Origin: Qingshengfaniella alkalisoli
Lineage (GTDB): Bacteria > Pseudomonadota > Alphaproteobacteria > Rhodobacterales > Rhodobacteraceae
DNA: 64,000 bases
Direction: 5' to 3'
Assembly: GCF_007855645.1 (NCBI RefSeq)
Contig: NZ_CP042261.1
Span: 1,755,501 to 1,819,500 of the forward strand
Below, in pieces: positions 1 through 64,000 of this stretch (position 1 is the first letter of the stretch; every line of letters begins with the position of its first letter). The position numbers and the translations under genes are program-made. The notes below the pieces were generated by a model that was not told the DNA's origin, searched no databases, and worked only from the letters and a program-made list of their open reading frames with translations.

Positions 1-232
1 GGTTCAGCACATATTTGTGGCCGTCCTTCGCGGGGTATTCGATGCGGACGGTGTTCGCCTTGATGGTGATCCCGCGTTCGCGTTCGATATCCATCGCGTC
101 AAGAAGCTGTTCCTTCATGTCACGTTCGGCCACCGTCCCGGTGAGCTGGATCAGCCGGTCGGCGAGGGTGGATTTGCCATGGTCGATATGGGCGACGATG
201 GAGAAGTTACGGATACGCGAAAGCTCTGTCAT
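1..232 (-). CDS. lepA: Elongation factor 4 (LepA), N-terminal part only
   Basis: This is the first 77 codons of a translational GTPase; the rest lies beyond the left edge. The G1 loop AHIDHGKS sits at residues 14-21 and the G2/switch region RERGITI at residues 51-57. The opening [17 protein letters not shown] is characteristic of LepA and differs from TypA or EF-G. LepA acts on ribosomes as a GTPase, affecting elongation or initiation under ionic stress. It is the last gene of a run of three on this strand, after two small membrane protein genes. The start is the ATG at 232, immediately before the conserved N-terminus. Confidence 0.93.
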
Positions 233-290
233 GCAAGGGCATATGCTGTTGTTTCGGGGTCTGGTCAATGGGGCGCGTTACGGCGCGGCG

Positions 291-950
291 TTACTGGAAG
301 GTTTCAACCCACCATTCGCGCATGCGTTGCCAGCGGCCACGCGCCTTGACGCGAGCCTCGGACACGCCGTCTTCGGCATGGTCGAACGCGTCGGCCACAT
401 CGGCGACCACCGGGTCCACCCGGTTGCGTTTGAACCGCGCGAGCATGCGCCAGATCCACAGAACCAGCACGGCGAGGCCGGTCAGAAGCGCGATGTTGAA
501 CCACGGGATGATGCGCGGGTCGGGGCTGTCGGTCGCTTTCAGGCTGAGAACATTGGGGTAGATCGAGAAGAACTGGTTGCGCCAGCCATAGCGTTTCACG
601 ATCACCCATTGCGGCGCGGCGGCCGTGGAGGTCAGATCGGCGGCGCGCGCCTGCACATCGGCGGAGTTGATCTTGAAGTAAGGCGGCCAGCCCCAGCCGG
701 TGTCTTCGTTGCGGTAGACGATGGTGCGGCCGTTGGGCTTGATGCCCGAGATGAATTTCACATCACGGTTGCCGGCATTGGCGGCCGAGGGTTCGGCGCT
801 GCCCCAGAACAGAGTGTTGTTGCCCAACTCGATCCGGCGGACCTCGGATTCGACGATGCGCACCACGTCATGGCGCGGCAGGGTGTAGTGCAGGAAACCC
901 AGCACGATCAGGACCGGAAGGGCGATCAGCACCCATTTGACGTAACGCAT
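291..950 (-). CDS. DUF1523 family membrane protein
   Basis: The 219-residue protein has a membrane segment at about residues 5-25 and another at about 150-170, enclosing a soluble domain of some 125 residues rich in Trp, Tyr and Arg (a WGWPPYFK stretch, and RYGWRNQFFSIYP near residue 120). This matches the DUF1523 family common in Rhodobacterales; its function is unknown. The C-terminal tail after the second helix is highly charged and probably cytoplasmic. The start is supported by GAGGC about 5 bases upstream, which overlaps the stop codon of the gene before it, so the two are probably co-transcribed. Confidence 0.8.
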   Translation of the reverse strand: MRYVKWVLIALPVLIVLGFLHYTLPRHDVVRIVESEVRRIELGNNTLFWGSAEPSAANAGNRDVKFISGIKPNGRTIVYRNEDTGWGWPPYFKINSADVQARAADLTSTAAAPQWVIVKRYGWRNQFFSIYPNVLSLKATDSPDPRIIPWFNIALLTGLAVLVLWIWRMLARFKRNRVDPVVADVADAFDHAEDGVSEARVKARGRWQRMREWWVETFQ

Positions 951-957
951 TGTCGCC

Positions 958-1224
958 TCACATGAAGTTGGTGACGTAGATATACACCGCGAGGCCGGTC
1001 AGCGGCAGTCCGAAAACCACCAGCGCGAGCCATGGCGCGATACGCGAAGAATAGGCATCCACGGCTGATTTCACAAACGCCTCGCGTTCGCGGTCGGTGG
1101 CGGATTCGGGATAGTCCGCTTCCAGCCGTTCCCGTTTCCCCGCGCGCAGGTAGAAGAACAGGCAGACGTAAAGTATCGCCAGCCCACCCAGCAAAAGCGC
1201 GGCCAATCTGAGAAACTGCATCAT
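958..1224 (-). CDS. Small membrane protein, two predicted helices
   Basis: This 88-residue protein has one hydrophobic segment at residues 4-25 and a second at 63-85, joined by a charged loop containing RERLEADYPESATDREREAF. That layout gives a small inner-membrane hairpin protein. I do not recognise a named family. The start is the first of two adjacent ATGs (1222-1224 and 1219-1221); the open frame continues upstream but lacks hydrophobic or conserved-looking sequence. The gene ends 8 bases before the DUF1523 gene, whose Shine-Dalgarno overlaps its TGA, indicating an operon. Confidence 0.65.
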   Translation of the reverse strand: MMQFLRLAALLLGGLAILYVCLFFYLRAGKRERLEADYPESATDREREAFVKSAVDAYSSRIAPWLALVVFGLPLTGLAVYIYVTNFM

Positions 1225-1387
1225 GAAATCCGCCTTGTGCCCATTGGCACCCATCGAACTACAGCGGCGCGGAATGGTCAATCGGTTGGGGACAAGCCGG
1301 GGTGGTTTGGCAGACACAAAGCACTTGTGTTGTGGCGACCGACCTGCTGAGATGGTTCCCGATTTGTTCCAGATGAGGGGCCGCCGA

Positions 1388-2026
1388 ATGACCGTGAAGA
1401 ACATAATCTTCGACTGGGATGGGACGCTGGTGCGGACGCTCGATCTTTGGCTGCTGGGTTATCAGACGGCGCTTGGAAGCCGAGGGTACAATTTCGACCC
1501 GCAGACCATCGTGAAAGAGTTCTTCTACAACCATCACGAGGTTCCTGCCCGGCACCCGCAGATCGATTTCGCCGCGGTTTTCGAGGAAACCAGAAACCAT
1601 GTTTTCGACTCCCTGATTTCGGTCGAGCTATATGAAGATGTTGCCGAGACCCTTCAAACGCTGAAAGAGAACCGCAAAACGCTTACGCTGGTCACATCGA
1701 GTTCGCGGAGCCTGTTGAACCGTGCGTTGCACGGCCACGGTCTGGAGGGGTATTTCGAGTCCATCGTCGCCGGTGATGACGGCTTCGGGCACAAACCGAG
1801 CGCTTTGCCTTTCGAGGAAACGCTGGGCCGTATCCGTGCAGATGCGCATGAAACACTGATCATTGGCGATTCGCATGTCGATATCCAGGCGGGCAAAACG
1901 AGCGGCTGTCACACCTGTTGGTTCGCACCGGAAGCCAATACGATCTTCCACGACTTTGCCCATGTGAAATCCCTGTCGCCCGATCATGAAATCACGGGCA
2001 TCCGCGAGCTTGTCGGGATAGCCTGA
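1388..2026 (+). CDS. HAD family hydrolase (phosphoglycolate phosphatase-like)
   Basis: The 212-residue protein carries all four HAD motifs: FDWDGT (motif I, nucleophile Asp9 and acid/base Asp11), LVTSSS (motif II), the Lys in GFGHKPSALPF (motif III) and IIGDSHVDIQAG (motif IV). It should dephosphorylate a small phosphorylated metabolite in the cytoplasm. The fold resembles Gph/phosphoglycolate phosphatases, but the substrate cannot be read from the sequence. The ATG at 1388 is preferred because GAGGGG lies 7-9 bases upstream; an in-frame ATG at 1373 would add five residues. It runs divergently from the small membrane protein gene. Confidence 0.82.
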   Translation: MTVKNIIFDWDGTLVRTLDLWLLGYQTALGSRGYNFDPQTIVKEFFYNHHEVPARHPQIDFAAVFEETRNHVFDSLISVELYEDVAETLQTLKENRKTLTLVTSSSRSLLNRALHGHGLEGYFESIVAGDDGFGHKPSALPFEETLGRIRADAHETLIIGDSHVDIQAGKTSGCHTCWFAPEANTIFHDFAHVKSLSPDHEITGIRELVGIA

Positions 2027-2033
2027 CAGGAGA

Positions 2034-2573
2034 TTATCGCGGCGGTGGCAAGTCCCATTTGCGGTAGAGAGACATCAGTTCTTTCGCCGTGTGACATTGG
2101 ACCGATGGCAGGCCGGACGCCTCGATCATGCCGGCGTATTTCGCGGCACTGGCGGCCCTGGCAATCAATATCCAATGCACCATGGCCCATTTGAGGCTTT
2201 CCTGCGCCCCTTCCAGATGGCCCGCTCGGGTCGACTGATTCACCAACGTTCGCTTCAGATAACGCGAAACCCGCAGCCAGCGGTTGGATGTGATCAGGAT
2301 CACGCCGGTGGCACGGGCGAAACGGTCGGGCATCAGGCGCGAGTAGTTCCCGTCCATCACCCAGCTTTCCTGCCGGATCGCCGCGTCATGCAGGGCGACG
2401 AAATCGGCCTCTGGTCGCGGTTGCCAATCGGTGTTGGGCAGGTGGTGCAGACGGTCAAGATGCACGACGGGCATGTCGAGCTTGTTCGCGATCGCCACCG
2501 CGAGCGTCGATTTGCCGGCATTCGACGGGCCAAGCACGACAATACGATTGCCAAGTGAAGACAGCGGACGCAT
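2034..2573 (-). CDS. P-loop NTPase, topology-modulation / adenylate kinase-like
   Basis: The 179-residue protein has a Walker A loop GPSNAGKST at residues 15-23, followed by the pattern HLDRLHHLPNTDWQPRP and the VMDGNYSRLMPDR segment. These are typical of small nucleotide kinase-like proteins annotated as DNA topology modulation (FlaR-type) proteins. Real activity is unknown; a nucleoside or shikimate kinase-like fold is likely. The start at 2573 is supported by GAGG 9 bases upstream; the upstream extension has no family resemblance. It converges on the HAD phosphatase gene, leaving 7 bases between them. Confidence 0.75.
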   Translation of the reverse strand: MRPLSSLGNRIVVLGPSNAGKSTLAVAIANKLDMPVVHLDRLHHLPNTDWQPRPEADFVALHDAAIRQESWVMDGNYSRLMPDRFARATGVILITSNRWLRVSRYLKRTLVNQSTRAGHLEGAQESLKWAMVHWILIARAASAAKYAGMIEASGLPSVQCHTAKELMSLYRKWDLPPPR

Positions 2574-2743
2574 TTCATGAAACCTCGATCTCGTTGACTC
2601 ACCAAAGAGTCCGAATTGGTCGGGAATGTCAAAGGCTTCACATGTCGCAAGGTAATCTGCTAAGGTCGGTACGAACAGGCGGCCATGAGCCGCCACCCGT
2701 TTTGATATCACCGGTTTTTTTCACGCTCGATACGAGGTTTCTC

Positions 2744-3307
2744 ATGAAAGCCCTTTTGCCCGCTGCCCTTTCAGTTTTGGTCGTCACCACACCTGTCTTT
2801 GCCGATGAGGTCACTGATACGCTGGACGCGATCCGCAAGGCCTATGACGAGGGCAATATCTCGAAGGCGCTGGAGGAGCTGTCCTTCGCGCAGGCGCAGA
2901 TGCAAGCGATGAAGGCCGACAGTTTCGCGCAGTTCCTGCCCGAAGCGCCCGAAGGGTGGGAGCGCGAGATCAGCACCGAAATGTCCGGCCCGATGATGTT
3001 TGCGGGCGGAGGCACGGGGGCAGAAGCGACCTATCGCAAGGATGACGAGAGCTTCACCATATCGCTGATGGCGGACAGCCCGCTGATCGGAATGATGTCG
3101 GGGCTGCTTTCCAATCCGATGGTGGCGATGGCATCGGGCGGCAAGGTTCACCGCGTAGGCGACATGAAGGTGCTGAGCCAGGACGGGTCGCTGTCGGCGC
3201 TGGTGGGAAGCAACATCCTGGTTCAGGCTGAAGGCGCGGCAGAAGACGTGATGATGCCCGTGGTCGAAACCATCGACTTCGCCGCGCTGGAAGACTTTAA
3301 GCCCTAA
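2744..3307 (+). CDS. Secreted protein of unknown function
   Basis: The protein has 187 residues with a clear signal peptide (MKALLPAALSVLVVTTPVFA, then DEV). The mature part begins with an amphipathic helix (residues 22-55), followed by a Gly/Met-rich region (PMMFAGGGTGAEATY, SPLIGMMSGLLSNPMVAMASGG). The overall pattern resembles small periplasmic proteins of Roseobacters annotated as hypothetical. No catalytic motif is visible. A start at ATG 2744 places the signal peptide at the N-terminus, with GAGG 9 bases upstream. The gene ends 11 bases inside the convergent hydrolase gene. Confidence 0.72.
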   Translation: MKALLPAALSVLVVTTPVFADEVTDTLDAIRKAYDEGNISKALEELSFAQAQMQAMKADSFAQFLPEAPEGWEREISTEMSGPMMFAGGGTGAEATYRKDDESFTISLMADSPLIGMMSGLLSNPMVAMASGGKVHRVGDMKVLSQDGSLSALVGSNILVQAEGAAEDVMMPVVETIDFAALEDFKP

Positions 3308-4094
3308 GCAGATCCGCGATCAGGTCGCTGTCCGGGTCCGCGAGCGGATCGATCACGTTGAAGTGGTGTTTGCCCGCCGCGCGGGTGACGGGCGCGTTCC
3401 ACGCCTGCCTCAGCCAGTCGGCCTGATCCAGAAAGGCAGGCAGTTCATCCGCACCGACCCAAACCGACACCGGCACATCCAGCGATTTGGGGTGCAGTGC
3501 GGGGCTTTCCGCTTTCGCCTCCGCCGCGTCCAGTTTCAGCGTGTCGTTCATGGCGGTCTGCATCAGCGGGCGCAGGTCTGAGACAGGCGAGATCGGTACA
3601 ATCCGTTGCAAGCGCGCGCTGATGTCCGGTGACAGGGGCGCATCCGCCATCGCCATGCGCGCGACCAGATGCCCGCCTGCGGAATGGCCGGTCAGGACGA
3701 TCGGGCCGTTGACGTAGCCTGCTGCGGCGCTGATCGCCTGTCCGATTTCGCCGGTGATGTCGCTGATGCGGGCTTCGGGTGCCAGCGTATAGCCGGGGAT
3801 CGCCACGGCCCAGCCACGTTCCTGCGCACCCTTCGCCAGATGCGACCAGAAGCTGTGGTCGAATTTCATCCAGTAGCCGCCATGGATGAACACGACGATC
3901 CCTTCCGCGCGACCTGCGGGCAGGAACAAGTCGAATTTCTGCCGCGCGCCGTCGCCATAAGGGATGTTGAGCCGCGCGCGCCCGAAGGCCTGTTCGACGG
4001 AACGTGTCTCGAACGCCGCCTCTTCCCATGCCTCGGGGTAGCTGGCGGCGTTTGGGACAGCGCCCGTATTGGAATAAGCCGCGTCTAGGGTCAT
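3297..4094 (-). CDS. Alpha/beta hydrolase, arylformamidase (kynurenine formamidase)-like
   Basis: The 265-residue protein has the oxyanion-hole motif HGGYW at residues 71-75, the nucleophile elbow GHSAG at 136-140 (Ser138), Asp216 in the GADE segment and a His at 243-244 (KHHFN). This completes a Ser-Asp-His triad. The spacing and the HGGYWMKFDHSFWSHLA stretch resemble bacterial kynurenine formamidases and related esterases. No other kynurenine pathway gene is nearby, so the substrate remains open. The ATG at 4094 follows GGAGG. Its last 11 bases overlap the convergent secreted protein gene. Confidence 0.8.
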   Translation of the reverse strand: MTLDAAYSNTGAVPNAASYPEAWEEAAFETRSVEQAFGRARLNIPYGDGARQKFDLFLPAGRAEGIVVFIHGGYWMKFDHSFWSHLAKGAQERGWAVAIPGYTLAPEARISDITGEIGQAISAAAGYVNGPIVLTGHSAGGHLVARMAMADAPLSPDISARLQRIVPISPVSDLRPLMQTAMNDTLKLDAAEAKAESPALHPKSLDVPVSVWVGADELPAFLDQADWLRQAWNAPVTRAAGKHHFNVIDPLADPDSDLIADLLRA

Positions 4095-4270
4095 GGGGCG
4101 CCTCCTGTCGTGATCACGCGTGACAGTCGCGGATGGTACCGGGAGGGTCAAGCGGCGGGTTGGGTGTTGGGTCGAGGATGTCCGATCGCCGGATGGCTTT
4201 GTAACTGGTTTCGGTGCCGACCGCTGTAATGCGGGACAAAGCAAACGGTCACCTATGGTATTGAGACAGG

Positions 4271-4299
4271 AAAAGGGCCGGGCAAGGAAGGCCCGGCCC
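4271..4299 (-). terminator. Rho-independent terminator of the GNAT gene
   Basis: Read on the minus strand, a perfect 9-bp stem (GGGCCGGGC / GCCCGGCCC) with a 7-base loop is followed by TTTTCC. It lies 8 bases after the acetyltransferase stop codon. Confidence 0.8.
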
Positions 4300-4306
4300 A
4301 GCCTGG

Positions 4307-4759
4307 CTAGCCCTTCAAAAATAATGTGGCGTTCGGAAAGGGATAACCGAAGCTGTCCAAATCGCGCTGTGATACCTGCTGGAACCCAAGCGAGGTGTAA
4401 AAGCGGACGGCCTGTTCGTTCGCAGTATAGACCTCAAGGGATAGCTCTCCCTTTTGGTTCAGCGCATGAGCGATCAGCCTTCGCCCAACGCCCAAGCCTT
4501 GTTGATCGGGTGCGACAAATATCCCGCCGACAAAGCTGCCCAGCAAGCTGATGAAACCGATTGCTTCTCCATCATGGCAAGCAACCCAGGTTTCTGCCTT
4601 CGGAAGATATTTCTCTTCGATCAGTCGGCGCTGTTCGACAAGCCTTGGCTCACCAATAAATGGATGAGCCTGCAGGGATGCGTCAAACCAGATTTTTGAC
4701 AGTTTTTCGAGATCCGTGACCGCATCAAAGGGCCGGATCACTACGTCTCTGTTCTTCAT
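4307..4759 (-). CDS. GNAT family N-acetyltransferase
   Basis: The 150-residue protein matches the GNAT fold. A FVGGIFVAPDQQGLGVGRRLIAHA block corresponds to motif A with the acetyl-CoA loop (QGLGVG), and the C-terminal segment VRFYTSLGFQQVSQ is motif B. Such enzymes transfer acetyl from acetyl-CoA to an amine; the target is unknown. The start at 4759 is chosen because GGAG lies 6 bases upstream, rather than the in-frame ATG at 4783. It is a single-gene unit with its own terminator. Confidence 0.85.
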   Translation of the reverse strand: MKNRDVVIRPFDAVTDLEKLSKIWFDASLQAHPFIGEPRLVEQRRLIEEKYLPKAETWVACHDGEAIGFISLLGSFVGGIFVAPDQQGLGVGRRLIAHALNQKGELSLEVYTANEQAVRFYTSLGFQQVSQRDLDSFGYPFPNATLFLKG

Positions 4760-5084
4760 GAGAACTCCATAGAAATCATGCAAAAAGGTTCGGCAAATGT
4801 GCCGAGCGTTGCCGCTATTCGCGGTTCAATCATTGCCTCTGTGCATAAGTCTCCTTCTATGGCCCCCTTGGCCTAGCTCATGAGATCGAAACTTTCAATG
4901 TCGCCAAAGGGGCTCGAAGCCGCCACTTGCGAAATGACGGCAAGCCCTTCACCGTACGCCTTCCGTCACCGCTGACGCGCTTAACGCCGAACCTCGCTGA
5001 ATTTACAAAAACGCCACAAAACCGTGATATTTCTGAAACGGTTCGGCGCAAGAAGCGTCCTGTTCAACAAACAGGAGTATTCCG
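4760..5084. other. Intergenic region with a weak PHO-box-like sequence
   Basis: About 325 bases lie between two genes that diverge from here. No coding or RNA gene is apparent. Near its right end, at 5011-5028, an 18-base stretch centred on CACAAAAC and ending CGTGAT matches roughly 13 of 18 positions of the PhoB consensus (two CTGTCAT-type half sites). Since the next gene resembles the phytase/esterase family, phosphate control is conceivable, but the match is weak. Confidence 0.3.
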
Positions 5085-7241
5085 GTGACCCGTTTCATCT
5101 GCCTGACCTCGGTGCTGGCGCTGACCGCCGGCGCGGCCCATGCCGAGATGCATTTCAACCGCATTGCGTCCTTCCCGGTGGCGTCGAACATCGCCGATGG
5201 CGAGGACGTCAACCAGGAAACCTCGTCCGAGATCATCGATGTCACCGAAGACGGGATGACGCTGGTCTACACCGACAGCCCGCTGGGTGTGATCGGCTTT
5301 GTCGATATCGCGGACGCGTCCGCCCCGGCACCGCTGGGCACGCTTGATCTGGGCGGGGAACCAACGGCGGTGGCCGTGATCGGGACGACGGCTTTCGTGG
5401 GCGTGAACACCTCGGACAGCTACGTGGAGCCATCGGGCAAGCTGGTGGCCGTGGATGTGGCCGCGCAGAGCGTTCTGGGCGAATGCGACCTGGGCGGACA
5501 ACCCGACAGCGTCGCGAAGTCCAAAGACGGTGCATTCGTTGCCGTCGCCATCGAGAACGAGCGGGACGAAGACCTCAATGACGGGGAGATCCCGCAAATG
5601 CCCGCCGGTGAACTGGCGCTGGTCGACGTGACGGCTGACGGGATTTCCTGCGATACGCTGAAACATGTCGATCTGACGGGACTGGCCGATGTTGCGGGCA
5701 CCGACCCGGAGCCGGAATTTGTCGACATCAACGGGCTTGGCGAAACGGTCGTCACGCTTCAGGAAAACAACCATATCGTCGTGGTCAGCCGCGAGGGCGA
5801 GGTGATTTCCCACTTCTCCGCAGGGGCTGTGGATCTGGACGGCATCGACGTGGCCGAGGATGACGCGCTGGATTTCACCGGCAGCCTGACGGGCGTTGTG
5901 CGTGAACCCGATGCGGTGAAATGGATCGACGACGATCATTTCGCGACGGCCAATGAAGGCGACTACAAGGGCGGGTCACGCGGATGGACGATTTTCGCCA
6001 AGGATGGCTCGGTCGTCTATGAAAGCGGGCCGAGCTTTGAACATGAGGTGATTAAGATCGGCCACTACCCGGAAGGGCGGTCCGAGAACAAGGGCGTGGA
6101 GCCTGAATCGGTGACCACCGGCACCTTTGGCAACACGCCAATGGTGTTCATCGGGTCGGAACGCGGATCTGTCGTCGGTGTTTATGACGTGACCGATCCG
6201 GCCAATCCGGCGCTGCGCCAGCTTCTGCCGTCGGGTGTCGGACCGGAAGGCTATGTGACGATCCCCGAACGCAACCTGCTGGTATCGGCCAATGAAACCG
6301 ACCTGGTCGAAGATGGCGGCGCACGCGCGCATGTCATGATCTTCGAGTATCAAGATGCGCCTGCCAGCTATCCGCAGCTGACATCCGAGGGCATGGACGA
6401 ACTGACCGGCTGGGGGGCGATTTCAGGTATGGTTGCCGATGGCGACATGATCTGGGCAGTTAATGACAGCTTCTATGGCGGTCAGCCAAGCATCTTCAAG
6501 ATCGACCCCTCGCGGACGCCCGCAAGGATCGTCGATGTGATCCGCGTCACCCGTGACGGTGCACCGGCGCAGGCGCTGGACATGGAAGGCATCACGCTGG
6601 ATGGCGAAGGCGGGTTCTGGGTCGCCAATGAAGGCCGCACGGATCGTGACATCCCGCATGCACTTTATCACGTCGATGCCGATGGCGCGATCACCGAGGA
6701 AGTCGCCCTGCCCGAGGCACTGATGGCGGTCGAGAAGCGCTTCGGTTTTGAGGGTGTCACCAAGGTCGGCGACACGCTGTGGATGGCCGTTCAGCGCGAA
6801 TGGGCAGACGATCCCGAGAACACGGTGAAGCTGGTGGCCTACAACATCGTGACCGGCGAATGGGGTGCGGTGCGTTATGAAAAAGCCGCGCCGGATTATG
6901 GCTGGGTTGGCCTATCCGAGATCACAGCGCATGGCGATCACGTCTACATCGTGGAGCGCGACAACCAGCTTGGCAATCTGGCGGTTACGAAAAAGGTCTA
7001 CCGCGTCGCGCTGGACCAGATGCAGCCTGCGGAATTGGGCGGCGACTTGCCCGTCGTTGCGAAAGAAGAGGTCCGTGACCTGATCCCGGATCTGGCGGCG
7101 ACCGGCGGCTATGTTCTGGACAAGGTCGAAGGCCTGGCAATCCTTGAGGACGGCACGATCTGGGTGTCCACCGACAATGACGGTGTGGATGATCATTCCG
7201 GCGAAACGATGTTCTTCCAGATCGGCAGCGCGAACAGCTAA
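5085..7241 (+). CDS. Secreted beta-propeller, esterase-like activity of phytase family
   Basis: This 718-residue exported protein starts with a signal peptide (MTRFICLTSVLALTAGAAHA, then EM). The N-terminal half (about 25-420) has repeated YVTN/lactonase-like strands such as LDLGGEPTAVAVIGTTAFVGVN and TIPERNLLVSANETDL, suggesting a beta-propeller. The C-terminal part (about 430-715) has GFWVANEGR, EGVTKVGDTLWMAVQREW, EITAHGDHVYIVERDNQLG and KVEGLAILEDGTIWVSTDNDG, which fit the esterase-like phytase domain. Acidic loops suggest calcium or metal binding. The substrate may be a phosphoester, but this is inferred from the family name only. The start is GTG, with AGGAG 8 bases upstream. Confidence 0.82.
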   Translation: MTRFICLTSVLALTAGAAHAEMHFNRIASFPVASNIADGEDVNQETSSEIIDVTEDGMTLVYTDSPLGVIGFVDIADASAPAPLGTLDLGGEPTAVAVIGTTAFVGVNTSDSYVEPSGKLVAVDVAAQSVLGECDLGGQPDSVAKSKDGAFVAVAIENERDEDLNDGEIPQMPAGELALVDVTADGISCDTLKHVDLTGLADVAGTDPEPEFVDINGLGETVVTLQENNHIVVVSREGEVISHFSAGAVDLDGIDVAEDDALDFTGSLTGVVREPDAVKWIDDDHFATANEGDYKGGSRGWTIFAKDGSVVYESGPSFEHEVIKIGHYPEGRSENKGVEPESVTTGTFGNTPMVFIGSERGSVVGVYDVTDPANPALRQLLPSGVGPEGYVTIPERNLLVSANETDLVEDGGARAHVMIFEYQDAPASYPQLTSEGMDELTGWGAISGMVADGDMIWAVNDSFYGGQPSIFKIDPSRTPARIVDVIRVTRDGAPAQALDMEGITLDGEGGFWVANEGRTDRDIPHALYHVDADGAITEEVALPEALMAVEKRFGFEGVTKVGDTLWMAVQREWADDPENTVKLVAYNIVTGEWGAVRYEKAAPDYGWVGLSEITAHGDHVYIVERDNQLGNLAVTKKVYRVALDQMQPAELGGDLPVVAKEEVRDLIPDLAATGGYVLDKVEGLAILEDGTIWVSTDNDGVDDHSGETMFFQIGSANS

Positions 7242-7269
7242 GCCGCTGCTCAAATTCAACCAACCAATC

Positions 7270-7304
7270 GGCCCGTGCGGTTTCCGCGCGGGCCTTTTTC
7301 TTTT
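7270..7304 (+). terminator. Rho-independent terminator
   Basis: GGCCCGTGCGG pairs with CCGCGCGGGCC around a TTT loop (one mismatch), followed by TTTTTCTTTT. It ends the phytase-esterase-like transcript 28 bases after the stop codon. Confidence 0.88.
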
Positions 7305-7350
7305 GGCAAGCCGCAAGGTGGGTTGGCCTGCACCGGCACGCTGCCGACGG

Positions 7351-7591
7351 ATGAGCCAGCCGATGCACACAACCCGATGACGAATTCCTGACCCAGTATC
7401 TTGCGCGGATCAATGAAAGCGATCTGGGCGCGCAAGAAACCCTGACCCGGATCGTTGCACGGGCTGTGGCAGGGTCCGATATAACGCGCGTGGCGTTGGC
7501 GCGGAGGGAACTGGAAGAAATCCTTTATGTTCCGGCGAAACGCGCGCCTCATGTGACACAGGTCAGGACACCCCGCTCTTTATGGGCTTGA
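7351..7591 (+). pseudogene. Possible frameshifted small gene
   Basis: From 7355 to 7591 one frame is open, rich in Ala, Arg, Glu and Leu (DEFLTQYLARINESDL, then ETLTRIVARAVAG, ALARRELEEILYV), and reads like a real helical protein. It has no ATG and only a late GTG. A possible start, ATG at 7351, lies in the neighbouring frame and meets a TGA at 7378; restoring one base near 7370-7378 would join them into a protein of about 80 residues. I do not recognise the family. It could also be chance coding potential in GC-rich DNA. Confidence 0.3.
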
Positions 7592-7630
7592 GCCATATGC
7601 AGCTTGGATCAGATACATGTGAGCAAATAC

Positions 7631-7657
7631 AAAGGCCCACACCGTTTGGTGCGGGCC
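7631..7657 (-). terminator. Terminator-like hairpin after hsp20
   Basis: On the minus strand, GGCCCGCACC pairs with GGTGTGGGCC (one mismatch) around a 4-base loop, followed by TTTGTATTTG. It lies about 60 bases beyond the hsp20 stop codon. Confidence 0.6.
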
Positions 7658-7719
7658 GGAACTTGTCACGTCACACGGGGAGGCCGCCCTGCGGGCAGCC
7701 ATACCCCTATCCTTCGCTG

Positions 7720-8181
7720 TCAGTTGACGGCTTTGCCTTCGACCGTTTGCTTGGGAAGGCCGCGTGCGATTTCGATCTGACGCGGTTTCAGTGCTTCGGG
7801 CACCTCGCGGGACAGATCGATATGCAGCATGCCGTCTTGATAGGCCGCGCCGGAGACGCGGACATGATCAGCAAGATGGAAACGGCGCTCAAAGCTGCGC
7901 GTTGCGATGCCGCGGTACAGATAGGTGCGATTTTCGGTTTCTTCGGATTTCTCGGCCGCGATGATCAACGCGTTTTCACGCACTTCCACGGTCAGGTCAC
8001 TTTCCGAAAAACCTGCAACGGCGATCGAAATACGCCAGGCGTCATCCGCAGTTTTTTCGATGTTGTAAGGGGGGTAGGACGGCTGACTGACATCCTTGGT
8101 CAGAACACGGTCCATCAGATCGGCAACCTGATCGAAACCGACGGTTGCGCGGTAAAGCGGTGCGAGATCAAAAGTTCGCAT
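7720..8181 (-). CDS. Small heat shock protein (Hsp20 / IbpA-like)
   Basis: The 153-residue protein has the Hsp20 layout: a short N-terminal arm (MRTFDLAPLYRATVGFDQV), an alpha-crystallin domain at about residues 38-130 (YNIEKTADDAWRISIAVAGFSESDLTVEV, IATRSFERRFHLADHVRV, GMLHIDLSREVPE), and a short C-terminal tail containing KPRQIEIA. The N-terminus FDLAPLYRATVGFD is typical of IbpA-type alphaproteobacterial members. It holds unfolded proteins in the cytoplasm. GGAGG lies 7-11 bases before the ATG. Heat control is expected for the family, but I see no ROSE-type thermometer in the 24 bases before the protease gene. Confidence 0.93.
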   Translation of the reverse strand: MRTFDLAPLYRATVGFDQVADLMDRVLTKDVSQPSYPPYNIEKTADDAWRISIAVAGFSESDLTVEVRENALIIAAEKSEETENRTYLYRGIATRSFERRFHLADHVRVSGAAYQDGMLHIDLSREVPEALKPRQIEIARGLPKQTVEGKAVN

Positions 8182-8205
8182 GGGTCATCCTCCATTGAGC
8201 GACAA

Positions 8206-9030
8206 CTATGTAAAGCCCTCCATCTGGACGGGCCGGTTAGCGTACCGGAACCCGAAGCGGCGTCCCGATGAAACAGATTTGGGAAGAGATTTCCGGCTGT
8301 CAAGGGGGCTGCGCGAAGAACCGCGTGGCACCCGATTTTCCTGAAATAGCCGTTCGAGTGTCACCTGATCGGTACTGACGGCCAGCGCGTCGCCGCGTAT
8401 CGCAGGCGGTGCAGCGTCAATCACGGCAGAGATCACACCCGCAACCTTTGGCCCGTGCGGCGACGTGATCACAAGCGGCGCACCCGACACTCCGGGGGTG
8501 GCTTCGCAATCGGTCAGTAGCAACATATCGCGGCGTTTTGTAATCCGGCAATCGCTTTGTCGGGACAATAGCTGTGAGCGATCCCGACCGTAGGACAGCG
8601 TATCGACCCGATCCCCCACATGGACCGACAAGGCCGGTGGAACAGGTTCGATCGTCGCTGGCATGGGCTCGGCAAGACGTATCAGGATGATGTCACATTC
8701 GGAGATGTGCTCGGTGACCTCGCAATCGGGCGCAATCAGTGCAGCCCCGATCCCATGCGCGAGGTAGTCGCCCTTGCGGTATCCGGGCAGGAAATGCAGC
8801 CGCTCCGGTCGCCACATGGCCGCTGTGCGCCGGTTATACACACAATGGGCCGCTGTCAGAACCAGATCCGGCGCGATCAGCGTCGCGGTACAATGCCCCT
8901 GCCCACCCACGTTCAACCGCCCCACGGCGGGCCATTCGGCCTGTTCGGTGTCGGTCATGAGGTGGCGCTGGCTATTCTCGGCGAGAGCAGGCAGAGCGAG
9001 CAGGCACAGGAAGAGAACACGCAGCAACAT
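8206..9030 (-). CDS. Secreted trypsin-like serine protease
   Basis: The 274-residue protein begins with a signal peptide (MLLRVLFLCLLALPALA). The chymotrypsin-fold triad is visible: His62 in LTAAHC, Asp113 in ECDIILIRLA and Ser182 in ATPGVSGAPL. The usual GDSGGP is altered to GVSGAP, but the Ser and the flanking Gly are kept. Cys pairs at 47/63 and 103/112 could form disulfides. It should act in the periplasm or outside the cell. The start at 9030 puts the signal peptide first. The gene lies 41 bases downstream of glcF on the same strand and may be read from that operon. Confidence 0.85.
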   Translation of the reverse strand: MLLRVLFLCLLALPALAENSQRHLMTDTEQAEWPAVGRLNVGGQGHCTATLIAPDLVLTAAHCVYNRRTAAMWRPERLHFLPGYRKGDYLAHGIGAALIAPDCEVTEHISECDIILIRLAEPMPATIEPVPPALSVHVGDRVDTLSYGRDRSQLLSRQSDCRITKRRDMLLLTDCEATPGVSGAPLVITSPHGPKVAGVISAVIDAAPPAIRGDALAVSTDQVTLERLFQENRVPRGSSRSPLDSRKSLPKSVSSGRRFGFRYANRPVQMEGFT

Positions 9031-9071
9031 ACGCCCATGCTGGCACGCGTACCGGTGATCCGCCAGTGGCT

Positions 9072-10355
9072 TCAGCCGAGGCTGCGCGGTTTCGGCCCGC
9101 CCAGCGCCCAGTCGAGCAGTTCCACCGTGTGCACGATCGGCGTGTCGGTGCCTGACCCGATCTGCATCATGCAACCGATATTACCGGCGGCGATCACATC
9201 GGGCTTCCTGGCGTCCAGCGTCTCGACCTTGCGAGCCTTCAACTGCGCGCTGATCTCGGGCTGCATCAGGTTGTAGGTACCTGCCGATCCGCAACACAGA
9301 TGACTGTCGCGGGGCTCCACCACCTCGAAACCCGCGCGTTTCAGCAGGTCTTTGGGCGTCGATTTGATCTTCTGACCGTGCTGGAGCGAACATGCGGCGT
9401 GATAGGCCACGCGCAGCCCCTGATCGGGTTGTTCGGGAATGCCCAGCGCATCCAGCAATTCGCTGACATCCATCGCGATCCCGGACACACGCGCGGCGTC
9501 TTTGGCCATGGGATCATTGCGCAACATGTGGCCGTAATCCTTCACGGTCGTGCCGCAACCCGAAGTGTTGATGACAATCGCATCCAGCCCCTGCCCGTCC
9601 ATCTCGGCGGTCCATGCGCGGATGTTGCGCTTGGCGCTGGCATGGCTTTCATCTTCGCGGCCCATATGATGCACCAGCGCACCGCAGCAGCCCATATCCT
9701 TGGCGATGACCACCTCGCAGCCCAGCCGCCGCAGCAGGCGGATCGTGGCGTCGTTGATGTCGGTGTTCAGCGCTTTTTGCGCACAACCCGTCATCAGCGC
9801 GACACGCCTCTTGTGCGGCGCGGTGGGTTCGAATGTCTGCGGATCGTCATTGCGGCTGACGGGCGGGATATGTTTCGGAGCCATGTCGAGCATCGCACGC
9901 AGGCGGGCATCCGGCATCAGGGCGCGGAAGGGTCGCCCCAGCTTCGCGCCCAGCAGCGCCAGCCGGAAGCGGCCCGGATAGGGCAGGACGCGTGATAGCA
10001 TCCACCGCAGCGCCCGGTCCGAGAATGGCCGCTTATAGGTCCGCTCGATATAGGCGCGGGCCTCATCCACCAGATGCATGTAATGTACCCCTGACGGGCA
10101 GGTCGTCATGCAGGCGAGGCAGGACAGGCAACGGTCGATATGCTTGACCGTCTTTTCATCCGCTGGGCGGCCTTTTTCCAGCATGTCCTTGATCAGGTAG
10201 ATGCGGCCACGTGGGCTATCCAGTTCGTCGCCAAGCACCTGATAGGTCGGACAAGTCGCCGTGCAGAAGCCGCAATGCACGCAAGCGCGCAGAATTTCAT
10301 TGGCCCGTGCCGTGCCGGGGTCGCGAAGCTGTTCTTCCGTGAAATTAGTCTGCAT
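9072..10355 (-). CDS. glcF: Glycolate oxidase iron-sulfur subunit GlcF
   Basis: The 427-residue protein has two ferredoxin-type 4Fe-4S motifs near the N-terminus (CVHCGFCTATCP and CLSCLACMTTCPSG), then two CCG domains (GCAQ...GCCGALVHHMG and the later HLCCGSAGTYNL). It passes electrons from the GlcD/GlcE flavoprotein to the respiratory chain during oxidation of glycolate to glyoxylate. Length and domain order are normal for GlcF. It starts 3 bases after the glcE stop codon, so it is the last gene of the glcDEF operon. Confidence 0.96.
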   Translation of the reverse strand: MQTNFTEEQLRDPGTARANEILRACVHCGFCTATCPTYQVLGDELDSPRGRIYLIKDMLEKGRPADEKTVKHIDRCLSCLACMTTCPSGVHYMHLVDEARAYIERTYKRPFSDRALRWMLSRVLPYPGRFRLALLGAKLGRPFRALMPDARLRAMLDMAPKHIPPVSRNDDPQTFEPTAPHKRRVALMTGCAQKALNTDINDATIRLLRRLGCEVVIAKDMGCCGALVHHMGREDESHASAKRNIRAWTAEMDGQGLDAIVINTSGCGTTVKDYGHMLRNDPMAKDAARVSGIAMDVSELLDALGIPEQPDQGLRVAYHAACSLQHGQKIKSTPKDLLKRAGFEVVEPRDSHLCCGSAGTYNLMQPEISAQLKARKVETLDARKPDVIAAGNIGCMMQIGSGTDTPIVHTVELLDWALGGPKPRSLG

Positions 10356-10358
10356 CGG

Positions 10359-11462
10359 TCAGCCCATCAATCCGGGGTTCAGGATACCCTGCGGGTCAAA
10401 TTGCTGGCGCAAACCCGACGCCAGTGTTTCGACAGCGGCGGGTTGCGGGTGGAAAACCGGGCCGGAGTCGTTCGAGCCGCGCACACGCGTTGCATGGCCA
10501 GCGATCCCGTCCATGCGGGCCCGCAATGCCGTTCCTTCGGGCACCAGCGCCCAGACAAGCCCACCACCCCAGTCGAGCAGGGTTTGCGTCCCGTCCAGCC
10601 TGCTCACCAAGGCGGGAGCGTCCGTCGGCTTGACCGAAATCTTCCAGACGTCGCCCGCCTTGCCGTGAAACGCATCGACATTTCGCACAGCGCGCCAGCG
10701 GTCGGATTCTTCCGCAAAATCCGTCGCGATACCCGCGGCGCCAAAACGTCCGAGTGCGGCCTCAAGCTTTTGCGCCCGATAGCTGACCGAGTTGCCGAAC
10801 CCCTCCAGTCGGATGATCGTCTGGCGCGCCTCTGGCAGATGCGCCACGCCCGTGACGTCATAGGGTGATCCGAGGGCCGCCGACATGGCCTGCACCGCCT
10901 GCGCAATCGTCAGATCGGACAGGATGACGGTCGCCACGGCCTCCGGCTTGGGCAGGACTTTCAGCGATACCTCTGTCAGGACGCCGAGCGTGCCAAAGCT
11001 GCCGCCCATCAGCTTCACCAGATCGTAGCCGGTGACGTTCTTCATGACACGACCACCGTTCTTCACGATCTCGCCGCGCCCGTCGACGAACCGCACGCCC
11101 AGCAGGTGATCACGGCAGGCGCCTGTCTGGATGCGGCGCGGGCCGGACACGTTGGCGGCCACGACGCCGCCGATGGTGGGCGTACCTTCCGTACCAAGCA
11201 ACCCGCGATGATCCATCGGTTCAAACGCCAGACGCTGGCCCTCGGTATCAAGGGTTTTTTCGATCTCGGCGACGGTGGTGCCCGCCTTGACCACGAGCGT
11301 CAGCGCACCGGGTTCGTAAAGCGTGATGCCGGTCAATGCGCTTGTGGTCAGCGCCTTGCCCTCGCGCGCAATCCCGCGTGTTCCGCCACCCTGAATCGCC
11401 AGCGGATCAGGGGTGTCGCGGATGATATCAGCCAGTTCGGATTCGGATGCGGGCCGGATCAT
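10359..11462 (-). CDS. glcE: Glycolate oxidase FAD-binding subunit GlcE
   Basis: The 367-residue protein has an FAD-binding type 4 fold: the PLAIQGGGTRG segment near residue 22, TVAEIEKTLDTEGQRLAFEP, the GTPTIGGVVAANVSGPRRI block and GGRVMKNVTGYDLVKLMGGSFGTLGVLTE. It is shorter than GlcD and lacks its C-terminal catalytic signature, as usual for GlcE. The ATG at 11462 overlaps the glcD stop codon (ATGA), which indicates translational coupling and fixes the start. It is part of the glycolate oxidase complex GlcDEF. Confidence 0.95.
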   Translation of the reverse strand: MIRPASESELADIIRDTPDPLAIQGGGTRGIAREGKALTTSALTGITLYEPGALTLVVKAGTTVAEIEKTLDTEGQRLAFEPMDHRGLLGTEGTPTIGGVVAANVSGPRRIQTGACRDHLLGVRFVDGRGEIVKNGGRVMKNVTGYDLVKLMGGSFGTLGVLTEVSLKVLPKPEAVATVILSDLTIAQAVQAMSAALGSPYDVTGVAHLPEARQTIIRLEGFGNSVSYRAQKLEAALGRFGAAGIATDFAEESDRWRAVRNVDAFHGKAGDVWKISVKPTDAPALVSRLDGTQTLLDWGGGLVWALVPEGTALRARMDGIAGHATRVRGSNDSGPVFHPQPAAVETLASGLRQQFDPQGILNPGLMG

Positions 11463-12895
11463 GCCGCCTGCCTCCGGTCGAGCGAAATCGACAGGGGGAA
11501 GACCTTGGCGGGGTTCAACAGCCATTTCGGGTCGAATACATCCTTCACACGTAGCTGCGCCTCCAGATCCTCGGCGGTGTATTGGGTCAGCATCAGATCG
11601 CGCTTTTCGACACCCACGCCATGCTCACCAGTCAGGCATCCGCCAGCTTCGACACAGAGCTTCAATATCTCGGCCCCGAACGCTTCGCAGGTTTCCAACT
11701 GTCCGGGCTGATTGGCATTGAACAGGATCAGCGGGTGCATGTTGCCATCACCCGCATGGAAGACATTGGCAACCTCCAGGCCGAATTCCTTCGACATCTC
11801 GCCAATTCGGCGCAGAACGAAGGGAAGCGATGTCACCGGGATCGTGCCATCGAGACACATGTAATCGTTGATCTGCCCCATCGCGCCGAAGGCGGATTTG
11901 CGGCCCAGCCAGATGCGCTGGCTTTCCGCTTCAGAACCGCTTTCGCGGATCTCTATCGGGTCATGTTGCTTTGCGATCTCGATGATCAGGGATAGCTGGT
12001 GGTCGATCTCGGCGCGGCTGCCTTCGACTTCGATGATCAACAGGGCTTCGCAATCGGGGTATCCGGCATGGGCAAACGCCTCGCACGCGCGGATACAGGG
12101 ACGGTCCATGAATTCGATTGCGACAGGCAAGACACCCGCCTTGATGATGTCGGACACGCAAGCACCCGCCGCTTCGGAACTGTCAAAACCCATCAGCACG
12201 GGCTTTGCCCCCTCGGGCTTGTGCAGGATGCGCAACGTGGCTTCGGTCACGACGCCAAGCTGCCCTTCGGAGCCGCAGATCACACCCAGAAGATCGAGCC
12301 CCGGTGCGTCGAGATGCCCGCCGCCCAACTCGATGATCGTCCCATCCATCAACACCATCTTCACACCCAGAAGGTTGTTGGTGGTCACGCCGTATTTCAG
12401 GCAATGCGCCCCGCCCGAGTTCATGGCGATATTGCCCGCGATGGCACAGGCCAGCTGTGACGACGGGTCGGGTGCGTAGAAGAAATCTTCCTCCTCGACC
12501 GCGCCGCTGACGCTAAGGTTGGTACGGCCCGTCTGCACGCGAATCAGCCGGTTGTCATAGTCGGTTTCCAGAACCGCGTTCATGCGCGACACACCAAGGA
12601 TGATGCTGTCCGCCGTGGGCAGTGCGCCCCCGGCAAGCGATGTACCCGATCCTCGCGGCACGACCGGCACGTCTTCTTCATGGCAAAGCTTCAGAACGGC
12701 AGCGACTTCTTCGGTCGTGGCGGGCAGAACGGCGGCGAGTGGCGGACATTTATACGCCGTCAGCGCATCGCATTCATAGGCACGGGTTTCCGCCTCGTCC
12801 GAAATCACGGCCTCGGCGGGCAGAATATCCTGCAGCCGCGCAACGATGTCGGCCTTGCGGTCTAGAACCCGCCGGGACGGGGCTGGCATGTCCAT
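11459..12895 (-). CDS. glcD: Glycolate oxidase subunit GlcD (FAD-linked)
   Basis: The 478-residue catalytic flavoprotein has the FAD PP-loop region VPRGSGTSLAGGALP, the NSGGAHCLKYGVTTNNLLG segment and the C-terminal signature LTGEHGVGVEKRDLM with HAGDGNMHPLI. It oxidises glycolate (made by phosphoglycolate salvage or taken up as phytoplankton exudate) to glyoxylate. The start at 12895 follows AGGGAGAG 8 bases upstream. A perfect palindrome of two 9-bp arms lies 17 bases before the start codon, pointing to repression by a FadR/GlcC-type regulator. Confidence 0.96.
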   Translation of the reverse strand: MDMPAPSRRVLDRKADIVARLQDILPAEAVISDEAETRAYECDALTAYKCPPLAAVLPATTEEVAAVLKLCHEEDVPVVPRGSGTSLAGGALPTADSIILGVSRMNAVLETDYDNRLIRVQTGRTNLSVSGAVEEEDFFYAPDPSSQLACAIAGNIAMNSGGAHCLKYGVTTNNLLGVKMVLMDGTIIELGGGHLDAPGLDLLGVICGSEGQLGVVTEATLRILHKPEGAKPVLMGFDSSEAAGACVSDIIKAGVLPVAIEFMDRPCIRACEAFAHAGYPDCEALLIIEVEGSRAEIDHQLSLIIEIAKQHDPIEIRESGSEAESQRIWLGRKSAFGAMGQINDYMCLDGTIPVTSLPFVLRRIGEMSKEFGLEVANVFHAGDGNMHPLILFNANQPGQLETCEAFGAEILKLCVEAGGCLTGEHGVGVEKRDLMLTQYTAEDLEAQLRVKDVFDPKWLLNPAKVFPLSISLDRRQAA

Positions 12896-12911
12896 TGCTG
12901 GCTCTCCCTGT

Positions 12912-12936
12912 AATTGGTAAAACATTATTACCAATT
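12912..12936. promoter_or_regulatory. Perfect palindromic operator before glcD
   Basis: Arms AATTGGTAA and TTACCAATT are perfect inverted repeats separated by 7 bases. The cores TTGGT and ACCAA resemble sites of FadR-family GntR regulators such as PdhR (which has a shorter spacer). It sits between glcD and the divergent DUF599 gene, so it could serve either. The same arm and spacer layout recurs at 31314-31334. Confidence 0.7.
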
Positions 12937-12980
12937 TTTGCATATGGCAAGGCAGTGCCACGTCAGTTTAATGTCGACTC

Positions 12981-13697
12981 ATGGAGCAGGCATTTACCTT
13001 CGACGCGATCGCGATGATCGCCCCGCTGACGACGCTCGACTATATCGCGGTCGGCTTCTTCTGGGTGTCGTGGTGGCTGGTCGGTCGGATCATCGAAAGC
13101 AGCCAGACACGACACCCATCGACGACGGCGCTGATGCGCAGCTACCGGATGGACTGGCTTCGACACGTGATTACGCGAGACCCGCGTGTGTTCGATGCCA
13201 TGATCACCGTCAGCATGCGCGACGGCACCGCGTTTTTCGCATCCGCCTGCATGATTGCTATCGGCGGCGGGCTGGCGCTGGTCGGCAATACCGAGCACCT
13301 GACGCTCATCGCCGAGGATTTGTCCCTGGACGCGATCCCTGCGGTGGTGTGGGAATTGAAGATCCTCGTCATCCTGCTGATGGTCACGATGGCCTTTCTG
13401 AACTTTGTCTGGTCGCATCGTGTCTTCGGCTATTGTTCGGTAATGATGGGGGCGATCCCGAACGATCATGACGACCCGTTGGCGCTGATCCGCGCGGAGA
13501 AGGCGGCAAAGCTGAACATTACCGCTGCGAGAGCCTTCAATCGCGGCTTGCGGTCTGTCTATTTTGCGCTTGGCGGGCTGGCCTGGCTGGTCGGAGCTGC
13601 CCCCCTGATCATCGCTACGCTCATGACGCTCTATGTCATCCTGCGGCGTGAATACTGGTCGAACACCCGTTCCATCCTGCTGGAGCCCGAAGAATGA
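12981..13697 (+). CDS. DUF599 family membrane protein
   Basis: The 238-residue protein has about four hydrophobic segments (near residues 20-38, 82-100, 128-150 and 190-220) and the motif LDYIAVGFFWVSWWLVGRIIE at the start. The segments WSHRVFGYCSVMMGAIP and INAARAFNRGLRSVYFALG-like stretches fit DUF599. It is an inner-membrane protein of unknown function. It is divergent from glcD, with an 85-base gap holding the glc palindrome, and its stop overlaps the next gene (ATGA). Confidence 0.8.
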   Translation: MEQAFTFDAIAMIAPLTTLDYIAVGFFWVSWWLVGRIIESSQTRHPSTTALMRSYRMDWLRHVITRDPRVFDAMITVSMRDGTAFFASACMIAIGGGLALVGNTEHLTLIAEDLSLDAIPAVVWELKILVILLMVTMAFLNFVWSHRVFGYCSVMMGAIPNDHDDPLALIRAEKAAKLNITAARAFNRGLRSVYFALGGLAWLVGAAPLIIATLMTLYVILRREYWSNTRSILLEPEE

Positions 13698-14029
13698 TCC
13701 GTGAATTCCTGATCGTTGCGAGCCTTGCCACGCCCGTCTTCGCCGATCCGCCCCGGATCGTCGATGCAGTGGCCGACGCATCCGGCACTGTGTCGGTCAC
13801 GCTGCGCCATGGCGATACGGGATGGGACCACTACGCCGATGGCTGGCGCGTTGAAACCGAAAACGGGGATGTGATCGGCACGCGCGAACTGCTGCACGCG
13901 CACGAGAACGAACAGCCCTTTACGCGGTCGCTGAACTTGCCCGGTTTACCGGATGAACCCATTTTCATTCGTGCGAAGTGCAATGTGACGGGCTGGGCCG
14001 AGACCCGCAGCCCCCTTACGCGCCGCTGA
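13694..14029 (+). CDS. Small secreted protein of unknown function
   Basis: The 111-residue protein has a short signal peptide (MIREFLIVASLATPVFA, then DPPR). The rest is beta-rich with the segment HGDTGWDHYADGWRVETENG and one Cys. This looks like a small periplasmic immunoglobulin-type domain; I know no function. The start ATG overlaps the stop of the DUF599 gene by four bases (ATGA), so the two are probably translated together. Its 3' end overlaps the convergent large membrane protein gene by 14 bases. Confidence 0.72.
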   Translation: MIREFLIVASLATPVFADPPRIVDAVADASGTVSVTLRHGDTGWDHYADGWRVETENGDVIGTRELLHAHENEQPFTRSLNLPGLPDEPIFIRAKCNVTGWAETRSPLTRR

Positions 14030-16121
14030 CCGGCGGCCCCTTGCGGCGGCCCTCCCAAAGCCACGCACCGATCACCAACAACAGCGCCAGCATGACATAG
14101 GCCCAGACGGGCAGCACGGGGCGGATGATAGCGCCGGTGGTGTTATAGGCCTCTCTCGGCGTGATCCCGATCCAGCCGCGACCTGCAGCGGGACGCCCGG
14201 CACCGACCGTGCGGATGTCGGGCAGACCCGCCTCGATTGGCAGGATACCGCCACGCATCGTATCGACGAGCGGATCGAGCACCTCTGCCGTGGCGATGGT
14301 TTGCTCGAACTCCTTGGGCGCCGACGGACCAAGCGCGGCGACGGTCTGCATCTTACCGTCGGTGATCTTGTAGACGCCCATCTGATCGCCGGTGATCTGC
14401 GCCTGGTAACGCCCCGGCTCGGCTTCCTCGGGTGATACTGTCAGGACCGTGCCATCCGGCGCCTCGATCGTGAATTCCTGCGGTGCATCACCGAGCGTCC
14501 GGCGCGTGACTGTCATTGCCTGGCCCGAAGCGCTTGCGGTCAGCGCCTCTTCTTCAAGCTCCGGTTCCTTCATCATCCAATGGGCAAGACGTCGCAGCAG
14601 TTCCAACTGCGGGCCGCCCCCTTCAAAGCCGCGATTCCACAGCCAGGCATGATCGGATGCCAACAGCGCCACACGGCCCTCGCCCACGCGGTCGAGGATC
14701 AGCATGGGACGACCCTCGAACCCGGTCATTACCTCCTGCGCGTCATGCGGCTGAACGTCGATGTGGCGGAACCAGCGTCCCCAGGGCGCATCCTCCAGCG
14801 CGCTCTCCGCGCCCGCGCCGTGCTCTTTCTCCAGACCTTGTGTGACTGGGTGCTTATGTCCAAGCTCGGTGACTTCTGGCCTGAACCCTTCCTCGATCAC
14901 GCGTCCCGTCGGCTCGCCCGGCAAGATCTCGGACAAGGGCGAGCGAAAGATGCTGGACGCGGATGCGTAATCCGGCCCCGCCGCCACCAGCACCGCGCCC
15001 CCGTCCTCGACATAGCGACGCACATTGTCGAGATACAGCATCGGCAAAATGCCCCGCCGCCGGTAGCGATCAAAGATGATCAGATCGAACTCGTCGATCT
15101 TCTGCATGAACAGTTCATTCGTCGGAAAAGCGATCAGGGACAGTTCCGTGACCGGCACGCCGTCCTGTTTCTCCGGCGGGCGCAGAATGGTGAAATGCAC
15201 CAGATCCACCGCGCTGTCGGATTTCAGCAGGTTGCGCCATGTTCGTTCGCCGGGATGCGGCTCGCCCGAAACGAGCAGCACCCGCAACCGGTCCCGGACG
15301 CCGTTGATTTCCAGTACAGCCGCGTTGTTTCGAGCGGTCAGTTCACCGTCTTCACCCGGAATGGAAAGCTGGATGACATTCCGCCCGCCATGCGGAAGCT
15401 GCACGGGGATGGACAGATCCTGCCCAACCGGCACGTCGAAATCCACCTGCGATTCCCCGTCATGGGTCAGCGTCAGGGTCACGGTGCCGCGCCCGCCCTG
15501 CGGCACGCGGCCCTGTTCCTCGATGCGCAGGATGATCTCGAACTCCTCATCCATGATCGCGAAGGAGGGCGCGTTCTTGACGATCAGCCGCCGGTCCCAG
15601 TCGCTCGCATGCCCCGTCAGCAGTACCTGCAGCGGCGCGGGCAGTTCCGGACCCTGATCGACATCGTGGACGCGACCGTCACTTACGGCAATGATGCCCG
15701 CAATGCGACCGCGCGGTTCCGACGCCAGCGCCTGATTGAGCGCCTGCATCATCAGCGTCCCGCTATTGTCTGGCCCGTCACCCACAGGGATCACGCGCAG
15801 CTCGGTGTTGTCGAGCGCAGCGATCTCTGCCTCAATCCGCGCGACGGCCTGTGCGGTCTGTTCGGACCTGTCGGACACCGTCTGGCTGGCGCTTTCATCG
15901 ACCAGCAACAACACGATGTCACTTAGCGGGTCGCGCTGTTCGTTCTGTAGCGACGGGTTGGCAATCGCCAGCAGCAGAACCAGCGCCGATAGCGCCCGCA
16001 AGCCCCAACCCGGCAAATTCCGTATCGCGGCCCAATACAGCAGACCAGCAAAGACCGCAGCCAGCACAATGATCACGCGCAGATCAATGAGCGGAGAAAA
16101 TATGACCTGTTCGCCCATCAT
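14016..16121 (-). CDS. Large membrane protein with glutamine-amidotransferase-like domain
   Basis: The 701-residue protein starts with two membrane helices (about 14-30 and 38-56), continues with a von Willebrand-like segment (DIVLLLVDESASQTVSDRSEQ), has a mid region with FDLIIFDRYRRRGILP and YVEDGGAVLVAAGPDY typical of class I amidotransferase-like folds, and ends with a membrane helix (about 675-693) before a basic tail. The DESAS sequence is a degenerate MIDAS motif (DxSxS). It is the last gene of the MoxR-DUF58-DUF4159 operon, overlapping the preceding stop by four bases. Role unknown; by analogy with MoxR/BatA systems it may be part of a periplasm-facing assembly or chaperone complex. 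Confidence 0.75.
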   Translation of the reverse strand: MMGEQVIFSPLIDLRVIIVLAAVFAGLLYWAAIRNLPGWGLRALSALVLLLAIANPSLQNEQRDPLSDIVLLLVDESASQTVSDRSEQTAQAVARIEAEIAALDNTELRVIPVGDGPDNSGTLMMQALNQALASEPRGRIAGIIAVSDGRVHDVDQGPELPAPLQVLLTGHASDWDRRLIVKNAPSFAIMDEEFEIILRIEEQGRVPQGGRGTVTLTLTHDGESQVDFDVPVGQDLSIPVQLPHGGRNVIQLSIPGEDGELTARNNAAVLEINGVRDRLRVLLVSGEPHPGERTWRNLLKSDSAVDLVHFTILRPPEKQDGVPVTELSLIAFPTNELFMQKIDEFDLIIFDRYRRRGILPMLYLDNVRRYVEDGGAVLVAAGPDYASASSIFRSPLSEILPGEPTGRVIEEGFRPEVTELGHKHPVTQGLEKEHGAGAESALEDAPWGRWFRHIDVQPHDAQEVMTGFEGRPMLILDRVGEGRVALLASDHAWLWNRGFEGGGPQLELLRRLAHWMMKEPELEEEALTASASGQAMTVTRRTLGDAPQEFTIEAPDGTVLTVSPEEAEPGRYQAQITGDQMGVYKITDGKMQTVAALGPSAPKEFEQTIATAEVLDPLVDTMRGGILPIEAGLPDIRTVGAGRPAAGRGWIGITPREAYNTTGAIIRPVLPVWAYVMLALLLVIGAWLWEGRRKGPPVSGA

Positions 16122-18883
16122 TGGCCCAGCCTGTCCAGAAGAGCAGGCACATGGACCTGATCGGATTTGTAATTGCCCGTCAGCACATGCATCACCAGAT
16201 TGACACCGAAGCGGTAAGCCATCTCGCGCTGGCGTTCGCCGGTCCAGCCACTGCCCACCGAGAAACGCGGCATGCCGCGCTCATCAATCGCCCACGCCGC
16301 AGCCCAGTCATTGCCGCCAATCACAACGGGTGTGACACCGTCATTGAGATCACGAAACGGCATGCCTTCGGCCTGCACTGCATCGGCAGGCGCGGCTTCG
16401 ACCCACATGCTGCGGCCCTGGTAGCGCCCGGGAAAATCCTGCAACAGATAGAAGCTGCGGGTCAGCACATGATCTGGCGGCAGGTGTTCCAGTGGCGGGA
16501 TATCCAGCTCCTGCGCCAGCTGCTGAAGCCGTCGTCCCTCAGCCGTCGTGTTTCCTGCGGTCGCGATATCGCCGTCCCGCGTGTCGAACAGGATCATGCC
16601 GCCCGTGCGAAGATACCTGTTCAGCCGTGCATAAGCTTCGGCGGAGGGGATAGGCTGATCTGGCGACACGGCCCAGTAAAGGATCGGGTAGAAGGACAAC
16701 TCGTCTCGTTCCAGATCGACGGCGACGGGTTCTGCCGGTTCTATGGTCGTCCGGTTGAACAGAACCCGCGACAGCCCGGAAAGACCAGCCTCCGTCACTT
16801 CGTCAAGCGCAGGATCGCCGGTCACGACATAGGCCAGTCGCACCTCGCTCGTCGCCGCAATAGCAGCAGCATCGTCGGTTTCCTGCGCCGACGCGTGTTG
16901 CGATGCGAGGACAACAGCCAGCAGGACCACTGCCGCCCCACCTGCGCGCCGCAGCCCGATCCGACCGGACAGGGCAAGCGAGGCGATAATGTCAGTTGCA
17001 AGCAACGCCAGGGCCAAGGCCAGTAACGCGCCTTTCAGCAAACGTTCACGCGCCAGCGCGACGCCTTCGACCGGGATGTCATCCGGCCAGACGGTAGGCG
17101 CGAGTTTCGCGTCGGGGCCGAGCGTATTCAGCACAAACTGCCTGTCTTCGTCAGAATAGAGTCCCGGCGGCAACCGGGGTCCGGGCACAGCCTCGGCCAG
17201 TTGCTTACCGTCGATTCCTGCGCGCGTGCCTGCATCATGGAGATTGCCGAACCCGTCCAGCAAGCGATCCGCCTGCCAGGTCGTGCCCGCCAGTTCCTCT
17301 GCCGATGGCGCATCGGGTCGGGTGGAAATCGACAGGCGTTCCAGCATCTGCACGAACAGTCCCGATAGCGGCAAGCTGGACCATTCGGCATTCGCAGTGA
17401 CATGGAACAGAACGATTCCGCCTTGCCCCATTTGCTTGCGCGTGACCAGCGGAGTGTTGTCGGTCAGCGCCGCGATCACACGACCCGACAGGTCGGGGTC
17501 GGGCTGCGCCAGAACCTGCGCGTTGACCTGCACATCATCGGGAATCGGCAGGCCGTAAAATGGAGACTCCTCCGTGAAGGGCTGTAACCGCTTGGGCTCG
17601 CCCCATGCCATGGCCCCGCCAATCGTACGACCGCCCGAGCGCAGTCGCACAGGCATCAGCGGATCTTCGGTATCACGGCTGACATCGCTCGCCGCCAGAC
17701 GGTTTCCGGCAAAGCGCACCAATAGGCCGCCTTCTTCCACCCAGTCGATCAGGCCCTGTTCTTCCACGGGCGACAAGGTGGCCACATCGGTCAAAATGAT
17801 CACATCCGGGCTGGCCAGAAGCACATCGACCAAGCTGCCCTCGACCAGGTCGGCGGTCGGCTGCAACGCCTTTTCAAGGTAGAGAAGTGGAGAAAGGACC
17901 TCCAAACCTTCACGATCCTCGCGACCCGCGATCAAGGCGACTTCGCGCCGTTGCAAGGCGTCACCGGTCAGCGTCACGGCACCGGCCGACCGCACGCCTT
18001 CAATCTCGAACCGCGTGACTCGATGGCGCAGTTCTGCCGGCAGTGACAAGCGCGCCTGCGCCCGGGTCGATCCCGCCTCGAAGCCCAGATCTAGGCGCGC
18101 AAGTTCACGCTCCACCCCTGTAGGGTCCAGCCCACGCGCGGACACTGTAACCTCCGCCGCGCCGGTATCATCAGACCGCAGCGCGCCCAGTTCGATGGAC
18201 CGCCCGTCAAACACGGCCGGCTCCAGACCAAACACGGGCGTCCCGCTTTCGAACACCGTAAGCGTTCCGCGCGATTGCAGCATATCAGCCGCTTCCATCC
18301 GGCCAGGCCGCGCAACGCCATCGGACAGCCAGTAGGTATCGGTGCCCTCCGGCACCGCCGCCGCAAATACCGTCAGCGCCTCGGCATCCGGTTGCCAGGG
18401 TTGCGGCTGCAAGCCAGCCAGCCGTCGCTGCCAGACATCGGCAGCCAGAAACTCGGGCATCTCGGCGGGCAGTTCTGTCGTCGATACGAGCGTGACGGGA
18501 CGACCACGGCGACCGGCTTCTGTCAGCAGCGACCGGATCTGCCCAATGCGGCGGTCCCAATCGCGCGCATCGGCCCATGTCGCATCGACCAGCACCAGCA
18601 GCGGACCGTCACCGTCTCGACGCTCCTGCGGGTGCAGAATCGGCCCCGCGAATCCGATGATGATCGCCGCCGCCGCCAGTGTGCGCAGCAACAGCAGCCA
18701 CCACGGAGTCTTGTCCGTATCCGCATCGTCATCCTGAAGACCCAGCAGCAAAGCCACGCCGGGAAACCGCCGCCGCACGGGCGACGGCGGCATGACACGC
18801 AGAAGCAACCACAGAACGGGAAGGATCAGCAGCCCCGACAGCACCCAAGGCGCGGCGAACCCTATGGGGCCGAGCATCAGCAT
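16118..18883 (-). CDS. DUF4159 domain membrane protein with BatA-like N-terminus
   Basis: The 921-residue protein has an N-terminal BatA-type membrane segment (GFAAPWVLSGLLILPVLWLLL) with a second helix near residue 65, a large exported middle region, helices near residues 640-690 ending in an ALA-type site, and a C-terminal DUF4159 domain (about 715-915, with YPILYWAVSPDQPIPS, YLRTGGMILFDTRDGD and AYRFGVNLVMHVLTGNYK). DUF4159 has an amidotransferase-like fold. The ATG at 18883 overlaps the DUF58 stop (ATGA), which fixes the start. Predicted to work with MoxR and DUF58; substrate unknown. Confidence 0.85.
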   Translation of the reverse strand: MLMLGPIGFAAPWVLSGLLILPVLWLLLRVMPPSPVRRRFPGVALLLGLQDDDADTDKTPWWLLLLRTLAAAAIIIGFAGPILHPQERRDGDGPLLVLVDATWADARDWDRRIGQIRSLLTEAGRRGRPVTLVSTTELPAEMPEFLAADVWQRRLAGLQPQPWQPDAEALTVFAAAVPEGTDTYWLSDGVARPGRMEAADMLQSRGTLTVFESGTPVFGLEPAVFDGRSIELGALRSDDTGAAEVTVSARGLDPTGVERELARLDLGFEAGSTRAQARLSLPAELRHRVTRFEIEGVRSAGAVTLTGDALQRREVALIAGREDREGLEVLSPLLYLEKALQPTADLVEGSLVDVLLASPDVIILTDVATLSPVEEQGLIDWVEEGGLLVRFAGNRLAASDVSRDTEDPLMPVRLRSGGRTIGGAMAWGEPKRLQPFTEESPFYGLPIPDDVQVNAQVLAQPDPDLSGRVIAALTDNTPLVTRKQMGQGGIVLFHVTANAEWSSLPLSGLFVQMLERLSISTRPDAPSAEELAGTTWQADRLLDGFGNLHDAGTRAGIDGKQLAEAVPGPRLPPGLYSDEDRQFVLNTLGPDAKLAPTVWPDDIPVEGVALARERLLKGALLALALALLATDIIASLALSGRIGLRRAGGAAVVLLAVVLASQHASAQETDDAAAIAATSEVRLAYVVTGDPALDEVTEAGLSGLSRVLFNRTTIEPAEPVAVDLERDELSFYPILYWAVSPDQPIPSAEAYARLNRYLRTGGMILFDTRDGDIATAGNTTAEGRRLQQLAQELDIPPLEHLPPDHVLTRSFYLLQDFPGRYQGRSMWVEAAPADAVQAEGMPFRDLNDGVTPVVIGGNDWAAAWAIDERGMPRFSVGSGWTGERQREMAYRFGVNLVMHVLTGNYKSDQVHVPALLDRLGQ

Positions 18884-19755
18884 CAGCGCACCGGCTCCAA
18901 CGCGGCATAAACCCACAGCAGCGCAGCTTGGGCGCCGTCCTTGGTATCATGGCAGTGGTAATGCCAACCGCTGAGCTTCGCGAGATCGGACAGCCGCGCC
19001 CGCCGCTCCGCCAGTCTGGACAGGTAGCGGTCGCGCAGCGCCCCCGCCTGCTTCGTTTCATACCGCAAAGCGCCGGCCATGCTTTCGAAAATCGTGCGCC
19101 CACGGAACGGGAAAGCAATCTCTTCGGGATCAAGCACCTGCAACAGCGTTCCACGCATCCCGCGATCGACGGCTTCGGCCATTGCCGCCTCGATCGGACC
19201 GATATCGCCCAGAAAATCTGACACGAACAGCGCCCGCGCATGGGACGGACACCCCGAAACCTCGGGTGCGCCGTATTCGTCGGCGGTGTGGGGCACGCTC
19301 AGCGCCTGCAGCATCCTCCCGATCTGCGCTTCTCCCCGTCGGGGCGGGGCCAGAGGTCCGGACAATCCGACACGTTCACCGCCGCGCAGCAACAGGATCG
19401 AGGTCGCCAGCGCCAGCACATTGGCACGGTCACACTTGCTTGGCACACCCCTGGAGGCAAAGCTCATGGATGATGCTCCATCCACCCAGACCAGCACCGT
19501 CTGCGCCGCCTGCCATTCCTTCTGGCGGATGAAATGCGCGTCCGACCGCGCGGATCTCCGCCAGTCGATGTCACGCACCTCGTCATGGGGTTGGGCTGCA
19601 CGAAACTGCCAGAATTCGGACCCCATACCTGGACGGCGACGACCATGCTCACCAAGCTGCATTGTGCTGGCCAGATGCTCCGCCTCCGCCAAAAGCGGCG
19701 GCATCGGGGCGGCGAGCGCTTCTGCGCCCGCGCGGATATGGGCGATATCGCTCAA
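18883..19755 (-). CDS. DUF58 domain protein
   Basis: The 290-residue protein has the DUF58 signature: GRRRPGMGSEFWQFRAAQPHDEVRDIDWRRSARSD, then TVLVWVDGASSMSF, a degenerate MIDAS motif (DGASS) of a von Willebrand-like fold. DUF58 proteins are regularly encoded after MoxR ATPases and are thought to receive MoxR remodelling. The start ATG overlaps the moxR stop codon by four bases. No membrane helix is apparent, so it is probably cytoplasmic. Confidence 0.9.
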   Translation of the reverse strand: MSDIAHIRAGAEALAAPMPPLLAEAEHLASTMQLGEHGRRRPGMGSEFWQFRAAQPHDEVRDIDWRRSARSDAHFIRQKEWQAAQTVLVWVDGASSMSFASRGVPSKCDRANVLALATSILLLRGGERVGLSGPLAPPRRGEAQIGRMLQALSVPHTADEYGAPEVSGCPSHARALFVSDFLGDIGPIEAAMAEAVDRGMRGTLLQVLDPEEIAFPFRGRTIFESMAGALRYETKQAGALRDRYLSRLAERRARLSDLAKLSGWHYHCHDTKDGAQAALLWVYAALEPVR

Positions 19756-20759
19756 GCCGCCGCTCTGTCCGTTTCCATGACGCTGACCGCCTCACGGATC
19801 ACCTGCTCCAGCATGATACCCCCTGCACGCGCCGCAAAGTTCATCTGCATCCGGTGCTGCAACACCGGAACGGCCATCGCCAGCACATCATCGCGCGTGG
19901 GCACCAGCCGCCCTTCCAGAAGCGCGCGCGCCCGCACCGTCAGCATCAGTGCCTGCGCCGCACGCGGCCCCGGCCCCCAGGACACCATTTCGCGCACGAT
20001 CTGTGGTGCGGCGTCATTATCGGGACGACAAGCCCGAACCAGATCCAGGATCGCGTCCATCACGGCCTCGCCAACCGGCATCCGGCGCAGCAATGTCTGC
20101 GCGTCGATCAACTCCTGCGCTGCGAAAACCGGCTCTGCCAGCGCCTCCTCCACACCTGTCGTGGCAAGCAGAATGTCACGCTCGGTATCGCGGTCGGGGT
20201 TCTTCACGTCGATCTGCACCAGGAAGCGGTCCAGTTGCGCTTCTGGCAACGGATAAGTGCCCTCCTGTTCAATCGGGTTCTGCGTGGCCAGAACGTGAAA
20301 CGGCGGCTCCAACGCATGGGCCTGCCCTGCTATGGTCACGGATTTTTCCTGCATGGCCTGCAGCAGCGCCGACTGGGTTCTGGGGCTGGCGCGGTTGATC
20401 TCGTCCGCCATCAGCAACTGGCAAAAAATCGGGCCTTCGATAAACCGGAAGGTGCGCGCCCCATCGGTGCCCGTTTCCAGCACTTCGGACCCCAGAATAT
20501 CGGCAGGCATCAGATCGGGGGTGAACTGCACGCGTGCGGCATTCAGCCCCATCACCACGCCCAGTGTTTCGACAAGCCGCGTCTTGCCCAGCCCCGGCAG
20601 CCCGACCAGCAACCCGTGCCCCCCGCATAGCAACGCCGTCAGCGCCAGATCGACAACTTGCGTCTGGCCGATGAAACGCCGCGTGATGCTGGTCTTCGCG
20701 GCCGCCAGCTTTTCTTCCAGCGCCTCGATCTCGATGACGAGTTCGGTGTCATCCGCCAT
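19752..20759 (-). CDS. MoxR family AAA ATPase
   Basis: The 335-residue protein has Walker A GLPGLGKT (about residues 54-61), Walker B LLMADEIN, sensor 1 in VLATQNPIEQEGTYPLPEAQLDRF (the MoxR signature) and a C-terminal lid domain with SWGPGPRAAQALMLTVRARA. MoxR ATPases act as chaperones for assembling or activating protein complexes. It is the first gene of a four-gene operon in which each junction is a four-base overlap. It is divergent from the DUF1285 gene, with a palindrome in the 84-base gap. Confidence 0.93.
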   Translation of the reverse strand: MADDTELVIEIEALEEKLAAAKTSITRRFIGQTQVVDLALTALLCGGHGLLVGLPGLGKTRLVETLGVVMGLNAARVQFTPDLMPADILGSEVLETGTDGARTFRFIEGPIFCQLLMADEINRASPRTQSALLQAMQEKSVTIAGQAHALEPPFHVLATQNPIEQEGTYPLPEAQLDRFLVQIDVKNPDRDTERDILLATTGVEEALAEPVFAAQELIDAQTLLRRMPVGEAVMDAILDLVRACRPDNDAAPQIVREMVSWGPGPRAAQALMLTVRARALLEGRLVPTRDDVLAMAVPVLQHRMQMNFAARAGGIMLEQVIREAVSVMETDRAAA

Positions 20760-20772
20760 GACAAACCCCCTG

Positions 20773-20802
20773 TTGACCTATAGGTTCATTGAACCGATTT
20801 AT
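20773..20802. promoter_or_regulatory. Divergent promoter region with palindrome between moxR and DUF1285
   Basis: On the plus strand TTGACC (20773-20778) and ATTTAT (20797-20802) are 18 bases apart and could be -35 and -10 boxes. Between them lies GGTTCA-T-TGAACC (20783-20795), a perfect palindrome with 6-bp arms. It is placed where a repressor could block the DUF1285 promoter and perhaps the opposing moxR promoter. No regulator is identified. Confidence 0.4.
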
Positions 20803-20843
20803 CGGCCAGAACTCAAACGACAAACGCAGTCAGGCACCTTATC

Positions 20844-21413
20844 GTGAAGCCCACCACTGACAGCATCGCCGCCGCCGCCACAAAAGCCGCCAGGAAAGGC
20901 TTACCGCCTGTGCACAAATGGAACCCGCCCTTTTGCGGGAATCTGGACATGCGAATCGCTCGCGACGGAACGTGGTTCTATGAGGGCACACCAATTGGAC
21001 GGCCCGCAATGGTGCGGCTGTTTTCCACGATCCTGCGCAAGGATGGCGAAGACTATTTCCTCGTCACTCCGGTCGAGAAAGTCGGGATTGCGGTCGAAGA
21101 CGCACCCTTCATCGCCATTGACGTCGACGTCGGTGGCCCGGACGGCACCCAATCGCTGACCTTCACGACCAATGTGGGCGACCGGACCACCGCCGGACCG
21201 GACACCCCGATCCGGGTAACGATTGATCAGGCCACCGGCGAACCCGCACCCTATGTGCTGGTCCGCGACCGGTTGGAAGCGCTGATTGACCGCAAGACAT
21301 TCTACCGGCTGGTCGATCTCGGCGAGGAGCGCGACATTCACGGCAAGGCGTGGTTCGGCATCACCTCCGGCGGCACCTTCTTTCCCATCCAGCCGAGCGC
21401 AGACCTGGCTTAG
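20844..21413 (+). CDS. DUF1285 family protein
   Basis: The 189-residue protein contains the DUF1285 pattern: [64 protein letters not shown]. It is cytoplasmic with no signal or membrane segment. Function is unknown; in Roseobacters it stands next to the MoxR operon, as it does here. The start is GTG at 20844; an upstream in-frame ATG is lacking. Its stop overlaps the convergent CDF gene by four bases. Confidence 0.85.
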
Positions 21414-22324
21414 GCATGACCGATCACTGAAGGCTCTTCACAGGCCGTCACCGACCGCTCCACCTGCAAAGTCGCGTGACTGATGCCAAACCGGTCGGAC
21501 AGCAGCCCCCGCACAAGCGGGATAACCTCTCCCGCATCGGCATCAGACACGATATGCGCCTCAAGCGACGCGTGCTTCTCGTCGATCTGCCAGATATGCA
21601 GGTGGTGCACGTCGTCAACGCCCGGCAGCGCCTCCACCGCGTCGATCAGTTCGGCCACATCCACCGATGACGGCGTCCCGAGCATCAGGATGCGAATCAC
21701 CGGCCCGATCTCGACCAGCGAATGCCACAGGATGTAGCCCGAGATCCCGATTGTAATGATTGGATCGACCAGCCGCCAATCGTAAAGAAGCAGCAGGACA
21801 CCGCCGATAATCACAGCCACCGAGGCGAGCGCATCGGCGACGTTGTGCAAGAACGCCGCACGAATATTCATGCTGTCCTTGGACATGCGATAGGTCAACA
21901 AGGCGGTAACAGTATCCACCGCCAGTGCAATGCCCGCGACGACCACCACGATCCAGCCTTTGACCTCGGTCGGGTCAAACAGCCGCCAGACGGCCTCATA
22001 CGCCAGATAGATCGCGATCAGGATCAGTGTCGTGTAGTTGATCAGCGCCGCCACGATTTCCGCGCGCGCATAGCCAAAAGTCATATCCGCATCCGACGGA
22101 CGCCGCGCAATCTTGCGCGCGACAAACGCAATGACCAGCGACATGGCGTCGGACAGGTTGTGTATGGCATCTGCGATCAACGCGATGGACCCGGCGAACA
22201 ACCCGCCCACGATCTGCGCGACCGTCAACAGCATGTTCACGCCAATGGCCCAGGCGACCCGCGCGTCGCCCGCGTCCGGGTCGATGTGATGGTGGTGATG
22301 ATGGCCGTGGTGATCGTGTGGCAT
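21410..22324 (-). CDS. Cation diffusion facilitator (CzcD/ZitB-type zinc exporter)
   Basis: The protein has about 304 residues with a His-rich N-terminus (seven His in the first 12 residues, plus HID), six membrane helices and the paired metal-site motifs HNLSD and HNVAD in helices 2 and 5. Its cytoplasmic C-terminal domain contains [23 protein letters not shown]. It should export Zn(II) (or Co/Cd) in exchange for protons. ATG 22324 is preferred because the predicted promoter would start RNA near 22352; an ATG at 22339 would add five residues. It is divergent from a MerR regulator that probably controls it. Confidence 0.93.
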
Positions 22325-22358
22325 CCTGTCGTCTCTCATTTGCAAGCGGATGCTGATC

Positions 22359-22389
22359 TATCTAATCTCTCTAGCGACTAGAGGTTCAA
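22359..22389 (-). promoter_or_regulatory. MerR-type promoter of the CDF gene, 19-bp spacer
   Basis: On the minus strand a -35 box TTGAAC (22389-22384) and a -10 box TAGATA (22364-22359) are separated by 19 bases, the overlong spacer that MerR activators remodel. Within the spacer at 22369-22383 is the palindrome CTCTAG-TCG-CTAGAG. This is the expected arrangement for a ZntR/CueR-like regulator and joins the CDF exporter to the divergent merR gene. Confidence 0.8.
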
Positions 22390-22403
22390 GAGGTTTTTTC
22401 GAC

Positions 22404-22817
22404 ATGCTGTCCATTGGTGATCTGTCCCGCGAAACGGGTGTGAAAATCCCCACGATCCGCTACTACGAACAGATGGGGCTGGTCGAGCCCGAGGGACGCA
22501 CCAATGGCAACCAGCGGCGCTATTCCAGGGACGGGCTGGAAAGGCTGTCTTTCATAAAGCATGCGCGGGAACTGGGACTGTCGCTTGATGCGATCCGCGC
22601 GTTGATAACGCTGGACGAGACATCCGCCGCCGAACTGTCAGAGGCCCACCACATCGCGCAGGCGCATCTGAGCGATGTTCAGTCGCGCATCGCGCGGCTC
22701 AAGCGGCTTGAGTCTGAGTTGAAACGCATGCTGCGCGCCTGTGACGGCGATCACGCACATGGCTGCGACCTGCTGCAGGCCTTCAGCGATCACAGCCATT
22801 GCGAAACCGAACACTAG
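22404..22817 (+). CDS. MerR family metal-responsive regulator
   Basis: The 137-residue protein has the MerR winged helix (IGDLSRETGVKIPTIRYYEQMGLVEPEGRTNGNQRRYSRDGLERLSFIKHARELGLSLDAIRALI), a long dimerisation helix, and a C-terminal metal site containing CDGDHAHGCDLLQAFSDHSHC with three Cys and several His. The ligand pattern suggests Zn or a similar divalent ion instead of Cu(I). It very likely activates the divergent CDF exporter through the 19-bp-spacer promoter and controls itself. The ATG at 22404 is chosen because the conserved N-terminus begins there. Confidence 0.9.
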   Translation: MLSIGDLSRETGVKIPTIRYYEQMGLVEPEGRTNGNQRRYSRDGLERLSFIKHARELGLSLDAIRALITLDETSAAELSEAHHIAQAHLSDVQSRIARLKRLESELKRMLRACDGDHAHGCDLLQAFSDHSHCETEH

Positions 22818-22820
22818 ACC

Positions 22821-25616
22821 TTAGTGCGCCTCGGCCCAGTTCGCGCCCTGCCCCGCATCGACGGTCAACGGCACAGACAGTTCAACTGCGGGCATGGCCG
22901 CGTTTTCCATCACATCCTTGACCCGCGCGATGGTGTCGTCGACCGCAGCTTCATCCACCTCGAACAGCAATTCATCATGAACCTGCAGCAGCATCTTGGC
23001 GGGCAAATCGGCAATCGCTTCGGGCATCCGGATCATGGCACGCCGGATCACATCAGCAGCGGTCCCTTGGATCGGCGCGTTGATCGCGGCACGGCGGGCA
23101 AACCCGGCATGCGGCCCCTTCGCGTTGATCTCGGGCGTGTGGATCTTGCGACCGAACAGCGTCTGGACGAAATCATGGTCCTTCGCAAAGGCAATCGTGT
23201 CGTCCATATAGGCGCGGATACCAGGGAAACGCTCGAAATAGCGATCGATAAAGCCCTGCGCCTCGCCACGCGGGATACGCAGGTTACGCGCCAGCCCGAA
23301 GCCCGAAATCCCGTAGATCACCCCGAAGTTGATCGCCTTCGCCTGCCGACGGATCATCGGGTCCATGCCCTCGATCGGCACGTTGAACATCTCCGACGCG
23401 GTCATGGCATGAATGTCCTGCCCGTCCAAGAACGCCTGCTTGAGCGCGTCGATATCCGCTATATGGGCAAGGATGCGCAGTTCGATCTGGCTGTAGTCGA
23501 GCGACAACAGAACCTTGCCCTCATCGGCAACAAACGCCTCGCGGATGCGACGCCCTTCCTCGGACCGGACGGGGATGTTTTGCAGATTCGGATCGGTTGA
23601 CGCCAGCCGCCCCGTGTTTGCCCCCGCGATGGAATAGGACGTATGCACCCGCCCCGTTTCCGGATTGATATGCTCCTGCAATGCGTCGGTGTAGGTCGAT
23701 TTCAGCTTGGATAACTGCCGCCAGTCCAGCACGCGGCCCGGCAAATCATGTTCGGTGGCCAGATCTTCCAAGACATTGGCGGGCGTGGACCATGCGCCGG
23801 TCTTGCCCTTCTTGCCGCCTTCCAGTCCCATCTTGTCGAACAGGATCTCGCCCAGTTGCTTGGGCGATCCGACATTGAACTTTTCGCCCGCAAGCTCGTG
23901 GATTTCCGCTTCCAATCCAGCCATTTTCTGGCTGAAGGCGTTCGACATGCGCGACAGCGTATCGCGGTCCACCTTGATGCCCGTGCGCTCCATCTGCGCC
24001 AGCACCGGCACCAGCGGACGTTCCAGCGTCTCGTAAACGGTCGTGACCTTCGCCTTGTGCAGCCCCGGCTTCAGCACCTGCCACAGCCGCAGCGTGATGT
24101 CCGCATCCTCGGCGGCATAGGCCGTGGCCTTGTCCACCGGCACCCGGTCGAAGGTGATCGCCGACTTGCCCGACCCCAGCAGCGGCTTGATCGGAATGGG
24201 CGTATGCGACAGATACCGTTCCGACAGCACATCCATCCCGTGATTGTGCAGCCCCGCATTCTGCGCATAGGAAATCAGCAACGTATCGTCGATGGGTGCA
24301 ATCGCGATACCGTAGGACGCGAAAATCTTGGCGTCATACTTCATGTTCTGCCCGATCTTTAGGATCGCGTCATCCTCCAGCACGGGCTTGAGCATTTCCA
24401 GCGCCCGATCCATCGGCATCTGGCCGTCCGCCAGATCGTCGGACCCGAACAGATCACCCGTCGCCGCCGCCTTATGCGCCAGCGGGATGTAGCAGGCCGA
24501 CCCCGCCTCTACCGCAAGCGAGATACCGACCAGGTCGGCACGCATCTCGTTCAGACTGGTCGTTTCGGTATCGATCGCCACCCAGCCGCGTTCATGGATC
24601 AGGTCGATCCATTTCTGCAAAGCCGCCTCATCCGCGACAGTTTCGTATTTGTCGGGATCGAACGGGACAACCTCCGCCACCACGGCCGCGGGTTCGTCCG
24701 CCTTCGGCTCCGGCATCACGGGCATCTCCGCGCCCAGCCGGTCGGCCACACGCTTCGTCAGCGTGCGGAACTCCATCTTGGTCAGGAAATCAAGAAGCGT
24801 CTCGGCCTCGGGTTCGCGCACCTCCAGATCATCGAGCGTGAATTCCAGCGGTGTATTGCAGTCAAGCTGCACCAACTGCTTGGAAATGCGGATCTGTTCC
24901 GCATGATCGATCAGCGTCTGGCGGCGCTTGGGCTGTTTGATCTCGCCCGCGCGTTCGAGAAGCGTTTCCAGATCGCCGTATTCGTTGATCAGCAGCGCCG
25001 CAGTCTTGATCCCGATCCCCGGCGCCCCCGGCACGTTATCCACGCTATCACCCGCCAACGCCTGCACATCCACGACGCGTTCCGGCCCCACACCGAACTT
25101 CGCCTCCACGCCCTCGACATCGATGCGGGCATTCTTCATCGCGTCGAGCATCTCGACGCCCCCGCCAACCAGCTGCATCAGGTCCTTGTCGGAGCTGATG
25201 ATCGTCACGCGCCCGCCTGCATCGCGCGCCTGACAGGCCAGCGTGGCAATGATGTCGTCGGCCTCGAACCCTTCGATTTCCTCGCAGGCCACGTTGAAGG
25301 CCCGTGTCGCTTCGCGTGTCAGCGGCATCTGCGGGCGCAGATCCTCGGGCATTTCATCCCGGTTCGCCTTGTAGAGATCGTAAAGATCGTTTCGGAAGGT
25401 ATGGCTGCCCTTGTCGAAGATCACGGCAGCATGCGTCGGCGCATCGGGGCCGTTATTGTCCTCGATATACTTGAACAGCATGTTGCAGAAACCGGCAACG
25501 GCACCCACCGGCAAACCGTCCGATTTCCGCGTCAGTGGCGGCAAGGCATGATAGGCCCGAAAGATGAAGGCCGATCCGTCGATCAGGTGAAGATGGTGCC
25601 CCTTGCCGAATGCCAT
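22821..25616 (-). CDS. polA: DNA polymerase I
   Basis: The 931-residue protein has the three polA domains. The 5'-3' exonuclease is N-terminal (LIDGSAFIFRAYHA, SSDKDLMQLV, PGAPGIGIKTAA). The 3'-5' exonuclease is intact, with WVAIDTETTSLNEM carrying the DxE motif and TAYAAEDADITLRLW. The polymerase has motif A LLSLDYSQIELRILAHI, motif B RRQAKAINFGVIYG and motif C LLQVHDELLFEV. It fills gaps in repair and removes RNA primers. The ATG at 25616 directly precedes the conserved N-terminus. The stop lies 3 bases beyond the end of the convergent merR gene. Confidence 0.98.
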   Translation of the reverse strand: MAFGKGHHLHLIDGSAFIFRAYHALPPLTRKSDGLPVGAVAGFCNMLFKYIEDNNGPDAPTHAAVIFDKGSHTFRNDLYDLYKANRDEMPEDLRPQMPLTREATRAFNVACEEIEGFEADDIIATLACQARDAGGRVTIISSDKDLMQLVGGGVEMLDAMKNARIDVEGVEAKFGVGPERVVDVQALAGDSVDNVPGAPGIGIKTAALLINEYGDLETLLERAGEIKQPKRRQTLIDHAEQIRISKQLVQLDCNTPLEFTLDDLEVREPEAETLLDFLTKMEFRTLTKRVADRLGAEMPVMPEPKADEPAAVVAEVVPFDPDKYETVADEAALQKWIDLIHERGWVAIDTETTSLNEMRADLVGISLAVEAGSACYIPLAHKAAATGDLFGSDDLADGQMPMDRALEMLKPVLEDDAILKIGQNMKYDAKIFASYGIAIAPIDDTLLISYAQNAGLHNHGMDVLSERYLSHTPIPIKPLLGSGKSAITFDRVPVDKATAYAAEDADITLRLWQVLKPGLHKAKVTTVYETLERPLVPVLAQMERTGIKVDRDTLSRMSNAFSQKMAGLEAEIHELAGEKFNVGSPKQLGEILFDKMGLEGGKKGKTGAWSTPANVLEDLATEHDLPGRVLDWRQLSKLKSTYTDALQEHINPETGRVHTSYSIAGANTGRLASTDPNLQNIPVRSEEGRRIREAFVADEGKVLLSLDYSQIELRILAHIADIDALKQAFLDGQDIHAMTASEMFNVPIEGMDPMIRRQAKAINFGVIYGISGFGLARNLRIPRGEAQGFIDRYFERFPGIRAYMDDTIAFAKDHDFVQTLFGRKIHTPEINAKGPHAGFARRAAINAPIQGTAADVIRRAMIRMPEAIADLPAKMLLQVHDELLFEVDEAAVDDTIARVKDVMENAAMPAVELSVPLTVDAGQGANWAEAH

Positions 25617-25687
25617 TGATCGTCCCTCTCAGCCGTCGTTACGCGCATTGTGTTAGCGCGAAGACCGGCGGGACGCCACAGCTTACG

Positions 25688-25876
25688 TCAAGCGTCTTCT
25701 TCTTTGCCCGCGAAGTCCACATGCACGAACTTCTTGTCGCAATAGCCGCATTCGACCCAACCCGTGTCACGCGGCAGCGCCAGCCACACGCGCGGATGCC
25801 CAAGACCCGGCCCGCTGCCGTCACAGGACACGCGCCATACGTTGACCACTTCTGTTTCTGGTGGCTCGATCGTCAT
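25688..25876 (-). CDS. Zinc finger CHCC-type protein
   Basis: The 62-residue protein has the CHCC zinc-binding pattern: Cys in [18 protein letters not shown], and [13 protein letters not shown]. Ligands are Cys18, His27, Cys43 and Cys46, with the spacing seen in the NDUFS6-like zinc finger family. Alphaproteobacterial members are linked to complex I as accessory subunits. It is a short gene upstream of polA on the same strand, 71 bases from it. Confidence 0.85.
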
Positions 25877-25984
25877 CTTAGCTTAGCTCCACAGGTTGTC
25901 GCTGGCCGCAACGCGGCTTAGGTTGCGCCTAGCATAATTGCGCCGAGCACGGCAATAAGGCCAGCCCCACCACAAGGAGCCCAC

Positions 25985-26947
25985 ATGACACGTAACGCAA
26001 TCGAGATCACCGGGCTTCGTAAAACCTATGCGGCGCAAGGCAACCAACCTCCGAAAGAAGCACTGAAGGGCATCGATCTGTCGATCCCGGCAGGATCCAT
26101 CTTCGGCCTTCTGGGACCGAATGGCGCAGGCAAGTCCACGCTGATCAACATCCTTGCGGGGCTGGTCCTGAAGTCCGCGGGCAACGTGAAGATCTGGGGA
26201 TTCGATCAGGACGTGAACCCGCGGCAATCGCGCGCCTCTATCGGTGTGATGCCGCAGGAATTGAACATGGACCCGTTTTTCACCGCGCGCGGATCGCTCG
26301 ATGTGCAGGCGGGGCTGTATGGCGTGCCGAAATCGCAGCGCAAGACCAACGAGATCCTGGAAATGATCGGCCTGACCGACAAGGCCGACGCCTATGCCCG
26401 GGCGCTGTCAGGCGGGATGCGGCGGCGGCTTCTTCTGGGCAAGGCGCTGGTGCATAGTCCGCAGGTTCTGGTGCTCGATGAACCCACCGCCGGTGTTGAT
26501 ATCGAGTTGCGCCAGATGCTGTGGCGGAACGTGCGCAGGCTCAATGAACAGGGGATGACCATTATCCTGACCACCCACTACCTGGAAGAGGCGCAGGAGA
26601 TGTGCGACGAGATCGCCATCATCAACCATGGCGAGCTTATCGTGCGCGACACGACCGAAGCCCTGCTTGGCCGCCTTGACGCGAAAACACTGGTCATTAC
26701 GCCTGAGCAAGATCTGACCGGCCCCCTGCCCGACATTCCCGATGTCGAGGTCAGCACCCGCGCCGATGGCAGCCTGGCCTTCGACTACCGCAAGTCCGAC
26801 ACCTCGCCCCGCCGCATTCTGGATGCTCTCTATCAGGCCGGGATCAGCATTGATGACGTCAAAACCGAAGAACCGGACCTGGAAGACGTGTTCCTGGCGC
26901 TGACACACGGGGCGCATACCGGTGGAACGGCCAAGGCAGCGGGGTAA
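25985..26947 (+). CDS. ABC transporter ATP-binding protein (ABC-2 type)
   Basis: The 320-residue protein has Walker A LLGPNGAGKST (about residues 42-52), a Q-loop region GVMPQELNMDPFFT, the signature ALSGGMRRRLLLGKAL, Walker B VLVLDEPTAGVD and the switch His in TTHYLEEAQEM. A C-terminal extension (about 230-305) is typical of DrrA/NodI/YadG-like exporters. No permease gene is adjacent: the next gene is convergent. Its partner must be elsewhere. AAGGAG precedes the ATG by about 4 bases. Confidence 0.92.
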   Translation: MTRNAIEITGLRKTYAAQGNQPPKEALKGIDLSIPAGSIFGLLGPNGAGKSTLINILAGLVLKSAGNVKIWGFDQDVNPRQSRASIGVMPQELNMDPFFTARGSLDVQAGLYGVPKSQRKTNEILEMIGLTDKADAYARALSGGMRRRLLLGKALVHSPQVLVLDEPTAGVDIELRQMLWRNVRRLNEQGMTIILTTHYLEEAQEMCDEIAIINHGELIVRDTTEALLGRLDAKTLVITPEQDLTGPLPDIPDVEVSTRADGSLAFDYRKSDTSPRRILDALYQAGISIDDVKTEEPDLEDVFLALTHGAHTGGTAKAAG

Positions 26948-26959
26948 GGTTCCAAAGCG

Positions 26960-27448
26960 TCAGATATCGTCGCGCGGTATTCTCAGCATCTGGCCCGGGA
27001 AGATCACGTTCGGGTCGGTCAGGATATGCTGGTTTGCCTCGAAAATCGGCTGATAATTCGTGTTGCCATATTGATGCTGTGCGATCTTGGTCAGCGTATC
27101 GCCCGATTTCACCGTGTAGGGCTGCCACCCGCCATATCCGGGCAGGATGCGCGGACCGAACAGCACAGGTATGACGACCGCTGGGCCGTTCTCGTTGCCG
27201 GTATCATCGGCCAGCGTCAGGAACAGCCGGTTCAACTTGAAGCTGTTGCTCTCGGGGATGTCGATCGCGGCCTGAAACTGCTTCAGGCCCAGTGATCCGA
27301 CATTCGTGAAGCTGGAATATTCGTCGTGCCCCTCGGACACGCGAATGCTCAGCGTTCCCTCGAAGGCGGCGGCATTTCCTGCAATCAGGATGCGCGCACC
27401 GACAAGATCGAAGGGCTGGGGCTGTTGAATATCCAAGGTAACGGGCAT
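26960..27448 (-). CDS. Gmad2 immunoglobulin-like and LysM domain protein
   Basis: The 162-residue protein has an N-terminal Gmad2-like beta domain (residues 5-98: FDLVGARILIAGNAAAFEGTLSIRV...) and a C-terminal LysM motif (110-157: YTVKSGDTLTKIAQHQYGNTNYQPIF...NVIFPGQMLRIP). LysM binds peptidoglycan, suggesting a cell-wall place, but there is no signal peptide from this ATG. An upstream start or non-classical export would be needed. It converges on the ABC ATPase gene with 12 bases between the stops. Confidence 0.85.
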   Translation of the reverse strand: MPVTLDIQQPQPFDLVGARILIAGNAAAFEGTLSIRVSEGHDEYSSFTNVGSLGLKQFQAAIDIPESNSFKLNRLFLTLADDTGNENGPAVVIPVLFGPRILPGYGGWQPYTVKSGDTLTKIAQHQYGNTNYQPIFEANQHILTDPNVIFPGQMLRIPRDDI

Positions 27449-27551
27449 GGCGGTATCCCCCTTAAGCGGGCGGATGCGCCCGACCGGATACCGCGATCAT
27501 ACACGAAGTCGATCCCGGCGCATATCTCCATGACCGGGACCGGCAAACGGA

Positions 27552-27929
27552 TCAGACGTGTTCCAGCATCCGCCCCAGCGGTCGCCCGGCCAGAATGTGG
27601 ACATGCATATGCGGGACTTCCTGCACGCCATGTTCGCCCGCGTTCGAGATAAACCGTGCCCCATCGCCACCGTTCACCGGTCCGACACCCAGATCGGCAC
27701 AAATCTTTGCGACCGCGCGGGTAAAATCCAGGATCTCCACGTCCGAGGCTTCCGCCGCGAAATGGTCATATGTCACGTATGGCCCCTTGGGGATAACCAG
27801 AACATGGTGCGGTGCCTGCGGGCGGATGTCACGAAACGCCAACGTGTGCTCGGTTTCCAGCACCGTGTCATTGGGGATCTCGCCGCGCAGGATCTTGGCG
27901 AAGATGTTCTGATCGTCGTAAGCGGCCAT
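27552..27929 (-). CDS. HIT family nucleotide hydrolase
   Basis: The 125-residue protein has the histidine triad VPHMHVHILAG near residues 107-117 and the N-terminal pattern NIFAKILRGEIPNDTVLETEHTLAFRDI. HIT proteins of the HinT branch hydrolyse purine nucleoside phosphoramidates. The ATG at 27929 is chosen because family homology starts there. It follows the PfkB kinase gene on the same strand after 65 bases. Confidence 0.9.
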   Translation of the reverse strand: MAAYDDQNIFAKILRGEIPNDTVLETEHTLAFRDIRPQAPHHVLVIPKGPYVTYDHFAAEASDVEILDFTRAVAKICADLGVGPVNGGDGARFISNAGEHGVQEVPHMHVHILAGRPLGRMLEHV

Positions 27930-27994
27930 GTCATGCCTCCGTCTGAATAGGTCGGCGCAGATGTCGCCCCCTGCACCCGGCGCTGTCAAGCAAA

Positions 27995-28987
27995 TCAGGC
28001 CAGACCGCGCGCGCGATAGCTCGCAAGGATGTTGGTCTGCGGACGCGGGCCGACATGCGAAATCACCTCCGCCGCCGCGATCACGCCCATCTCGCCGCAC
28101 ACAGCCAGATCCAACCGCTGTCCGTACCCGAACAGGAAACCCGCCGCGAACTGGTCGCCAGCCCCCGTCGCATCGACGGGCACGACCCGTGTCACCGGAA
28201 TCTCGACGCGCGTATCACCAGCGATCAGCCTCACCGGCTCGCCTGAATGCGTACACACCACCAGCGGGCAGGATTTGGCGGCCCGGTCCAGAGCCGCGTT
28301 CAGATCGTCGGTCTGATACAACGACATCCACTCATCGGCGTTGCCGATGACGTAATCCATCCGGTCCTCGACCAGATACTTGAACCCGTCACGATGCCGA
28401 TCCACGCAGAACGGATCGGACAGCGCAATCCCGGCCTTGCCGCCCGCGTCCTGGCAGACTTTTGCGGCCCGCTCGAACGCGTCTTTGCCCTTTGGCTTGT
28501 CGTACAGATACCCCTCAAGGAACAGGATCTCCGCCTGCGCGGCCACATCCTCGGACACGTCATCGGGGCCAAGTTCCGCGGAAATGCCCAAATACGTGTT
28601 CATCGATCGCTCACCATCGGGCGAGACGAAAATCATGCTGCGCGAGGTCGGCAATTCGCCCCCCGGCACCGGCGCGTTGACGAAATCCGTGCCGTCTTCG
28701 GCCATCGCATCGGCATAGAATCGCCCCAGCGCGTCGTCATGTACCCGCCCGATGAAGGCCGTGGAAAAGCCCAACCGTCCAAGTCCCGCCAGCGTGTTCG
28801 CCACTGATCCGCCGGGCGCCTGCTTGCGGTTGTCCATCGCGCCATAAAGCACCTCTGCGCGGTCACGCTCGACCAGCTGCATGATGCCCTTCTCGATGCC
28901 CATATGCTCCAGGAAGCTGTCATCTTCCTGCGCCAGAACATCGACGATGGCGTTGCCGATGCCGACAACCTTGTATTTCTTATCCAA
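27995..28987 (-). CDS. PfkB family carbohydrate/nucleoside kinase (adenosine kinase-like)
   Basis: The protein has about 330 residues. PfkB motifs include GGSVANTLAGLGRLG near residue 55 and the C-terminal VDATGAGDQFAAGFLFGY with the catalytic Asp. The N-terminus VVGIGNAIVDVLAQEDDSFL resembles adenosine kinase-type members. A TTG start at 28987 is favoured since AGGAGA lies 6 bases upstream; the in-frame ATG at 29002 would itself contain that Shine-Dalgarno. Either way it overlaps the 3' end of nth, indicating coupling. Confidence 0.85.
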   Translation of the reverse strand: MDKKYKVVGIGNAIVDVLAQEDDSFLEHMGIEKGIMQLVERDRAEVLYGAMDNRKQAPGGSVANTLAGLGRLGFSTAFIGRVHDDALGRFYADAMAEDGTDFVNAPVPGGELPTSRSMIFVSPDGERSMNTYLGISAELGPDDVSEDVAAQAEILFLEGYLYDKPKGKDAFERAAKVCQDAGGKAGIALSDPFCVDRHRDGFKYLVEDRMDYVIGNADEWMSLYQTDDLNAALDRAAKSCPLVVCTHSGEPVRLIAGDTRVEIPVTRVVPVDATGAGDQFAAGFLFGYGQRLDLAVCGEMGVIAAAEVISHVGPRPQTNILASYRARGLA

Positions 28988-29687
28988 GGGTTTTCTCCTC
29001 ATAGGCGCATAGGTCGCGGATGGGGCACACGGGGCATTTGGGCTTTCGCGCCACGCAGATGTAACGCCCGTGCAGGATCATCCAGTGATGGGCGTGTTGC
29101 TGATACTCGGCGGGGACATTGTCTTCAATGGCACGTTCCACCGCCTCCACATCCTTGCCAACGGCCAACCCCGACCGGTTCCCAAGGCGGAAGATATGGG
29201 TATCCACCGCCTGTGCCGGAAATTTCCACCACATGTTCAGCACCACGTTGGCGGTCTTGCGCCCCACACCGGGCAGCGATTGCAGCGCCGCACGGGACGA
29301 GGGCACCTCGCCGCCATACTCATCGACCAGTATGCGGCTCAGCTTGATGACGTTCTTGGCCTTGTTGCGAAAAAGCCCTATGGTCTTGATATGCTCGATC
29401 AGGCCCTCTTCACCCAGATCCAGCATCTTCTGGGGTGTGTCGGCGATCTTGAACAGATCCTTCGTCGCGCGGTTCACCCCAGCATCTGTCGCCTGCGCCG
29501 ACAGCGCCACCGCGACAACCAGCGTATAGGCATTGGTGTGGTGCAACTCGCCTTCGGGGTTGGGGTTGGTTTCCTCAAGTCGCCGGAACGCCTCACGCAT
29601 CCGATGATAGCCCGCCTGCGGCAAAGGTTTCGCTTTCGCAAGTTTCGGGTCGCCGCCGATCGTTTTCGTCCCTATCTTCCTTGCCAT
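28980..29687 (-). CDS. nth: Endonuclease III
   Basis: The 235-residue enzyme has the helix-hairpin-helix LPGVGRKTANVVL with catalytic Lys, the catalytic Asp in VDTHIFRLGNR, and a C-terminal 4Fe-4S cluster with Cys spacing 6-2-5 (CVARKPKCPVCPIRDLC). It removes oxidised pyrimidines and cuts at abasic sites. Its N-terminus is some 20 residues longer than usual. An internal Met at residue 30 would be an alternative start. Its ATG overlaps head-to-head with that of the Ogt/AraC gene (CATG). Confidence 0.96.
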   Translation of the reverse strand: MARKIGTKTIGGDPKLAKAKPLPQAGYHRMREAFRRLEETNPNPEGELHHTNAYTLVVAVALSAQATDAGVNRATKDLFKIADTPQKMLDLGEEGLIEHIKTIGLFRNKAKNVIKLSRILVDEYGGEVPSSRAALQSLPGVGRKTANVVLNMWWKFPAQAVDTHIFRLGNRSGLAVGKDVEAVERAIEDNVPAEYQQHAHHWMILHGRYICVARKPKCPVCPIRDLCAYEEKTLG

Positions 29688-30549
29688 GACACAACCTGCT
29701 TCCCATACCCAATTCGACGCGCTTACCGGCGCTTACCACTATCAGACAATCGCCCGCGCGATAAAGCTGATAGACGAGGCAGGCGCAACGCCGCTGTCTT
29801 TAGACGCGCTGGCGGCACAGCTTCACATGTCGCCCGCGCATTTCCAGCGTGTGTTTTCCGGGTGGGTGGGCGTGTCGCCCAAACGCTACCAGCAATATCT
29901 GACGCTCGATCACGCCAAATCGCTGCTGGCAAAAAACACACCCACACTGACAACGGCGCATGAACTCGGCCTTTCGGGATCGGGTCGCCTGCACGATCTG
30001 TTCATCCGCTGGGAAGCGATGAGCCCCGGCGATTACGCCAAACGCGGTCACGGGCTGGAGATCCGCTACGGCTATGCCGACAGCCCCTTCGGCCCCGTCC
30101 TCGCCATGGCCACGGACAAAGGGTTGTGCGGTCTGGCCTTCACCGACCTGACCGGACGGGACGACGCCTTCGCCGACATGTCCGCACGCTGGCCCGCCGC
30201 CGATTACCTAGAGGCCCCCGACGCGGTCGAACCCCTGATCCGAGCGGCCTTCAGCGGGGGCCGCACGGATCTGCACCTGATCGGGGCACCCTTCCAGATC
30301 AAGGTGTGGGAAGCGCTTCTGCACATCCCCGAAGGCCGCATCACGACATACTCCGACATCGCCCAAGCCATCGGCAATCCCAAGGCCGTCCGCGCCGTGG
30401 GCACCGCTGTTGGCCGCAACCCGATAAGCTGGCTGATCCCCTGCCATCGTGCGTTGCGGAAATCCGGCGGGCTTGGCGGATACCACTGGGGCCTGCCCGT
30501 CAAGCGCGCCATGCTGGCATGGGAGGCCGCCCGGAACGAAGTTGCCTGA
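29686..30549 (+). CDS. AraC-type regulator fused to O6-methylguanine-DNA methyltransferase
   Basis: The 287-residue protein has an AraC-type helix-turn-helix domain (about 15-110; LSLDALAAQLHMSPAHFQRVFSGWVGVSPKRYQQ) followed by a methyltransferase domain (about 125-283) with the active site IPCHRAL, Cys253, and RAVGTAVGRNPISWLIPCHR. It lacks the N-terminal Cys4 phosphotriester domain of full Ada. It should repair O6-alkylguanine and perhaps regulate alkylation genes. The start codon shares CATG with nth, so promoters for each gene must lie within the other. Confidence 0.92.
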   Translation: MTQPASHTQFDALTGAYHYQTIARAIKLIDEAGATPLSLDALAAQLHMSPAHFQRVFSGWVGVSPKRYQQYLTLDHAKSLLAKNTPTLTTAHELGLSGSGRLHDLFIRWEAMSPGDYAKRGHGLEIRYGYADSPFGPVLAMATDKGLCGLAFTDLTGRDDAFADMSARWPAADYLEAPDAVEPLIRAAFSGGRTDLHLIGAPFQIKVWEALLHIPEGRITTYSDIAQAIGNPKAVRAVGTAVGRNPISWLIPCHRALRKSGGLGGYHWGLPVKRAMLAWEAARNEVA

Positions 30550-30645
30550 CCGACCTGCGAAATTTCGCCGATGACTGAAACTTGATTGTCACTTTCGCGT
30601 TCTATGCCAGATAGTGCGACGATAAAAAATCGAACGAGGCGATCA

Positions 30646-31296
30646 ATGCAGCTTGTAAAAGTTTCCACCCTCTCCGTTGTGTCCGCGGCGCTTCTGGCGG
30701 CATGTCAGCCCGGCGGCGTATCCTCCCCCGACAACCGCAACACCACCTCCGGCGCCCTGATGGGCGCGGCTGTTGGCGCAGCGATCTCCGGCGCGTCCGG
30801 CGGCGGTGGCAAGGAAAACACCGCAGCCGCAGCAGCGGGCGCCGCGTTGGGCGGCCTGATCGGTGCGCAACTTGATCGCCAGGCAGCTGAACTGCGCCGC
30901 GATCTGGGCGACGGCATCACCGTGACCAACCAGGGCAACCAGCTTCTCGTGAACTTTCCGCAGGACATCCTGTTCGCGACCGACAGCGCATCGGTTCGTG
31001 CCGATCAGCGCAATGAACTGGTTTCGCTCGCGCAGAACCTGAACCAGTATCCGAACACGGATGTCACCATCGTCGGTCACACCGACAGCACAGGCACCGC
31101 GTCCTATAACTATGATCTGTCGAACCGTCGCGCGGGATCGGTCGCTTCGATTCTCGTGAACTCCGGTGTTTCCAACAGCCGTGTCACCGCGACCGGCCGC
31201 GGCGAAGACGCCCCCGTTGCCACCAACGACACCTCTGCCGGTCGTGCGCAGAACCGCCGGGTCGAGGTTGTGATCCGCCCGACCTCCGGCGCCTAA
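30646..31296 (+). CDS. OmpA family outer-membrane lipoprotein
   Basis: The 216-residue protein has a lipoprotein signal ending LLAAC (Cys20), a glycine-zipper segment (residues about 38-80: GALMGAAVGAAISGASGG, AAAGAALGGLIGAQL) and a C-terminal OmpA peptidoglycan-binding domain (about 100-212: LFATDSASVR, TIVGHTDSTGTASYN, LSNRRAGSVASIL, GRGEDAPVATN, RAQNRRVEVVI). It should link the outer membrane to the wall. The ATG at 30646 puts the lipoprotein signal first, with GAGG upstream. Confidence 0.92.
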   Translation: MQLVKVSTLSVVSAALLAACQPGGVSSPDNRNTTSGALMGAAVGAAISGASGGGGKENTAAAAAGAALGGLIGAQLDRQAAELRRDLGDGITVTNQGNQLLVNFPQDILFATDSASVRADQRNELVSLAQNLNQYPNTDVTIVGHTDSTGTASYNYDLSNRRAGSVASILVNSGVSNSRVTATGRGEDAPVATNDTSAGRAQNRRVEVVIRPTSGA

Positions 31297-31313
31297 CTTG
31301 CCTGCCCGCCTGA

Positions 31314-31334
31314 TTGGTCATAATATTTGACCAG
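31314..31334. promoter_or_regulatory. Palindromic operator before the FadR-family regulator gene
   Basis: TTGGTCA and TGACCA flank a 7-base spacer, giving a perfect inverted repeat TGGTCA-N7-TGACCA (31315-31333). It lies 17 bases before the regulator ATG. The arms and the spacer length match the glcD operator at 12912-12936 (TTGGTAA-N7-TTACCAA), suggesting that the same protein binds both. Confidence 0.6.
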
Positions 31335-31350
31335 TCAGGCGGAGCAGAAC

Positions 31351-32124
31351 ATGACCTTCCAGAAAATCACCCCCGAAAAGCTGTCGCAAGCCGTCACGCG
31401 CCAGATCGAGGATCTGATTCTGCGCGGCATCCTGCGCCCCGGCGAACGCCTGCCATCTGAACGTGAACTGGCCGAGCGGATGGGGGTTTCCCGCCCAAGC
31501 CTGCGAGACGCCATCGCCGATCTGCAAACCCGTGGCCTGCTGACCAGCAGGGCCGGGTCGGGCATCTACGTGGCCGATGTACTGGGGTCCGCCTTTTCGC
31601 CCGCGCTGGTGCAACTCATCGGCAGCCATGACGCCGCCGTATTCGACTACATCGCTTTTCGCCGCGACATGGAAGGCCTCGCCATCGAGCGCGCGGCTCG
31701 TTTGGGGTCCGACACCGATCTGGCTGTCGTCAACACCATCTTCACGCGCATGGAAGACGGCACCAGGCGCGGCCCCGAAGATGATGCCCGCCTCGACGCC
31801 GAATTTCACATGTCCATCGTCGAAGCCAGCCATAACATCATCATGCTGCACATGATGCGCTCGATGTTCGACCTGCTGCGCGAAGGGGTACTCTACAACC
31901 GGCAGACCATGTTCCGCCAGCGGACAACCCGCGACGACCTGCTCGCGCAACACCGCAAGATCAACACGTCCCTACAGCGCCGTGACGCGGAACAGGCTCG
32001 CGCGGCGATCGAAAAACATCTGGACTATGTAGAACGATCCCTGCTGGAACAACGTCGCGCCGAGGACAACGAACGCACCGCAAAGGCGCGTCTCGATCAT
32101 GAGCGCGACAGCAGATCCCTCTGA
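31351..32124 (+). CDS. FadR-subfamily GntR transcriptional regulator
   Basis: The 257-residue protein has a GntR winged helix (about residues 8-75: LRPGERLPSERELAERMGVSRPSLRDAIADLQTRGLL) and an FCD effector domain (about 90-235) with the metal-ligand pattern DARLDAEFHMSIVEASHN. This is the PdhR/LldR/GlcC type that senses small organic acids such as pyruvate, lactate or glycolate. A palindrome just upstream suggests autorepression and resembles the glcD operator. GGAG lies 6 bases before the ATG; an in-frame TTG at 31327 is less likely because it lies inside the palindrome. Confidence 0.9.
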   Translation: MTFQKITPEKLSQAVTRQIEDLILRGILRPGERLPSERELAERMGVSRPSLRDAIADLQTRGLLTSRAGSGIYVADVLGSAFSPALVQLIGSHDAAVFDYIAFRRDMEGLAIERAARLGSDTDLAVVNTIFTRMEDGTRRGPEDDARLDAEFHMSIVEASHNIIMLHMMRSMFDLLREGVLYNRQTMFRQRTTRDDLLAQHRKINTSLQRRDAEQARAAIEKHLDYVERSLLEQRRAEDNERTAKARLDHERDSRSL

Positions 32125-32127
32125 CGT

Positions 32128-32709
32128 TCAGGTGGTTTTGCGACGGCGCCGTACCATACCCAGAGCACCCAGGCCGGTTAGCAAGACAATGCCCGCAGCA
32201 GGAACCGGCACCGGTGTGGTGGTCCCGACGTCATCCCGGAGACCCAGATCATCAATGCGAACATTACCGCCTGCAAAGGTGGCAATCGTGATCGACAGCA
32301 CATTGGCAAAGCTGCTTCCGAACGCCACTTGATAATCGGTGTTTTTCACATACCCGTTCAGCGGCCCGAAATCGAACTTGTTCGTGATGTTATTCGTATC
32401 GAAAACTGTCAGCAGATTCCCGGTGCCATTGCCCTGAAATCTGAACGCCAGCGATTCCAGCGAAAACGTGCCGCCGTCAATACGCTCCAGTGTCGTGGAT
32501 TGCGGATTGGAATAATGCAGGCAGGGTCCAACACCGCCAGGGCAATTCCCGTTCGTGCCCTTGGCATTGGAAAACACGAAATCGCCCGTCTCGTAGACAC
32601 CTGTCCCGGACAGGTCATCAAAACCGATAACAGCAGCCGAAGCAGTGGAGGCACCGATAAGACACAGGCCACCGAGTACAAAACCAGTAATACGCTTAAG
32701 AACGGCCAT
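32128..32709 (-). CDS. Secreted VPLPA-CTERM sorting domain protein
   Basis: The 193-residue protein has a signal peptide (MAVLKRITGFVLGGLCLIGASTASA) and a C-terminal sorting signal: VPVPAAG, then a hydrophobic helix IVLLTGLGALGMV, then RRRRK. This is the tripartite exosortase substrate signal. The middle (26-165) is beta-rich with FDDLSGTGVYETG, one possible Cys pair (NCPGGVGPC) and SLAFRFQGNGTGN, like a surface-exposed PEP-CTERM jelly-roll. It is expected to be processed by an exosortase at the inner membrane. An EPS locus of the exosortase type lies 24 kb away. Confidence 0.85.
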   Translation of the reverse strand: MAVLKRITGFVLGGLCLIGASTASAAVIGFDDLSGTGVYETGDFVFSNAKGTNGNCPGGVGPCLHYSNPQSTTLERIDGGTFSLESLAFRFQGNGTGNLLTVFDTNNITNKFDFGPLNGYVKNTDYQVAFGSSFANVLSITIATFAGGNVRIDDLGLRDDVGTTTPVPVPAAGIVLLTGLGALGMVRRRRKTT

Positions 32710-32790
32710 GAAACACCTAATCAACCGATACACTTGGCGATCTGATACGTTCCAGACGGCCAACATGTCAATAGCTGCCTTGACCAAAAG

Positions 32791-32819
32791 GAAAGGCCCG
32801 CCGTTCGACACGACGGGCC
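32791..32819 (-). terminator. Terminator of the atp F0 operon
   Basis: On the minus strand GGCCCGTCG pairs with CGGCGGGCC (one wobble) around a 7-base loop, followed by TTTCCTTTT. It lies 31 bases after the atpF stop. Confidence 0.75.
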
Positions 32820-32849
32820 TTGCAATAAGATCTGCAACAGCAGCTTGGC

Positions 32850-33407
32850 TTAGTGCAACTTTTCACCGATTTTCTGGATCGAGTCGTCGATCAACGCATT
32901 TGCGTCGGTCTTGCTCATACCCGTCCCAATCGCGTCACCGGCGGCGGCAACGGCAATCGCAACCGCGCGGTCACGTACACTCTTGACCGCGGCAGCCTCG
33001 GCCGAGGCAATCTGATCGTCAGCAGCGGCCAGACGACGCTGTATCGACACTTCCAGATCCTTCTTAGCCTGCTCGGCCGCCGCGACGGCCTCCTTGCGGG
33101 CGGTGTCGACGATCCGGTCGGCCTGACCCTGCACTTCCTTGTGCTTGCGCTCGTACGACGCCAGCAGGCTTTGCGCTTCTTCGCGCAGCGCGCGGGCTTC
33201 GTCCAGCTCGCTGCGGATCGTCGCAGAACGTTCGTCCAGCTTCGATGCAATCAGCGATGGCACCTTGAAATAGACAAGGATGCCGACAAACACCAGAAAT
33301 GCCAGCAAAACGACGAAGTCAGTGTTGCCCAGCGAAAAGAACGGACCGCTTGCGGCCAGCGCCGGTGTCGCGAACCCTGCTGCGAAGATAAGGCTGAGAA
33401 TTCTCAT
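32850..33407 (-). CDS. atpF: ATP synthase F0 subunit b
   Basis: The 185-residue protein has a hydrophobic segment (NTDFVVLLAFLVFVGILVYF, about residues 28-47) followed by a long charged coiled coil (about 55-180) as in the stator stalk. A short hydrophobic N-terminal stretch (MRILSLIFAAGFATPALA) looks like a signal peptide, as in several alphaproteobacterial b subunits. It is the last gene of the F0 cluster and starts 4 bases after the b' gene. Confidence 0.93.
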   Translation of the reverse strand: MRILSLIFAAGFATPALAASGPFFSLGNTDFVVLLAFLVFVGILVYFKVPSLIASKLDERSATIRSELDEARALREEAQSLLASYERKHKEVQGQADRIVDTARKEAVAAAEQAKKDLEVSIQRRLAAADDQIASAEAAAVKSVRDRAVAIAVAAAGDAIGTGMSKTDANALIDDSIQKIGEKLH

Positions 33408-33411
33408 GGTC

Positions 33412-33981
33412 TTATCCTTTCAACCGTGCATCGACAGCACCTTCGACAGCCGCCGCATCCGCCTTGCCACCCAAAGCGGCCACGACTGCTACAGCAACGT
33501 CCTTGGCGACAGCCTCGACGCTTTCTTCGGCGCTCGCACGGATTTCACCGATCCGCTTTTCCGATTCAGCCGAACGTGCGGCGATCTCGGCATCGGCCCT
33601 GGCGATTGCCTCGTCCAGATCGGCCTTGATCTCGTCACGGGTTTCGCCCGCGATCCGCTGTGCTTCCGCACGCGCGTCGGCCAGCGCCTTTTCATAGGCG
33701 GCTTCGGCATCCTGCGCTTTTTGCTTCAGCTCTTCGGCTGCGGCGATGTCGTTGGTGATGCTTCCCTGACGTTCGGCCAGAACCGTGGCAATCCGGGGCA
33801 GCGCCACGCGCGACAGAATGAAATAGATCGCGGCAAGCGCGACAATCAACCAGAAGATCTGGTTGGGAAAATGCGAGAAGTCCAGCTGCGGAAGACCCGT
33901 GGCCTCGCCAGCATGCCCGCCCTCGACGCCCGTGGCGTCGGCCAAGCCCTGCGCCGCAGCGCTGTGGGATGTATCGGCCAT
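33412..33981 (-). CDS. atpF': ATP synthase F0 subunit b'
   Basis: The 189-residue protein has an extended N-terminal region (1-40, Ala/Gly/His-rich), a membrane helix at about 40-60 ([20 protein letters not shown]) and a coiled-coil stalk (65-175). A second, divergent b-type subunit is normal in alphaproteobacteria, where b and b' form a heterodimer stator. A strong AGGAGG precedes the ATG. It lies between atpE and atpF. Confidence 0.93.
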
Positions 33982-34062
33982 GAAATCCTCCTGGAACCTG
34001 AAAACCTACCCGGGCAGACCCGCTTGCGCGGATCGCCCGGTCGTAAGGATGTCCCGGTCGGA

Positions 34063-34299
34063 TTATACGGCGAACATCAGCAGCAGAGCGACGAGGAACG
34101 AGAAGATCCCCAGTGCTTCTGCAAACGCCATGCCGATGAAGAGCGTCGCGGTCTGCGAAGCGGCAGCGGACGGGTTGCGCAGTGCGCCGGACAGGAAGTT
34201 GCCTGCAACATTGCCCACACCGATAGCTGCACCGCCCATACCGATAGCGGTAAGACCAACACCGATGTGTTTGCCGAGTTCTGCGATATCGCCTTCCAT
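34063..34299 (-). CDS. atpE: ATP synthase F0 subunit c
   Basis: The 78-residue protein is two helices joined by the conserved polar loop RNPSA (residues 41-45). The first helix has the GxGxGxG pattern ([14 protein letters not shown]), and the second carries the proton-binding Glu61 in [16 protein letters not shown]. It forms the rotor ring. The start is ATG at 34299, after AAGGAGA. Confidence 0.97.
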
Positions 34300-34345
34300 T
34301 GTCGTATCTCCTTACGTTGGAATTTGGCTAGAAAGAGTGTCTGAC

Positions 34346-35089
34346 TTAGTGGTTCGGATGCAGCGCATCTTTAAGATAAACACAGGTCAGAATGGTGAAC
34401 ACATAGGCCTGGATGAAGGCCACCAGCAGTTCCAGCCCGTAGATCGCTGTGATGGCAAGGATCGATACGGGCGAGACAACCGCGATTGCTGCGAATGCTG
34501 CGAAAACTTTGACCACCGCGTGACCGGCCATCATGTTACCGGCAAGACGAATGGAATGGCTGACAGGACGCACGAAGTAGGAAATCAGTTCGATTATCGC
34601 CAGGACAGGCCGGATCGCCAGCGGCGCGGACGTCACCCAGAACAGGCCCAGGAATTTCGTACCGTGCAGAACAAAGCCCAGGATCGTTACGCCGAAGAAC
34701 ACTGCGAGCGCCAGAACACCCGTGACCGCGATATGCGAGGTCGGCGTAAACGCCATCGGGATCAGGCCCAGCATGTTCGAGAACACGATGAACATGAACA
34801 ACGTCATGATGTAGGGGAAGTATTTCACCGCATCCTTGCCGGCGATGTCTTCAACCATCTTGTAGACGAAGCCGTAAGCCAGTTCTGCGACGGATTGCGC
34901 ACGTCCGGGAATTGTGGCGCGGCCACGGGTGCCGACAACCAGCATCAGGGCTACACCCAGAACGCCCAGCGCCATCCAAAGCGTCGCGTTGGTGGGCGTG
35001 TACCAATGCACCTCGGCCCCGCCGAAAAGCGGCTTGACCACGAACTGATCCATCGGGTGAAAAGCAAGACCGCCTTCTTCCGTCGCCAC
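34346..35089 (-). CDS. atpB: ATP synthase F0 subunit a
   Basis: The 247-residue integral membrane protein contains the essential Arg segment [14 protein letters not shown] in helix 4 and the C-terminal [20 protein letters not shown] helix with Gln. It forms the proton channel against the c-ring. The start is GTG at 35089, preceded by GAGAGGG. It begins 2 bases beyond the atpI stop, indicating coupled translation. Confidence 0.96.
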
Positions 35090-35091
35090 GT

Positions 35092-35427
35092 CTATTCCCT
35101 CTCGTCCTCGCTCGGGGGCTCGCCCCCGGGTCGCTTCACCTCGACTTCCTTGGCCGTGCCAATCATCGTTTTGACACCGGCCGCGAAGCCCAAAAATATG
35201 AACAGCACCAGGAAGACGGGCGATGTGCCGAACAGATAGTCCAGCCCGTATCCGATGCCGAAGCCGATCCCCAGACCGGCCACCAATTCGATGACCATCC
35301 GCCAGGCAATCTGCGCCTGAGAATAGCCTTCCTCTTGATGAAGCTTGCCGCCGCCTTGCGCCTTGCGATGCTTCGCCAGCTTCTGTTCAAGCTGTTTGAG
35401 CCGATCGTCGTCGCGTTGTTGTGCCAT
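35092..35427 (-). CDS. atpI: AtpI family protein of ATP synthase cluster
   Basis: The 111-residue protein has a charged N-terminus (about 1-40) and two membrane helices (about 45-65 and 70-90: [19 protein letters not shown] and [20 protein letters not shown]), then a charged tail. This is the AtpI/AtpQ layout, which is involved in c-ring assembly or Mg transport. ATG 35427 is used; a TTG three bases upstream is also open. First gene of atpI-B-E-F'-F. Confidence 0.88.
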
Positions 35428-35593
35428 CAAGCCCCCTCTGGAGGTTCGCGGCGGACATTATGCACAGGGATGATCCGAGTCAACGCGCTTCGAACGATTC
35501 CGGAAGCCGACAAGCGCCTGATAAATATATGTTTTCCAAATTTCCAAACGGCAAACGCTGCGGCGCGGCGCCACACGCAGCGAAAATCCATAT

Positions 35594-35609
35594 TCAACCT
35601 TTCGGTTGA
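35594..35609. promoter_or_regulatory. Palindrome before the ArsR-type regulator
   Basis: TCAACC-TTTC-GGTTGA is a perfect inverted repeat with 6-bp arms, 33 bases before the regulator ATG at 35642. It is a possible autoregulatory site. Confidence 0.4.
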
Positions 35610-35641
35610 CGATGGTCGTTCCGCATGCGTATCGCCGATGG

Positions 35642-35989
35642 ATGAGCAACAATCTCGACCATGTATTCGCGGCCCTCGCCGACCCCACCCGGCGCGCCAT
35701 CCTCGCGATGTTGCTCGAAGACGATATGGCCGTGACGGATGTGGCGGAACCGTTCGAGATGTCTTTGGCCGCCATTTCCAAGCACCTCGCCATTCTCACA
35801 CGCGCGGGCCTGATCAGCCAAGAAAAGCGCGGACGCGTCAAATGGTGCAAGCTGGAACCGGAGGCCCTGCGTGACGCCTCTGTCTGGATGCAGGGGTTCG
35901 GCCAGTTCGAGCCGGTAAATTTCGACGCGTTCGAGCGGTTCCTGCAAACCGAGGGACTTCACCCCTCCGACGATGAATGTATGCCCTGA
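35642..35989 (+). CDS. ArsR family transcriptional regulator
   Basis: The 115-residue protein has an ArsR winged helix: HVFAALADPTRRAILAMLLEDDMAVTDVAEPFEMSLAAISKHLAILTRAGLISQEKRGRVKWCKLEPEALRDASVWM. No metal-binding Cys cluster (CxC) is seen near the recognition helix, so it is of the non-metal SmtB-like type often paired with SRPBCC/AHSA1 proteins, though none is adjacent. ATG 35642 is preferred over 35612 as the family begins at NNLDHVFAALAD. The last 31 bases overlap the convergent LysR gene. Confidence 0.88.
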   Translation: MSNNLDHVFAALADPTRRAILAMLLEDDMAVTDVAEPFEMSLAAISKHLAILTRAGLISQEKRGRVKWCKLEPEALRDASVWMQGFGQFEPVNFDAFERFLQTEGLHPSDDECMP

Positions 35990-36894
35990 CGGGTCTCGTC
36001 CTCCTGCCGAAGCTGTGTCCAGCGCCGCGCTTCTGTCTTCAAATGGTTCAGTGCCGCCTGAACCTTCGCCGTCCGATGCAGATCCACATGTGTCACCAGC
36101 CACATCTGAACCTGCCACTCCTCGCGCGGCAGGCAAATCTGTTCAAGCTCCGGATGTTGACGTCCTTCCCACATGGAACAGAAGCCGATGCCCACACCGC
36201 CCAACATTGCGTATTTCATCGCACGCATGTCACTGGTACGGAACACCAGCGTCGCTTCCGGCACGGCTTCGTCGATCCACCGGAAAAACGGCGCGCGCCG
36301 AATATTGTCTTCCGGCCCGATGAATCTGTGGCCGTTCAGATCACCGGTCAGATCGGGCATGCCATTTTTGTCCAGATACTCATGCGACGCAAACAGCGTG
36401 AAGCGTTCTGTAAAAAACTTCTGCACCACATTGTCCGGCTCTGACGGCGCGGATCCGGCCCGAATAGCAACATGCGCCTCGCCATACTCCAGCCGGAACA
36501 CGCGATCATCGGTAAGATAACGGATCGTCAGATCGGGATTATCGAGCTGCAACCGCGCCAGCACCGGCGCCAGCATCGGCGCGAACCCCGCCAGCGTCGT
36601 GATGACCAACTCGCCTTCGACATGCTCGCCGCGCCCCTTCAGGCGGCCGGCCAGTTGCGAGAACTGCTCATCGGTCGTCTGCGCCACCTGCAACAGATCC
36701 CGCCCCGCTTCCGTTGGCGTATATCCCCGCGCATGCCGCTGGAACAGCTTGGTTCCAAGCTGTCCTTCCAACGCGTCGATGTGTCGGATCACCGTCGCGT
36801 GATGTACGCCCAACACGTCAGCCGCGCCCGACACCGTTCCCAGCCGTGCGACCTGATAGGCGGTTCTGATCTCGTCCCAGCTTCCTTGTGACAT
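35959..36894 (-). CDS. LysR family transcriptional regulator
   Basis: The 311-residue protein has an N-terminal winged helix (WDEIRTAYQVARLGTVSGAADVLGVHHATVIRHIDALEGQLGTKLFQRHARGYTPTEAG) and a LysR substrate-binding domain (about 90-290). The HATVIRHIDALE recognition region is of the type seen in GcvA-like or single-target regulators. Target unknown; it is divergent from the gene at 37122, whose promoter region holds several palindromes. ATG at 36894 begins the conserved N-terminus. Confidence 0.9.
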   Translation of the reverse strand: MSQGSWDEIRTAYQVARLGTVSGAADVLGVHHATVIRHIDALEGQLGTKLFQRHARGYTPTEAGRDLLQVAQTTDEQFSQLAGRLKGRGEHVEGELVITTLAGFAPMLAPVLARLQLDNPDLTIRYLTDDRVFRLEYGEAHVAIRAGSAPSEPDNVVQKFFTERFTLFASHEYLDKNGMPDLTGDLNGHRFIGPEDNIRRAPFFRWIDEAVPEATLVFRTSDMRAMKYAMLGGVGIGFCSMWEGRQHPELEQICLPREEWQVQMWLVTHVDLHRTAKVQAALNHLKTEARRWTQLRQEDETRQGIHSSSEG

Positions 36895-36912
36895 TTTTTT
36901 GATGTGCGCCAA

Positions 36913-36949
36913 TGAACAATTACCCCTGCGTTTGGGCATATTTTGTTCA
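36913..36949. promoter_or_regulatory. Inverted repeat near lysR start
   Basis: TGAACAA (36913-36919) and TTGTTCA (36943-36949) are perfect inverted arms with 23 bases between, centred 37 bases before the LysR start. It could be an autoregulatory site. The arms are longer and further apart than the standard T-N11-A LysR box. Confidence 0.35.
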
Positions 36950-37006
36950 GCCGAGCAAGTATTATTTCAGCATCACCGAAGCAGCAAAGCGTTGCCAATC
37001 CTTTTT

Positions 37007-37077
37007 GAACCGAACCGTTCAGTTTGGGGTTGAATGTCTGCTACTACGGAATAAATATGAACTGAACCGTTTGGTTC
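37007..37077. promoter_or_regulatory. Two palindromic operator-like sites flanking a promoter
   Basis: Sites GAACCGAACCGTTCAGTTT (37007-37025) and GAACTGAACCGTTTGGTTC (37059-37077) are near-palindromes of a common form GAACYRAAC-S-GTTYRGTTC. Centres are 52 bases apart, close to five helical turns. Between them TTGAAT (37030-37035) and TAAATA (37052-37057), 16 bases apart, could be -35 and -10. TetR-type repressors use such sites; no TetR gene is in the window. Confidence 0.55.
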
Positions 37078-37121
37078 TGATTTGCCGGTCTCCCTCCGGC
37101 ACATAAATGGAAGGACACGAC

Positions 37122-37547
37122 ATGCTTAAGAAAGTCGTAATCGCCGCTCTCGCCACCACGATCGCCCTGCCGGCCGTCGCGCAAGCTGTTTCCCAAGGGG
37201 ACCAAATGCTGTCCCGCATCGAAGGCGTCCAGCCCGGCTCGCTCTCGACTGCCGAACTGGTCGAACTCAGCGCCGCTCGGGGCCCCGACGGAGACCTGTT
37301 CACCGCAGAACAACTGGTCAAAACTGCGGATAACGGCACCGCGACGCGCGCGGCTTATGGCGCTTCGGAACAAGTATCCGCCGGTCGCGCACAATTGGCC
37401 GCGCAGCTTGGTGTGAACCCTGCCGACTTCTCCCTGTCGCAACTGGTTCGGCTCAATGACGCGGTCAAGGAAAACGACGCGACCACCGTTCGCGCAATCT
37501 TCCAGGACGCTGGCGTAAACGCTCCGGCAACGACGATCCTGCGCTGA
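37122..37547 (+). CDS. Small secreted protein with one copy of a 45-residue repeat
   Basis: The 141-residue protein has a signal peptide (MLKKVVIAALATTIALPAVAQA). Residues 88-132 (GRAQLAAQLGVNPADFSLSQ then LVRLNDAVKENDATTVRAIF) match two repeats of the protein encoded at 38396. An earlier stretch (SLSTAELVELSAA, residues 40-52) looks like a decayed copy. No Cys, no known domain. The ATG at 37122 follows GGAAGGA. A palindromic double operator stands upstream and a strong terminator downstream, so it is a regulated single-gene unit. Confidence 0.75.
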   Translation: MLKKVVIAALATTIALPAVAQAVSQGDQMLSRIEGVQPGSLSTAELVELSAARGPDGDLFTAEQLVKTADNGTATRAAYGASEQVSAGRAQLAAQLGVNPADFSLSQLVRLNDAVKENDATTVRAIFQDAGVNAPATTILR

Positions 37548-37580
37548 TCACGGTATAAAATACCCTGGCAAGTTGCTCCC

Positions 37581-37610
37581 AAAGGCGCGTCTTCGGACGC
37601 GCCTTTTATT
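37581..37610 (+). terminator. Rho-independent terminator
   Basis: GGCGCGTC-TTCG-GACGCGCC forms a perfect 8-bp stem with a stable UUCG tetraloop, followed by TTTTATT. It lies 36 bases after the stop codon of the secreted repeat protein. Confidence 0.92.
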
Positions 37611-37717
37611 GCAGGGGGGGCTGATCAGCGCAAATCGTGGTGACCCGTTTCACCCTTGGCGATGGGCCAAGGGGCCTGCTATGTCTCGACCATGTTCAGA
37701 CATTCGTGAGATGCGAT

Positions 37718-38314
37718 ATGCCGCTGGCCCTGTACACATTTGGTATGTTCGCGAAGCCTGCGGAAGATCCGGTGAATGCCGGCTTTTACGACCTCAACGA
37801 TCCGATTTTCGAACTGGTCGACAAGGCCGAAGGGCTGATTGCCCGATCTGGCTATGCGTCGGACCCCGGGCCGAAACCCTGGGGACCAGAGGTATATCCA
37901 AGATTCTACCAAGAAAAAGGCGACGGGTGGTCGCCTGCAACGCTTTCGCTTTGGACTGACATGGAGGCACTGTTCTCCTTCACCTATTTCGGACTTCATG
38001 CAGTCGCGCTCAAGCGCGGGCGGGAATGGTTTCAAAAACCATCATGGCCGCCGCTCGCAATGTGGTGGCACTTGGACCAAGACTATCCGACCTGGGCCGA
38101 AGGGGTCAGGCGGCACGAACATCTGCATGATCATGGCGCGACCCCCACGGCGTTCGATTTCAAAGAGCCCTTCGACGAAACCGGCGCGCCGACCAAGCTG
38201 GACAAGGCGCGCCTCGAAAGGCTCCGCGCATCCCAGGCTCAGCGTCGATTGCAAGGCTCCAACCGCACAGACCACGAAGCTGGAAACGCCCTCTTTTCTC
38301 TCACGCATGCGTGA
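37718..38314 (+). CDS. DUF3291 domain protein
   Basis: The 198-residue protein has the pattern LALYTFGMFAKPAEDPVNAGFYDLNDPIFELVDKAEGLI, SLWTDMEALFSFTYFGLHAVALKRGREWFQ and LAMWWHLDQDYPTWAEGVRRHEHLHDHGATPTAFDFKEPF. This is DUF3291, a dimeric alpha-beta barrel fold akin to heme-degrading or antibiotic-biosynthesis monooxygenases. Function unknown. The ATG at 37718 begins the family; the upstream extension is not conserved-looking. Placed between the two related secreted protein genes. Confidence 0.8.
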   Translation: MPLALYTFGMFAKPAEDPVNAGFYDLNDPIFELVDKAEGLIARSGYASDPGPKPWGPEVYPRFYQEKGDGWSPATLSLWTDMEALFSFTYFGLHAVALKRGREWFQKPSWPPLAMWWHLDQDYPTWAEGVRRHEHLHDHGATPTAFDFKEPFDETGAPTKLDKARLERLRASQAQRRLQGSNRTDHEAGNALFSLTHA

Positions 38315-38395
38315 TTGCGGCATCAGGAACATCCGCTCCGCCCCCTTGTTGTCTCCCCGAAGCCCGCATGGGCTGACACAGAAAAGGAGATCGAC

Positions 38396-38860
38396 ATGCT
38401 ACGTAAGATCGTACTCGCTACCGCCATCACCGCTACGGCCCTTCCCACCATGGTTGCGGCACAGGAAATGTCTGGCAAAGCCCAGATTGCTGAAATTCTT
38501 GGCGTTGACGGTGCGAACTTCACGCTCAGCGAGTTGGTCGAACTGGACCAGGCGGTGAGCATGAACGACTCGGAAACGGTCACGCGCATTCTGGAAGAAA
38601 ACAATTCCGACCTGGCTGCGGAACAGGTGATACAAGGTGTCACCCCGGAAAGCCGCCAACAGATCGCAGTCGTCTACGGTCAGGACTATAATGTCGGCAA
38701 AGCGCAACTCGCTCAGGAAGCGGGTGTTGAACCGCAGAACTTCACTCTGGCCCAACTCGTCGAGTTGAACAGTGCCATTGACGATAACGACGAAGATGCC
38801 GTTCAGAAAGTTCTGGATGAAGCAGGTGTCGAACAGGAAGCCGTCACACTCCTGCAATAG
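38396..38860 (+). CDS. Small secreted protein with two copies of a 45-residue repeat
   Basis: The 154-residue protein has a signal peptide (MLRKIVLATAITATALPTMVAA). Repeats at 27-70 and 101-145 share the frame GKAQ(I/L)A...GV...NFTLxxLVELxxAxxxND. The single repeat in the protein at 37122 fits the same frame. Each unit would form two or three helices; the mature protein is acidic and lacks Cys. I recognise no named family. Start at ATG 38396 with AAGGAG 7 bases upstream. Confidence 0.75.
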   Translation: MLRKIVLATAITATALPTMVAAQEMSGKAQIAEILGVDGANFTLSELVELDQAVSMNDSETVTRILEENNSDLAAEQVIQGVTPESRQQIAVVYGQDYNVGKAQLAQEAGVEPQNFTLAQLVELNSAIDDNDEDAVQKVLDEAGVEQEAVTLLQ

Positions 38861-38889
38861 GCTTGACGCTTGGTAGGTAAATCCTGTCT

Positions 38890-38921
38890 GGGGGTGCCCT
38901 TTGCGGCGCCCTCTTTCATGT
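38890..38921 (+). terminator. Weak terminator-like hairpin
   Basis: GGGTGCC pairs with GGCGCCC (one wobble) around CTTTGC, followed by TCTTTC. It lies about 35 bases beyond the stop of the secreted repeat protein gene. Confidence 0.5.
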
Positions 38922-39132
38922 AGATACCAATTGGGCTTGACTCTGTCGCCCTTTTCACCCATCTGAACGCCAAATCCCCGGAAGTTCCACGCTTCCGGTC
39001 CCGTCTTATTTGCGGGATCGCCATCCACCAGCGCGTTGCGCCCGTGGATGCGGCACCGCTATGGCGCTTGGCGTCGATGTCATCGGCCCCTACCTAGGGG
39101 ACAACAGTAACCGCCTTAGGAGGCACAGATAT

Positions 39133-40620
39133 ATGTTCGAAAATCTGTCCGAACGCCTCGGCGGCGTCTTTGACCGCCTGACCAAGCAAGGCGCGCTGTC
39201 GGAAGATGACGTCAAAACCGCGATGCGCGAGGTCCGCGTGGCACTGCTGGAGGCCGACGTTTCCCTGCCTGTCGCCCGCGACTTCATCAAGGCCATCGAG
39301 AAAAAGGCCACCGGACAGGCCGTCACCAAATCCGTCACGCCGGGCCAGCAGGTCGTCAAGATCGTCCATGACGAACTGGTTCATGTACTGGCAGGCGACG
39401 ATGAAGATCCCGGCGAGCTGAAAATCGACAACCCGCCCGCGCCGATCCTGATGGTCGGTCTGCAGGGTTCGGGCAAGACGACGACCACCGCCAAGCTCGC
39501 CAAGCGCCTGTCGGACCGCGAAGGCAAGCGCGTGCTGATGGCATCGCTGGACACCAACCGCCCGGCGGCGATGGAACAGCTTGCGATCCTCGGCACACAG
39601 ATCGGCGTCGACACCCTGCCGATCATCAAGGGCCAAAGCGCCGTGGACATCGCCAAGCGTGCCAAGCAGCAGGCGACGATGGGCGGCTATGACGTCTATA
39701 TGCTCGACACCGCTGGCCGCCTCCACATCGACGAAGTGCTGATGAACGAAGTCCAGGCCGTCCGCGACGTGGCCAACCCGCGTGAAACCATGCTCGTGGT
39801 CGATGGCCTGACAGGTCAGGACGCGGTGAACGTCGCCAAGGAATTCGACGAAAAGGTCGGTGTTTCGGGCGTCGTTCTGACCCGTATGGATGGTGACGGT
39901 CGTGGCGGCGCCGCCCTGTCGATGCGCGCGATCACCGGCAAGCCCATCAAGTTCGTGGGCCTTGGCGAAAAGATGGACGCGCTGGAAGAATTCCACCCGT
40001 CCCGGATCGCGGGCCGCATCCTTGGCATGGGCGACATCGTCAGCCTTGTCGAGAAAGCCCAGCAAACGCTGGAGGCCGAACAGGCCGAGCGCATGATGAA
40101 GCGCTTCCAGAAAGGTCAGTTCAACATGAACGACCTGCGCGGCCAGCTGGAACAGATGCTCAAGATGGGCGGCATGGAAGGCGTCATGGGGATGATGCCG
40201 GGCATGGGCAAGATGTCCAAGCAACTGGAACAGTCCGGCATGGACGACACCGTCCTGCGCCGCCAGATCGCGTTGATCCAGTCCATGACCAAGAAAGAGC
40301 GTGCCAACCCGCAAGTGCTTCAGGCTAGCCGCAAGAAGCGCATCGCCGCAGGTGCGGGCATGGAAGTGTCAGAGTTGAACAAGCTTCTCAAGATGCACCG
40401 CCAGATGGCAGACGTCATGAAGAAGATGGGCAAGATGGGCAAAGGCGGCATGATGAAGAAGATGGCTGGGCTGATGGGCAAAGACGGCCCCAGCCAGGCC
40501 GACATCGCCGCGGCTCAGAAACAGATGGGGTCGATGGGCGGCATGCCCGGCGGCTTCCCCGGCATGGGTGGCGGCGCGGCACTGCCTCCGGGCCTGAGCG
40601 GATTCGGTAAGAAGAAATGA
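39133..40620 (+). CDS. ffh: Signal recognition particle protein Ffh (SRP54)
   Basis: The 495-residue GTPase has an N domain (1-90), G domain with G1 GLQGSGKTTTTAKLA, DTNRPAAMEQL (G2), DTAGRLHID (G3), TRMDGDGRGGAAL (G4) and GLGEKMDALEEF. The methionine-rich M domain (about 300-460) binds SRP RNA and signal sequences. The tail is Gly/Met/Pro-rich. It delivers nascent membrane proteins to FtsY. AGGAGG lies 10 bases upstream of ATG 39133. A 14-base palindrome CCCCTACCTAGGGG sits 36 bases before the start codon. Confidence 0.98.
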   Translation: MFENLSERLGGVFDRLTKQGALSEDDVKTAMREVRVALLEADVSLPVARDFIKAIEKKATGQAVTKSVTPGQQVVKIVHDELVHVLAGDDEDPGELKIDNPPAPILMVGLQGSGKTTTTAKLAKRLSDREGKRVLMASLDTNRPAAMEQLAILGTQIGVDTLPIIKGQSAVDIAKRAKQQATMGGYDVYMLDTAGRLHIDEVLMNEVQAVRDVANPRETMLVVDGLTGQDAVNVAKEFDEKVGVSGVVLTRMDGDGRGGAALSMRAITGKPIKFVGLGEKMDALEEFHPSRIAGRILGMGDIVSLVEKAQQTLEAEQAERMMKRFQKGQFNMNDLRGQLEQMLKMGGMEGVMGMMPGMGKMSKQLEQSGMDDTVLRRQIALIQSMTKKERANPQVLQASRKKRIAAGAGMEVSELNKLLKMHRQMADVMKKMGKMGKGGMMKKMAGLMGKDGPSQADIAAAQKQMGSMGGMPGGFPGMGGGAALPPGLSGFGKKK

Positions 40621-40694
40621 TGCAGATCATCGGTGATCTCTTCGAATACTGCATGGTCAGCCGTCATTCGCTGCCCATCTATCTGCGTGCGTCG

Positions 40695-40738
40695 GTGCAT
40701 GATCGGTGTACGCCCGGTGTACAGTCTGTGCACAACCG
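40695..40738. repeat. Four tandem 11-bp units upstream of chorismate mutase
   Basis: Units begin at 40695, 40706, 40717 and 40728 with GTGCAT, GTGTAC, GTGTAC and GTGCAC, each followed by a 5-base spacer that ends in CG in three of four. The exact 11-bp period places each hexamer on the same face of the helix. Three of the hexamers are palindromes or near. It lies 25-68 bases before the chorismate mutase start codon and is probably a regulatory array. Confidence 0.6.
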
Positions 40739-40762
40739 GAATACCCGAAACCGGAGGCCGTC

Positions 40763-41056
40763 ATGGACGTAGTTTCCCGCGCCGCAGAGCTTCTGAAGAC
40801 CCATCGCGAAAGCATCGACCGGCTCGATGCGATCCTCGTTTTCACGCTGGCCGAACGGTTCAAGCACACGCAGGCCGTAGGTCGTTTGAAGGCCGAACAC
40901 GACCTTCCACCTTCCGATCCAGCCCGTGAAGCCCAACAGATCGAACGGCTCGAAGATCTCGCCCAGAAGGCTGATCTAGATCCCGAATTCGCAAAGAAGT
41001 TTCTCAGCTTCGTCATCGACGAAGTGATCCGACACCACAACAAACATCAGAAATGA
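40763..41056 (+). CDS. Chorismate mutase (AroQ type)
   Basis: The 97-residue all-helical protein matches the AroQ chorismate mutase domain: [62 protein letters not shown]... The Arg, Lys and Glu/Gln positions in the first and second helices fit the active site. It converts chorismate to prephenate for Phe and Tyr. Start ATG 40763 with GGAGG 7 bases upstream. It stands between ffh and rpsP, as is common in Rhodobacterales. Confidence 0.9.
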
Positions 41057-41102
41057 AAGGGCTTTTTGCCCGATCGCACAGCCAGTTACAGGAGAAATCA
41101 CA

Positions 41103-41492
41103 ATGGCTATGAAACTTCGTCTCGCCCGCGGCGGCTCCAAGAAGCGCCCCTTCTACCGCATCGTTGCCGCTGACAGCCGCATGCCCCGCGACGGTCGCTA
41201 CATCGAACGTCTGGGCACCTACAACCCGCTTCTGCCCAAAGACAGCGAAGACCGCGTCAAGATGGACATCGACCGCGTGAAGCATTGGCTGGACCAGGGC
41301 GCACAGCCGTCCGACCGCATCAGCCGCATGCTGGAAGCCGCTGGCGTCATTGACAAAAAAGAACGCAGCAACCCGAAGAGAGCCGTACCGGGCAAGAAGG
41401 CCCAGGAACGTGCTGAAGAGAAAGCAGAAAAAGCCCGCGCCGCTGAAGAAGCTGCAAACGCTCCGGCTGAAGAAGCCGCTGCTGAGGAATAA
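41103..41492 (+). CDS. rpsP: 30S ribosomal protein S16
   Basis: The 129-residue protein begins [43 protein letters not shown], the S16 signature, and has an Ala/Glu-rich C-terminal extension (about 95-129) seen in alphaproteobacteria. It assembles the 30S body. GGAGAAA precedes the ATG. It heads the rpsP-rimM-trmD-rplS cluster and is followed by a long intercistronic hairpin. Confidence 0.98.
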
Positions 41493-41508
41493 GCACGCCG
41501 TGCTTGAC

Positions 41509-41579
41509 GGACGCGCCCTGCCCCGGAACTCCGCCGCGCCCCGCGGGGACGTGGTTCTGGCACGGGTCGGGGCGTGTCC
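41509..41579 (+). promoter_or_regulatory. Long intercistronic hairpin after rpsP
   Basis: A left arm at 41509-41524 (GGACGCGCCCTGCCCC) pairs with a right arm at 41564-41579 (GGGTCGGGGCGTGTCC): 13 Watson-Crick pairs, two G-U pairs and one mismatch. An inner palindrome CCCCGCGGGG sits in the loop. No T-run follows, so it is more likely an RNA processing, stabilising or attenuating element than a terminator. It would lower expression of the genes after rpsP. Confidence 0.55.
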
Positions 41580-41597
41580 TGCCAAAGGCATGGCCGC

Positions 41598-41741
41598 ATG
41601 ATCCGCTTGGTGATCTGGGCCATGCTTTTCTGTGGCGGTCTTTGGGCCGGCGCGGAATATGAACGCATCAAGCAAGTGGACCGATGCCTCGATTATGGCG
41701 GGTCCTATGACGCACGTGGCTTCTGCTCGGGGGCGAACTGA
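41598..41741 (+). CDS. 47-residue membrane protein between rpsP and rimM
   Basis: The reading frame encodes [20 protein letters not shown], then [17 protein letters not shown] and a Cys-containing end. There is one membrane helix (residues 2-19), and two Cys in the soluble part (RCLDYGG and GFCSG). The TGA overlaps the rimM ATG by one base (TGATG), so it is coupled to RimM. AAAGG lies upstream. Function unknown; I have a memory of similar short proteins at this place in Roseobacters. Confidence 0.65.
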
Positions 41742-42259
41742 TGGGCGACAAGGTATGTGTCGGCGCAATCGCGGGGGCTTATGGCGTTCGCGGCGAAGTG
41801 CGCCTCAAAAGCTTTACAGCCGACCCTGAAGCAATCGGGGATTACGGCCCGCTCACCACGGAAGACGGTGCCCACAGCTACAGCATCAAGGTCACAGGCC
41901 AGATCAAGAACGGTCTCGCAGCCAGACTCGGAGGCATTTCCAACAAGGAGCAGGCTGACAAACTGCGCGGCACCAAGCTGTTCGCCCCGCGCGACCGCCT
42001 GCCCGCCCTGCCCGATGACGAATTCTACCATGCCGACCTGATCGGGCTGGACGTCTTCGATACCGGCGGCACCTTACTGGGCAAGGTCCGCGCGATCCAC
42101 GACCATGGCGCAGGCGACCTTCTGGAAATCTTCGGCAAGGGCTGGAAGGACACGGTTCTGCTGCCCTTCACACGAGAAGCGGTTCCCACCGTTGACCTGA
42201 CCGCCGGACGCATCATTGCCGATCCCCCGGACGGGTTGATCCCCGAGCCCAAGCAATGA
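41741..42259 (+). CDS. rimM: Ribosome maturation factor RimM
   Basis: The 172-residue protein has the RimM N-terminal domain ([44 protein letters not shown]) and a PRC-barrel C-terminal domain ([52 protein letters not shown]). It binds S19 and helps 30S maturation. The ATG overlaps the stop of the small upstream gene. Confidence 0.97.
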
Positions 42260-42325
42260 ACACGGAACGAAGCACGGGCGGCGGCGTTTCCTTTTCGATC
42301 TTGTTGAAGGATGAAAGGGACAACC

Positions 42326-42487
42326 ATGCTGGAACTCATTCTCATACTTCTCGTCATTGCCGCCGTGGCCTCTCTGCTGGGGTTCGGACGGCTGTCCGGC
42401 GTCGCGATGACAGGGGCCAAGTTTCTGATCGGGCTGGTGCTGGTGCTGTTCCTTCTCGTACTGCTCGGTGTGATTGTCCTCGCCTGA
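42326..42487 (+). CDS. DUF1328 family small membrane protein
   Basis: This 53-residue gene was found in the gap between rimM and trmD. The protein is two helices: MLELILILLVIAAVASLLGF and, after GRLSGVAMTGAK, FLIGLVLVLFLLVLLGVI. The GxxxxxGxA turn and overall size fit DUF1328 (YtjA-type) membrane proteins, which have no known role. AAAGGGA lies 6 bases before the ATG. It ends 13 bases ahead of trmD. Confidence 0.75.
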   Translation: MLELILILLVIAAVASLLGFGRLSGVAMTGAKFLIGLVLVLFLLVLLGVIVLA

Positions 42488-42500
42488 CAACAGGTGCCGC

Positions 42501-43331
42501 ATGAGCGACGCCGCCAAATCGCACGGGCGGAAAACCATTCGCCCGACGCTTCAGCCGCGCGAGCTGATGACGGACCGCCCCGACATCGCGGGCGCTTGGA
42601 AAGCCAGGATCATCACACTGTTCCCTGAGGTCTTCCCGGGCGTCCTTGGCGCGTCGCTGACCGGCAAGGCGCTGGATGAAGGGCTGTGGAATCTCGAAAC
42701 CATCGACCTGCGCCCCTTCGGCGAAGGCAAGCATCGCAACGTCGACGACACGCCCGTCGGCGGCGGTGCAGGCATGGTCCTGCGCCCTGATGTGCTGGCG
42801 AAGGCGCTGATGCAAGCCGCACGCGGCACCCCGCAAAGCCGTGCGGTGTGGCCCGTGGTCTACCTGTCGCCACGCGGCAAACCCTTCAACCAGGCCATGG
42901 CGCGCCGGTTTTCGCGCGCGCAGGGCATGACGCTGCTCTGTGGCCGGTTCGAGGGTGTCGACGAACGAGTGATCGAAACCTTCGGCATCGAAGAAGTGTC
43001 GTTGGGTGATTTCGTCTTGACAGGCGGCGAGATCGCCGCTCAGGCCTTGATTGACGCGACAGTTCGGCTTATACCCCGCGTGCTTGGGAATCAGGCCTCG
43101 ATCGAGGAAGAATCTTTCTCGACGGGATTGCTTGAACATCCCCAATACACGAAACCTGTCGACTGGGACGGCCGCAAGGTTCCTGACATTCTCCTGTCAG
43201 GCCACCACGCGAAAATCGCCGACTGGCGCCAGGAACAGGCCGAAAGGCTGACCAAGGAACGTCGCCCTGACCTCTGGCGGGCTTACTGTGAAACACACGG
43301 TAGGGACCCGGACGGAGACCAAGAGCTCTGA
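42501..43331 (+). CDS. trmD: tRNA (guanine-N1)-methyltransferase TrmD
   Basis: The 276-residue protein has the SPOUT trefoil knot signature: [17 protein letters not shown] and [17 protein letters not shown], plus [14 protein letters not shown] and [23 protein letters not shown]. It makes m1G37 in tRNA, using AdoMet. About 35 residues precede the usual start; an in-frame Met at residue 23 is an alternative. Part of the rpsP-rplS cluster. Confidence 0.97.
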
Positions 43332-43380
43332 GGGTGCATCACGTCGTGGACAAACCACGCCAGAAGCAAGGATCAAAGCG

Positions 43381-43773
43381 ATGGACCTAATCGCAAAACT
43401 GGAAGCTGAGCAAATCGCTGAGCTTGGGAAAACCATTCCCGATTTCAAAGCCGGTGACACCATCCGTGTCGGCTACAAAGTGACCGAAGGCACGCGCACC
43501 CGTGTGCAGGCCTATGAAGGCGTCTGCATCAGCCGCAAGAACGGCGAAGGCATAGCCGGATCGTTCACGGTTCGCAAAATCTCCTTCGGTGAGGGCGTGG
43601 AACGTGTATTCCCCCTCTACTCGACGAATATCGACAGCATCGAAGTCGTGCGCCGCGGCCGCGTGCGCCGTGCGAAGCTGTACTACCTGCGTTCGCGTCG
43701 CGGCAAATCCGCTCGTATCGCGGAACAGACCAACTACAAGCCCAAGGCCGATGCGGCCGCAGCCAAGGCCTGA
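43381..43773 (+). CDS. rplS: 50S ribosomal protein L19
   Basis: The 130-residue protein has the L19 pattern [93 protein letters not shown]. The ATG at 43381 starts the family. It lies at the 30S-50S interface. It is separated from trmD by 49 bases. Confidence 0.98.
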
Positions 43774-43784
43774 GGAACGACGAG

Positions 43785-44006
43785 ATGAAAAAAGATACCC
43801 ATCCCGAATACCACATCATCGACGTCAAACTGACAGATGGCACCGTCATCCAGATGAAATCGACCTATGGCTCGGAAGGCGACCAACTATCGCTGGACAT
43901 CGACCCCAGCTCGCACCCGGCATGGACCGGCGGTAACGCTCGTCTGATGGACACCGGTGGTCGCGTATCCAAGTTCAAGAACAAATACGCCGGTCTGGGC
44001 TTCTAA
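43785..44006 (+). CDS. rpmE: 50S ribosomal protein L31
   Basis: The 73-residue protein matches alphaproteobacterial L31 ([20 protein letters not shown]... [19 protein letters not shown]... [16 protein letters not shown]). It has no Cys at all, so it is a zinc-independent form. It is 11 bases downstream of rplS and is followed by a terminator. Confidence 0.96.
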
Positions 44007-44031
44007 GCACCTTACCGACGATCGAGACAGA

Positions 44032-44058
44032 CGCCGCCCCTTACGGGCGGCGTTTTTC
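44032..44058 (+). terminator. Rho-independent terminator after rpmE
   Basis: CGCCGCCC pairs with GGGCGGCG around a 5-base loop, followed by TTTTTCGTTT. Confidence 0.92.
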
Positions 44059-44211
44059 GTTTGAGTGCGCTACATCCCGAACCGGGTTGCTTCACGTCAA
44101 CACAAGACGATAAACAGCACCTCCGCGTTCAATCCGCCTTCCCTTCCCGAACGACCCGCGCGAAGGATATGTCAGAACGCGTGAACCATCTGTTTGATCA
44201 GGGAGCTGCCC

Positions 44212-45021
44212 GTGGCGCATATCGTTGTTGTCGGAAACGAAAAGGGTGGCTCCGGTAAATCGACAACCTCGATGCATGTGGCCACCGCGCTTGCGCGAAT
44301 GGGCCATTCGGTCGGCGCACTGGATCTGGATCTTCGGCAACGCAGCTTCGGGCGCTACATCGAAAACCGGCAGGCATATTGCGACCGCGAGGTTCTGAAA
44401 CTGCCGATGCCCGAATACCTGCCGCTGCCCAGGATCGAACCGGAAGACGTCCCCGAAGGGCAGAACATCTATGACCTGCGGCTGGACGCGGCCGTAACCG
44501 CGCTGGAAGACCGCCACGACTTTCTGATCATCGACTGCCCCGGATCGCACACAAGGCTGAGCCAGGTTGCTCATTCGCTTGCCGATACGCTGATCACCCC
44601 GCTGAACGACAGCTTTGTCGACTTCGATCTTCTGGCCCGGCACGATCCTGAAACCGGGAAGATCACCGGCCCGTCCATCTATTCGGAAATGGTCTGGAAC
44701 TCGCGCCAACTGCGCGCGCAAGCCGGGTTGAAACCCATCGACTGGATCGTCCTGCGCAACCGTATGGGCAGCCAGGTCATGCACAACAAGAAGAAGGTCG
44801 GTGTTGCCCTGACCGACTTGTCGAAACGCATCGGTTTTCGAGTCGCACCCGGCTTTTCCGAACGAGTCGTGTTTCGTGAACTGTTCCCGCGCGGCCTGAC
44901 ACTGCTCGATCTGCGCGATGTCGGCGTCACCAGCCTCAGCATCTCCAACATCGCCGCGCGGCAAGAAGTGCGCGACCTGATCAATGAGCTGAACCTGCCC
45001 AAGGTGAAGGTGGATTTCTAG
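44212..45021 (+). CDS. mipZ: Division plane positioning ATPase MipZ
   Basis: The 269-residue ParA-like ATPase has a deviant Walker A VGNEKGGSGKSTT (about residues 8-20), Walker A' LDLDLRQRSF and Walker B FLIIDCPGSH. The segments ITPLNDSFVDFDLLARHDPET, PSIYSEMVWNSRQLRAQ and DWIVLRNRMGS are typical of MipZ and differ from ParA. It forms a gradient from the chromosome partition complex and inhibits FtsZ away from midcell. The start is GTG at 44212, with GGGAG 8 bases upstream. Confidence 0.93.
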   Translation: MAHIVVVGNEKGGSGKSTTSMHVATALARMGHSVGALDLDLRQRSFGRYIENRQAYCDREVLKLPMPEYLPLPRIEPEDVPEGQNIYDLRLDAAVTALEDRHDFLIIDCPGSHTRLSQVAHSLADTLITPLNDSFVDFDLLARHDPETGKITGPSIYSEMVWNSRQLRAQAGLKPIDWIVLRNRMGSQVMHNKKKVGVALTDLSKRIGFRVAPGFSERVVFRELFPRGLTLLDLRDVGVTSLSISNIAARQEVRDLINELNLPKVKVDF

Positions 45022-45024
45022 ACC

Positions 45025-46062
45025 TCAGATTTCGCCGTTGCGCGACAGCAGCACCGGCACGAAACGCGACCGGGGAAACGCCGCGAGTATGATTATGACG
45101 ATCGACGTCATAGGCACCGCAATGATCGCCCCCAAGACGCCCCAAAGGTTTGACCAGACCACCAAGGACAGCAAGACCACCAGCGGGCTGAGGTTCAAAG
45201 ACCGGCTCATCAGGCGCGGTTCCACCCAATTGCCGACATAGACCTGCGCCGCCGTCAGCAGGATCAGCGCCAACCCAGCATGTTGCCATGCCCCGCTTTG
45301 CAGCAGGACAAACACGACAACGATCCCCACGCCGAGGAAAGATCCAACATAAGGGATGTAATTGAGCAGCCCGATCATCAGCGCCCAGAACACCGCGTAT
45401 TCGACATCTGCAAAGCGCATGATGACGTAGGACAATACTGCCAGCAGTACATTGATCATCGTCTTGGTCGACAGGTAGGTGACAACCTGCCTGTTGATCC
45501 GCACGAAAATCGCCTGCGCTGCGCCCCGTTCTTCCCCATCACTCAGGATAATAGCGAGCTTCTGCCCGAAGGTGCCCCTCTCCAAAAGGATGAACAGCAC
45601 GTAGGTCGCCACAAGGACGACATAACCGCTGATGCTCGCCACCGATGACAAAAGGTTCAGCGACACCGACCCGATATCTATCCTGTCCACCGTCAACTCT
45701 CGCAACGTGTCCCATGTCGGCACATCTTGCAGGCCGATCATTGCGCTTGCCTGGCCAACCAGCTTGATCGCGTTTTGCTGATAGGTTGGAGCCGACGCCG
45801 CGATGCTGCGCAAGTTGTCGATGGCAACCAGCCCGAGAAACACGGTCGCCAACCCGATCAGCACCAGCACGATCAGATAGCGCATCCAGAAGGGCAAAAG
45901 TCGGAACAACGGCCAGCGAGCCAGCGACTCGCTCGCTCCAAACAGCACATAGGCCAGCATCAAGGCAATCACGACTGGCAGGATGATTGACTGCCCGATC
46001 GACAGCAACCACCCGATCAGCACGGTGAGCATCAGCGCGTAGAACAGTTCTCTGACGGACAT
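45025..46062 (-). CDS. AI-2E family transporter (PerM-like permease)
   Basis: The 345-residue membrane protein has some eight helices. The C-terminal half has the family pattern: GLLNYIPYVGSFLGVGIVVVFVLL, AQVYVGNWVEPRLMSRSLNLSPLVVLLSLVVWSNLWGVLGAIIAVPMTSIV. Members include AI-2 exporters and Na/H antiporter-like proteins; the substrate here is unknown. It converges on mipZ with 3 bases between the stops. Confidence 0.9.
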   Translation of the reverse strand: MSVRELFYALMLTVLIGWLLSIGQSIILPVVIALMLAYVLFGASESLARWPLFRLLPFWMRYLIVLVLIGLATVFLGLVAIDNLRSIAASAPTYQQNAIKLVGQASAMIGLQDVPTWDTLRELTVDRIDIGSVSLNLLSSVASISGYVVLVATYVLFILLERGTFGQKLAIILSDGEERGAAQAIFVRINRQVVTYLSTKTMINVLLAVLSYVIMRFADVEYAVFWALMIGLLNYIPYVGSFLGVGIVVVFVLLQSGAWQHAGLALILLTAAQVYVGNWVEPRLMSRSLNLSPLVVLLSLVVWSNLWGVLGAIIAVPMTSIVIIILAAFPRSRFVPVLLSRNGEI

Positions 46063-46129
46063 GGATCACCTGCGGTAGCCTGACCCGTTGTCGCGGATGC
46101 ACTGCATCACTGTCAATGCGGCAGCGTGT

Positions 46130-47095
46130 CTATTGGACCCAGCCACGCTCGCGGTAATACCGCAACGCACCGTCATGCAGCGGCGCAGACAGGCCAGCTT
46201 CGACCATTTCGGTCTCGGACAGGTTGGCCAGCGCCGGGTGCAGCATGCGGAAATCATCCAGATTGTCGAAGATCGCCTTGGTCAGATCGTAAACGACCTG
46301 CACCGGAACATCCGTCGATGTCACAAGCGTAGCACCAACACCGAACGTGGGCACATCGTCGGCATTCCCCCGATACAACCCGCCCGGAATGACCGCCTCG
46401 CGGTAGAACGGGAACGCCTCCACCAGTTCATCGACCACCTCACCGCTGACGCTGACCAGACGGCTGTCACAGGCTGTCGTGGCTTCTTGCACAGCACCCG
46501 ACGGGTGCCCCACCACATAGACCGTTGCGTCGATCACGTCCCCGCAGAGCACCGCAGACTGCTCGACCGCCTGACGTTCTATCGCCGTGCCGAAATCGTC
46601 CGTCGTCCAACCCAAGGCATCCAGAAGAATCTCCGTGGTGTTTCTCTGCCCGGACCCGGGGCTGCCGATGTTGACGCGCTTTCCCTTCAAATCCTCGAAT
46701 ACCGACGCATCCGCATCGGCGCGCGCCAGTACCGTGAACGGTTCGGGATGCAAGGACATAACCGAACGCAGTTGAGAAAACGGACCGTCATTCTGAAATA
46801 CCGAGTCACCTTCGACCGCGTGGTATTGCCAGTCGGACTGAACAACGCCGAATTCCATGGTGCCGCTGCGGATGGCCTGAATATTCGCAATCGACCCGCT
46901 GGACGGCTCCACCGCGCATTTCAGGCCTGTCTCATCCGACGTCCGGTTGACCAGCCTGCAGATCGCGCCGCCCGTCGGATAGTAGACACCTGTCACACCA
47001 CCCGTTCCGACAACGAAATAGGTTTGTGCCGTGATCGCCGTTGCCGTGAACAACGCAGCCGACACAGTCACGCCGAATATCCCCCTGCTCAACAT
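46130..47095 (-). CDS. TAXI family TRAP transporter solute-binding protein
   Basis: The 321-residue exported protein has a signal peptide (MLSRGIFGVTVSAALFTATAITA) and the TAXI pattern: YFVVGTGGVTGVYYPTGGAICRLVNR, GIVQSDWQYHAVEG-like segment (FGVVQSDWQYHAVEGD), GKRVNIGSPGSGQRNTTEILL. It binds a substrate such as glutamate or another organic acid in the periplasm for a TRAP permease. No permease gene is next to it in the window. The ATG at 47095 starts the signal peptide. Confidence 0.88.
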   Translation of the reverse strand: MLSRGIFGVTVSAALFTATAITAQTYFVVGTGGVTGVYYPTGGAICRLVNRTSDETGLKCAVEPSSGSIANIQAIRSGTMEFGVVQSDWQYHAVEGDSVFQNDGPFSQLRSVMSLHPEPFTVLARADADASVFEDLKGKRVNIGSPGSGQRNTTEILLDALGWTTDDFGTAIERQAVEQSAVLCGDVIDATVYVVGHPSGAVQEATTACDSRLVSVSGEVVDELVEAFPFYREAVIPGGLYRGNADDVPTFGVGATLVTSTDVPVQVVYDLTKAIFDNLDDFRMLHPALANLSETEMVEAGLSAPLHDGALRYYRERGWVQ

Positions 47096-47303
47096 TGGCC
47101 CATCCCTGCTTCTGGTCTTGCCGCGCGTCAGCCGCCTAGTTATCGGCGAGGATGGCGCGACACCGACCGCTTGGCAATGGCCGTAACACGTCCACGACGC
47201 GGCTGTTGCGTCTTTGTCAGCGCGCCCCAACCTCACACCGCAATTGGCCAGTTGCCAGATCGATTGACTTTCGGTTAACCTGAAAACAATCGAGGTAATG
47301 ATC

Positions 47304-48089
47304 ATGACGACACCGAGTCTGCCGCGGCTGATGATTGCGCCGAACGGTCCCAGACTTTCGAAGCTGGATCACCCTGCGCTGCCCATTTCACTCGATGAGA
47401 TTATCGCGACAGCGCAAGCATGCCACGCCGAAGGCGCGGACGGCCTGCATCTACATTTGCGAAGCGAACGTGGTGGCCACCTCCTCGACACCGGACTTTA
47501 CCGCGAGGCCCTGGCAGAGTTGCACCTGAAGATTCCCGAAATCCAGATCCAGATAACAACTGAATCTGCCGGACTCTACGGCCCCGTTCACCAGATGTCG
47601 GTCGCCCTAGGTGTAGGTCATAAACTGGTTATGGTCCCACTGCGCGAAATGCTGGTGGATAATGACGACCGCGCTGCCCGTGCATTCTATGAAACCTGTG
47701 CGGAACGTGGGATTGCCATCCAGCACAGCCTGTATGAGCCGTCAGAACTTGATCTGCTCAAGGAACTGCTGCCGCAAAAACGCTTCTACAGCCAATCACT
47801 GCAACTGCTTTACGTGCTGGGAAGTCACACGGGCCGGGTTGGGAACAAGAGCGAGCTTAGCCGCTTCGTCATCCGGGCAAGCCAACTGGGCATGGCACCG
47901 GATTGGGGCGTCTGCTCTTTCGGGGTAAATGAAACACGTTGCCTGACAATCGCGCATCGCGCAGGCGGCAAACTGCGCGTGGGGTTCGAAAACAACATCC
48001 GCCATCGTGGCGGGGCAATCGCCAGGGACAATGCCGATCGCGTTGCCGAGGTCATCGCTCACGCAATGAGGCAGCCATTTCCGGCCTAG
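47304..48089 (+). CDS. BKACE family protein (3-keto-5-aminohexanoate cleavage-like)
   Basis: The 261-residue protein fits the beta-keto acid cleavage enzyme family (DUF849): LMIAPNGPRLSKLDHPALPISLDEIIATAQACHAEGADGLHLHLR with the metal-binding HLH motif, ITTESAGLYGP, and C-terminal GKLRVGFENN. It is shorter than most members (about 290-310). These enzymes condense a beta-keto acid with acetyl-CoA. ATG 47304 is preferred, with GAGG 8 bases upstream; ATG 47298 lies too close to it. Divergent from the TAXI gene. Confidence 0.82.
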   Translation: MTTPSLPRLMIAPNGPRLSKLDHPALPISLDEIIATAQACHAEGADGLHLHLRSERGGHLLDTGLYREALAELHLKIPEIQIQITTESAGLYGPVHQMSVALGVGHKLVMVPLREMLVDNDDRAARAFYETCAERGIAIQHSLYEPSELDLLKELLPQKRFYSQSLQLLYVLGSHTGRVGNKSELSRFVIRASQLGMAPDWGVCSFGVNETRCLTIAHRAGGKLRVGFENNIRHRGGAIARDNADRVAEVIAHAMRQPFPA

Positions 48090-48178
48090 GTCGGATACCG
48101 CCTCACGCGCCATCTTGCCGCCGCCCCCGCACACCGATAGCGTCGGGCGCGAAACAGTACATGACGGAGGTCTCTCAC

Positions 48179-48409
48179 ATGATGAACCGGATCTGGCTTC
48201 TTGGCGGCGCACTTCTGCTGGCCGCTTGCGCAGGACCAAATCTGCAATCGCAGCCATACAATGCTCCGCCCGCACCGACCGTTGCACCGGATGTCTATCA
48301 GGATCCCAACGCGATTTCAGAAGACGGCACGCGCGAAGACATCAATCAGCGGCCGGTCCCGACGACCGACCTCGACACGGCGTTCGACAACGCGATGCAA
48401 GGCATGTGA
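48179..48409 (+). CDS. Small lipoprotein of unknown function
   Basis: The 76-residue protein has a lipobox LLAAC at residues 13-17 (Cys17). The mature part is Pro/Asp-rich with APPAPTVAPDVYQDPNAI and ends in a helix TDLDTAFDNAMQGM. GGAGG lies 8 bases before the first of two ATGs. No family recognised. Confidence 0.68.
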   Translation: MMNRIWLLGGALLLAACAGPNLQSQPYNAPPAPTVAPDVYQDPNAISEDGTREDINQRPVPTTDLDTAFDNAMQGM

Positions 48410-48418
48410 TCTCGATTG

Positions 48419-48445
48419 CATCCGGGCGTGAACCGCGCCCGGATG
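48419..48445. terminator. Bidirectional hairpin between convergent genes
   Basis: CATCCGGGCG and CGCCCGGATG form a perfect 10-bp stem around a 7-base loop, in the 38-base gap between two convergent lipoprotein genes. There is no T-run on either side, so termination efficiency is unclear. Confidence 0.55.
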
Positions 48446-48447
48446 TC

Positions 48448-49119
48448 CTAGGGCCGGCCGGCCGGGTCGCGCTGCTCGCCGAACCAGACGTGATAGACAG
48501 ACGCACCGTTGGGCCCACCCCGAGCGATTCCGACCCCGATGGCCTGCCAGTTCTTCGACCGAAACCCGTCCGTGTTCGCGATCAGTTGCCGGTGCGTGGA
48601 CGAGCTGGCCCACATCCGGAACACACCCTCGACATCCGTGTATCCCCACGCTGAAATCTCGTAGCCATTACCGCAATAAGGTGTCCCCAGCCGCCGAGGT
48701 GCCTGCCACATCAGCTTGGCGTTGCGGTGATCGGGATAGTAATCCATATCGCTCCAACTGTGGAAATTCGTCCCACGCTTGGGACCACCGCTCGGCATCA
48801 GGTTCTTTTGCGTATCTTCCGCATGCCGACCCGCAACCAGCGTCAGGCTTTTCGACAAGGGGATCGTCGGCAAGCCGATGGATTGGCGGTAATCCATGAT
48901 CAGATCATAGAGCCGGCGTTCTTCGGCGCTCAAACCATCATTCGCCGTGGGCTCGTAGTAATCCACCGCCAGCTTTGATCGGTCGATCTGCTTGGTCGCG
49001 GCCAAGGGGCGACTGCAATTGTCTGGCGCGTCGACAGGCACAATGATCGGAACGGGGACGATGCAGGCAGTTAGAAAGAGACAGGCGGATAGTATCGCGT
49101 ATCTTGGAATTGTCGGCAT
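48448..49119 (-). CDS. CAP domain lipoprotein
   Basis: The 223-residue protein has a lipobox LTAC (Cys19) and a CAP/SCP-PR1 domain (about 65-215): DLIMDYRQSIGLPTIPLSKSLTLVAGRHAED, NFHSWSDMDYYPDHRNAK, GNGYEISAWGYTDVEGVFRMWASSSTHRQLIANTDG and AIGVGIARGGPNGASVYHVWFGE. CAP proteins bind lipids or ions outside the cell; the bacterial role is mostly unknown. Monocistronic, convergent with the small lipoprotein gene. Confidence 0.85.
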   Translation of the reverse strand: MPTIPRYAILSACLFLTACIVPVPIIVPVDAPDNCSRPLAATKQIDRSKLAVDYYEPTANDGLSAEERRLYDLIMDYRQSIGLPTIPLSKSLTLVAGRHAEDTQKNLMPSGGPKRGTNFHSWSDMDYYPDHRNAKLMWQAPRRLGTPYCGNGYEISAWGYTDVEGVFRMWASSSTHRQLIANTDGFRSKNWQAIGVGIARGGPNGASVYHVWFGEQRDPAGRP

Positions 49120-49206
49120 TCTCTTTCCCCGGCGGCCATACGTGGACTGCTTGCAATGGTTACAATCAATGTCGCACTGTTCAGTTCCAAAGGCCAGCGA
49201 AGGACG

Positions 49207-51075
49207 TCAATCGCTGTGATGGAAGTGATTGTAGATTTTCTCCGCCAAGCCCGCTGAAATACCATCCACGGCCTTCAGATCGGCCAGATTGGCGCGTGTG
49301 ACGGCCTTTGCTGACCCGAAATGCGCCAGTAACGACCGCTTTCTCGCCGCGCCTATGCCCGCCACGTCGTCCAACGGGTTCGCCCCGACACCTTTCGCCC
49401 GCTTGCTACGATGGGCACCGATGGCATAACGGTGCGCTTCATCCCGCAAGCGCTGGATGTAGTACAGCACCGGATCGTTTCGCCGCAGCGCCATCGGGCG
49501 CTTACCGACGCGATAGAATTCTTCTTTGCCGTGATCGCGGTCAACACCCTTCGCGACACCGATCATGGGAATGTCTTCTACACCGTATTCGCTCATGATC
49601 TCCGCTACGGCGCTTACCTGACCTGCGCCGCCATCGATCAACAACAGGTCCGGCCAGATTCCTTTTTCGCGGTCCGGATCGTCATTTACGAGGCGTTTGA
49701 AGCGACGGCTGAGCACCTCCTTCATCATGCCAAAGTCGTCACCGGGTGTCAGATCGGTGCCACGAATGTTGAACTTGCGGTACTGGTTCTTCAGAAAACC
49801 TTCCCGCCCCGCAACGATCATACCACCCACCGCATTTGTGCCCTGAATGTGTGAGTTGTCGTAAACCTCGATCCGTTCGGGTGCTTTCTCCAGATCGAAT
49901 GCCTCGGCCAGCCCGTCCAGCAATTTTCCCTGCGTCGCCTCTTCGGACATTTTTCGGGCAAGGCTTTCACGGGCATTGCGCAGCGCACCGGCCACAAGTT
50001 CAGCTTTCTCGCCCCGCTGTGGCATCAGAATGTCGACCTTGTGCCCCGCTTTCTGCCGCAGCGCGTCCGCCATCAAGTCGTCATTTTCGATAGCATGCGA
50101 CAGCAGAACCATACGCGGAGGATGCTTGCCGTCGTAGAACTGCCCGAGAAACGCCTCCAACACTTCGGCATGGCTGACCTCACCGCTGACACGCGGGTAG
50201 TAGTCGCGGTTTCCCCAGTTCTGATTGGCGCGAATGAAGAAAACCTGAACGCAAGCCTGACCGCCATCCATATGGAGCGCAACGACATCAGCCTCAGCCA
50301 CACCACGCGGATTGATCCCCTGCGACGTCTGCACTTGGGTCAGAGCCTTGATGCGATCGCGCAGCGCGGCAGCACGCTCAAATTCGAGCGCATTGGAGGC
50401 GTCCTCCATCTGCTCGGCCAGTTCCGCCTGAATGTTTGTTGATCGACCCGACAAGAACCGTTCCGCATCGGTTACAAGCTGGGCGTATTCGTCTTTTGAC
50501 ACGTAATCCACGCAGGGGGCACAACACCGCTTGATCTGATACTGCAGACAGGGGCGGGTGCGACTTTCAAACACTGAATCCGAGCAGTTCCTCAGCAGGA
50601 ACACCTTCTGCAGTTGGTTCAGAGTCCTGTTAACCGCGCCAGCACTGGCAAACGGCCCGAAATAGCTGCCCCTATCAGCCTTCTTGCCCCTATGCTTCAC
50701 GATTTGCGGATAGGCGTGATGCTTGGCGATCAGGATATGCGGGAAGCTCTTGTCATCGCGCAGCAGCACGTTGTAGCGCGGCTTGAGCTGCTTAATGAGG
50801 TTCTGTTCCAGCAGCAACGCTTCGGTCTCCGTCCGCGTTGTCAGAAACATCATCGACGTGGTTTCGGAAATCATTCGCGCAATACGATGCGTGTGCCCGG
50901 TGGGGCGCGCATAGCTTGAAACCCGCGCCTTCAGGTTCCGCGCCTTGCCCACATACAGCACGCGATTCTGAGCATCCAGCATCCGATAGACACCCGGCGA
51001 GCTGTCGAGCGTCTTCAGATAGCTCTGGATACAGGCAAACCCTTGGGGCGGTGTTTCCGAAACGGGACTGGTCAT
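49207..51075 (-). CDS. uvrC: Excinuclease ABC subunit UvrC
   Basis: The 622-residue protein has the GIY-YIG nuclease ([30 protein letters not shown]), a Cys cluster ([20 protein letters not shown]), the UVR motif (about 200-235), the UvrC RNase H-like domain ([21 protein letters not shown]) and C-terminal helix-hairpin-helix repeats ([36 protein letters not shown]). It makes both cuts in nucleotide excision repair. ATG 51075. Confidence 0.98.
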
Positions 51076-51363
51076 GGCGGCTATTTGTTGATTCTTCCTT
51101 GCGGCTGCAACCTTTTGCCCGCGATCTCAAGAAAAAACATATGCACGGAATCTGTGGATAAATCTGGGAATATCTTCTGGGCTACCGCGATTCCGGCATA
51201 TATAGTTGGGCTTTCGTCGTCCTGCCTATTTTTTGTGCTCATTTCTAAGGCGCTGATTTTTAAGCACAAAAATATGCACGTCAAATAAGCGACTGAAATT
51301 CATAACAAATCTGTAACACGTATGTGAACGTCGCGGAACAGGTGCACAACTTGGATCAGCGGC

Positions 51364-52149
51364 TCATTCCACCCCAATGATGTCGGGTGTTTCCCATGCC
51401 AGGTGCTGTCCGCCATCGACGCAAATAAGTTGCCCGGTCACAGACTTCGCGGACAAAAAATACCGCAGCGCCGCTGCAATCTCTTCCGGGTTTGCGCCTC
51501 GATTAAGGATGGTTGCAGCCCGCTGCGCGGTGAAGTGCGCGCGCGACTGTCGTGCGCCCTGCATCGTTGGTCCCGGACCGATCGCATTGACGCGAACGCG
51601 CGGTGCAAGCGCCTGTGCAGCTGTTTGGGTCAGTGTCCAGAGCCCCGCCTTCGCAAGCGTGTAGGTTGTGAATTCAGGCGTCAGCTTGTTCACACGCTGA
51701 TCGACCATCTGCACGATCAGACCGCTGGCAACGGGCTCACCATTCAAATCGGCCTGAGGCTCAGGCACCTGCCGCGCGAACTGTTGCGTCAAAACGAACG
51801 GTGCACGCAGATTGCTTTCGAAATGCCGGTCCCACGACCGGCGCGTGGCCGTTTCAATGTTGTCGTATTCAAAAATCGAAGCATTGTTGACCAGAACATC
51901 AAGCGACCCACCGAGCGCCGTCGATGCGCGCTCAACCAGCACCTGTGTCTCTTCCTCGTTCAACAAATCCGCCTTCAAGGCAATGGCGCGGCGCCCTAGC
52001 CCTTCGATTGCGGCAACGAGCTCTTGCGCATCCTCTTCCGACGACGCGTAGTGCACGGCAACATCGCAGCCCTCCCGCGCAAGCGTCAGTGCCATTTCGC
52101 GCCCCAATCGACGGGCTGCTCCGGTCACAAGCGCGAAACGGTGGGCCAT
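51364..52149 (-). CDS. SDR oxidoreductase, pteridine reductase/FolM-like
   Basis: The 261-residue Rossmann enzyme has the nucleotide motif TGAARRLG (the TGxxxRxG form seen in pteridine reductases and FolM, not the common TGxxxGxG), NNASIF, a Ser-Tyr-Lys catalytic set around YTLAKAG, and GPGPTMQG. It probably reduces dihydropterins or dihydrofolate with NADPH. It is last in an sppA - zinc ribbon - antiporter - SDR run, 6 bases after the antiporter gene. Confidence 0.85.
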   Translation of the reverse strand: MAHRFALVTGAARRLGREMALTLAREGCDVAVHYASSEEDAQELVAAIEGLGRRAIALKADLLNEEETQVLVERASTALGGSLDVLVNNASIFEYDNIETATRRSWDRHFESNLRAPFVLTQQFARQVPEPQADLNGEPVASGLIVQMVDQRVNKLTPEFTTYTLAKAGLWTLTQTAAQALAPRVRVNAIGPGPTMQGARQSRAHFTAQRAATILNRGANPEEIAAALRYFLSAKSVTGQLICVDGGQHLAWETPDIIGVE

Positions 52150-52155
52150 GGCTTT

Positions 52156-53094
52156 CTATCCAAGCAGAATATACAAATAGGCGATATAGGCGCCGGTCAG
52201 AACTATGCCTGCGAGCCGCTTCATGTTCCAGCCCATGAAAACAAAGGGGATCAACAGCAAGCTGCTGCCAAGCATTACCCACAAATCTGTTCTCAGGAAT
52301 TCTGGCGGTACCGGGATGGTTCCGAACAGACTGGCGATACCGAGTATAGCGATCAGATTGAACACATTCGACCCGATCACATTCCCGAGCGCAACATCGG
52401 CGTTGCGCCTGAAAGCAGCGGCTACCGTGGTTGCCAGTTCCGGCAGCGATGTTCCGACAGCAACCAGCGTCAGGCCAATCACCGTTTCACTGATGCCGAA
52501 ATTGCGCGCGATCCGGACGGAACTTTCCACCAGGAGATCTGCACCTACCGGCAGACCGATCAGGCCAACAACGATAAAGAGAGCAATCTTGCCCCACGAC
52601 ATGCCGGGATCCGCGCCTTCCGGCGCCCCCTGCATCTTGGCCTGACGCCTGTGCGCACGTGCATCATGTATCTGCTTGCCAAGAAGGAACGCGAAAATGA
52701 CCAGCATGAAGATGCCTGTCATCCAGTTCAGCGAGCCCGTGAAGCACAACCCGACAAACAGCACTGACACGACCACCATGGTCACATAGCTTTCGCGTGT
52801 GTTGCATCGTCCTGTGTTTAGCCCGGCCAACATGGCCGGGATACCGAGCACCAAAAGGATGTTTGCCGTGTTCGACCCAACAACATTACCCAGAGCAATC
52901 CCTGGAAGGTTCTTGCGCACGGCATCGATCGAGATCAACAATTCGGGCGCGGATGTGCCAAATGCCACAACCGTCAAACTGACGATCATGGCTGGGATAC
53001 CAAGACGAAGGCTTAGATTTACAGCCCCCTTTACCAGAAAATCTCCAGCAATGATGAGCAACGTCAGCCCCGCACCGGCGATCAGCCAATCCAT
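52156..53094 (-). CDS. Calcium/sodium antiporter (CaCA family, YrbG-like)
   Basis: The 312-residue membrane protein has two inverted alpha repeats: FGTSAPELLISIDAVRKNLPGIALGNVVGSNTANILLVLG and VGTSLPELATTVAAAFRRNADVALGNVIGSNVFNLIAILG. These are the Na/Ca exchange ion sites (GTSxPE and GNxxGSN). About ten helices. The ATG at 53094 overlaps by one base the stop of the zinc ribbon gene, giving translational coupling. Confidence 0.93.
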   Translation of the reverse strand: MDWLIAGAGLTLLIIAGDFLVKGAVNLSLRLGIPAMIVSLTVVAFGTSAPELLISIDAVRKNLPGIALGNVVGSNTANILLVLGIPAMLAGLNTGRCNTRESYVTMVVVSVLFVGLCFTGSLNWMTGIFMLVIFAFLLGKQIHDARAHRRQAKMQGAPEGADPGMSWGKIALFIVVGLIGLPVGADLLVESSVRIARNFGISETVIGLTLVAVGTSLPELATTVAAAFRRNADVALGNVIGSNVFNLIAILGIASLFGTIPVPPEFLRTDLWVMLGSSLLLIPFVFMGWNMKRLAGIVLTGAYIAYLYILLG

Positions 53095-53258
53095 CAATTT
53101 CTCCTAGTCTTTCGGCACGGGCATGGACCGCTGCCGATGCGCGGACGCCCACAGCGCGAACATTTCTTGTTGGTCTTCAGAAAGGGCACGCGCAACTTGC
53201 CGAAGAATCCAAGCACGGCGATGCCGACAAGGAACAGAACAACGATCTTGACAATCAT
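53094..53258 (-). CDS. 54-residue membrane-anchored zinc ribbon-like protein
   Basis: The small frame encodes a membrane helix (MIVKIVVLFLVGIAVLGFFG), then KLRVPFLKTNKKCSRCGRPRIG and a PCPC motif. Four Cys (CxxC and CxC) could bind zinc. It lies exactly between sppA (its ATG follows the sppA stop with no gap) and the antiporter (one-base overlap), so it is translated with both. It may be a membrane-tethered accessory of unknown role. Confidence 0.68.
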   Translation of the reverse strand: MIVKIVVLFLVGIAVLGFFGKLRVPFLKTNKKCSRCGRPRIGSGPCPCRKTRRN

Positions 53259-54062
53259 CTACAGCCCGAAACGCGCGAAGCTGGCACGTTCCTCGATCAC
53301 ATCCGCTGCGTCATGCAGAAGGCCAACGCCGAATCTGGACAAGAGCCCTTTTCTGGGACCGAAGCGGTTGAAGCGGATCTTTTCGCCGAATCGCTCTTTC
53401 ATTACCGGTTGCAGATGTCCGACGCTGTCCACAAGCCCCAACTCAAGCGCCTTGCCGCCGAGCCAGAAGCTGCCATCGAACAACTCTTCGGCCTTCGACA
53501 GTTTCGCTCCACGCCGCTTCGTAACCTGCTCTTTGAAACGGTCGTGCATGTCAGCAAGGATTGTGTTCAGCCGTTCGATATCTTCGGGCTTTTCCGGACG
53601 GAACGGGTCCAGAATACTCTTGGACTTACCGGCGGTGTGAACGCGCCGTTCGATGCCGTGGCGGGTGATGAACTCGTGCGCCCCGAAACCCGCCGAGATC
53701 ACGCCTATGGAGCCGACAATCGAACAACCATCGACGAAAATCTCATCCGCTGCAGTCGCCAGCCAATAGCCACCGGATGCAGCCACGTCTTCCACGAAGG
53801 CGATGACGGGGATGTTCTTTTCCTCTGCCATCCTGCGGATGCGCGCAGCGATCAAGGAGGACTGGACTGGACTGCCGCCAGGCGAATTGATCGACAGCGC
53901 TACGGCAGAGGGCTTGCCTTTGGTGAAGGCCTTCTCGATCAGCGGCGCGAGGGTCGCGTCATTCAAAGATGAACCGCTGCGGGCTTGCGAGGCGATAACA
54001 CCTTGCAATCGCAGAACAGAAACGACGGGGTGCTTTCGCTTGAACGGGAACCTGATCTCCAT
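53259..54062 (-). CDS. S49 family signal peptide peptidase (SppA-like)
   Basis: The 267-residue protein has the S49 core: SINSPGGSPVQS, DVAASGGYWLATAADEIF with nucleophile Ser96, GSIGVI and the general base Lys at about 148 (HTAGKSKSILDPFRPEKPED). Short single-domain form like alphaproteobacterial SohB/SppA. It has no clear N-terminal membrane anchor from this ATG. It degrades signal peptides or membrane protein fragments. First gene of a four-gene run. Confidence 0.88.
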   Translation of the reverse strand: MEIRFPFKRKHPVVSVLRLQGVIASQARSGSSLNDATLAPLIEKAFTKGKPSAVALSINSPGGSPVQSSLIAARIRRMAEEKNIPVIAFVEDVAASGGYWLATAADEIFVDGCSIVGSIGVISAGFGAHEFITRHGIERRVHTAGKSKSILDPFRPEKPEDIERLNTILADMHDRFKEQVTKRRGAKLSKAEELFDGSFWLGGKALELGLVDSVGHLQPVMKERFGEKIRFNRFGPRKGLLSRFGVGLLHDAADVIEERASFARFGL

Positions 54063-54120
54063 CCGCTTGACATAGACCGCCCCCTCCGCCGCAACAAGTC
54101 CATCGCCGCGGAGAAACAAG

Positions 54121-54146
54121 AAAAAGCCCCACCATCGGCGGGGCTT
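54121..54146 (-). terminator. Terminator downstream of the decayed spike base gene
   Basis: On the minus strand AGCCCCGCC pairs with GGTGGGGCT (one G-U) around GAT, followed by TTTTTCTTG. It lies just after the stop of the frameshifted gene at 54154-54388 and before sppA. Confidence 0.8.
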
Positions 54147-54153
54147 CGTGACT

Positions 54154-54388
54154 TCACTTCCCGGTTCGAGCTACCAGAGAGCAACCGGTCGTGCTGCTGG
54201 CCAGCACCCTGCGCACAGGGACCGGATAGTTAGCCCGCCCTGCATATTGGCAAGGGTCAGAGTCTGACCATCGAACATCTCAACTGCAACATCGCCTGTT
54301 CCGCCGACATAAAAGGCACGCGGCAACTGCGGCAACGGTTGAGCATCATCGGGAACGATCGGCTTGCCGGGTGAAATTTGTCCTTCAT
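54154..54388 (-). pseudogene. Frameshifted gene resembling GTA spike base protein (RCAP_rcc01079 family)
   Basis: Three successive minus-strand frames read as one protein of about 78 residues: MKDKFHP from ATG 54388; then GKPIVPDDAQPLPQLPRAFY, VGGTGDVAVEMFDGQTLTLA and NMQGG; then NYPVPVRRVLASSTTGCSLV and ARTGK, stopping at 54154. The centre (RAFYVGGTGDVAVEMFDG) and end (VRRVLASSTT) fit my memory of the spike base proteins linked to Rhodobacterales gene transfer agents. Two single-base losses, near 54370 and near 54240, would explain the shifts. A good terminator follows. It may be a real pseudogene or carry sequencing errors. Confidence 0.6.
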
Positions 54389-54500
54389 GACATCTACCAC
54401 ACACATATTCCGTGCAAAATCCGCCCGATGCCGCTTGACAGATCCCTGCCGGTCCGTGCGCACTGTGGACAGGAACGCAACAGCCATTCACGCCTACGCC

Positions 54501-56174
54501 ATGAAGAAGATCTTTCTCTCGATTTGTCTGGCTGTCTCAGCGCAAGCCGCGTTGGCTCAATCGACACTCACCCCGTGGGAATCCGCCCCGCCGCTTCCGA
54601 TCGTCGATGGTGTCGCTCCCGTAACGCCCGAGAACACCAAGAAACTGCCCTCCGGCAACGCTCTGGCCGTTTCTCTGAGCCCAGACAAGACTCGTGTGAA
54701 CAAAAGCATCGTCGGACCAAAAGACGATTCACCCGAGGCAGGCCTGATCCGCAGGCTTTACCGTCAAGGACGGGCAGCAGGGCTGGCGGGCGTGCTTTAC
54801 GACAATCGTGACCGGAAGCATTCCAACCTTGGTGACGATATCTTTCCGCAGATCAGCCGAACCGAATACGCGGAACCCTTTAAAAGATCGGGTCTCGATT
54901 ACTCGATCGGTGGGCGCCTGATCTTTTCACTGCCGACGTTCGGGAACTCGTCAACAGTGCTTCGCGGCCCAGGCATTGCCAGATCCCTGGGAAGGGCCGG
55001 TTCGACCAGCCAACAAACGGCCATGTCGGCCTATCGCCTTTACAGGTCCAACCATATCTATGTTTATCCGGAACATCGCGACCACGACTCCGAGGCCGGC
55101 GACAAGTTCTCGGCGATCACGCCCTACCAAATTGTTTCGCAGGGTTCGTCCGGGTCGGATCGACCGTTCCTGCGTGCGATAGGGTTGGCCATCGCTGGGC
55201 TGACACCGGACACGCGCAACCGGCTGGAGGCCGAACGGCTTCTTGCGCCGACGGTTCAAATGTTGCTGCGACGCACGATGAGAGGCATCAATTCGCGGGA
55301 TGATTACCTGTCGGGGCGCGCACATCGCTCGGCTTATGACGGGAAGGACATTCGGCCCGCGGCGTTGGTCACATTGGCGAATTCGCTTTCACCCGAAATG
55401 ATCCCCCCGATGGTTCAACTGAGGGTAACAAGGGACTTTCAGGCTGTTCCAGGCAGGGACTACCTCGCGAGAAACCTCGACGAGGCGCTGTTCACAACCC
55501 CTTCCGCTATTGGGCGGACATGGCGTTCCTACGACTATCGGCGCGAAATCGAGGTATCCGTGGCGGACACACGTGACCCGAACGGCTTGCCGCTGTCCTT
55601 CGATTGGGTGATCTTACGTGGAAATCCCGAAAAGATCCGCTTTACCTATGCCAGCACACGTCGTGACAGGGCGACCATCCGGATAGATTGGCACGACGCC
55701 TTCACCACGCCCTACGACCCCGACATGCTGACCAACCGCGTGGATATCGGCATCTTCGCAAACAACGGTCACGTCGATAGCGCCCCGGCAATTCTGTCAG
55801 TTGCCTTCCCATTATTTCAAGACCGCCACTATGAACCCACGCCCAACGGGCCACGATTGCAGCGCATAGGCTACGCCGCAGATGACCAGACTTTTCTCGA
55901 CCCGCTGCTATGGCCGACAGCAAAGTGGACGGACCACTTGAACTATGACGACTCTGGAAGACTGGATCGCATACGGCGCGAACTGCCCAACGGAGTAACG
56001 AAACTATTCCGCCCCGGCGAAGCCTCGCTCTACGACATCAGTGATGGCACCTCGGCGCAAGGTGGCACCGCCGTCACCCACATCGCCGCGCGGGGCAACG
56101 GCGGTTCACTGAAACTGCAAATGTCGGAAACGGCGGAAAGCCTGTTCCCGGACGGGCCGGATAGCGATCAGTAA
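54501..56174 (+). CDS. Large secreted protein of unknown function
   Basis: The 557-residue protein has a signal peptide (MKKIFLSICLAVSAQAALA). An N-terminal region (65-260) holds the distinctive string AGVLYDNRDRKHSNL, GLDYSIGGRLIF, GNSSTVLRGPG, HIYVYPEHRDHD and SQGSSGSDRPFL. The middle (375-480) is Ig-like (SVADTRDPNGLPLSFDWVIL). The C-terminus is Gly/Ser-rich. I have seen similar sequence in other phyla as hypothetical proteins. Its Asp/His-rich loops could bind metal. It converges on the BY-kinase gene with a 7-base overlap. ATG 54501 precedes the signal peptide; no strong Shine-Dalgarno is seen. Confidence 0.75.
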   Translation: MKKIFLSICLAVSAQAALAQSTLTPWESAPPLPIVDGVAPVTPENTKKLPSGNALAVSLSPDKTRVNKSIVGPKDDSPEAGLIRRLYRQGRAAGLAGVLYDNRDRKHSNLGDDIFPQISRTEYAEPFKRSGLDYSIGGRLIFSLPTFGNSSTVLRGPGIARSLGRAGSTSQQTAMSAYRLYRSNHIYVYPEHRDHDSEAGDKFSAITPYQIVSQGSSGSDRPFLRAIGLAIAGLTPDTRNRLEAERLLAPTVQMLLRRTMRGINSRDDYLSGRAHRSAYDGKDIRPAALVTLANSLSPEMIPPMVQLRVTRDFQAVPGRDYLARNLDEALFTTPSAIGRTWRSYDYRREIEVSVADTRDPNGLPLSFDWVILRGNPEKIRFTYASTRRDRATIRIDWHDAFTTPYDPDMLTNRVDIGIFANNGHVDSAPAILSVAFPLFQDRHYEPTPNGPRLQRIGYAADDQTFLDPLLWPTAKWTDHLNYDDSGRLDRIRRELPNGVTKLFRPGEASLYDISDGTSAQGGTAVTHIAARGNGGSLKLQMSETAESLFPDGPDSDQ

Positions 56175-57007
56175 TATCCGTAGTCGTATCCATAGCCGCC
56201 GGATGAATAACGGCACTTGTTCAGCACAACGCCCAGCACTTGAGTAACCTCGGCGATCTCTGCCTCGGCAACATCCACCTGCTCGACCGAGGTCGTTTCC
56301 GCTGCTGCCACCAGCACGGTTGCATCTACGTGCTCGAGAAATCCGATGGTGTCGTCACTGACCATAAGGGGCGATGTGTCGAAGATGATGAGATCGGGCT
56401 CGTAATCCTTTTCAATCCTTCGCAACGCGTCCTGCGCCGCCCCGCTTTGCAACAACTCTGACGAATTCCCGCTAGGAATGTCGTTCGTGCCAAATGCCAC
56501 ATTTCCACCATAGCTTACCAGATGGTCTGCAATCGCGTCCTGACCCGTCAGCACCCGTGCAAAAACATGCTTTTCTGTTGACCCGATCAGCTTTGAGAGC
56601 ATCGGACGGCGCATATCGGTTTCGATCACTATAGTACGTATGTCCGTCTGCCGCGCGAGGCTGAATGCGAGATTCGCCACAAGCGTCGACTTCCCGCAAC
56701 CCGGGGTCGGCGATGTTACAGCAATACGCCGCCAGTTGTTCGCACGGGCCTGCTGCACGATTTTTGTCCGCATCATGTCGAAGGGCGAAGATTCCTGACG
56801 CCCAAAATATGTAACGATCCGGTTTGCTTCCATTACCTTGGGATCGACTGCGAGCTCCGGCAATGCTGCCCAGCGATCCGACACAGCACGAGGCAAGGCA
56901 CGGCCGGATATTTCCTGATTTCTTGGTTGCCGCTTGACCGCGGGTTCCCGCAGTTTACCACTGCGCTTCTGGCGGGCCCGGTTCATCGCATCTTGAAGAC
57001 GTTCCAT
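56168..57007 (-). CDS. Bacterial tyrosine kinase (BY-kinase, CpsD/CapB-like) of EPS locus
   Basis: The 279-residue cytoplasmic kinase has Walker A SPTPGCGKST (99-108), Walker A' VIETDMRRP and Walker B LIIFDTSPL. It ends in a tyrosine cluster with Tyr at 272, 274, 276, 278 and 279 for autophosphorylation. It is encoded apart from its membrane activator, the chain-length protein just upstream (44 bases). It corresponds to the tyrosine autokinase of exosortase-associated EPS loci and controls polymer length and export. Confidence 0.92.
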   Translation of the reverse strand: MERLQDAMNRARQKRSGKLREPAVKRQPRNQEISGRALPRAVSDRWAALPELAVDPKVMEANRIVTYFGRQESSPFDMMRTKIVQQARANNWRRIAVTSPTPGCGKSTLVANLAFSLARQTDIRTIVIETDMRRPMLSKLIGSTEKHVFARVLTGQDAIADHLVSYGGNVAFGTNDIPSGNSSELLQSGAAQDALRRIEKDYEPDLIIFDTSPLMVSDDTIGFLEHVDATVLVAAAETTSVEQVDVAEAEIAEVTQVLGVVLNKCRYSSGGYGYDYGYY

Positions 57008-57050
57008 ATGACGAGGCTCCCTAAAATCTAATCCAATAGGCTACGGAAAC

Positions 57051-58598
57051 TCACGATCCGAGCAACGAAAAGCCGAACTTGTTGAGCGCTTTCTCAATCA
57101 ACTCATCCAATGGGAATACATAGGAATGGATCATGAACAACGCCACAGGTAACAACAGGAGTAACACAGCAGCTATCACCAAAGAACTCCAGCGTTTGCG
57201 ACTGGTTTCTGCAGAGGTCGGAACATAGGGCAGCACAGCGATCGGGGTGATACCCAGCTTGTCGGTCAGTTCGATAGGCCGCCGAATCGCTTTGTTCAGA
57301 AGCTCGAGCAGCAGAATAAGACCCAGCCCCGCCGCGATCCCGGCACCGACGCCCGCTGCGGCGATTGCTGCGCGGTTCGGTTTGGTCGGAGTTGTAGGCA
57401 CCGTCGCCTGCTCGATTACGGTGATACGCTGGCCTTGTGACGTCGCCTCAATCCGCTCTCCGGTTTCCGCCTGCGACAAACGCGCACTGGCAGAATTGTA
57501 CCGCAGCTGGATATTCTCGTAATCCCGCTCCAGTGCCTCCAGCTCAATACCGTTCTTCGGAAGCTCCGCTAGCAGCCCGTTAATGCGGGTGAGTTCTGCT
57601 TCATTCGTTTCTTTCAAATCCCGCAAGGCATCCAGCCGCGTGTCGATTTCCGCGACCTGTGCGTCAAGCAGTGTGCGTTTGCCATCCGATGACGAGGCGC
57701 CGCTGCTTTCGAACTGTTGTTCGAGTTGACCGATCCGAGCCTCCAGCATCTTCACGCGTGGATGATTCGCAGAGTAGACCAGCAATGCCTCATCCAGTTG
57801 TGAGCGTGCCGCATTAAGCGCGCGTTCCTCGGGCGAAAGTTGAGATTCGTCCACGCTTAGCCGGCCCGTCTGTTCGAATATCTCGATCAGCCTAACTTTC
57901 TGGTCGTTCAGAATGCCCATTTCCCGGTCGATCTGCCCCAGGGTGCTGGACACGCTGGATTGCCGATCACGAAGATACGACTCATCCTGAGGTAGCGCTT
58001 GAGCGTGGGCACTTTTGAAGGCCAGGATCTCATCGGACTTGGTGTTAAGTTCGGCGCTCAGACGGTTCACTTCCTGTCGAAAGAAATCGAGGGTCGACGC
58101 AGCCTGGTTCGTGCGCATTTCCACATTTGATTGAAGGACACGAGTAACAAGCTCGTTTGCAACCGCCGCAGCAGCCGTTGCTGACGAAGCGCGAAAGGAA
58201 ATGCCTAGCAACGTCGCCGCGTCACGTCCGGATTGCCGTTGGAACCGAGTGCGTGCACGCATGCTGTCCACGATTTCAGTTGCGGAGGCCGGCGACCCGG
58301 TTTCTGAACTGCTTTCGAACACATCCAGTTCACGGGCAATTTCCAGAAGGTTCGCACGCGTCATCAGCCGCTGTTCAATGATCTGAAGCTGCTCCTGCGG
58401 ATTGGTTCGCACGGTCGAACTGGCAAGTTCATCTGGAATCTGGGGGGATTCCACAAGTAAACGCGCGTTGGCCTCATATTCCGGCGGCAGGACCATCGCT
58501 GTCACAAATCCAAGGCACGTGAACAAGGATACGACAGCGATGAAGTATGGGAACCGCCGCCAGAAGATCGACGTGTAATAGTTCAGATCAAAATTCAT
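57051..58598 (-). CDS. Polysaccharide chain-length determinant (Wzz/GumC-like, exosortase locus type)
   Basis: The 515-residue protein has an N-terminal membrane helix (YFIAVVSLFTCLGFVTAMVL), a Wzz domain, a long coiled coil (about 150-390), a membrane pair near residues 400-425 (AAIAAAGVGAGIAAGLGLILLLELL) and a final helix near 470-490. It lacks a C-terminal kinase domain, which is encoded by the next gene. It is the inner-membrane co-polymerase that activates the BY-kinase. ATG 58598 follows GTGGAA. Confidence 0.9.
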   Translation of the reverse strand: MNFDLNYYTSIFWRRFPYFIAVVSLFTCLGFVTAMVLPPEYEANARLLVESPQIPDELASSTVRTNPQEQLQIIEQRLMTRANLLEIARELDVFESSSETGSPASATEIVDSMRARTRFQRQSGRDAATLLGISFRASSATAAAAVANELVTRVLQSNVEMRTNQAASTLDFFRQEVNRLSAELNTKSDEILAFKSAHAQALPQDESYLRDRQSSVSSTLGQIDREMGILNDQKVRLIEIFEQTGRLSVDESQLSPEERALNAARSQLDEALLVYSANHPRVKMLEARIGQLEQQFESSGASSSDGKRTLLDAQVAEIDTRLDALRDLKETNEAELTRINGLLAELPKNGIELEALERDYENIQLRYNSASARLSQAETGERIEATSQGQRITVIEQATVPTTPTKPNRAAIAAAGVGAGIAAGLGLILLLELLNKAIRRPIELTDKLGITPIAVLPYVPTSAETSRKRWSSLVIAAVLLLLLPVALFMIHSYVFPLDELIEKALNKFGFSLLGS

Positions 58599-58599
58599 T

Positions 58600-59457
58600 C
58601 TATGCGATTCCACTTTCTGAAACGCCGCCGACGAATACGCCATCTCTTAATACGGCTGACACCGTATCTGCTGTAACCACGCTTTCATCCGCTGAAAATG
58701 CATATACCAGTGCGAGATCGCACAGTTTGTTAACAAGGCGAGGAATACCCCCCGTCGCGCGATAAATCAGATCGGACGTATCAGCCTGAAATTCTTCGCC
58801 AGATCCGCCAGCAACCCTTAACCGGTGGGCAACATACTCTGCGACACCGTCACGATCCATTGGCGACAGATGGAAACTTGCCCCGACGCGTTGTGCGAAC
58901 TGCCTGAGCTGAGGGCTGTCAATCAGATCACGCAACTCCGGCTGTCCCATAAGGATCAGTTGAACCAACTCATCCTTATTGGCGTTGATATTCGTCAGCA
59001 TGCGCAGCTCTTCGAGCGTCTCGACATTCAGGTTCTGCGCCTCATCAATGATCAAGACGACGCGATGGCCCTCGGAATAGGCCTCGATCAAGAAGTCCTG
59101 TAATTGCTGAAACAGCTGGACGTAGCTGGCTTGCGGGTCAAAGCTGACACCCAGTGAATGCAGCACCCATTGCAGCAACTCGCCACGCGATCCCTGTGCA
59201 TTCGAAATCAACCCGACGATCACGTCCTCGGACATGGACGATAGCATATGATGTAGCAACGTTGTCTTGCCCGCACCAACCTCACCGGTAATAACGGTGA
59301 TAGGTGTTCGGGTCATCACACCATATTCCAGCATGGTAAAGGCCAGCCTATGTGCACGCGACCAATAGAGGAACTCCGGATCCGGCACTAAAGTGAACGG
59401 GCGCTCGGCAAACCCAAAGAACGAGTTGTAGATATCTATCGGGCTTGTGGTATTCAT
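58600..59457 (-). CDS. AAA ATPase of EPS/exosortase locus (ExeA-like)
   Basis: The 285-residue ATPase has Walker A GEVGAGKT (58-65), Walker B VVLIIDEAQNL, sensor NINANKDELVQLILMGQPELR and a lid with YRATGGIPRLVNKLCDLAL. The opening FFGFAERPFTLVPDPEFLYWSRAH is typical of ExeA-like/XrtA-associated ATPases. Its role is likely energising or regulating assembly of the export complex. Its stop is 1 base from the start of the chain-length gene. Confidence 0.9.
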   Translation of the reverse strand: MNTTSPIDIYNSFFGFAERPFTLVPDPEFLYWSRAHRLAFTMLEYGVMTRTPITVITGEVGAGKTTLLHHMLSSMSEDVIVGLISNAQGSRGELLQWVLHSLGVSFDPQASYVQLFQQLQDFLIEAYSEGHRVVLIIDEAQNLNVETLEELRMLTNINANKDELVQLILMGQPELRDLIDSPQLRQFAQRVGASFHLSPMDRDGVAEYVAHRLRVAGGSGEEFQADTSDLIYRATGGIPRLVNKLCDLALVYAFSADESVVTADTVSAVLRDGVFVGGVSESGIA

Positions 59458-59906
59458 ATTCCGATCTGGGCAGTATTCATGTCTGCCGGACTCTCCAACT
59501 GGCACATTCTGCCGCGCACCGGCACCGGATACGGGCAGCAACTACACGCGCGCCCTATCACAACGACTGAAACAGCTAAAGCACAAGGCGACCCCATGCT
59601 ACCATTACTTGTGCAACGGCAGCACATAATCGGGAGCCTGTGCAAAGTTGTCGCAGCGTCCCACAAACCATGCACGCCATAACGTGCGGATTTCCGCTCC
59701 GGACGCCGCGACACAAAAAATTCATTGGTTACGCGCGGTTGGCAATATTAATCAAAAAGCATGAAAATCTTGAACGATGTTGAAATGACGCAACGCAATG
59801 TGCTAACAGTGACTCGGCGTTCATCAGTTTGTTGTGATGGCGCGTGTGTAATCTCGAGTATATGCAGCCCATATTTTTCGGGCTGTGGTTATGTGAGGTA
59901 AGTGTT
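59458..59906. other. Divergent intergenic region of the EPS locus
   Basis: About 450 bases separate the ATPase and sugar transferase genes. The right half (59715-59830) is AT-rich for this genome and is the likely promoter zone for both directions. At about 59865-59885 CAGCCC and GGGCTG form a 6-bp hairpin. Short open frames here have no coding character. No regulator site was recognised. Confidence 0.4.
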
Positions 59907-60578
59907 TTGACTGCTCATTTTTCAACCTCGGCCGAGGCTTCTAGCCCTGTGTCCGGGGCAGATTCCCGGCATTCTGTTTATCGGAAGATCGGCAAGCGTG
60001 CTCTCGATATACTCTTTGTTGTTTTCGTTTCCCCACTACTGATCCCGGCGATTCTATTGCTTGCGCTCTGCGTTGCGCTGGATGGAGGCAATCCCTTCTA
60101 TATTCAGCGTCGCATAGGCCGAAACGGCAAAGAATTCCGAATGGTGAAGCTGCGTTCCATGACCGTGAACGCCGAAGAAAAGCTGATCAGTTATCTGGCC
60201 AGCAACCCTGAGGCCAATCGTGAATGGGCCCTCACTCAGAAGCTGCGGGATGACCCCCGTATTACCAGACTGGGTCGTTTGATGCGTAAGACCTCGCTCG
60301 ACGAACTTCCTCAGTTCTGGAATGTGCTGAAGGGCGACATGAGTGTCGTTGGCCCTCGACCGATGATGGTTGCTCAGCGTGACCTGTACCCCGGCCAGTG
60401 CTATTTCGCGTTACGGCCCGGGATTACGGGATACTGGCAGGTCGGTGATCGCAACAACACCTCTTTCGCGGCCCGCGCACGGTTCGATTCCGATTACTAC
60501 AACGATATTTCGTTCGCGACAGATACGCGTGTCATCGCAAGAACGCTTGGTGTCGTATTTCAGGGAACCGGCATCTAA
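59907..60578 (+). CDS. Undecaprenyl-phosphate sugar transferase (EPS priming)
   Basis: The protein has about 223 residues with a single membrane segment (KIGKRALDILFVVFVSPLLIPAILLLALCVAL), then the bacterial sugar transferase domain: GGNPFYIQRRIGRNGKEFRMVKLRSM, DDPRITRLGRLMRKTSLDELPQFWNVLKGDMSVVGPRP and RPGITGYWQVGDRN. It starts EPS synthesis by moving a sugar-1-phosphate to the lipid carrier. TTG 59907 is preferred because GAGG lies 8 bases upstream; ATG 59862 would include a hairpin region. Confidence 0.88.
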   Translation: MTAHFSTSAEASSPVSGADSRHSVYRKIGKRALDILFVVFVSPLLIPAILLLALCVALDGGNPFYIQRRIGRNGKEFRMVKLRSMTVNAEEKLISYLASNPEANREWALTQKLRDDPRITRLGRLMRKTSLDELPQFWNVLKGDMSVVGPRPMMVAQRDLYPGQCYFALRPGITGYWQVGDRNNTSFAARARFDSDYYNDISFATDTRVIARTLGVVFQGTGI

Positions 60579-60602
60579 AAGCCCGCGAAACACACTGTTC
60601 AG

Positions 60603-60636
60603 AACGGCCGCATAAATTGCGGCCGTTCCTATTTTC
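60603..60636 (+). terminator. Terminator after the sugar transferase gene
   Basis: AACGGCCGCA and TGCGGCCGTT form a perfect 10-bp stem around TAAAT, followed by CCTATTTTC. The T-run is short, so it may be partial. Confidence 0.7.
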
Positions 60637-60701
60637 GGGTTAGGAAGAGTCCACAAGCCCGCGCTATATGAAGACGGCATCTCGCCTGATCGGAGTTATC
60701 C

Positions 60702-63164
60702 ATGACCCTCAAGAAGTTCACGATTGCGGCCCTTCTTTCGCTATCCGTCGCCGGTTTGGCCGGCTGCGAATCTTCGGATAAGAAAGCAGAACGCCTTTAT
60801 CAGGAAAGCGTCGAGCTTGCAGAAGAGGGTCAGGTAGAGAAGGCTATCGTCAATCTGAAATCGGTTTTTGATCTGAACGGCCAGCATGAAGCCGCACGGA
60901 TGCTTTATGCCGACCTGAATCGGGGGAAAGGCGACCTGCAAGAGGCCTATCGCCACTATCTTCTGCTGACTGAACAGTATCCAGAGAACCTTGATGCGCG
61001 CATCAAGCTCGCGGAAATGGCGATGCCAATCGGCGAATGGGAAGAGGTCAAGCGCCACGCAACTGCGGCCGCAAAGATGGCACCAGACAACGCTACCGTT
61101 CGTGCCATACTGAACGCCACTAGGTATCGCGATCTATCCACCGGAACAGCCGATCCACAGGAACTGCAGGCGGTTGTGGATGACGCCAAACTCCTGTCGG
61201 ATAAGAATCCGGAGGACCTGATTTCACGTCGTATCCTGATAGACTACTATTCACGACAGGGGGAATTCGATCAGGCGCTGGTCGTTCTGGATGATGCCCT
61301 GGCTCTTGAGCCCGATAATGCCGATCTGAACCGAGCCAAGCTCAGTTTGCTCGTTCAAAGTGACAATCTGGCGGGGCTGGGCGATCAGTTGAAAACGATG
61401 GTTGCTCGGTTCCCTGACGACGCTGAATCACGCTCGGCACTGGTGCGGTGGTATCTGATCCAGAACGATATTGACGGTGCGGAACAATTCATCCGCGACC
61501 TCGTAGAAGATGGGGGTGACGATATCCCCCCGCGCGTTTCGCTCGTCCAGTTCCTGCAATCGGTCCGAGGCCCGGAGGCTGCACTCGCGGAAATCGACAA
61601 ACAGATCAGTGAAGGCGTCGACAGCGCTTTGTTCCGGTCGTTACGTGCAAGTATCTGGTTCGATCAGGGGAAGCGCGACAATGCCATCGCCGAAATGGAA
61701 AGCATTCTGGACGGTGCCGAAACGAATGACCAGACGAACAACCTGAAAGTGACTCTGGCCCGCATGCAGCTGGCCGTCGGCGACGAGACCGCTGCGGATG
61801 CGCTGATCTCCGACGTTCTTGAAGCCGACGCCCAGAACGTGGGGGCGCTCAAGGTGCGCGCTGATCGGTTGATCGAACAGGACAAAGTACGTGACGCGGT
61901 CTTAGCCCTTCGTACCGCGCTGGACCAGGATCCGGATGATGTCGAAGCACTGACATTGCTTGCCAAAGCCTACGAGCGTGACGGGAACCGAGAGCTTGTG
62001 GGGGAAAGCCTGTCGCTTGCCGTCGATGCCTCAAAGAACGCACCTGAAGAAAGTCTGCGATACGCCGAGTTTCTGAAGGCGGATGAGCACTTCGTTCGCG
62101 CCGAGACGGTCCTGATCAACGCGCTGCAACTCGCTCCGGCCAATGTCGGCGTGCTGCGCTCCCTGGGCCAGACCTATCTGCAAATGGAGGACTGGTCGCG
62201 CGCGCGGCAGGTGTCGGAAACATTGAGGAATCTGAAAAACCAAGAGGCCACAGCAGTGGCTTCCGCGCTGGACGATGCCATCCTTCAATCCACCGGAGAT
62301 TCTGAGGAAAGCATCTCCCTGCTACAATCGCTGGTCGCTGAGGGTTCTGCCGGCACCGCGGCACGCGCGGAAGTCGTTCGCCGCCATCTCGCCAGGAATG
62401 ATTTGGAAGCCGCCCGGTCCTATATGGATCAATCACTGGCGGAAACAGACGACCCTGATGCCAAGCGCGATCTGCAATACCTCAACGCCGCCTTGCTGAG
62501 CGTCGAGGGAAACCCGGATGGCGCCGAAGCTATCTACCGCGACCTGTTGGCACAAAATGATCAGGCCGAAGCGGTGTGGCGGAGCCTTGCTCTGCTTAAG
62601 ATCAATCGCGGCCAATTGGATGAGGCGCAGCAGATTGTCACGGACGGCATCGCGGCCAACGAGAATTCTGCCACGTTGAAATGGCTTGACGCCAGCCTTG
62701 CCGAACGCACCGGTGACTATGACCGCGCCATCGCGATCTACGAGGATCTTTATGCTGCGGATTCAGGCTCTGCATTGATCGCCAACAACCTCGCCAGCAT
62801 GATCACCACTTACTACGACGATCAGGAACATCTGGAACGTGCATTCGTCGTGGCCCGCCGCCTGCGCGGCACGGATGTGCCCGCTTTTCAGGACACCTAT
62901 GGCTGGATCGCGTTCCGCCTGGGCAACATAGACGAGGCCCTGGAATATCTGGAATCCGCAGCCGAAGGCATGCCCAGAAATCCATCCGTGCAGTATCATC
63001 TGGGCAAGGTTTACGCGGCCAAGGGACGTACCGACGAAGCTCGCAACCAATTTGAACGGGCCGTTGAGCTTTGGGGCGACACCGACGTTCCGGAAGCTCA
63101 AGACGCACGCCAGCAGCTAACATCGCCCGAGCCAGCGCCGGAAGCGAAGAGCAAACAGCAGTAA
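60702..63164 (+). CDS. TPR-repeat lipoprotein of PEP-CTERM/EPS system (PrsT-like)
   Basis: The 820-residue protein has a lipobox LAGC (Cys22) and then some 18 tetratricopeptide-like repeats over its whole length (for example AERLYQESVELAEEGQVEKAIVNLK, AQNVGALKVRADRLIEQDKVRDAV, NPSVQYHLGKVYAAKGRTDEARNQFERAV). Length, lipidation and context fit the TPR lipoprotein of exosortase/PEP-CTERM loci. It should scaffold EPS export at the periplasmic face of a membrane. First gene after the sugar transferase terminator. Confidence 0.88.
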   Translation: MTLKKFTIAALLSLSVAGLAGCESSDKKAERLYQESVELAEEGQVEKAIVNLKSVFDLNGQHEAARMLYADLNRGKGDLQEAYRHYLLLTEQYPENLDARIKLAEMAMPIGEWEEVKRHATAAAKMAPDNATVRAILNATRYRDLSTGTADPQELQAVVDDAKLLSDKNPEDLISRRILIDYYSRQGEFDQALVVLDDALALEPDNADLNRAKLSLLVQSDNLAGLGDQLKTMVARFPDDAESRSALVRWYLIQNDIDGAEQFIRDLVEDGGDDIPPRVSLVQFLQSVRGPEAALAEIDKQISEGVDSALFRSLRASIWFDQGKRDNAIAEMESILDGAETNDQTNNLKVTLARMQLAVGDETAADALISDVLEADAQNVGALKVRADRLIEQDKVRDAVLALRTALDQDPDDVEALTLLAKAYERDGNRELVGESLSLAVDASKNAPEESLRYAEFLKADEHFVRAETVLINALQLAPANVGVLRSLGQTYLQMEDWSRARQVSETLRNLKNQEATAVASALDDAILQSTGDSEESISLLQSLVAEGSAGTAARAEVVRRHLARNDLEAARSYMDQSLAETDDPDAKRDLQYLNAALLSVEGNPDGAEAIYRDLLAQNDQAEAVWRSLALLKINRGQLDEAQQIVTDGIAANENSATLKWLDASLAERTGDYDRAIAIYEDLYAADSGSALIANNLASMITTYYDDQEHLERAFVVARRLRGTDVPAFQDTYGWIAFRLGNIDEALEYLESAAEGMPRNPSVQYHLGKVYAAKGRTDEARNQFERAVELWGDTDVPEAQDARQQLTSPEPAPEAKSKQQ

Positions 63165-63307
63165 GCTGCATCTGTTGCAGGGAAAATACGTGTCTGCTGA
63201 AAAACACCTCTTCGGTGCCATCACGCTTCCAGCAAGGCTTGGAGTTGGACTAGTCTGTGTTCAAAGCCAGTGACAATGGCGTCCAAGAGACAACGAGGAA
63301 CAGGTTT

Positions 63308-63904
63308 ATGCGTATTCTTCTAGGTATTTTCGCCCTGCTGATGTCCGTTGGCATCGCCGCCGCGCAAGGCTATTCGATCAAATCCGGCGACGTTCTGACG
63401 GTCGAGGTGCTTGAGGATTCAAGCCTGAACCGCAACGTCCTCGTCCTGCCCGACGGCAGTTTTTCCTTTCCCTATGCGGGCACGGTCAGCGCGGGCGGAC
63501 GGACGCTCGATCAAGTCCAAGCCAACCTGCGTACTGCGCTAGCACCGAATTTCGCGACCACGCCCACCGTGTTCGTCTCTCTGAACCAACTCGCGCCGGC
63601 CACCGCAACTGGCGAAGTTCAGGCAGATCTGGTTACTGTCTACTTCCTGGGTGAAGTGCAGAGCCCCGGCCCGAAGCAGTTCGAACCCGGTATCAGCTTC
63701 CTGCAGGCACTCTCTGGCGCCGGGGGGTTCACCGCTTTCGCTGCGCAAAAGCGCGTCCAGCTGCGCCGCACGGATCAATCGGGACAGGAACATGTGTACA
63801 AGTTCAACCTTCGCGCAATCGGCGATGGCGCCACAATCGGCGGCAACACCACCTTGCGGGACGGTGACGTCATTCTGGTGCCCGAGCGCCGTCTGTTCGA
63901 GTAA
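63308..63904 (+). CDS. Polysaccharide export protein (Wza-like)
   Basis: The 198-residue protein has a signal peptide (MRILLGIFALLMSVGIAAA), a poly-export domain (YSIKSGDVLTVEVLEDSSLNRNVLVLPDGSFSFPYAGTVSAGGRTLDQVQ) and a SLBB-like region (VYFLGEVQSPGPKQFEPGISFLQALSGAGGFTAFA). No lipobox Cys, and a shorter form than Wza. It forms the periplasmic part of the export channel. ATG 63308, with GAGG upstream. Confidence 0.92.
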   Translation: MRILLGIFALLMSVGIAAAQGYSIKSGDVLTVEVLEDSSLNRNVLVLPDGSFSFPYAGTVSAGGRTLDQVQANLRTALAPNFATTPTVFVSLNQLAPATATGEVQADLVTVYFLGEVQSPGPKQFEPGISFLQALSGAGGFTAFAAQKRVQLRRTDQSGQEHVYKFNLRAIGDGATIGGNTTLRDGDVILVPERRLFE

Positions 63905-63916
63905 TCGAGACCGCAC

Positions 63917-64000
63917 GTGAAACGTACGCTGCTCGTCATCGCGACGGTCATCCCAACTGTTAGTGCAGTGGGTGTTCCGTTCCTTTTCGCTCAGGAGCGG
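63917..64000 (+). CDS. Start of an exported protein of the EPS locus (partial)
   Basis: From GTG 63917 the frame encodes MKRTLLVIATVIPTVSAVGV then PFLFAQER and runs off the edge: a signal peptide followed by a short mature start. In similar loci the gene after the export protein is an outer-membrane beta-barrel, but this cannot be judged from 28 residues. Confidence 0.5.
   Translation, partial: MKRTLLVIATVIPTVSAVGVPFLFAQER

Follow-up and report, generated by a model that had tools for sequence, protein, structure and literature searches.

A probable pseudogene of a gene transfer agent head spike base beside an exopolysaccharide export cluster in Qingshengfaniella alkalisoli

The window analyzed here is a stretch of 64,000 nucleotides (C1:1755501-1819500) from the genome of Qingshengfaniella alkalisoli, which consists of 3.93 Mb in five contigs. 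The locus of interest lies near the 3' end of the window, where the remains of a short gene on the minus strand are flanked on one side by a hairpin and a peptidase gene and on the other side by a set of genes for exopolysaccharide production and export. The features of the locus are as follows (positions are those of the window; L107 is the stretch around the spike base of the nearest relative, genome G118).

53259-54119, minus strand: sppA (peptidase S49; PF01343), the next gene downstream of the relic, at the place where L107 has a fibre-like gene
54123-54147, minus strand: terminator-like hairpin directly after the relic, with 11 pairs and a T-rich tail
54154-54388, minus strand: probable relic of a gene transfer agent (GTA) head spike base gene (RCAP_Rcc01079 family), in three reading frames; NF048002 at 63.4 bits when joined; its sister is the intact base of L107
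54157-54231 including the first codon, minus strand: C-terminal piece of the spike base, in another frame, with YPVPVRRVLASSTTGCSLVARTGK; stop codon at 54156-54154
54234-54374, minus strand: core piece of the spike base, with SPGKPIVPDDAQPLPQLPRAFYVGGTGDVAVEMFDGQTLTLANMQGG, within the ORF 54171-54491
54374-54388, minus strand: putative N-terminal remnant MKDKF, with about 11 arm residues missing behind it; the common start of the family is M, then D-x-F
54501-56174, plus strand: P598, a divergent conserved gene; the mechanical ORF is 54378-56174 (598 aa, from a TTG at 54378) and the ATG at 54501 is the chosen start
56168-57007, minus strand: exopolysaccharide tyrosine autokinase (TIGR03018 and TIGR01007, both below cut-off)
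57051-58643, minus strand: polysaccharide chain-length determinant (PF02706; TIGR03007 below cut-off)
58600-59541, minus strand: ATPase of the XrtA-system type (TIGR03015 below cut-off; PF13401)
59844-60578, plus strand: initiating sugar transferase (PF02397)
60702-63164, plus strand: PrsT-like TPR lipoprotein (TIGR02917 below cut-off; TPR families)
63257-63904, plus strand: polysaccharide export protein of the Wza type (PF02563 and SLBB)

Read in order, the three frames of the relic give MKDKF, then a core containing RAFYVGGTGDVAVEMFDG, then a tail containing VRRVLASSTT. An earlier note on this DNA had proposed, from the sequence itself, that three minus-strand frames join here into a spike base protein and had called for a profile search of the joined protein. 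Translation of the frames and the search both confirm the proposal: the joined read-through matches the NCBIfam model NF048002 (spike base protein, RCAP_Rcc01079 family) with 63.4 bits against a cut-off of 28, which supports the family assignment. The accompanying statement that no single open frame holds the gene is true of the whole protein, which needs all three frames, but not of the domain core, which is carried by one ORF (54171-54491; 106 aa, GTG start) that reaches 46.1 bits on its own (E 4.5e-12; cut-off 28). A second profile, built from the frames of 28 relatives, was compared with all 1,877 segments of a six-frame translation of the window. The core piece ranks first (7e-14) and the C-terminal piece, at model positions 80-104 as expected, ranks second (E = 0.0015), with the two in the expected order; the segment ranked third has an E of 3. 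This profile leans somewhat to the relic, its relatives having been found via the joined protein, a bias that NF048002 does not have. Judged by these scores, a chance match can be regarded as excluded for the core piece and would be unlikely for the tail piece. The five residues MKDKF are too short for a test of their own, and their assignment is suggested by their place and by the common start of the family.

The relic also matches PHROG 12296, labelled tail fiber protein, and a Pfam search with it gave no match. In a single-sequence search the solved Rcc01079 chain was the top hit, with a weak E of 0.13 and residues 11-72 of 77 aligned. Rcc01079 (GhsA) of the Rhodobacter capsulatus RcGTA (PDB 6tb9/6tba/6tsu/6tui) belongs to the same NF048002 family and likewise lies off the main cluster and beside polysaccharide genes; unlike it, the relic is spread over three frames, has a shortened arm and is without a fibre gene. 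By score the sequence belongs to NF048002, but it does not form a single reading frame of about 85 residues that includes the whole N-terminal arm. With three frames and an arm that is 11 residues short, it is therefore a relic of the family and not a working member.

To place the relic among its relatives, we compared the surroundings of 16 spike bases, in stretches of 9 to 12 kb that were hand-picked from profile hits. P598 or the exopolysaccharide kinase is present in five of them (L107, L108, L110, L111 and L112), and L117 and L120 contain other genes of the exopolysaccharide cluster; in the remaining nine of the 16 stretches neither P598 nor any gene of the window's exopolysaccharide cluster was found. 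P598 itself, which matches nothing in Pfam or NCBIfam, has homologues near a spike base in L107 (47%) and L112 (49%), and homologues of the autokinase lie within the 12-kb stretches L107, L108, L110 and L111. The closest parallel is G118. Its base (L107:6072-6332, minus strand) is sister to the relic in the tree (support 90/87, in a tree of only 86 columns), is the best relative by identity (51% over 74 columns) and stands in the same eight-gene order as in the window: base (minus), P598 (plus), kinase (minus), chain length (minus), ATPase (minus), sugar transferase (plus), PrsT (plus) and Wza (plus). It differs from the relic in that its frame is open and is directly followed by a 1,385-aa ORF beginning MIGISLG, which has no Pfam match and is probably the fibre. 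Another informative relative is the solo base of G140 (L112:6142-6402, minus strand), which shares with the relic the lack of an adjoining fibre, a divergent P598 and, behind the stop, a hairpin-like repeat and T-rich tail, but whose reading frame is intact. Of the 33 distinct loci counted, which are the places with a fetched locus, 22 carry an ORF of at least 100 aa whose start lies within -14 to +1 of the stop of the base. The other 11 are without such an ORF (L009, L011, L012, L014, L019, L021, L033, L034, L036, L038 and L040), and their bases may form knobs that carry no fibre or may pair with a fibre encoded elsewhere.

The neighbourhood of the relic appears similar to capsule-linked spike loci, with what would here be an export cluster of the XrtA type (the NCBIfam matches to the XrtA system are below cut-off). 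The available text of PMC10218006 describes known head spike genes as adjoining capsule genes. As in a ghsA-ghsB locus, the neighbours of the relic are genes for capsule or exopolysaccharide, and the main GTA cluster lies elsewhere; the fibre gene that would stand directly behind the base is not there, and the hairpin and sppA take its place.

A second damaged spike base was seen in another genus, at L160:318-704 (G115:C15). The model match there stays in one frame but skips from position 64 to position 79, and so an internal piece is missing. G115 has two spike base loci, the further and more distant match lying at L161:3732-4001 (G115:C56; reverse-strand count).

On the downstream side, the earlier note had taken a good terminator behind the relic as a sign that the gene was once an independent unit. 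The hairpin pattern is present, in a scan that finds six such sites in 4 kb (3.9 are expected from shuffles). The independent unit is unsupported: the base of the nearest relative is directly followed by a fibre-like gene. By eye, hairpin-like repeats with T-rich stretches also stand behind the intact solo bases of L112 and L110. With 22 of the 33 loci carrying an ORF behind the base and 11 lacking one, the hairpin is no proof that the gene once stood alone, and the base may have passed through a fibre-less stage before it decayed. In 57 sppA loci, several of them shortened by contig ends, a search at E up to 1 found no spike base, and apart from weak TPR matches in six these loci contain none of the window's exopolysaccharide-side genes. 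Relatives of the window's putative uvrC, SDR and CaCA genes occur in 43, 41 and 38 of them. Because sppA in these loci is found without a spike base or the exopolysaccharide side, the 3' end of the relic is probably a rearrangement junction, and the rearrangement may have removed the fibre.

We looked for the fibre elsewhere in the genome by two routes. A search with the fibre-like ORF of L107, at E up to 0.001, gave no match in the genome. The other route was a DNA pattern for M-[ILMVF]-[GA]-[LF]-G, a weak tool that fits one of 22 fibre-like starts of relatives and does not fit that of L107; it gave 42 sites in the genome (24 forward and 18 reverse, vs 7 and 11 in a reversed control). The sites were read by eye, for 30 of them those 20 whose frames reach 60 aa or more, and then the other 12; none was accepted as a fibre start and several are permease-like. 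As fibres are diverse and both searches are weak, a fibre elsewhere in the genome could have been missed. The pseudogene reading does not depend on this pattern, since its basis is the base itself and the site behind it.

The relic is the sole spike base match of the genome: no second one was found with NF048002 at E up to 0.01 or with a model of 14 intact relatives at E up to 10. The genome does contain a full-looking structural cluster of the RcGTA type, with terminase, portal, HK97 capsid, tail proteins and megatron, at about C1:819352-834109. The 18 genes labelled in it are open frames, with putative identities given by their position. Eight GTA proteins were scanned against NCBIfam; portal, HK97 capsid, major tail protein, distal tail protein, hub and megatron exceed their cut-offs, and the terminase, a putative one by its position, and the DUF2793 gene have no match. 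GTA_TIM and DUF2793 are matched in the genome by Pfam, and the open DUF2793 gene, which we take to be the mark of a tail fibre in a GTA cluster, adjoins the megatron gene. The G118 stretch used for comparison ends inside the capsid gene and so covers 13 of the 18 genes, counted from that gene on, all of which align to it. The search that the earlier note had advised, for an intact spike gene and a GTA cluster elsewhere in the genome, has thus returned the cluster and no second base. Its expectation that the spike gene stands apart from the main cluster also holds (relic at C1:1.81 Mb, cluster at C1:0.82-0.83 Mb), in agreement with the available text of PMC6209664 and PMC10218006, which places head spike genes off the main GTA cluster.

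The lesions themselves bear on whether the gene is truly broken. From the conserved F to the conserved R column the arm spans 19 residues in the relic. In the 37 relatives compared the same distance is 30, save for one relative with 31, and the first lesion therefore deletes part of the arm besides shifting the frame. It is no bare frameshift, as had been supposed earlier. The second lesion is a frame change alone and falls at about 54226-54236, slightly below the 54235-54245 first given for it. Two frame changes within about 78 codons, in a genus of which this genome is the single one in our search, could be taken to mean that a live spike base gene has been broken in appearance by sequencing or assembly error. 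We think this very unlikely. A shortfall of 11 residues in an arm of near-constant length is atypical of read errors, no run of more than three identical bases occurs at either junction, and the fibre gene behind the relic is missing as well. In nine of the 11 neighbouring genes (ATPase and Wza uncovered), no sense-strand two-frame case was found in 9,858 bases, at a depth of 1 to 41 queries per gene (on the exopolysaccharide side, one or two queries for four of the five covered genes and three for the other). A broader control with 615 ORFs of at least 150 aa from 73 loci, of which 206 had matches in the window over 13,145 bases, flagged nine two-frame pairs, all of them opposite the gene strand and from antisense ORFs. 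The 13 GTA genes of the same genome likewise read in one frame each against G118. Since the neighbours are free of sense-strand frameshifts and these 13 genes are in single frames, read error is unlikely, and the relic is most likely a real pseudogene, as far as a single genome of the genus can tell. Of the two alternatives offered at the outset, spike loss and sequencing error, loss fits the data and error, given the 11-residue arm loss and 9.9 kb of neighbouring sequence free of frameshifts, fits poorly. We give hardly any credence to the idea that a shortened or recoded protein is still produced and used. The 106-aa ORF does carry the core at 46 bits, but it lacks both the arm of the family, whose spacing is identical in 36 of 37 relatives, and the C-terminal part, and programmed frameshifting would have to bridge both frame changes.

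A different question is whether the pseudogene, if it is one, ever belonged to a GTA. The family is also phage-borne, as PHROG 12296 attests, and rcc01079 itself has been matched to phage RcapNL according to the available text of PMC8601537, so that the relic might be of prophage origin and never have been part of a GTA. Capsule genes adjoin the known head spike genes (PMC10218006, in the text available), which speaks against this. So do the surroundings of the base of G118, where the exopolysaccharide genes of the window recur in unchanged order. None of the eight scanned neighbours in the window matches a phage family; the genes farther on the sppA side, whose names are putative, lie outside that scan. 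We consider a prophage origin unlikely; the genes of the relatives would presumably serve their GTA rather than a phage.

We also asked how common spike bases are in the family, using 149 genomes drawn from it, incomplete genomes included. NF048002 was matched in 47 of the 149 (46 over the cut-off, the relic being counted) and GTA_TIM in 129, of which 84 are without a spike base match. A spike match occurs in 45 of the 129 genomes with GTA_TIM vs 2 of the 20 without it (Fisher p = 0.036, with the relic and a weak hit in G054 counted as positive); in this test GTA_TIM stands in for the GTA cluster and kinship is ignored, and we use it only for the commonness of absence. The hit in G054, which is below the cut-off, was rejected as a spike base, lying inside a frame of 416 residues. 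By this model most genomes with GTA_TIM in the sample thus show no spike base, and its loss, or its divergence past the model, is frequent.

Taken as a pseudogene of a GTA gene, the relic is very probably ghsA, which encodes the head spike base in the GTA of Rhodobacterales, still at its ancestral place beside the exopolysaccharide export cluster. The best reading is that the spike locus was inherited vertically, that its fibre was lost and its base decayed, and that a would-be spikeless GTA was left. The nearest relative carries an intact base and a fibre-like ORF beside the same exopolysaccharide genes; for the lineage of the window, in which the main GTA cluster is kept, loss of the capsule-binding head spikes is likely. 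According to the available text of PMC7296036, five copies of the base form a jelly-roll knob in RcGTA, gripping the capsid with the N-terminal arm and holding one flexible fibre that serves attachment to the recipient's capsule. No working base should be producible from the relic; particles of the otherwise complete-looking GTA cluster would then be without head spikes, and recipients would be reached without the capsule-binding step, through tail parts. Fibre loss may have preceded decay of the base, perhaps through a rearrangement that brought sppA beside it.

It is possible, though we put it forward tentatively and with less than even confidence, that the spike locus and the exopolysaccharide cluster are co-inherited in the family, linking a receptor with its receptor-binding protein, and that here the spike half has decayed while the other half and the GTA cluster are intact, making a natural spikeless GTA. 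Under such linked inheritance the intact solo bases, as knobs that carry no fibre, would represent an intermediate. In the available text of the literature on GTA head spikes we found no decayed spike base described before; tspA, a different accessory gene of GTAs, has been lost in some species according to the available text of a preprint (PMC13420450). As an instance of gene loss, the locus is modest but clean. A recognizable broken base and an intact-looking cluster, beside a relative with base and fibre, would make a natural test of how important head spikes are outside Rhodobacter capsulatus.
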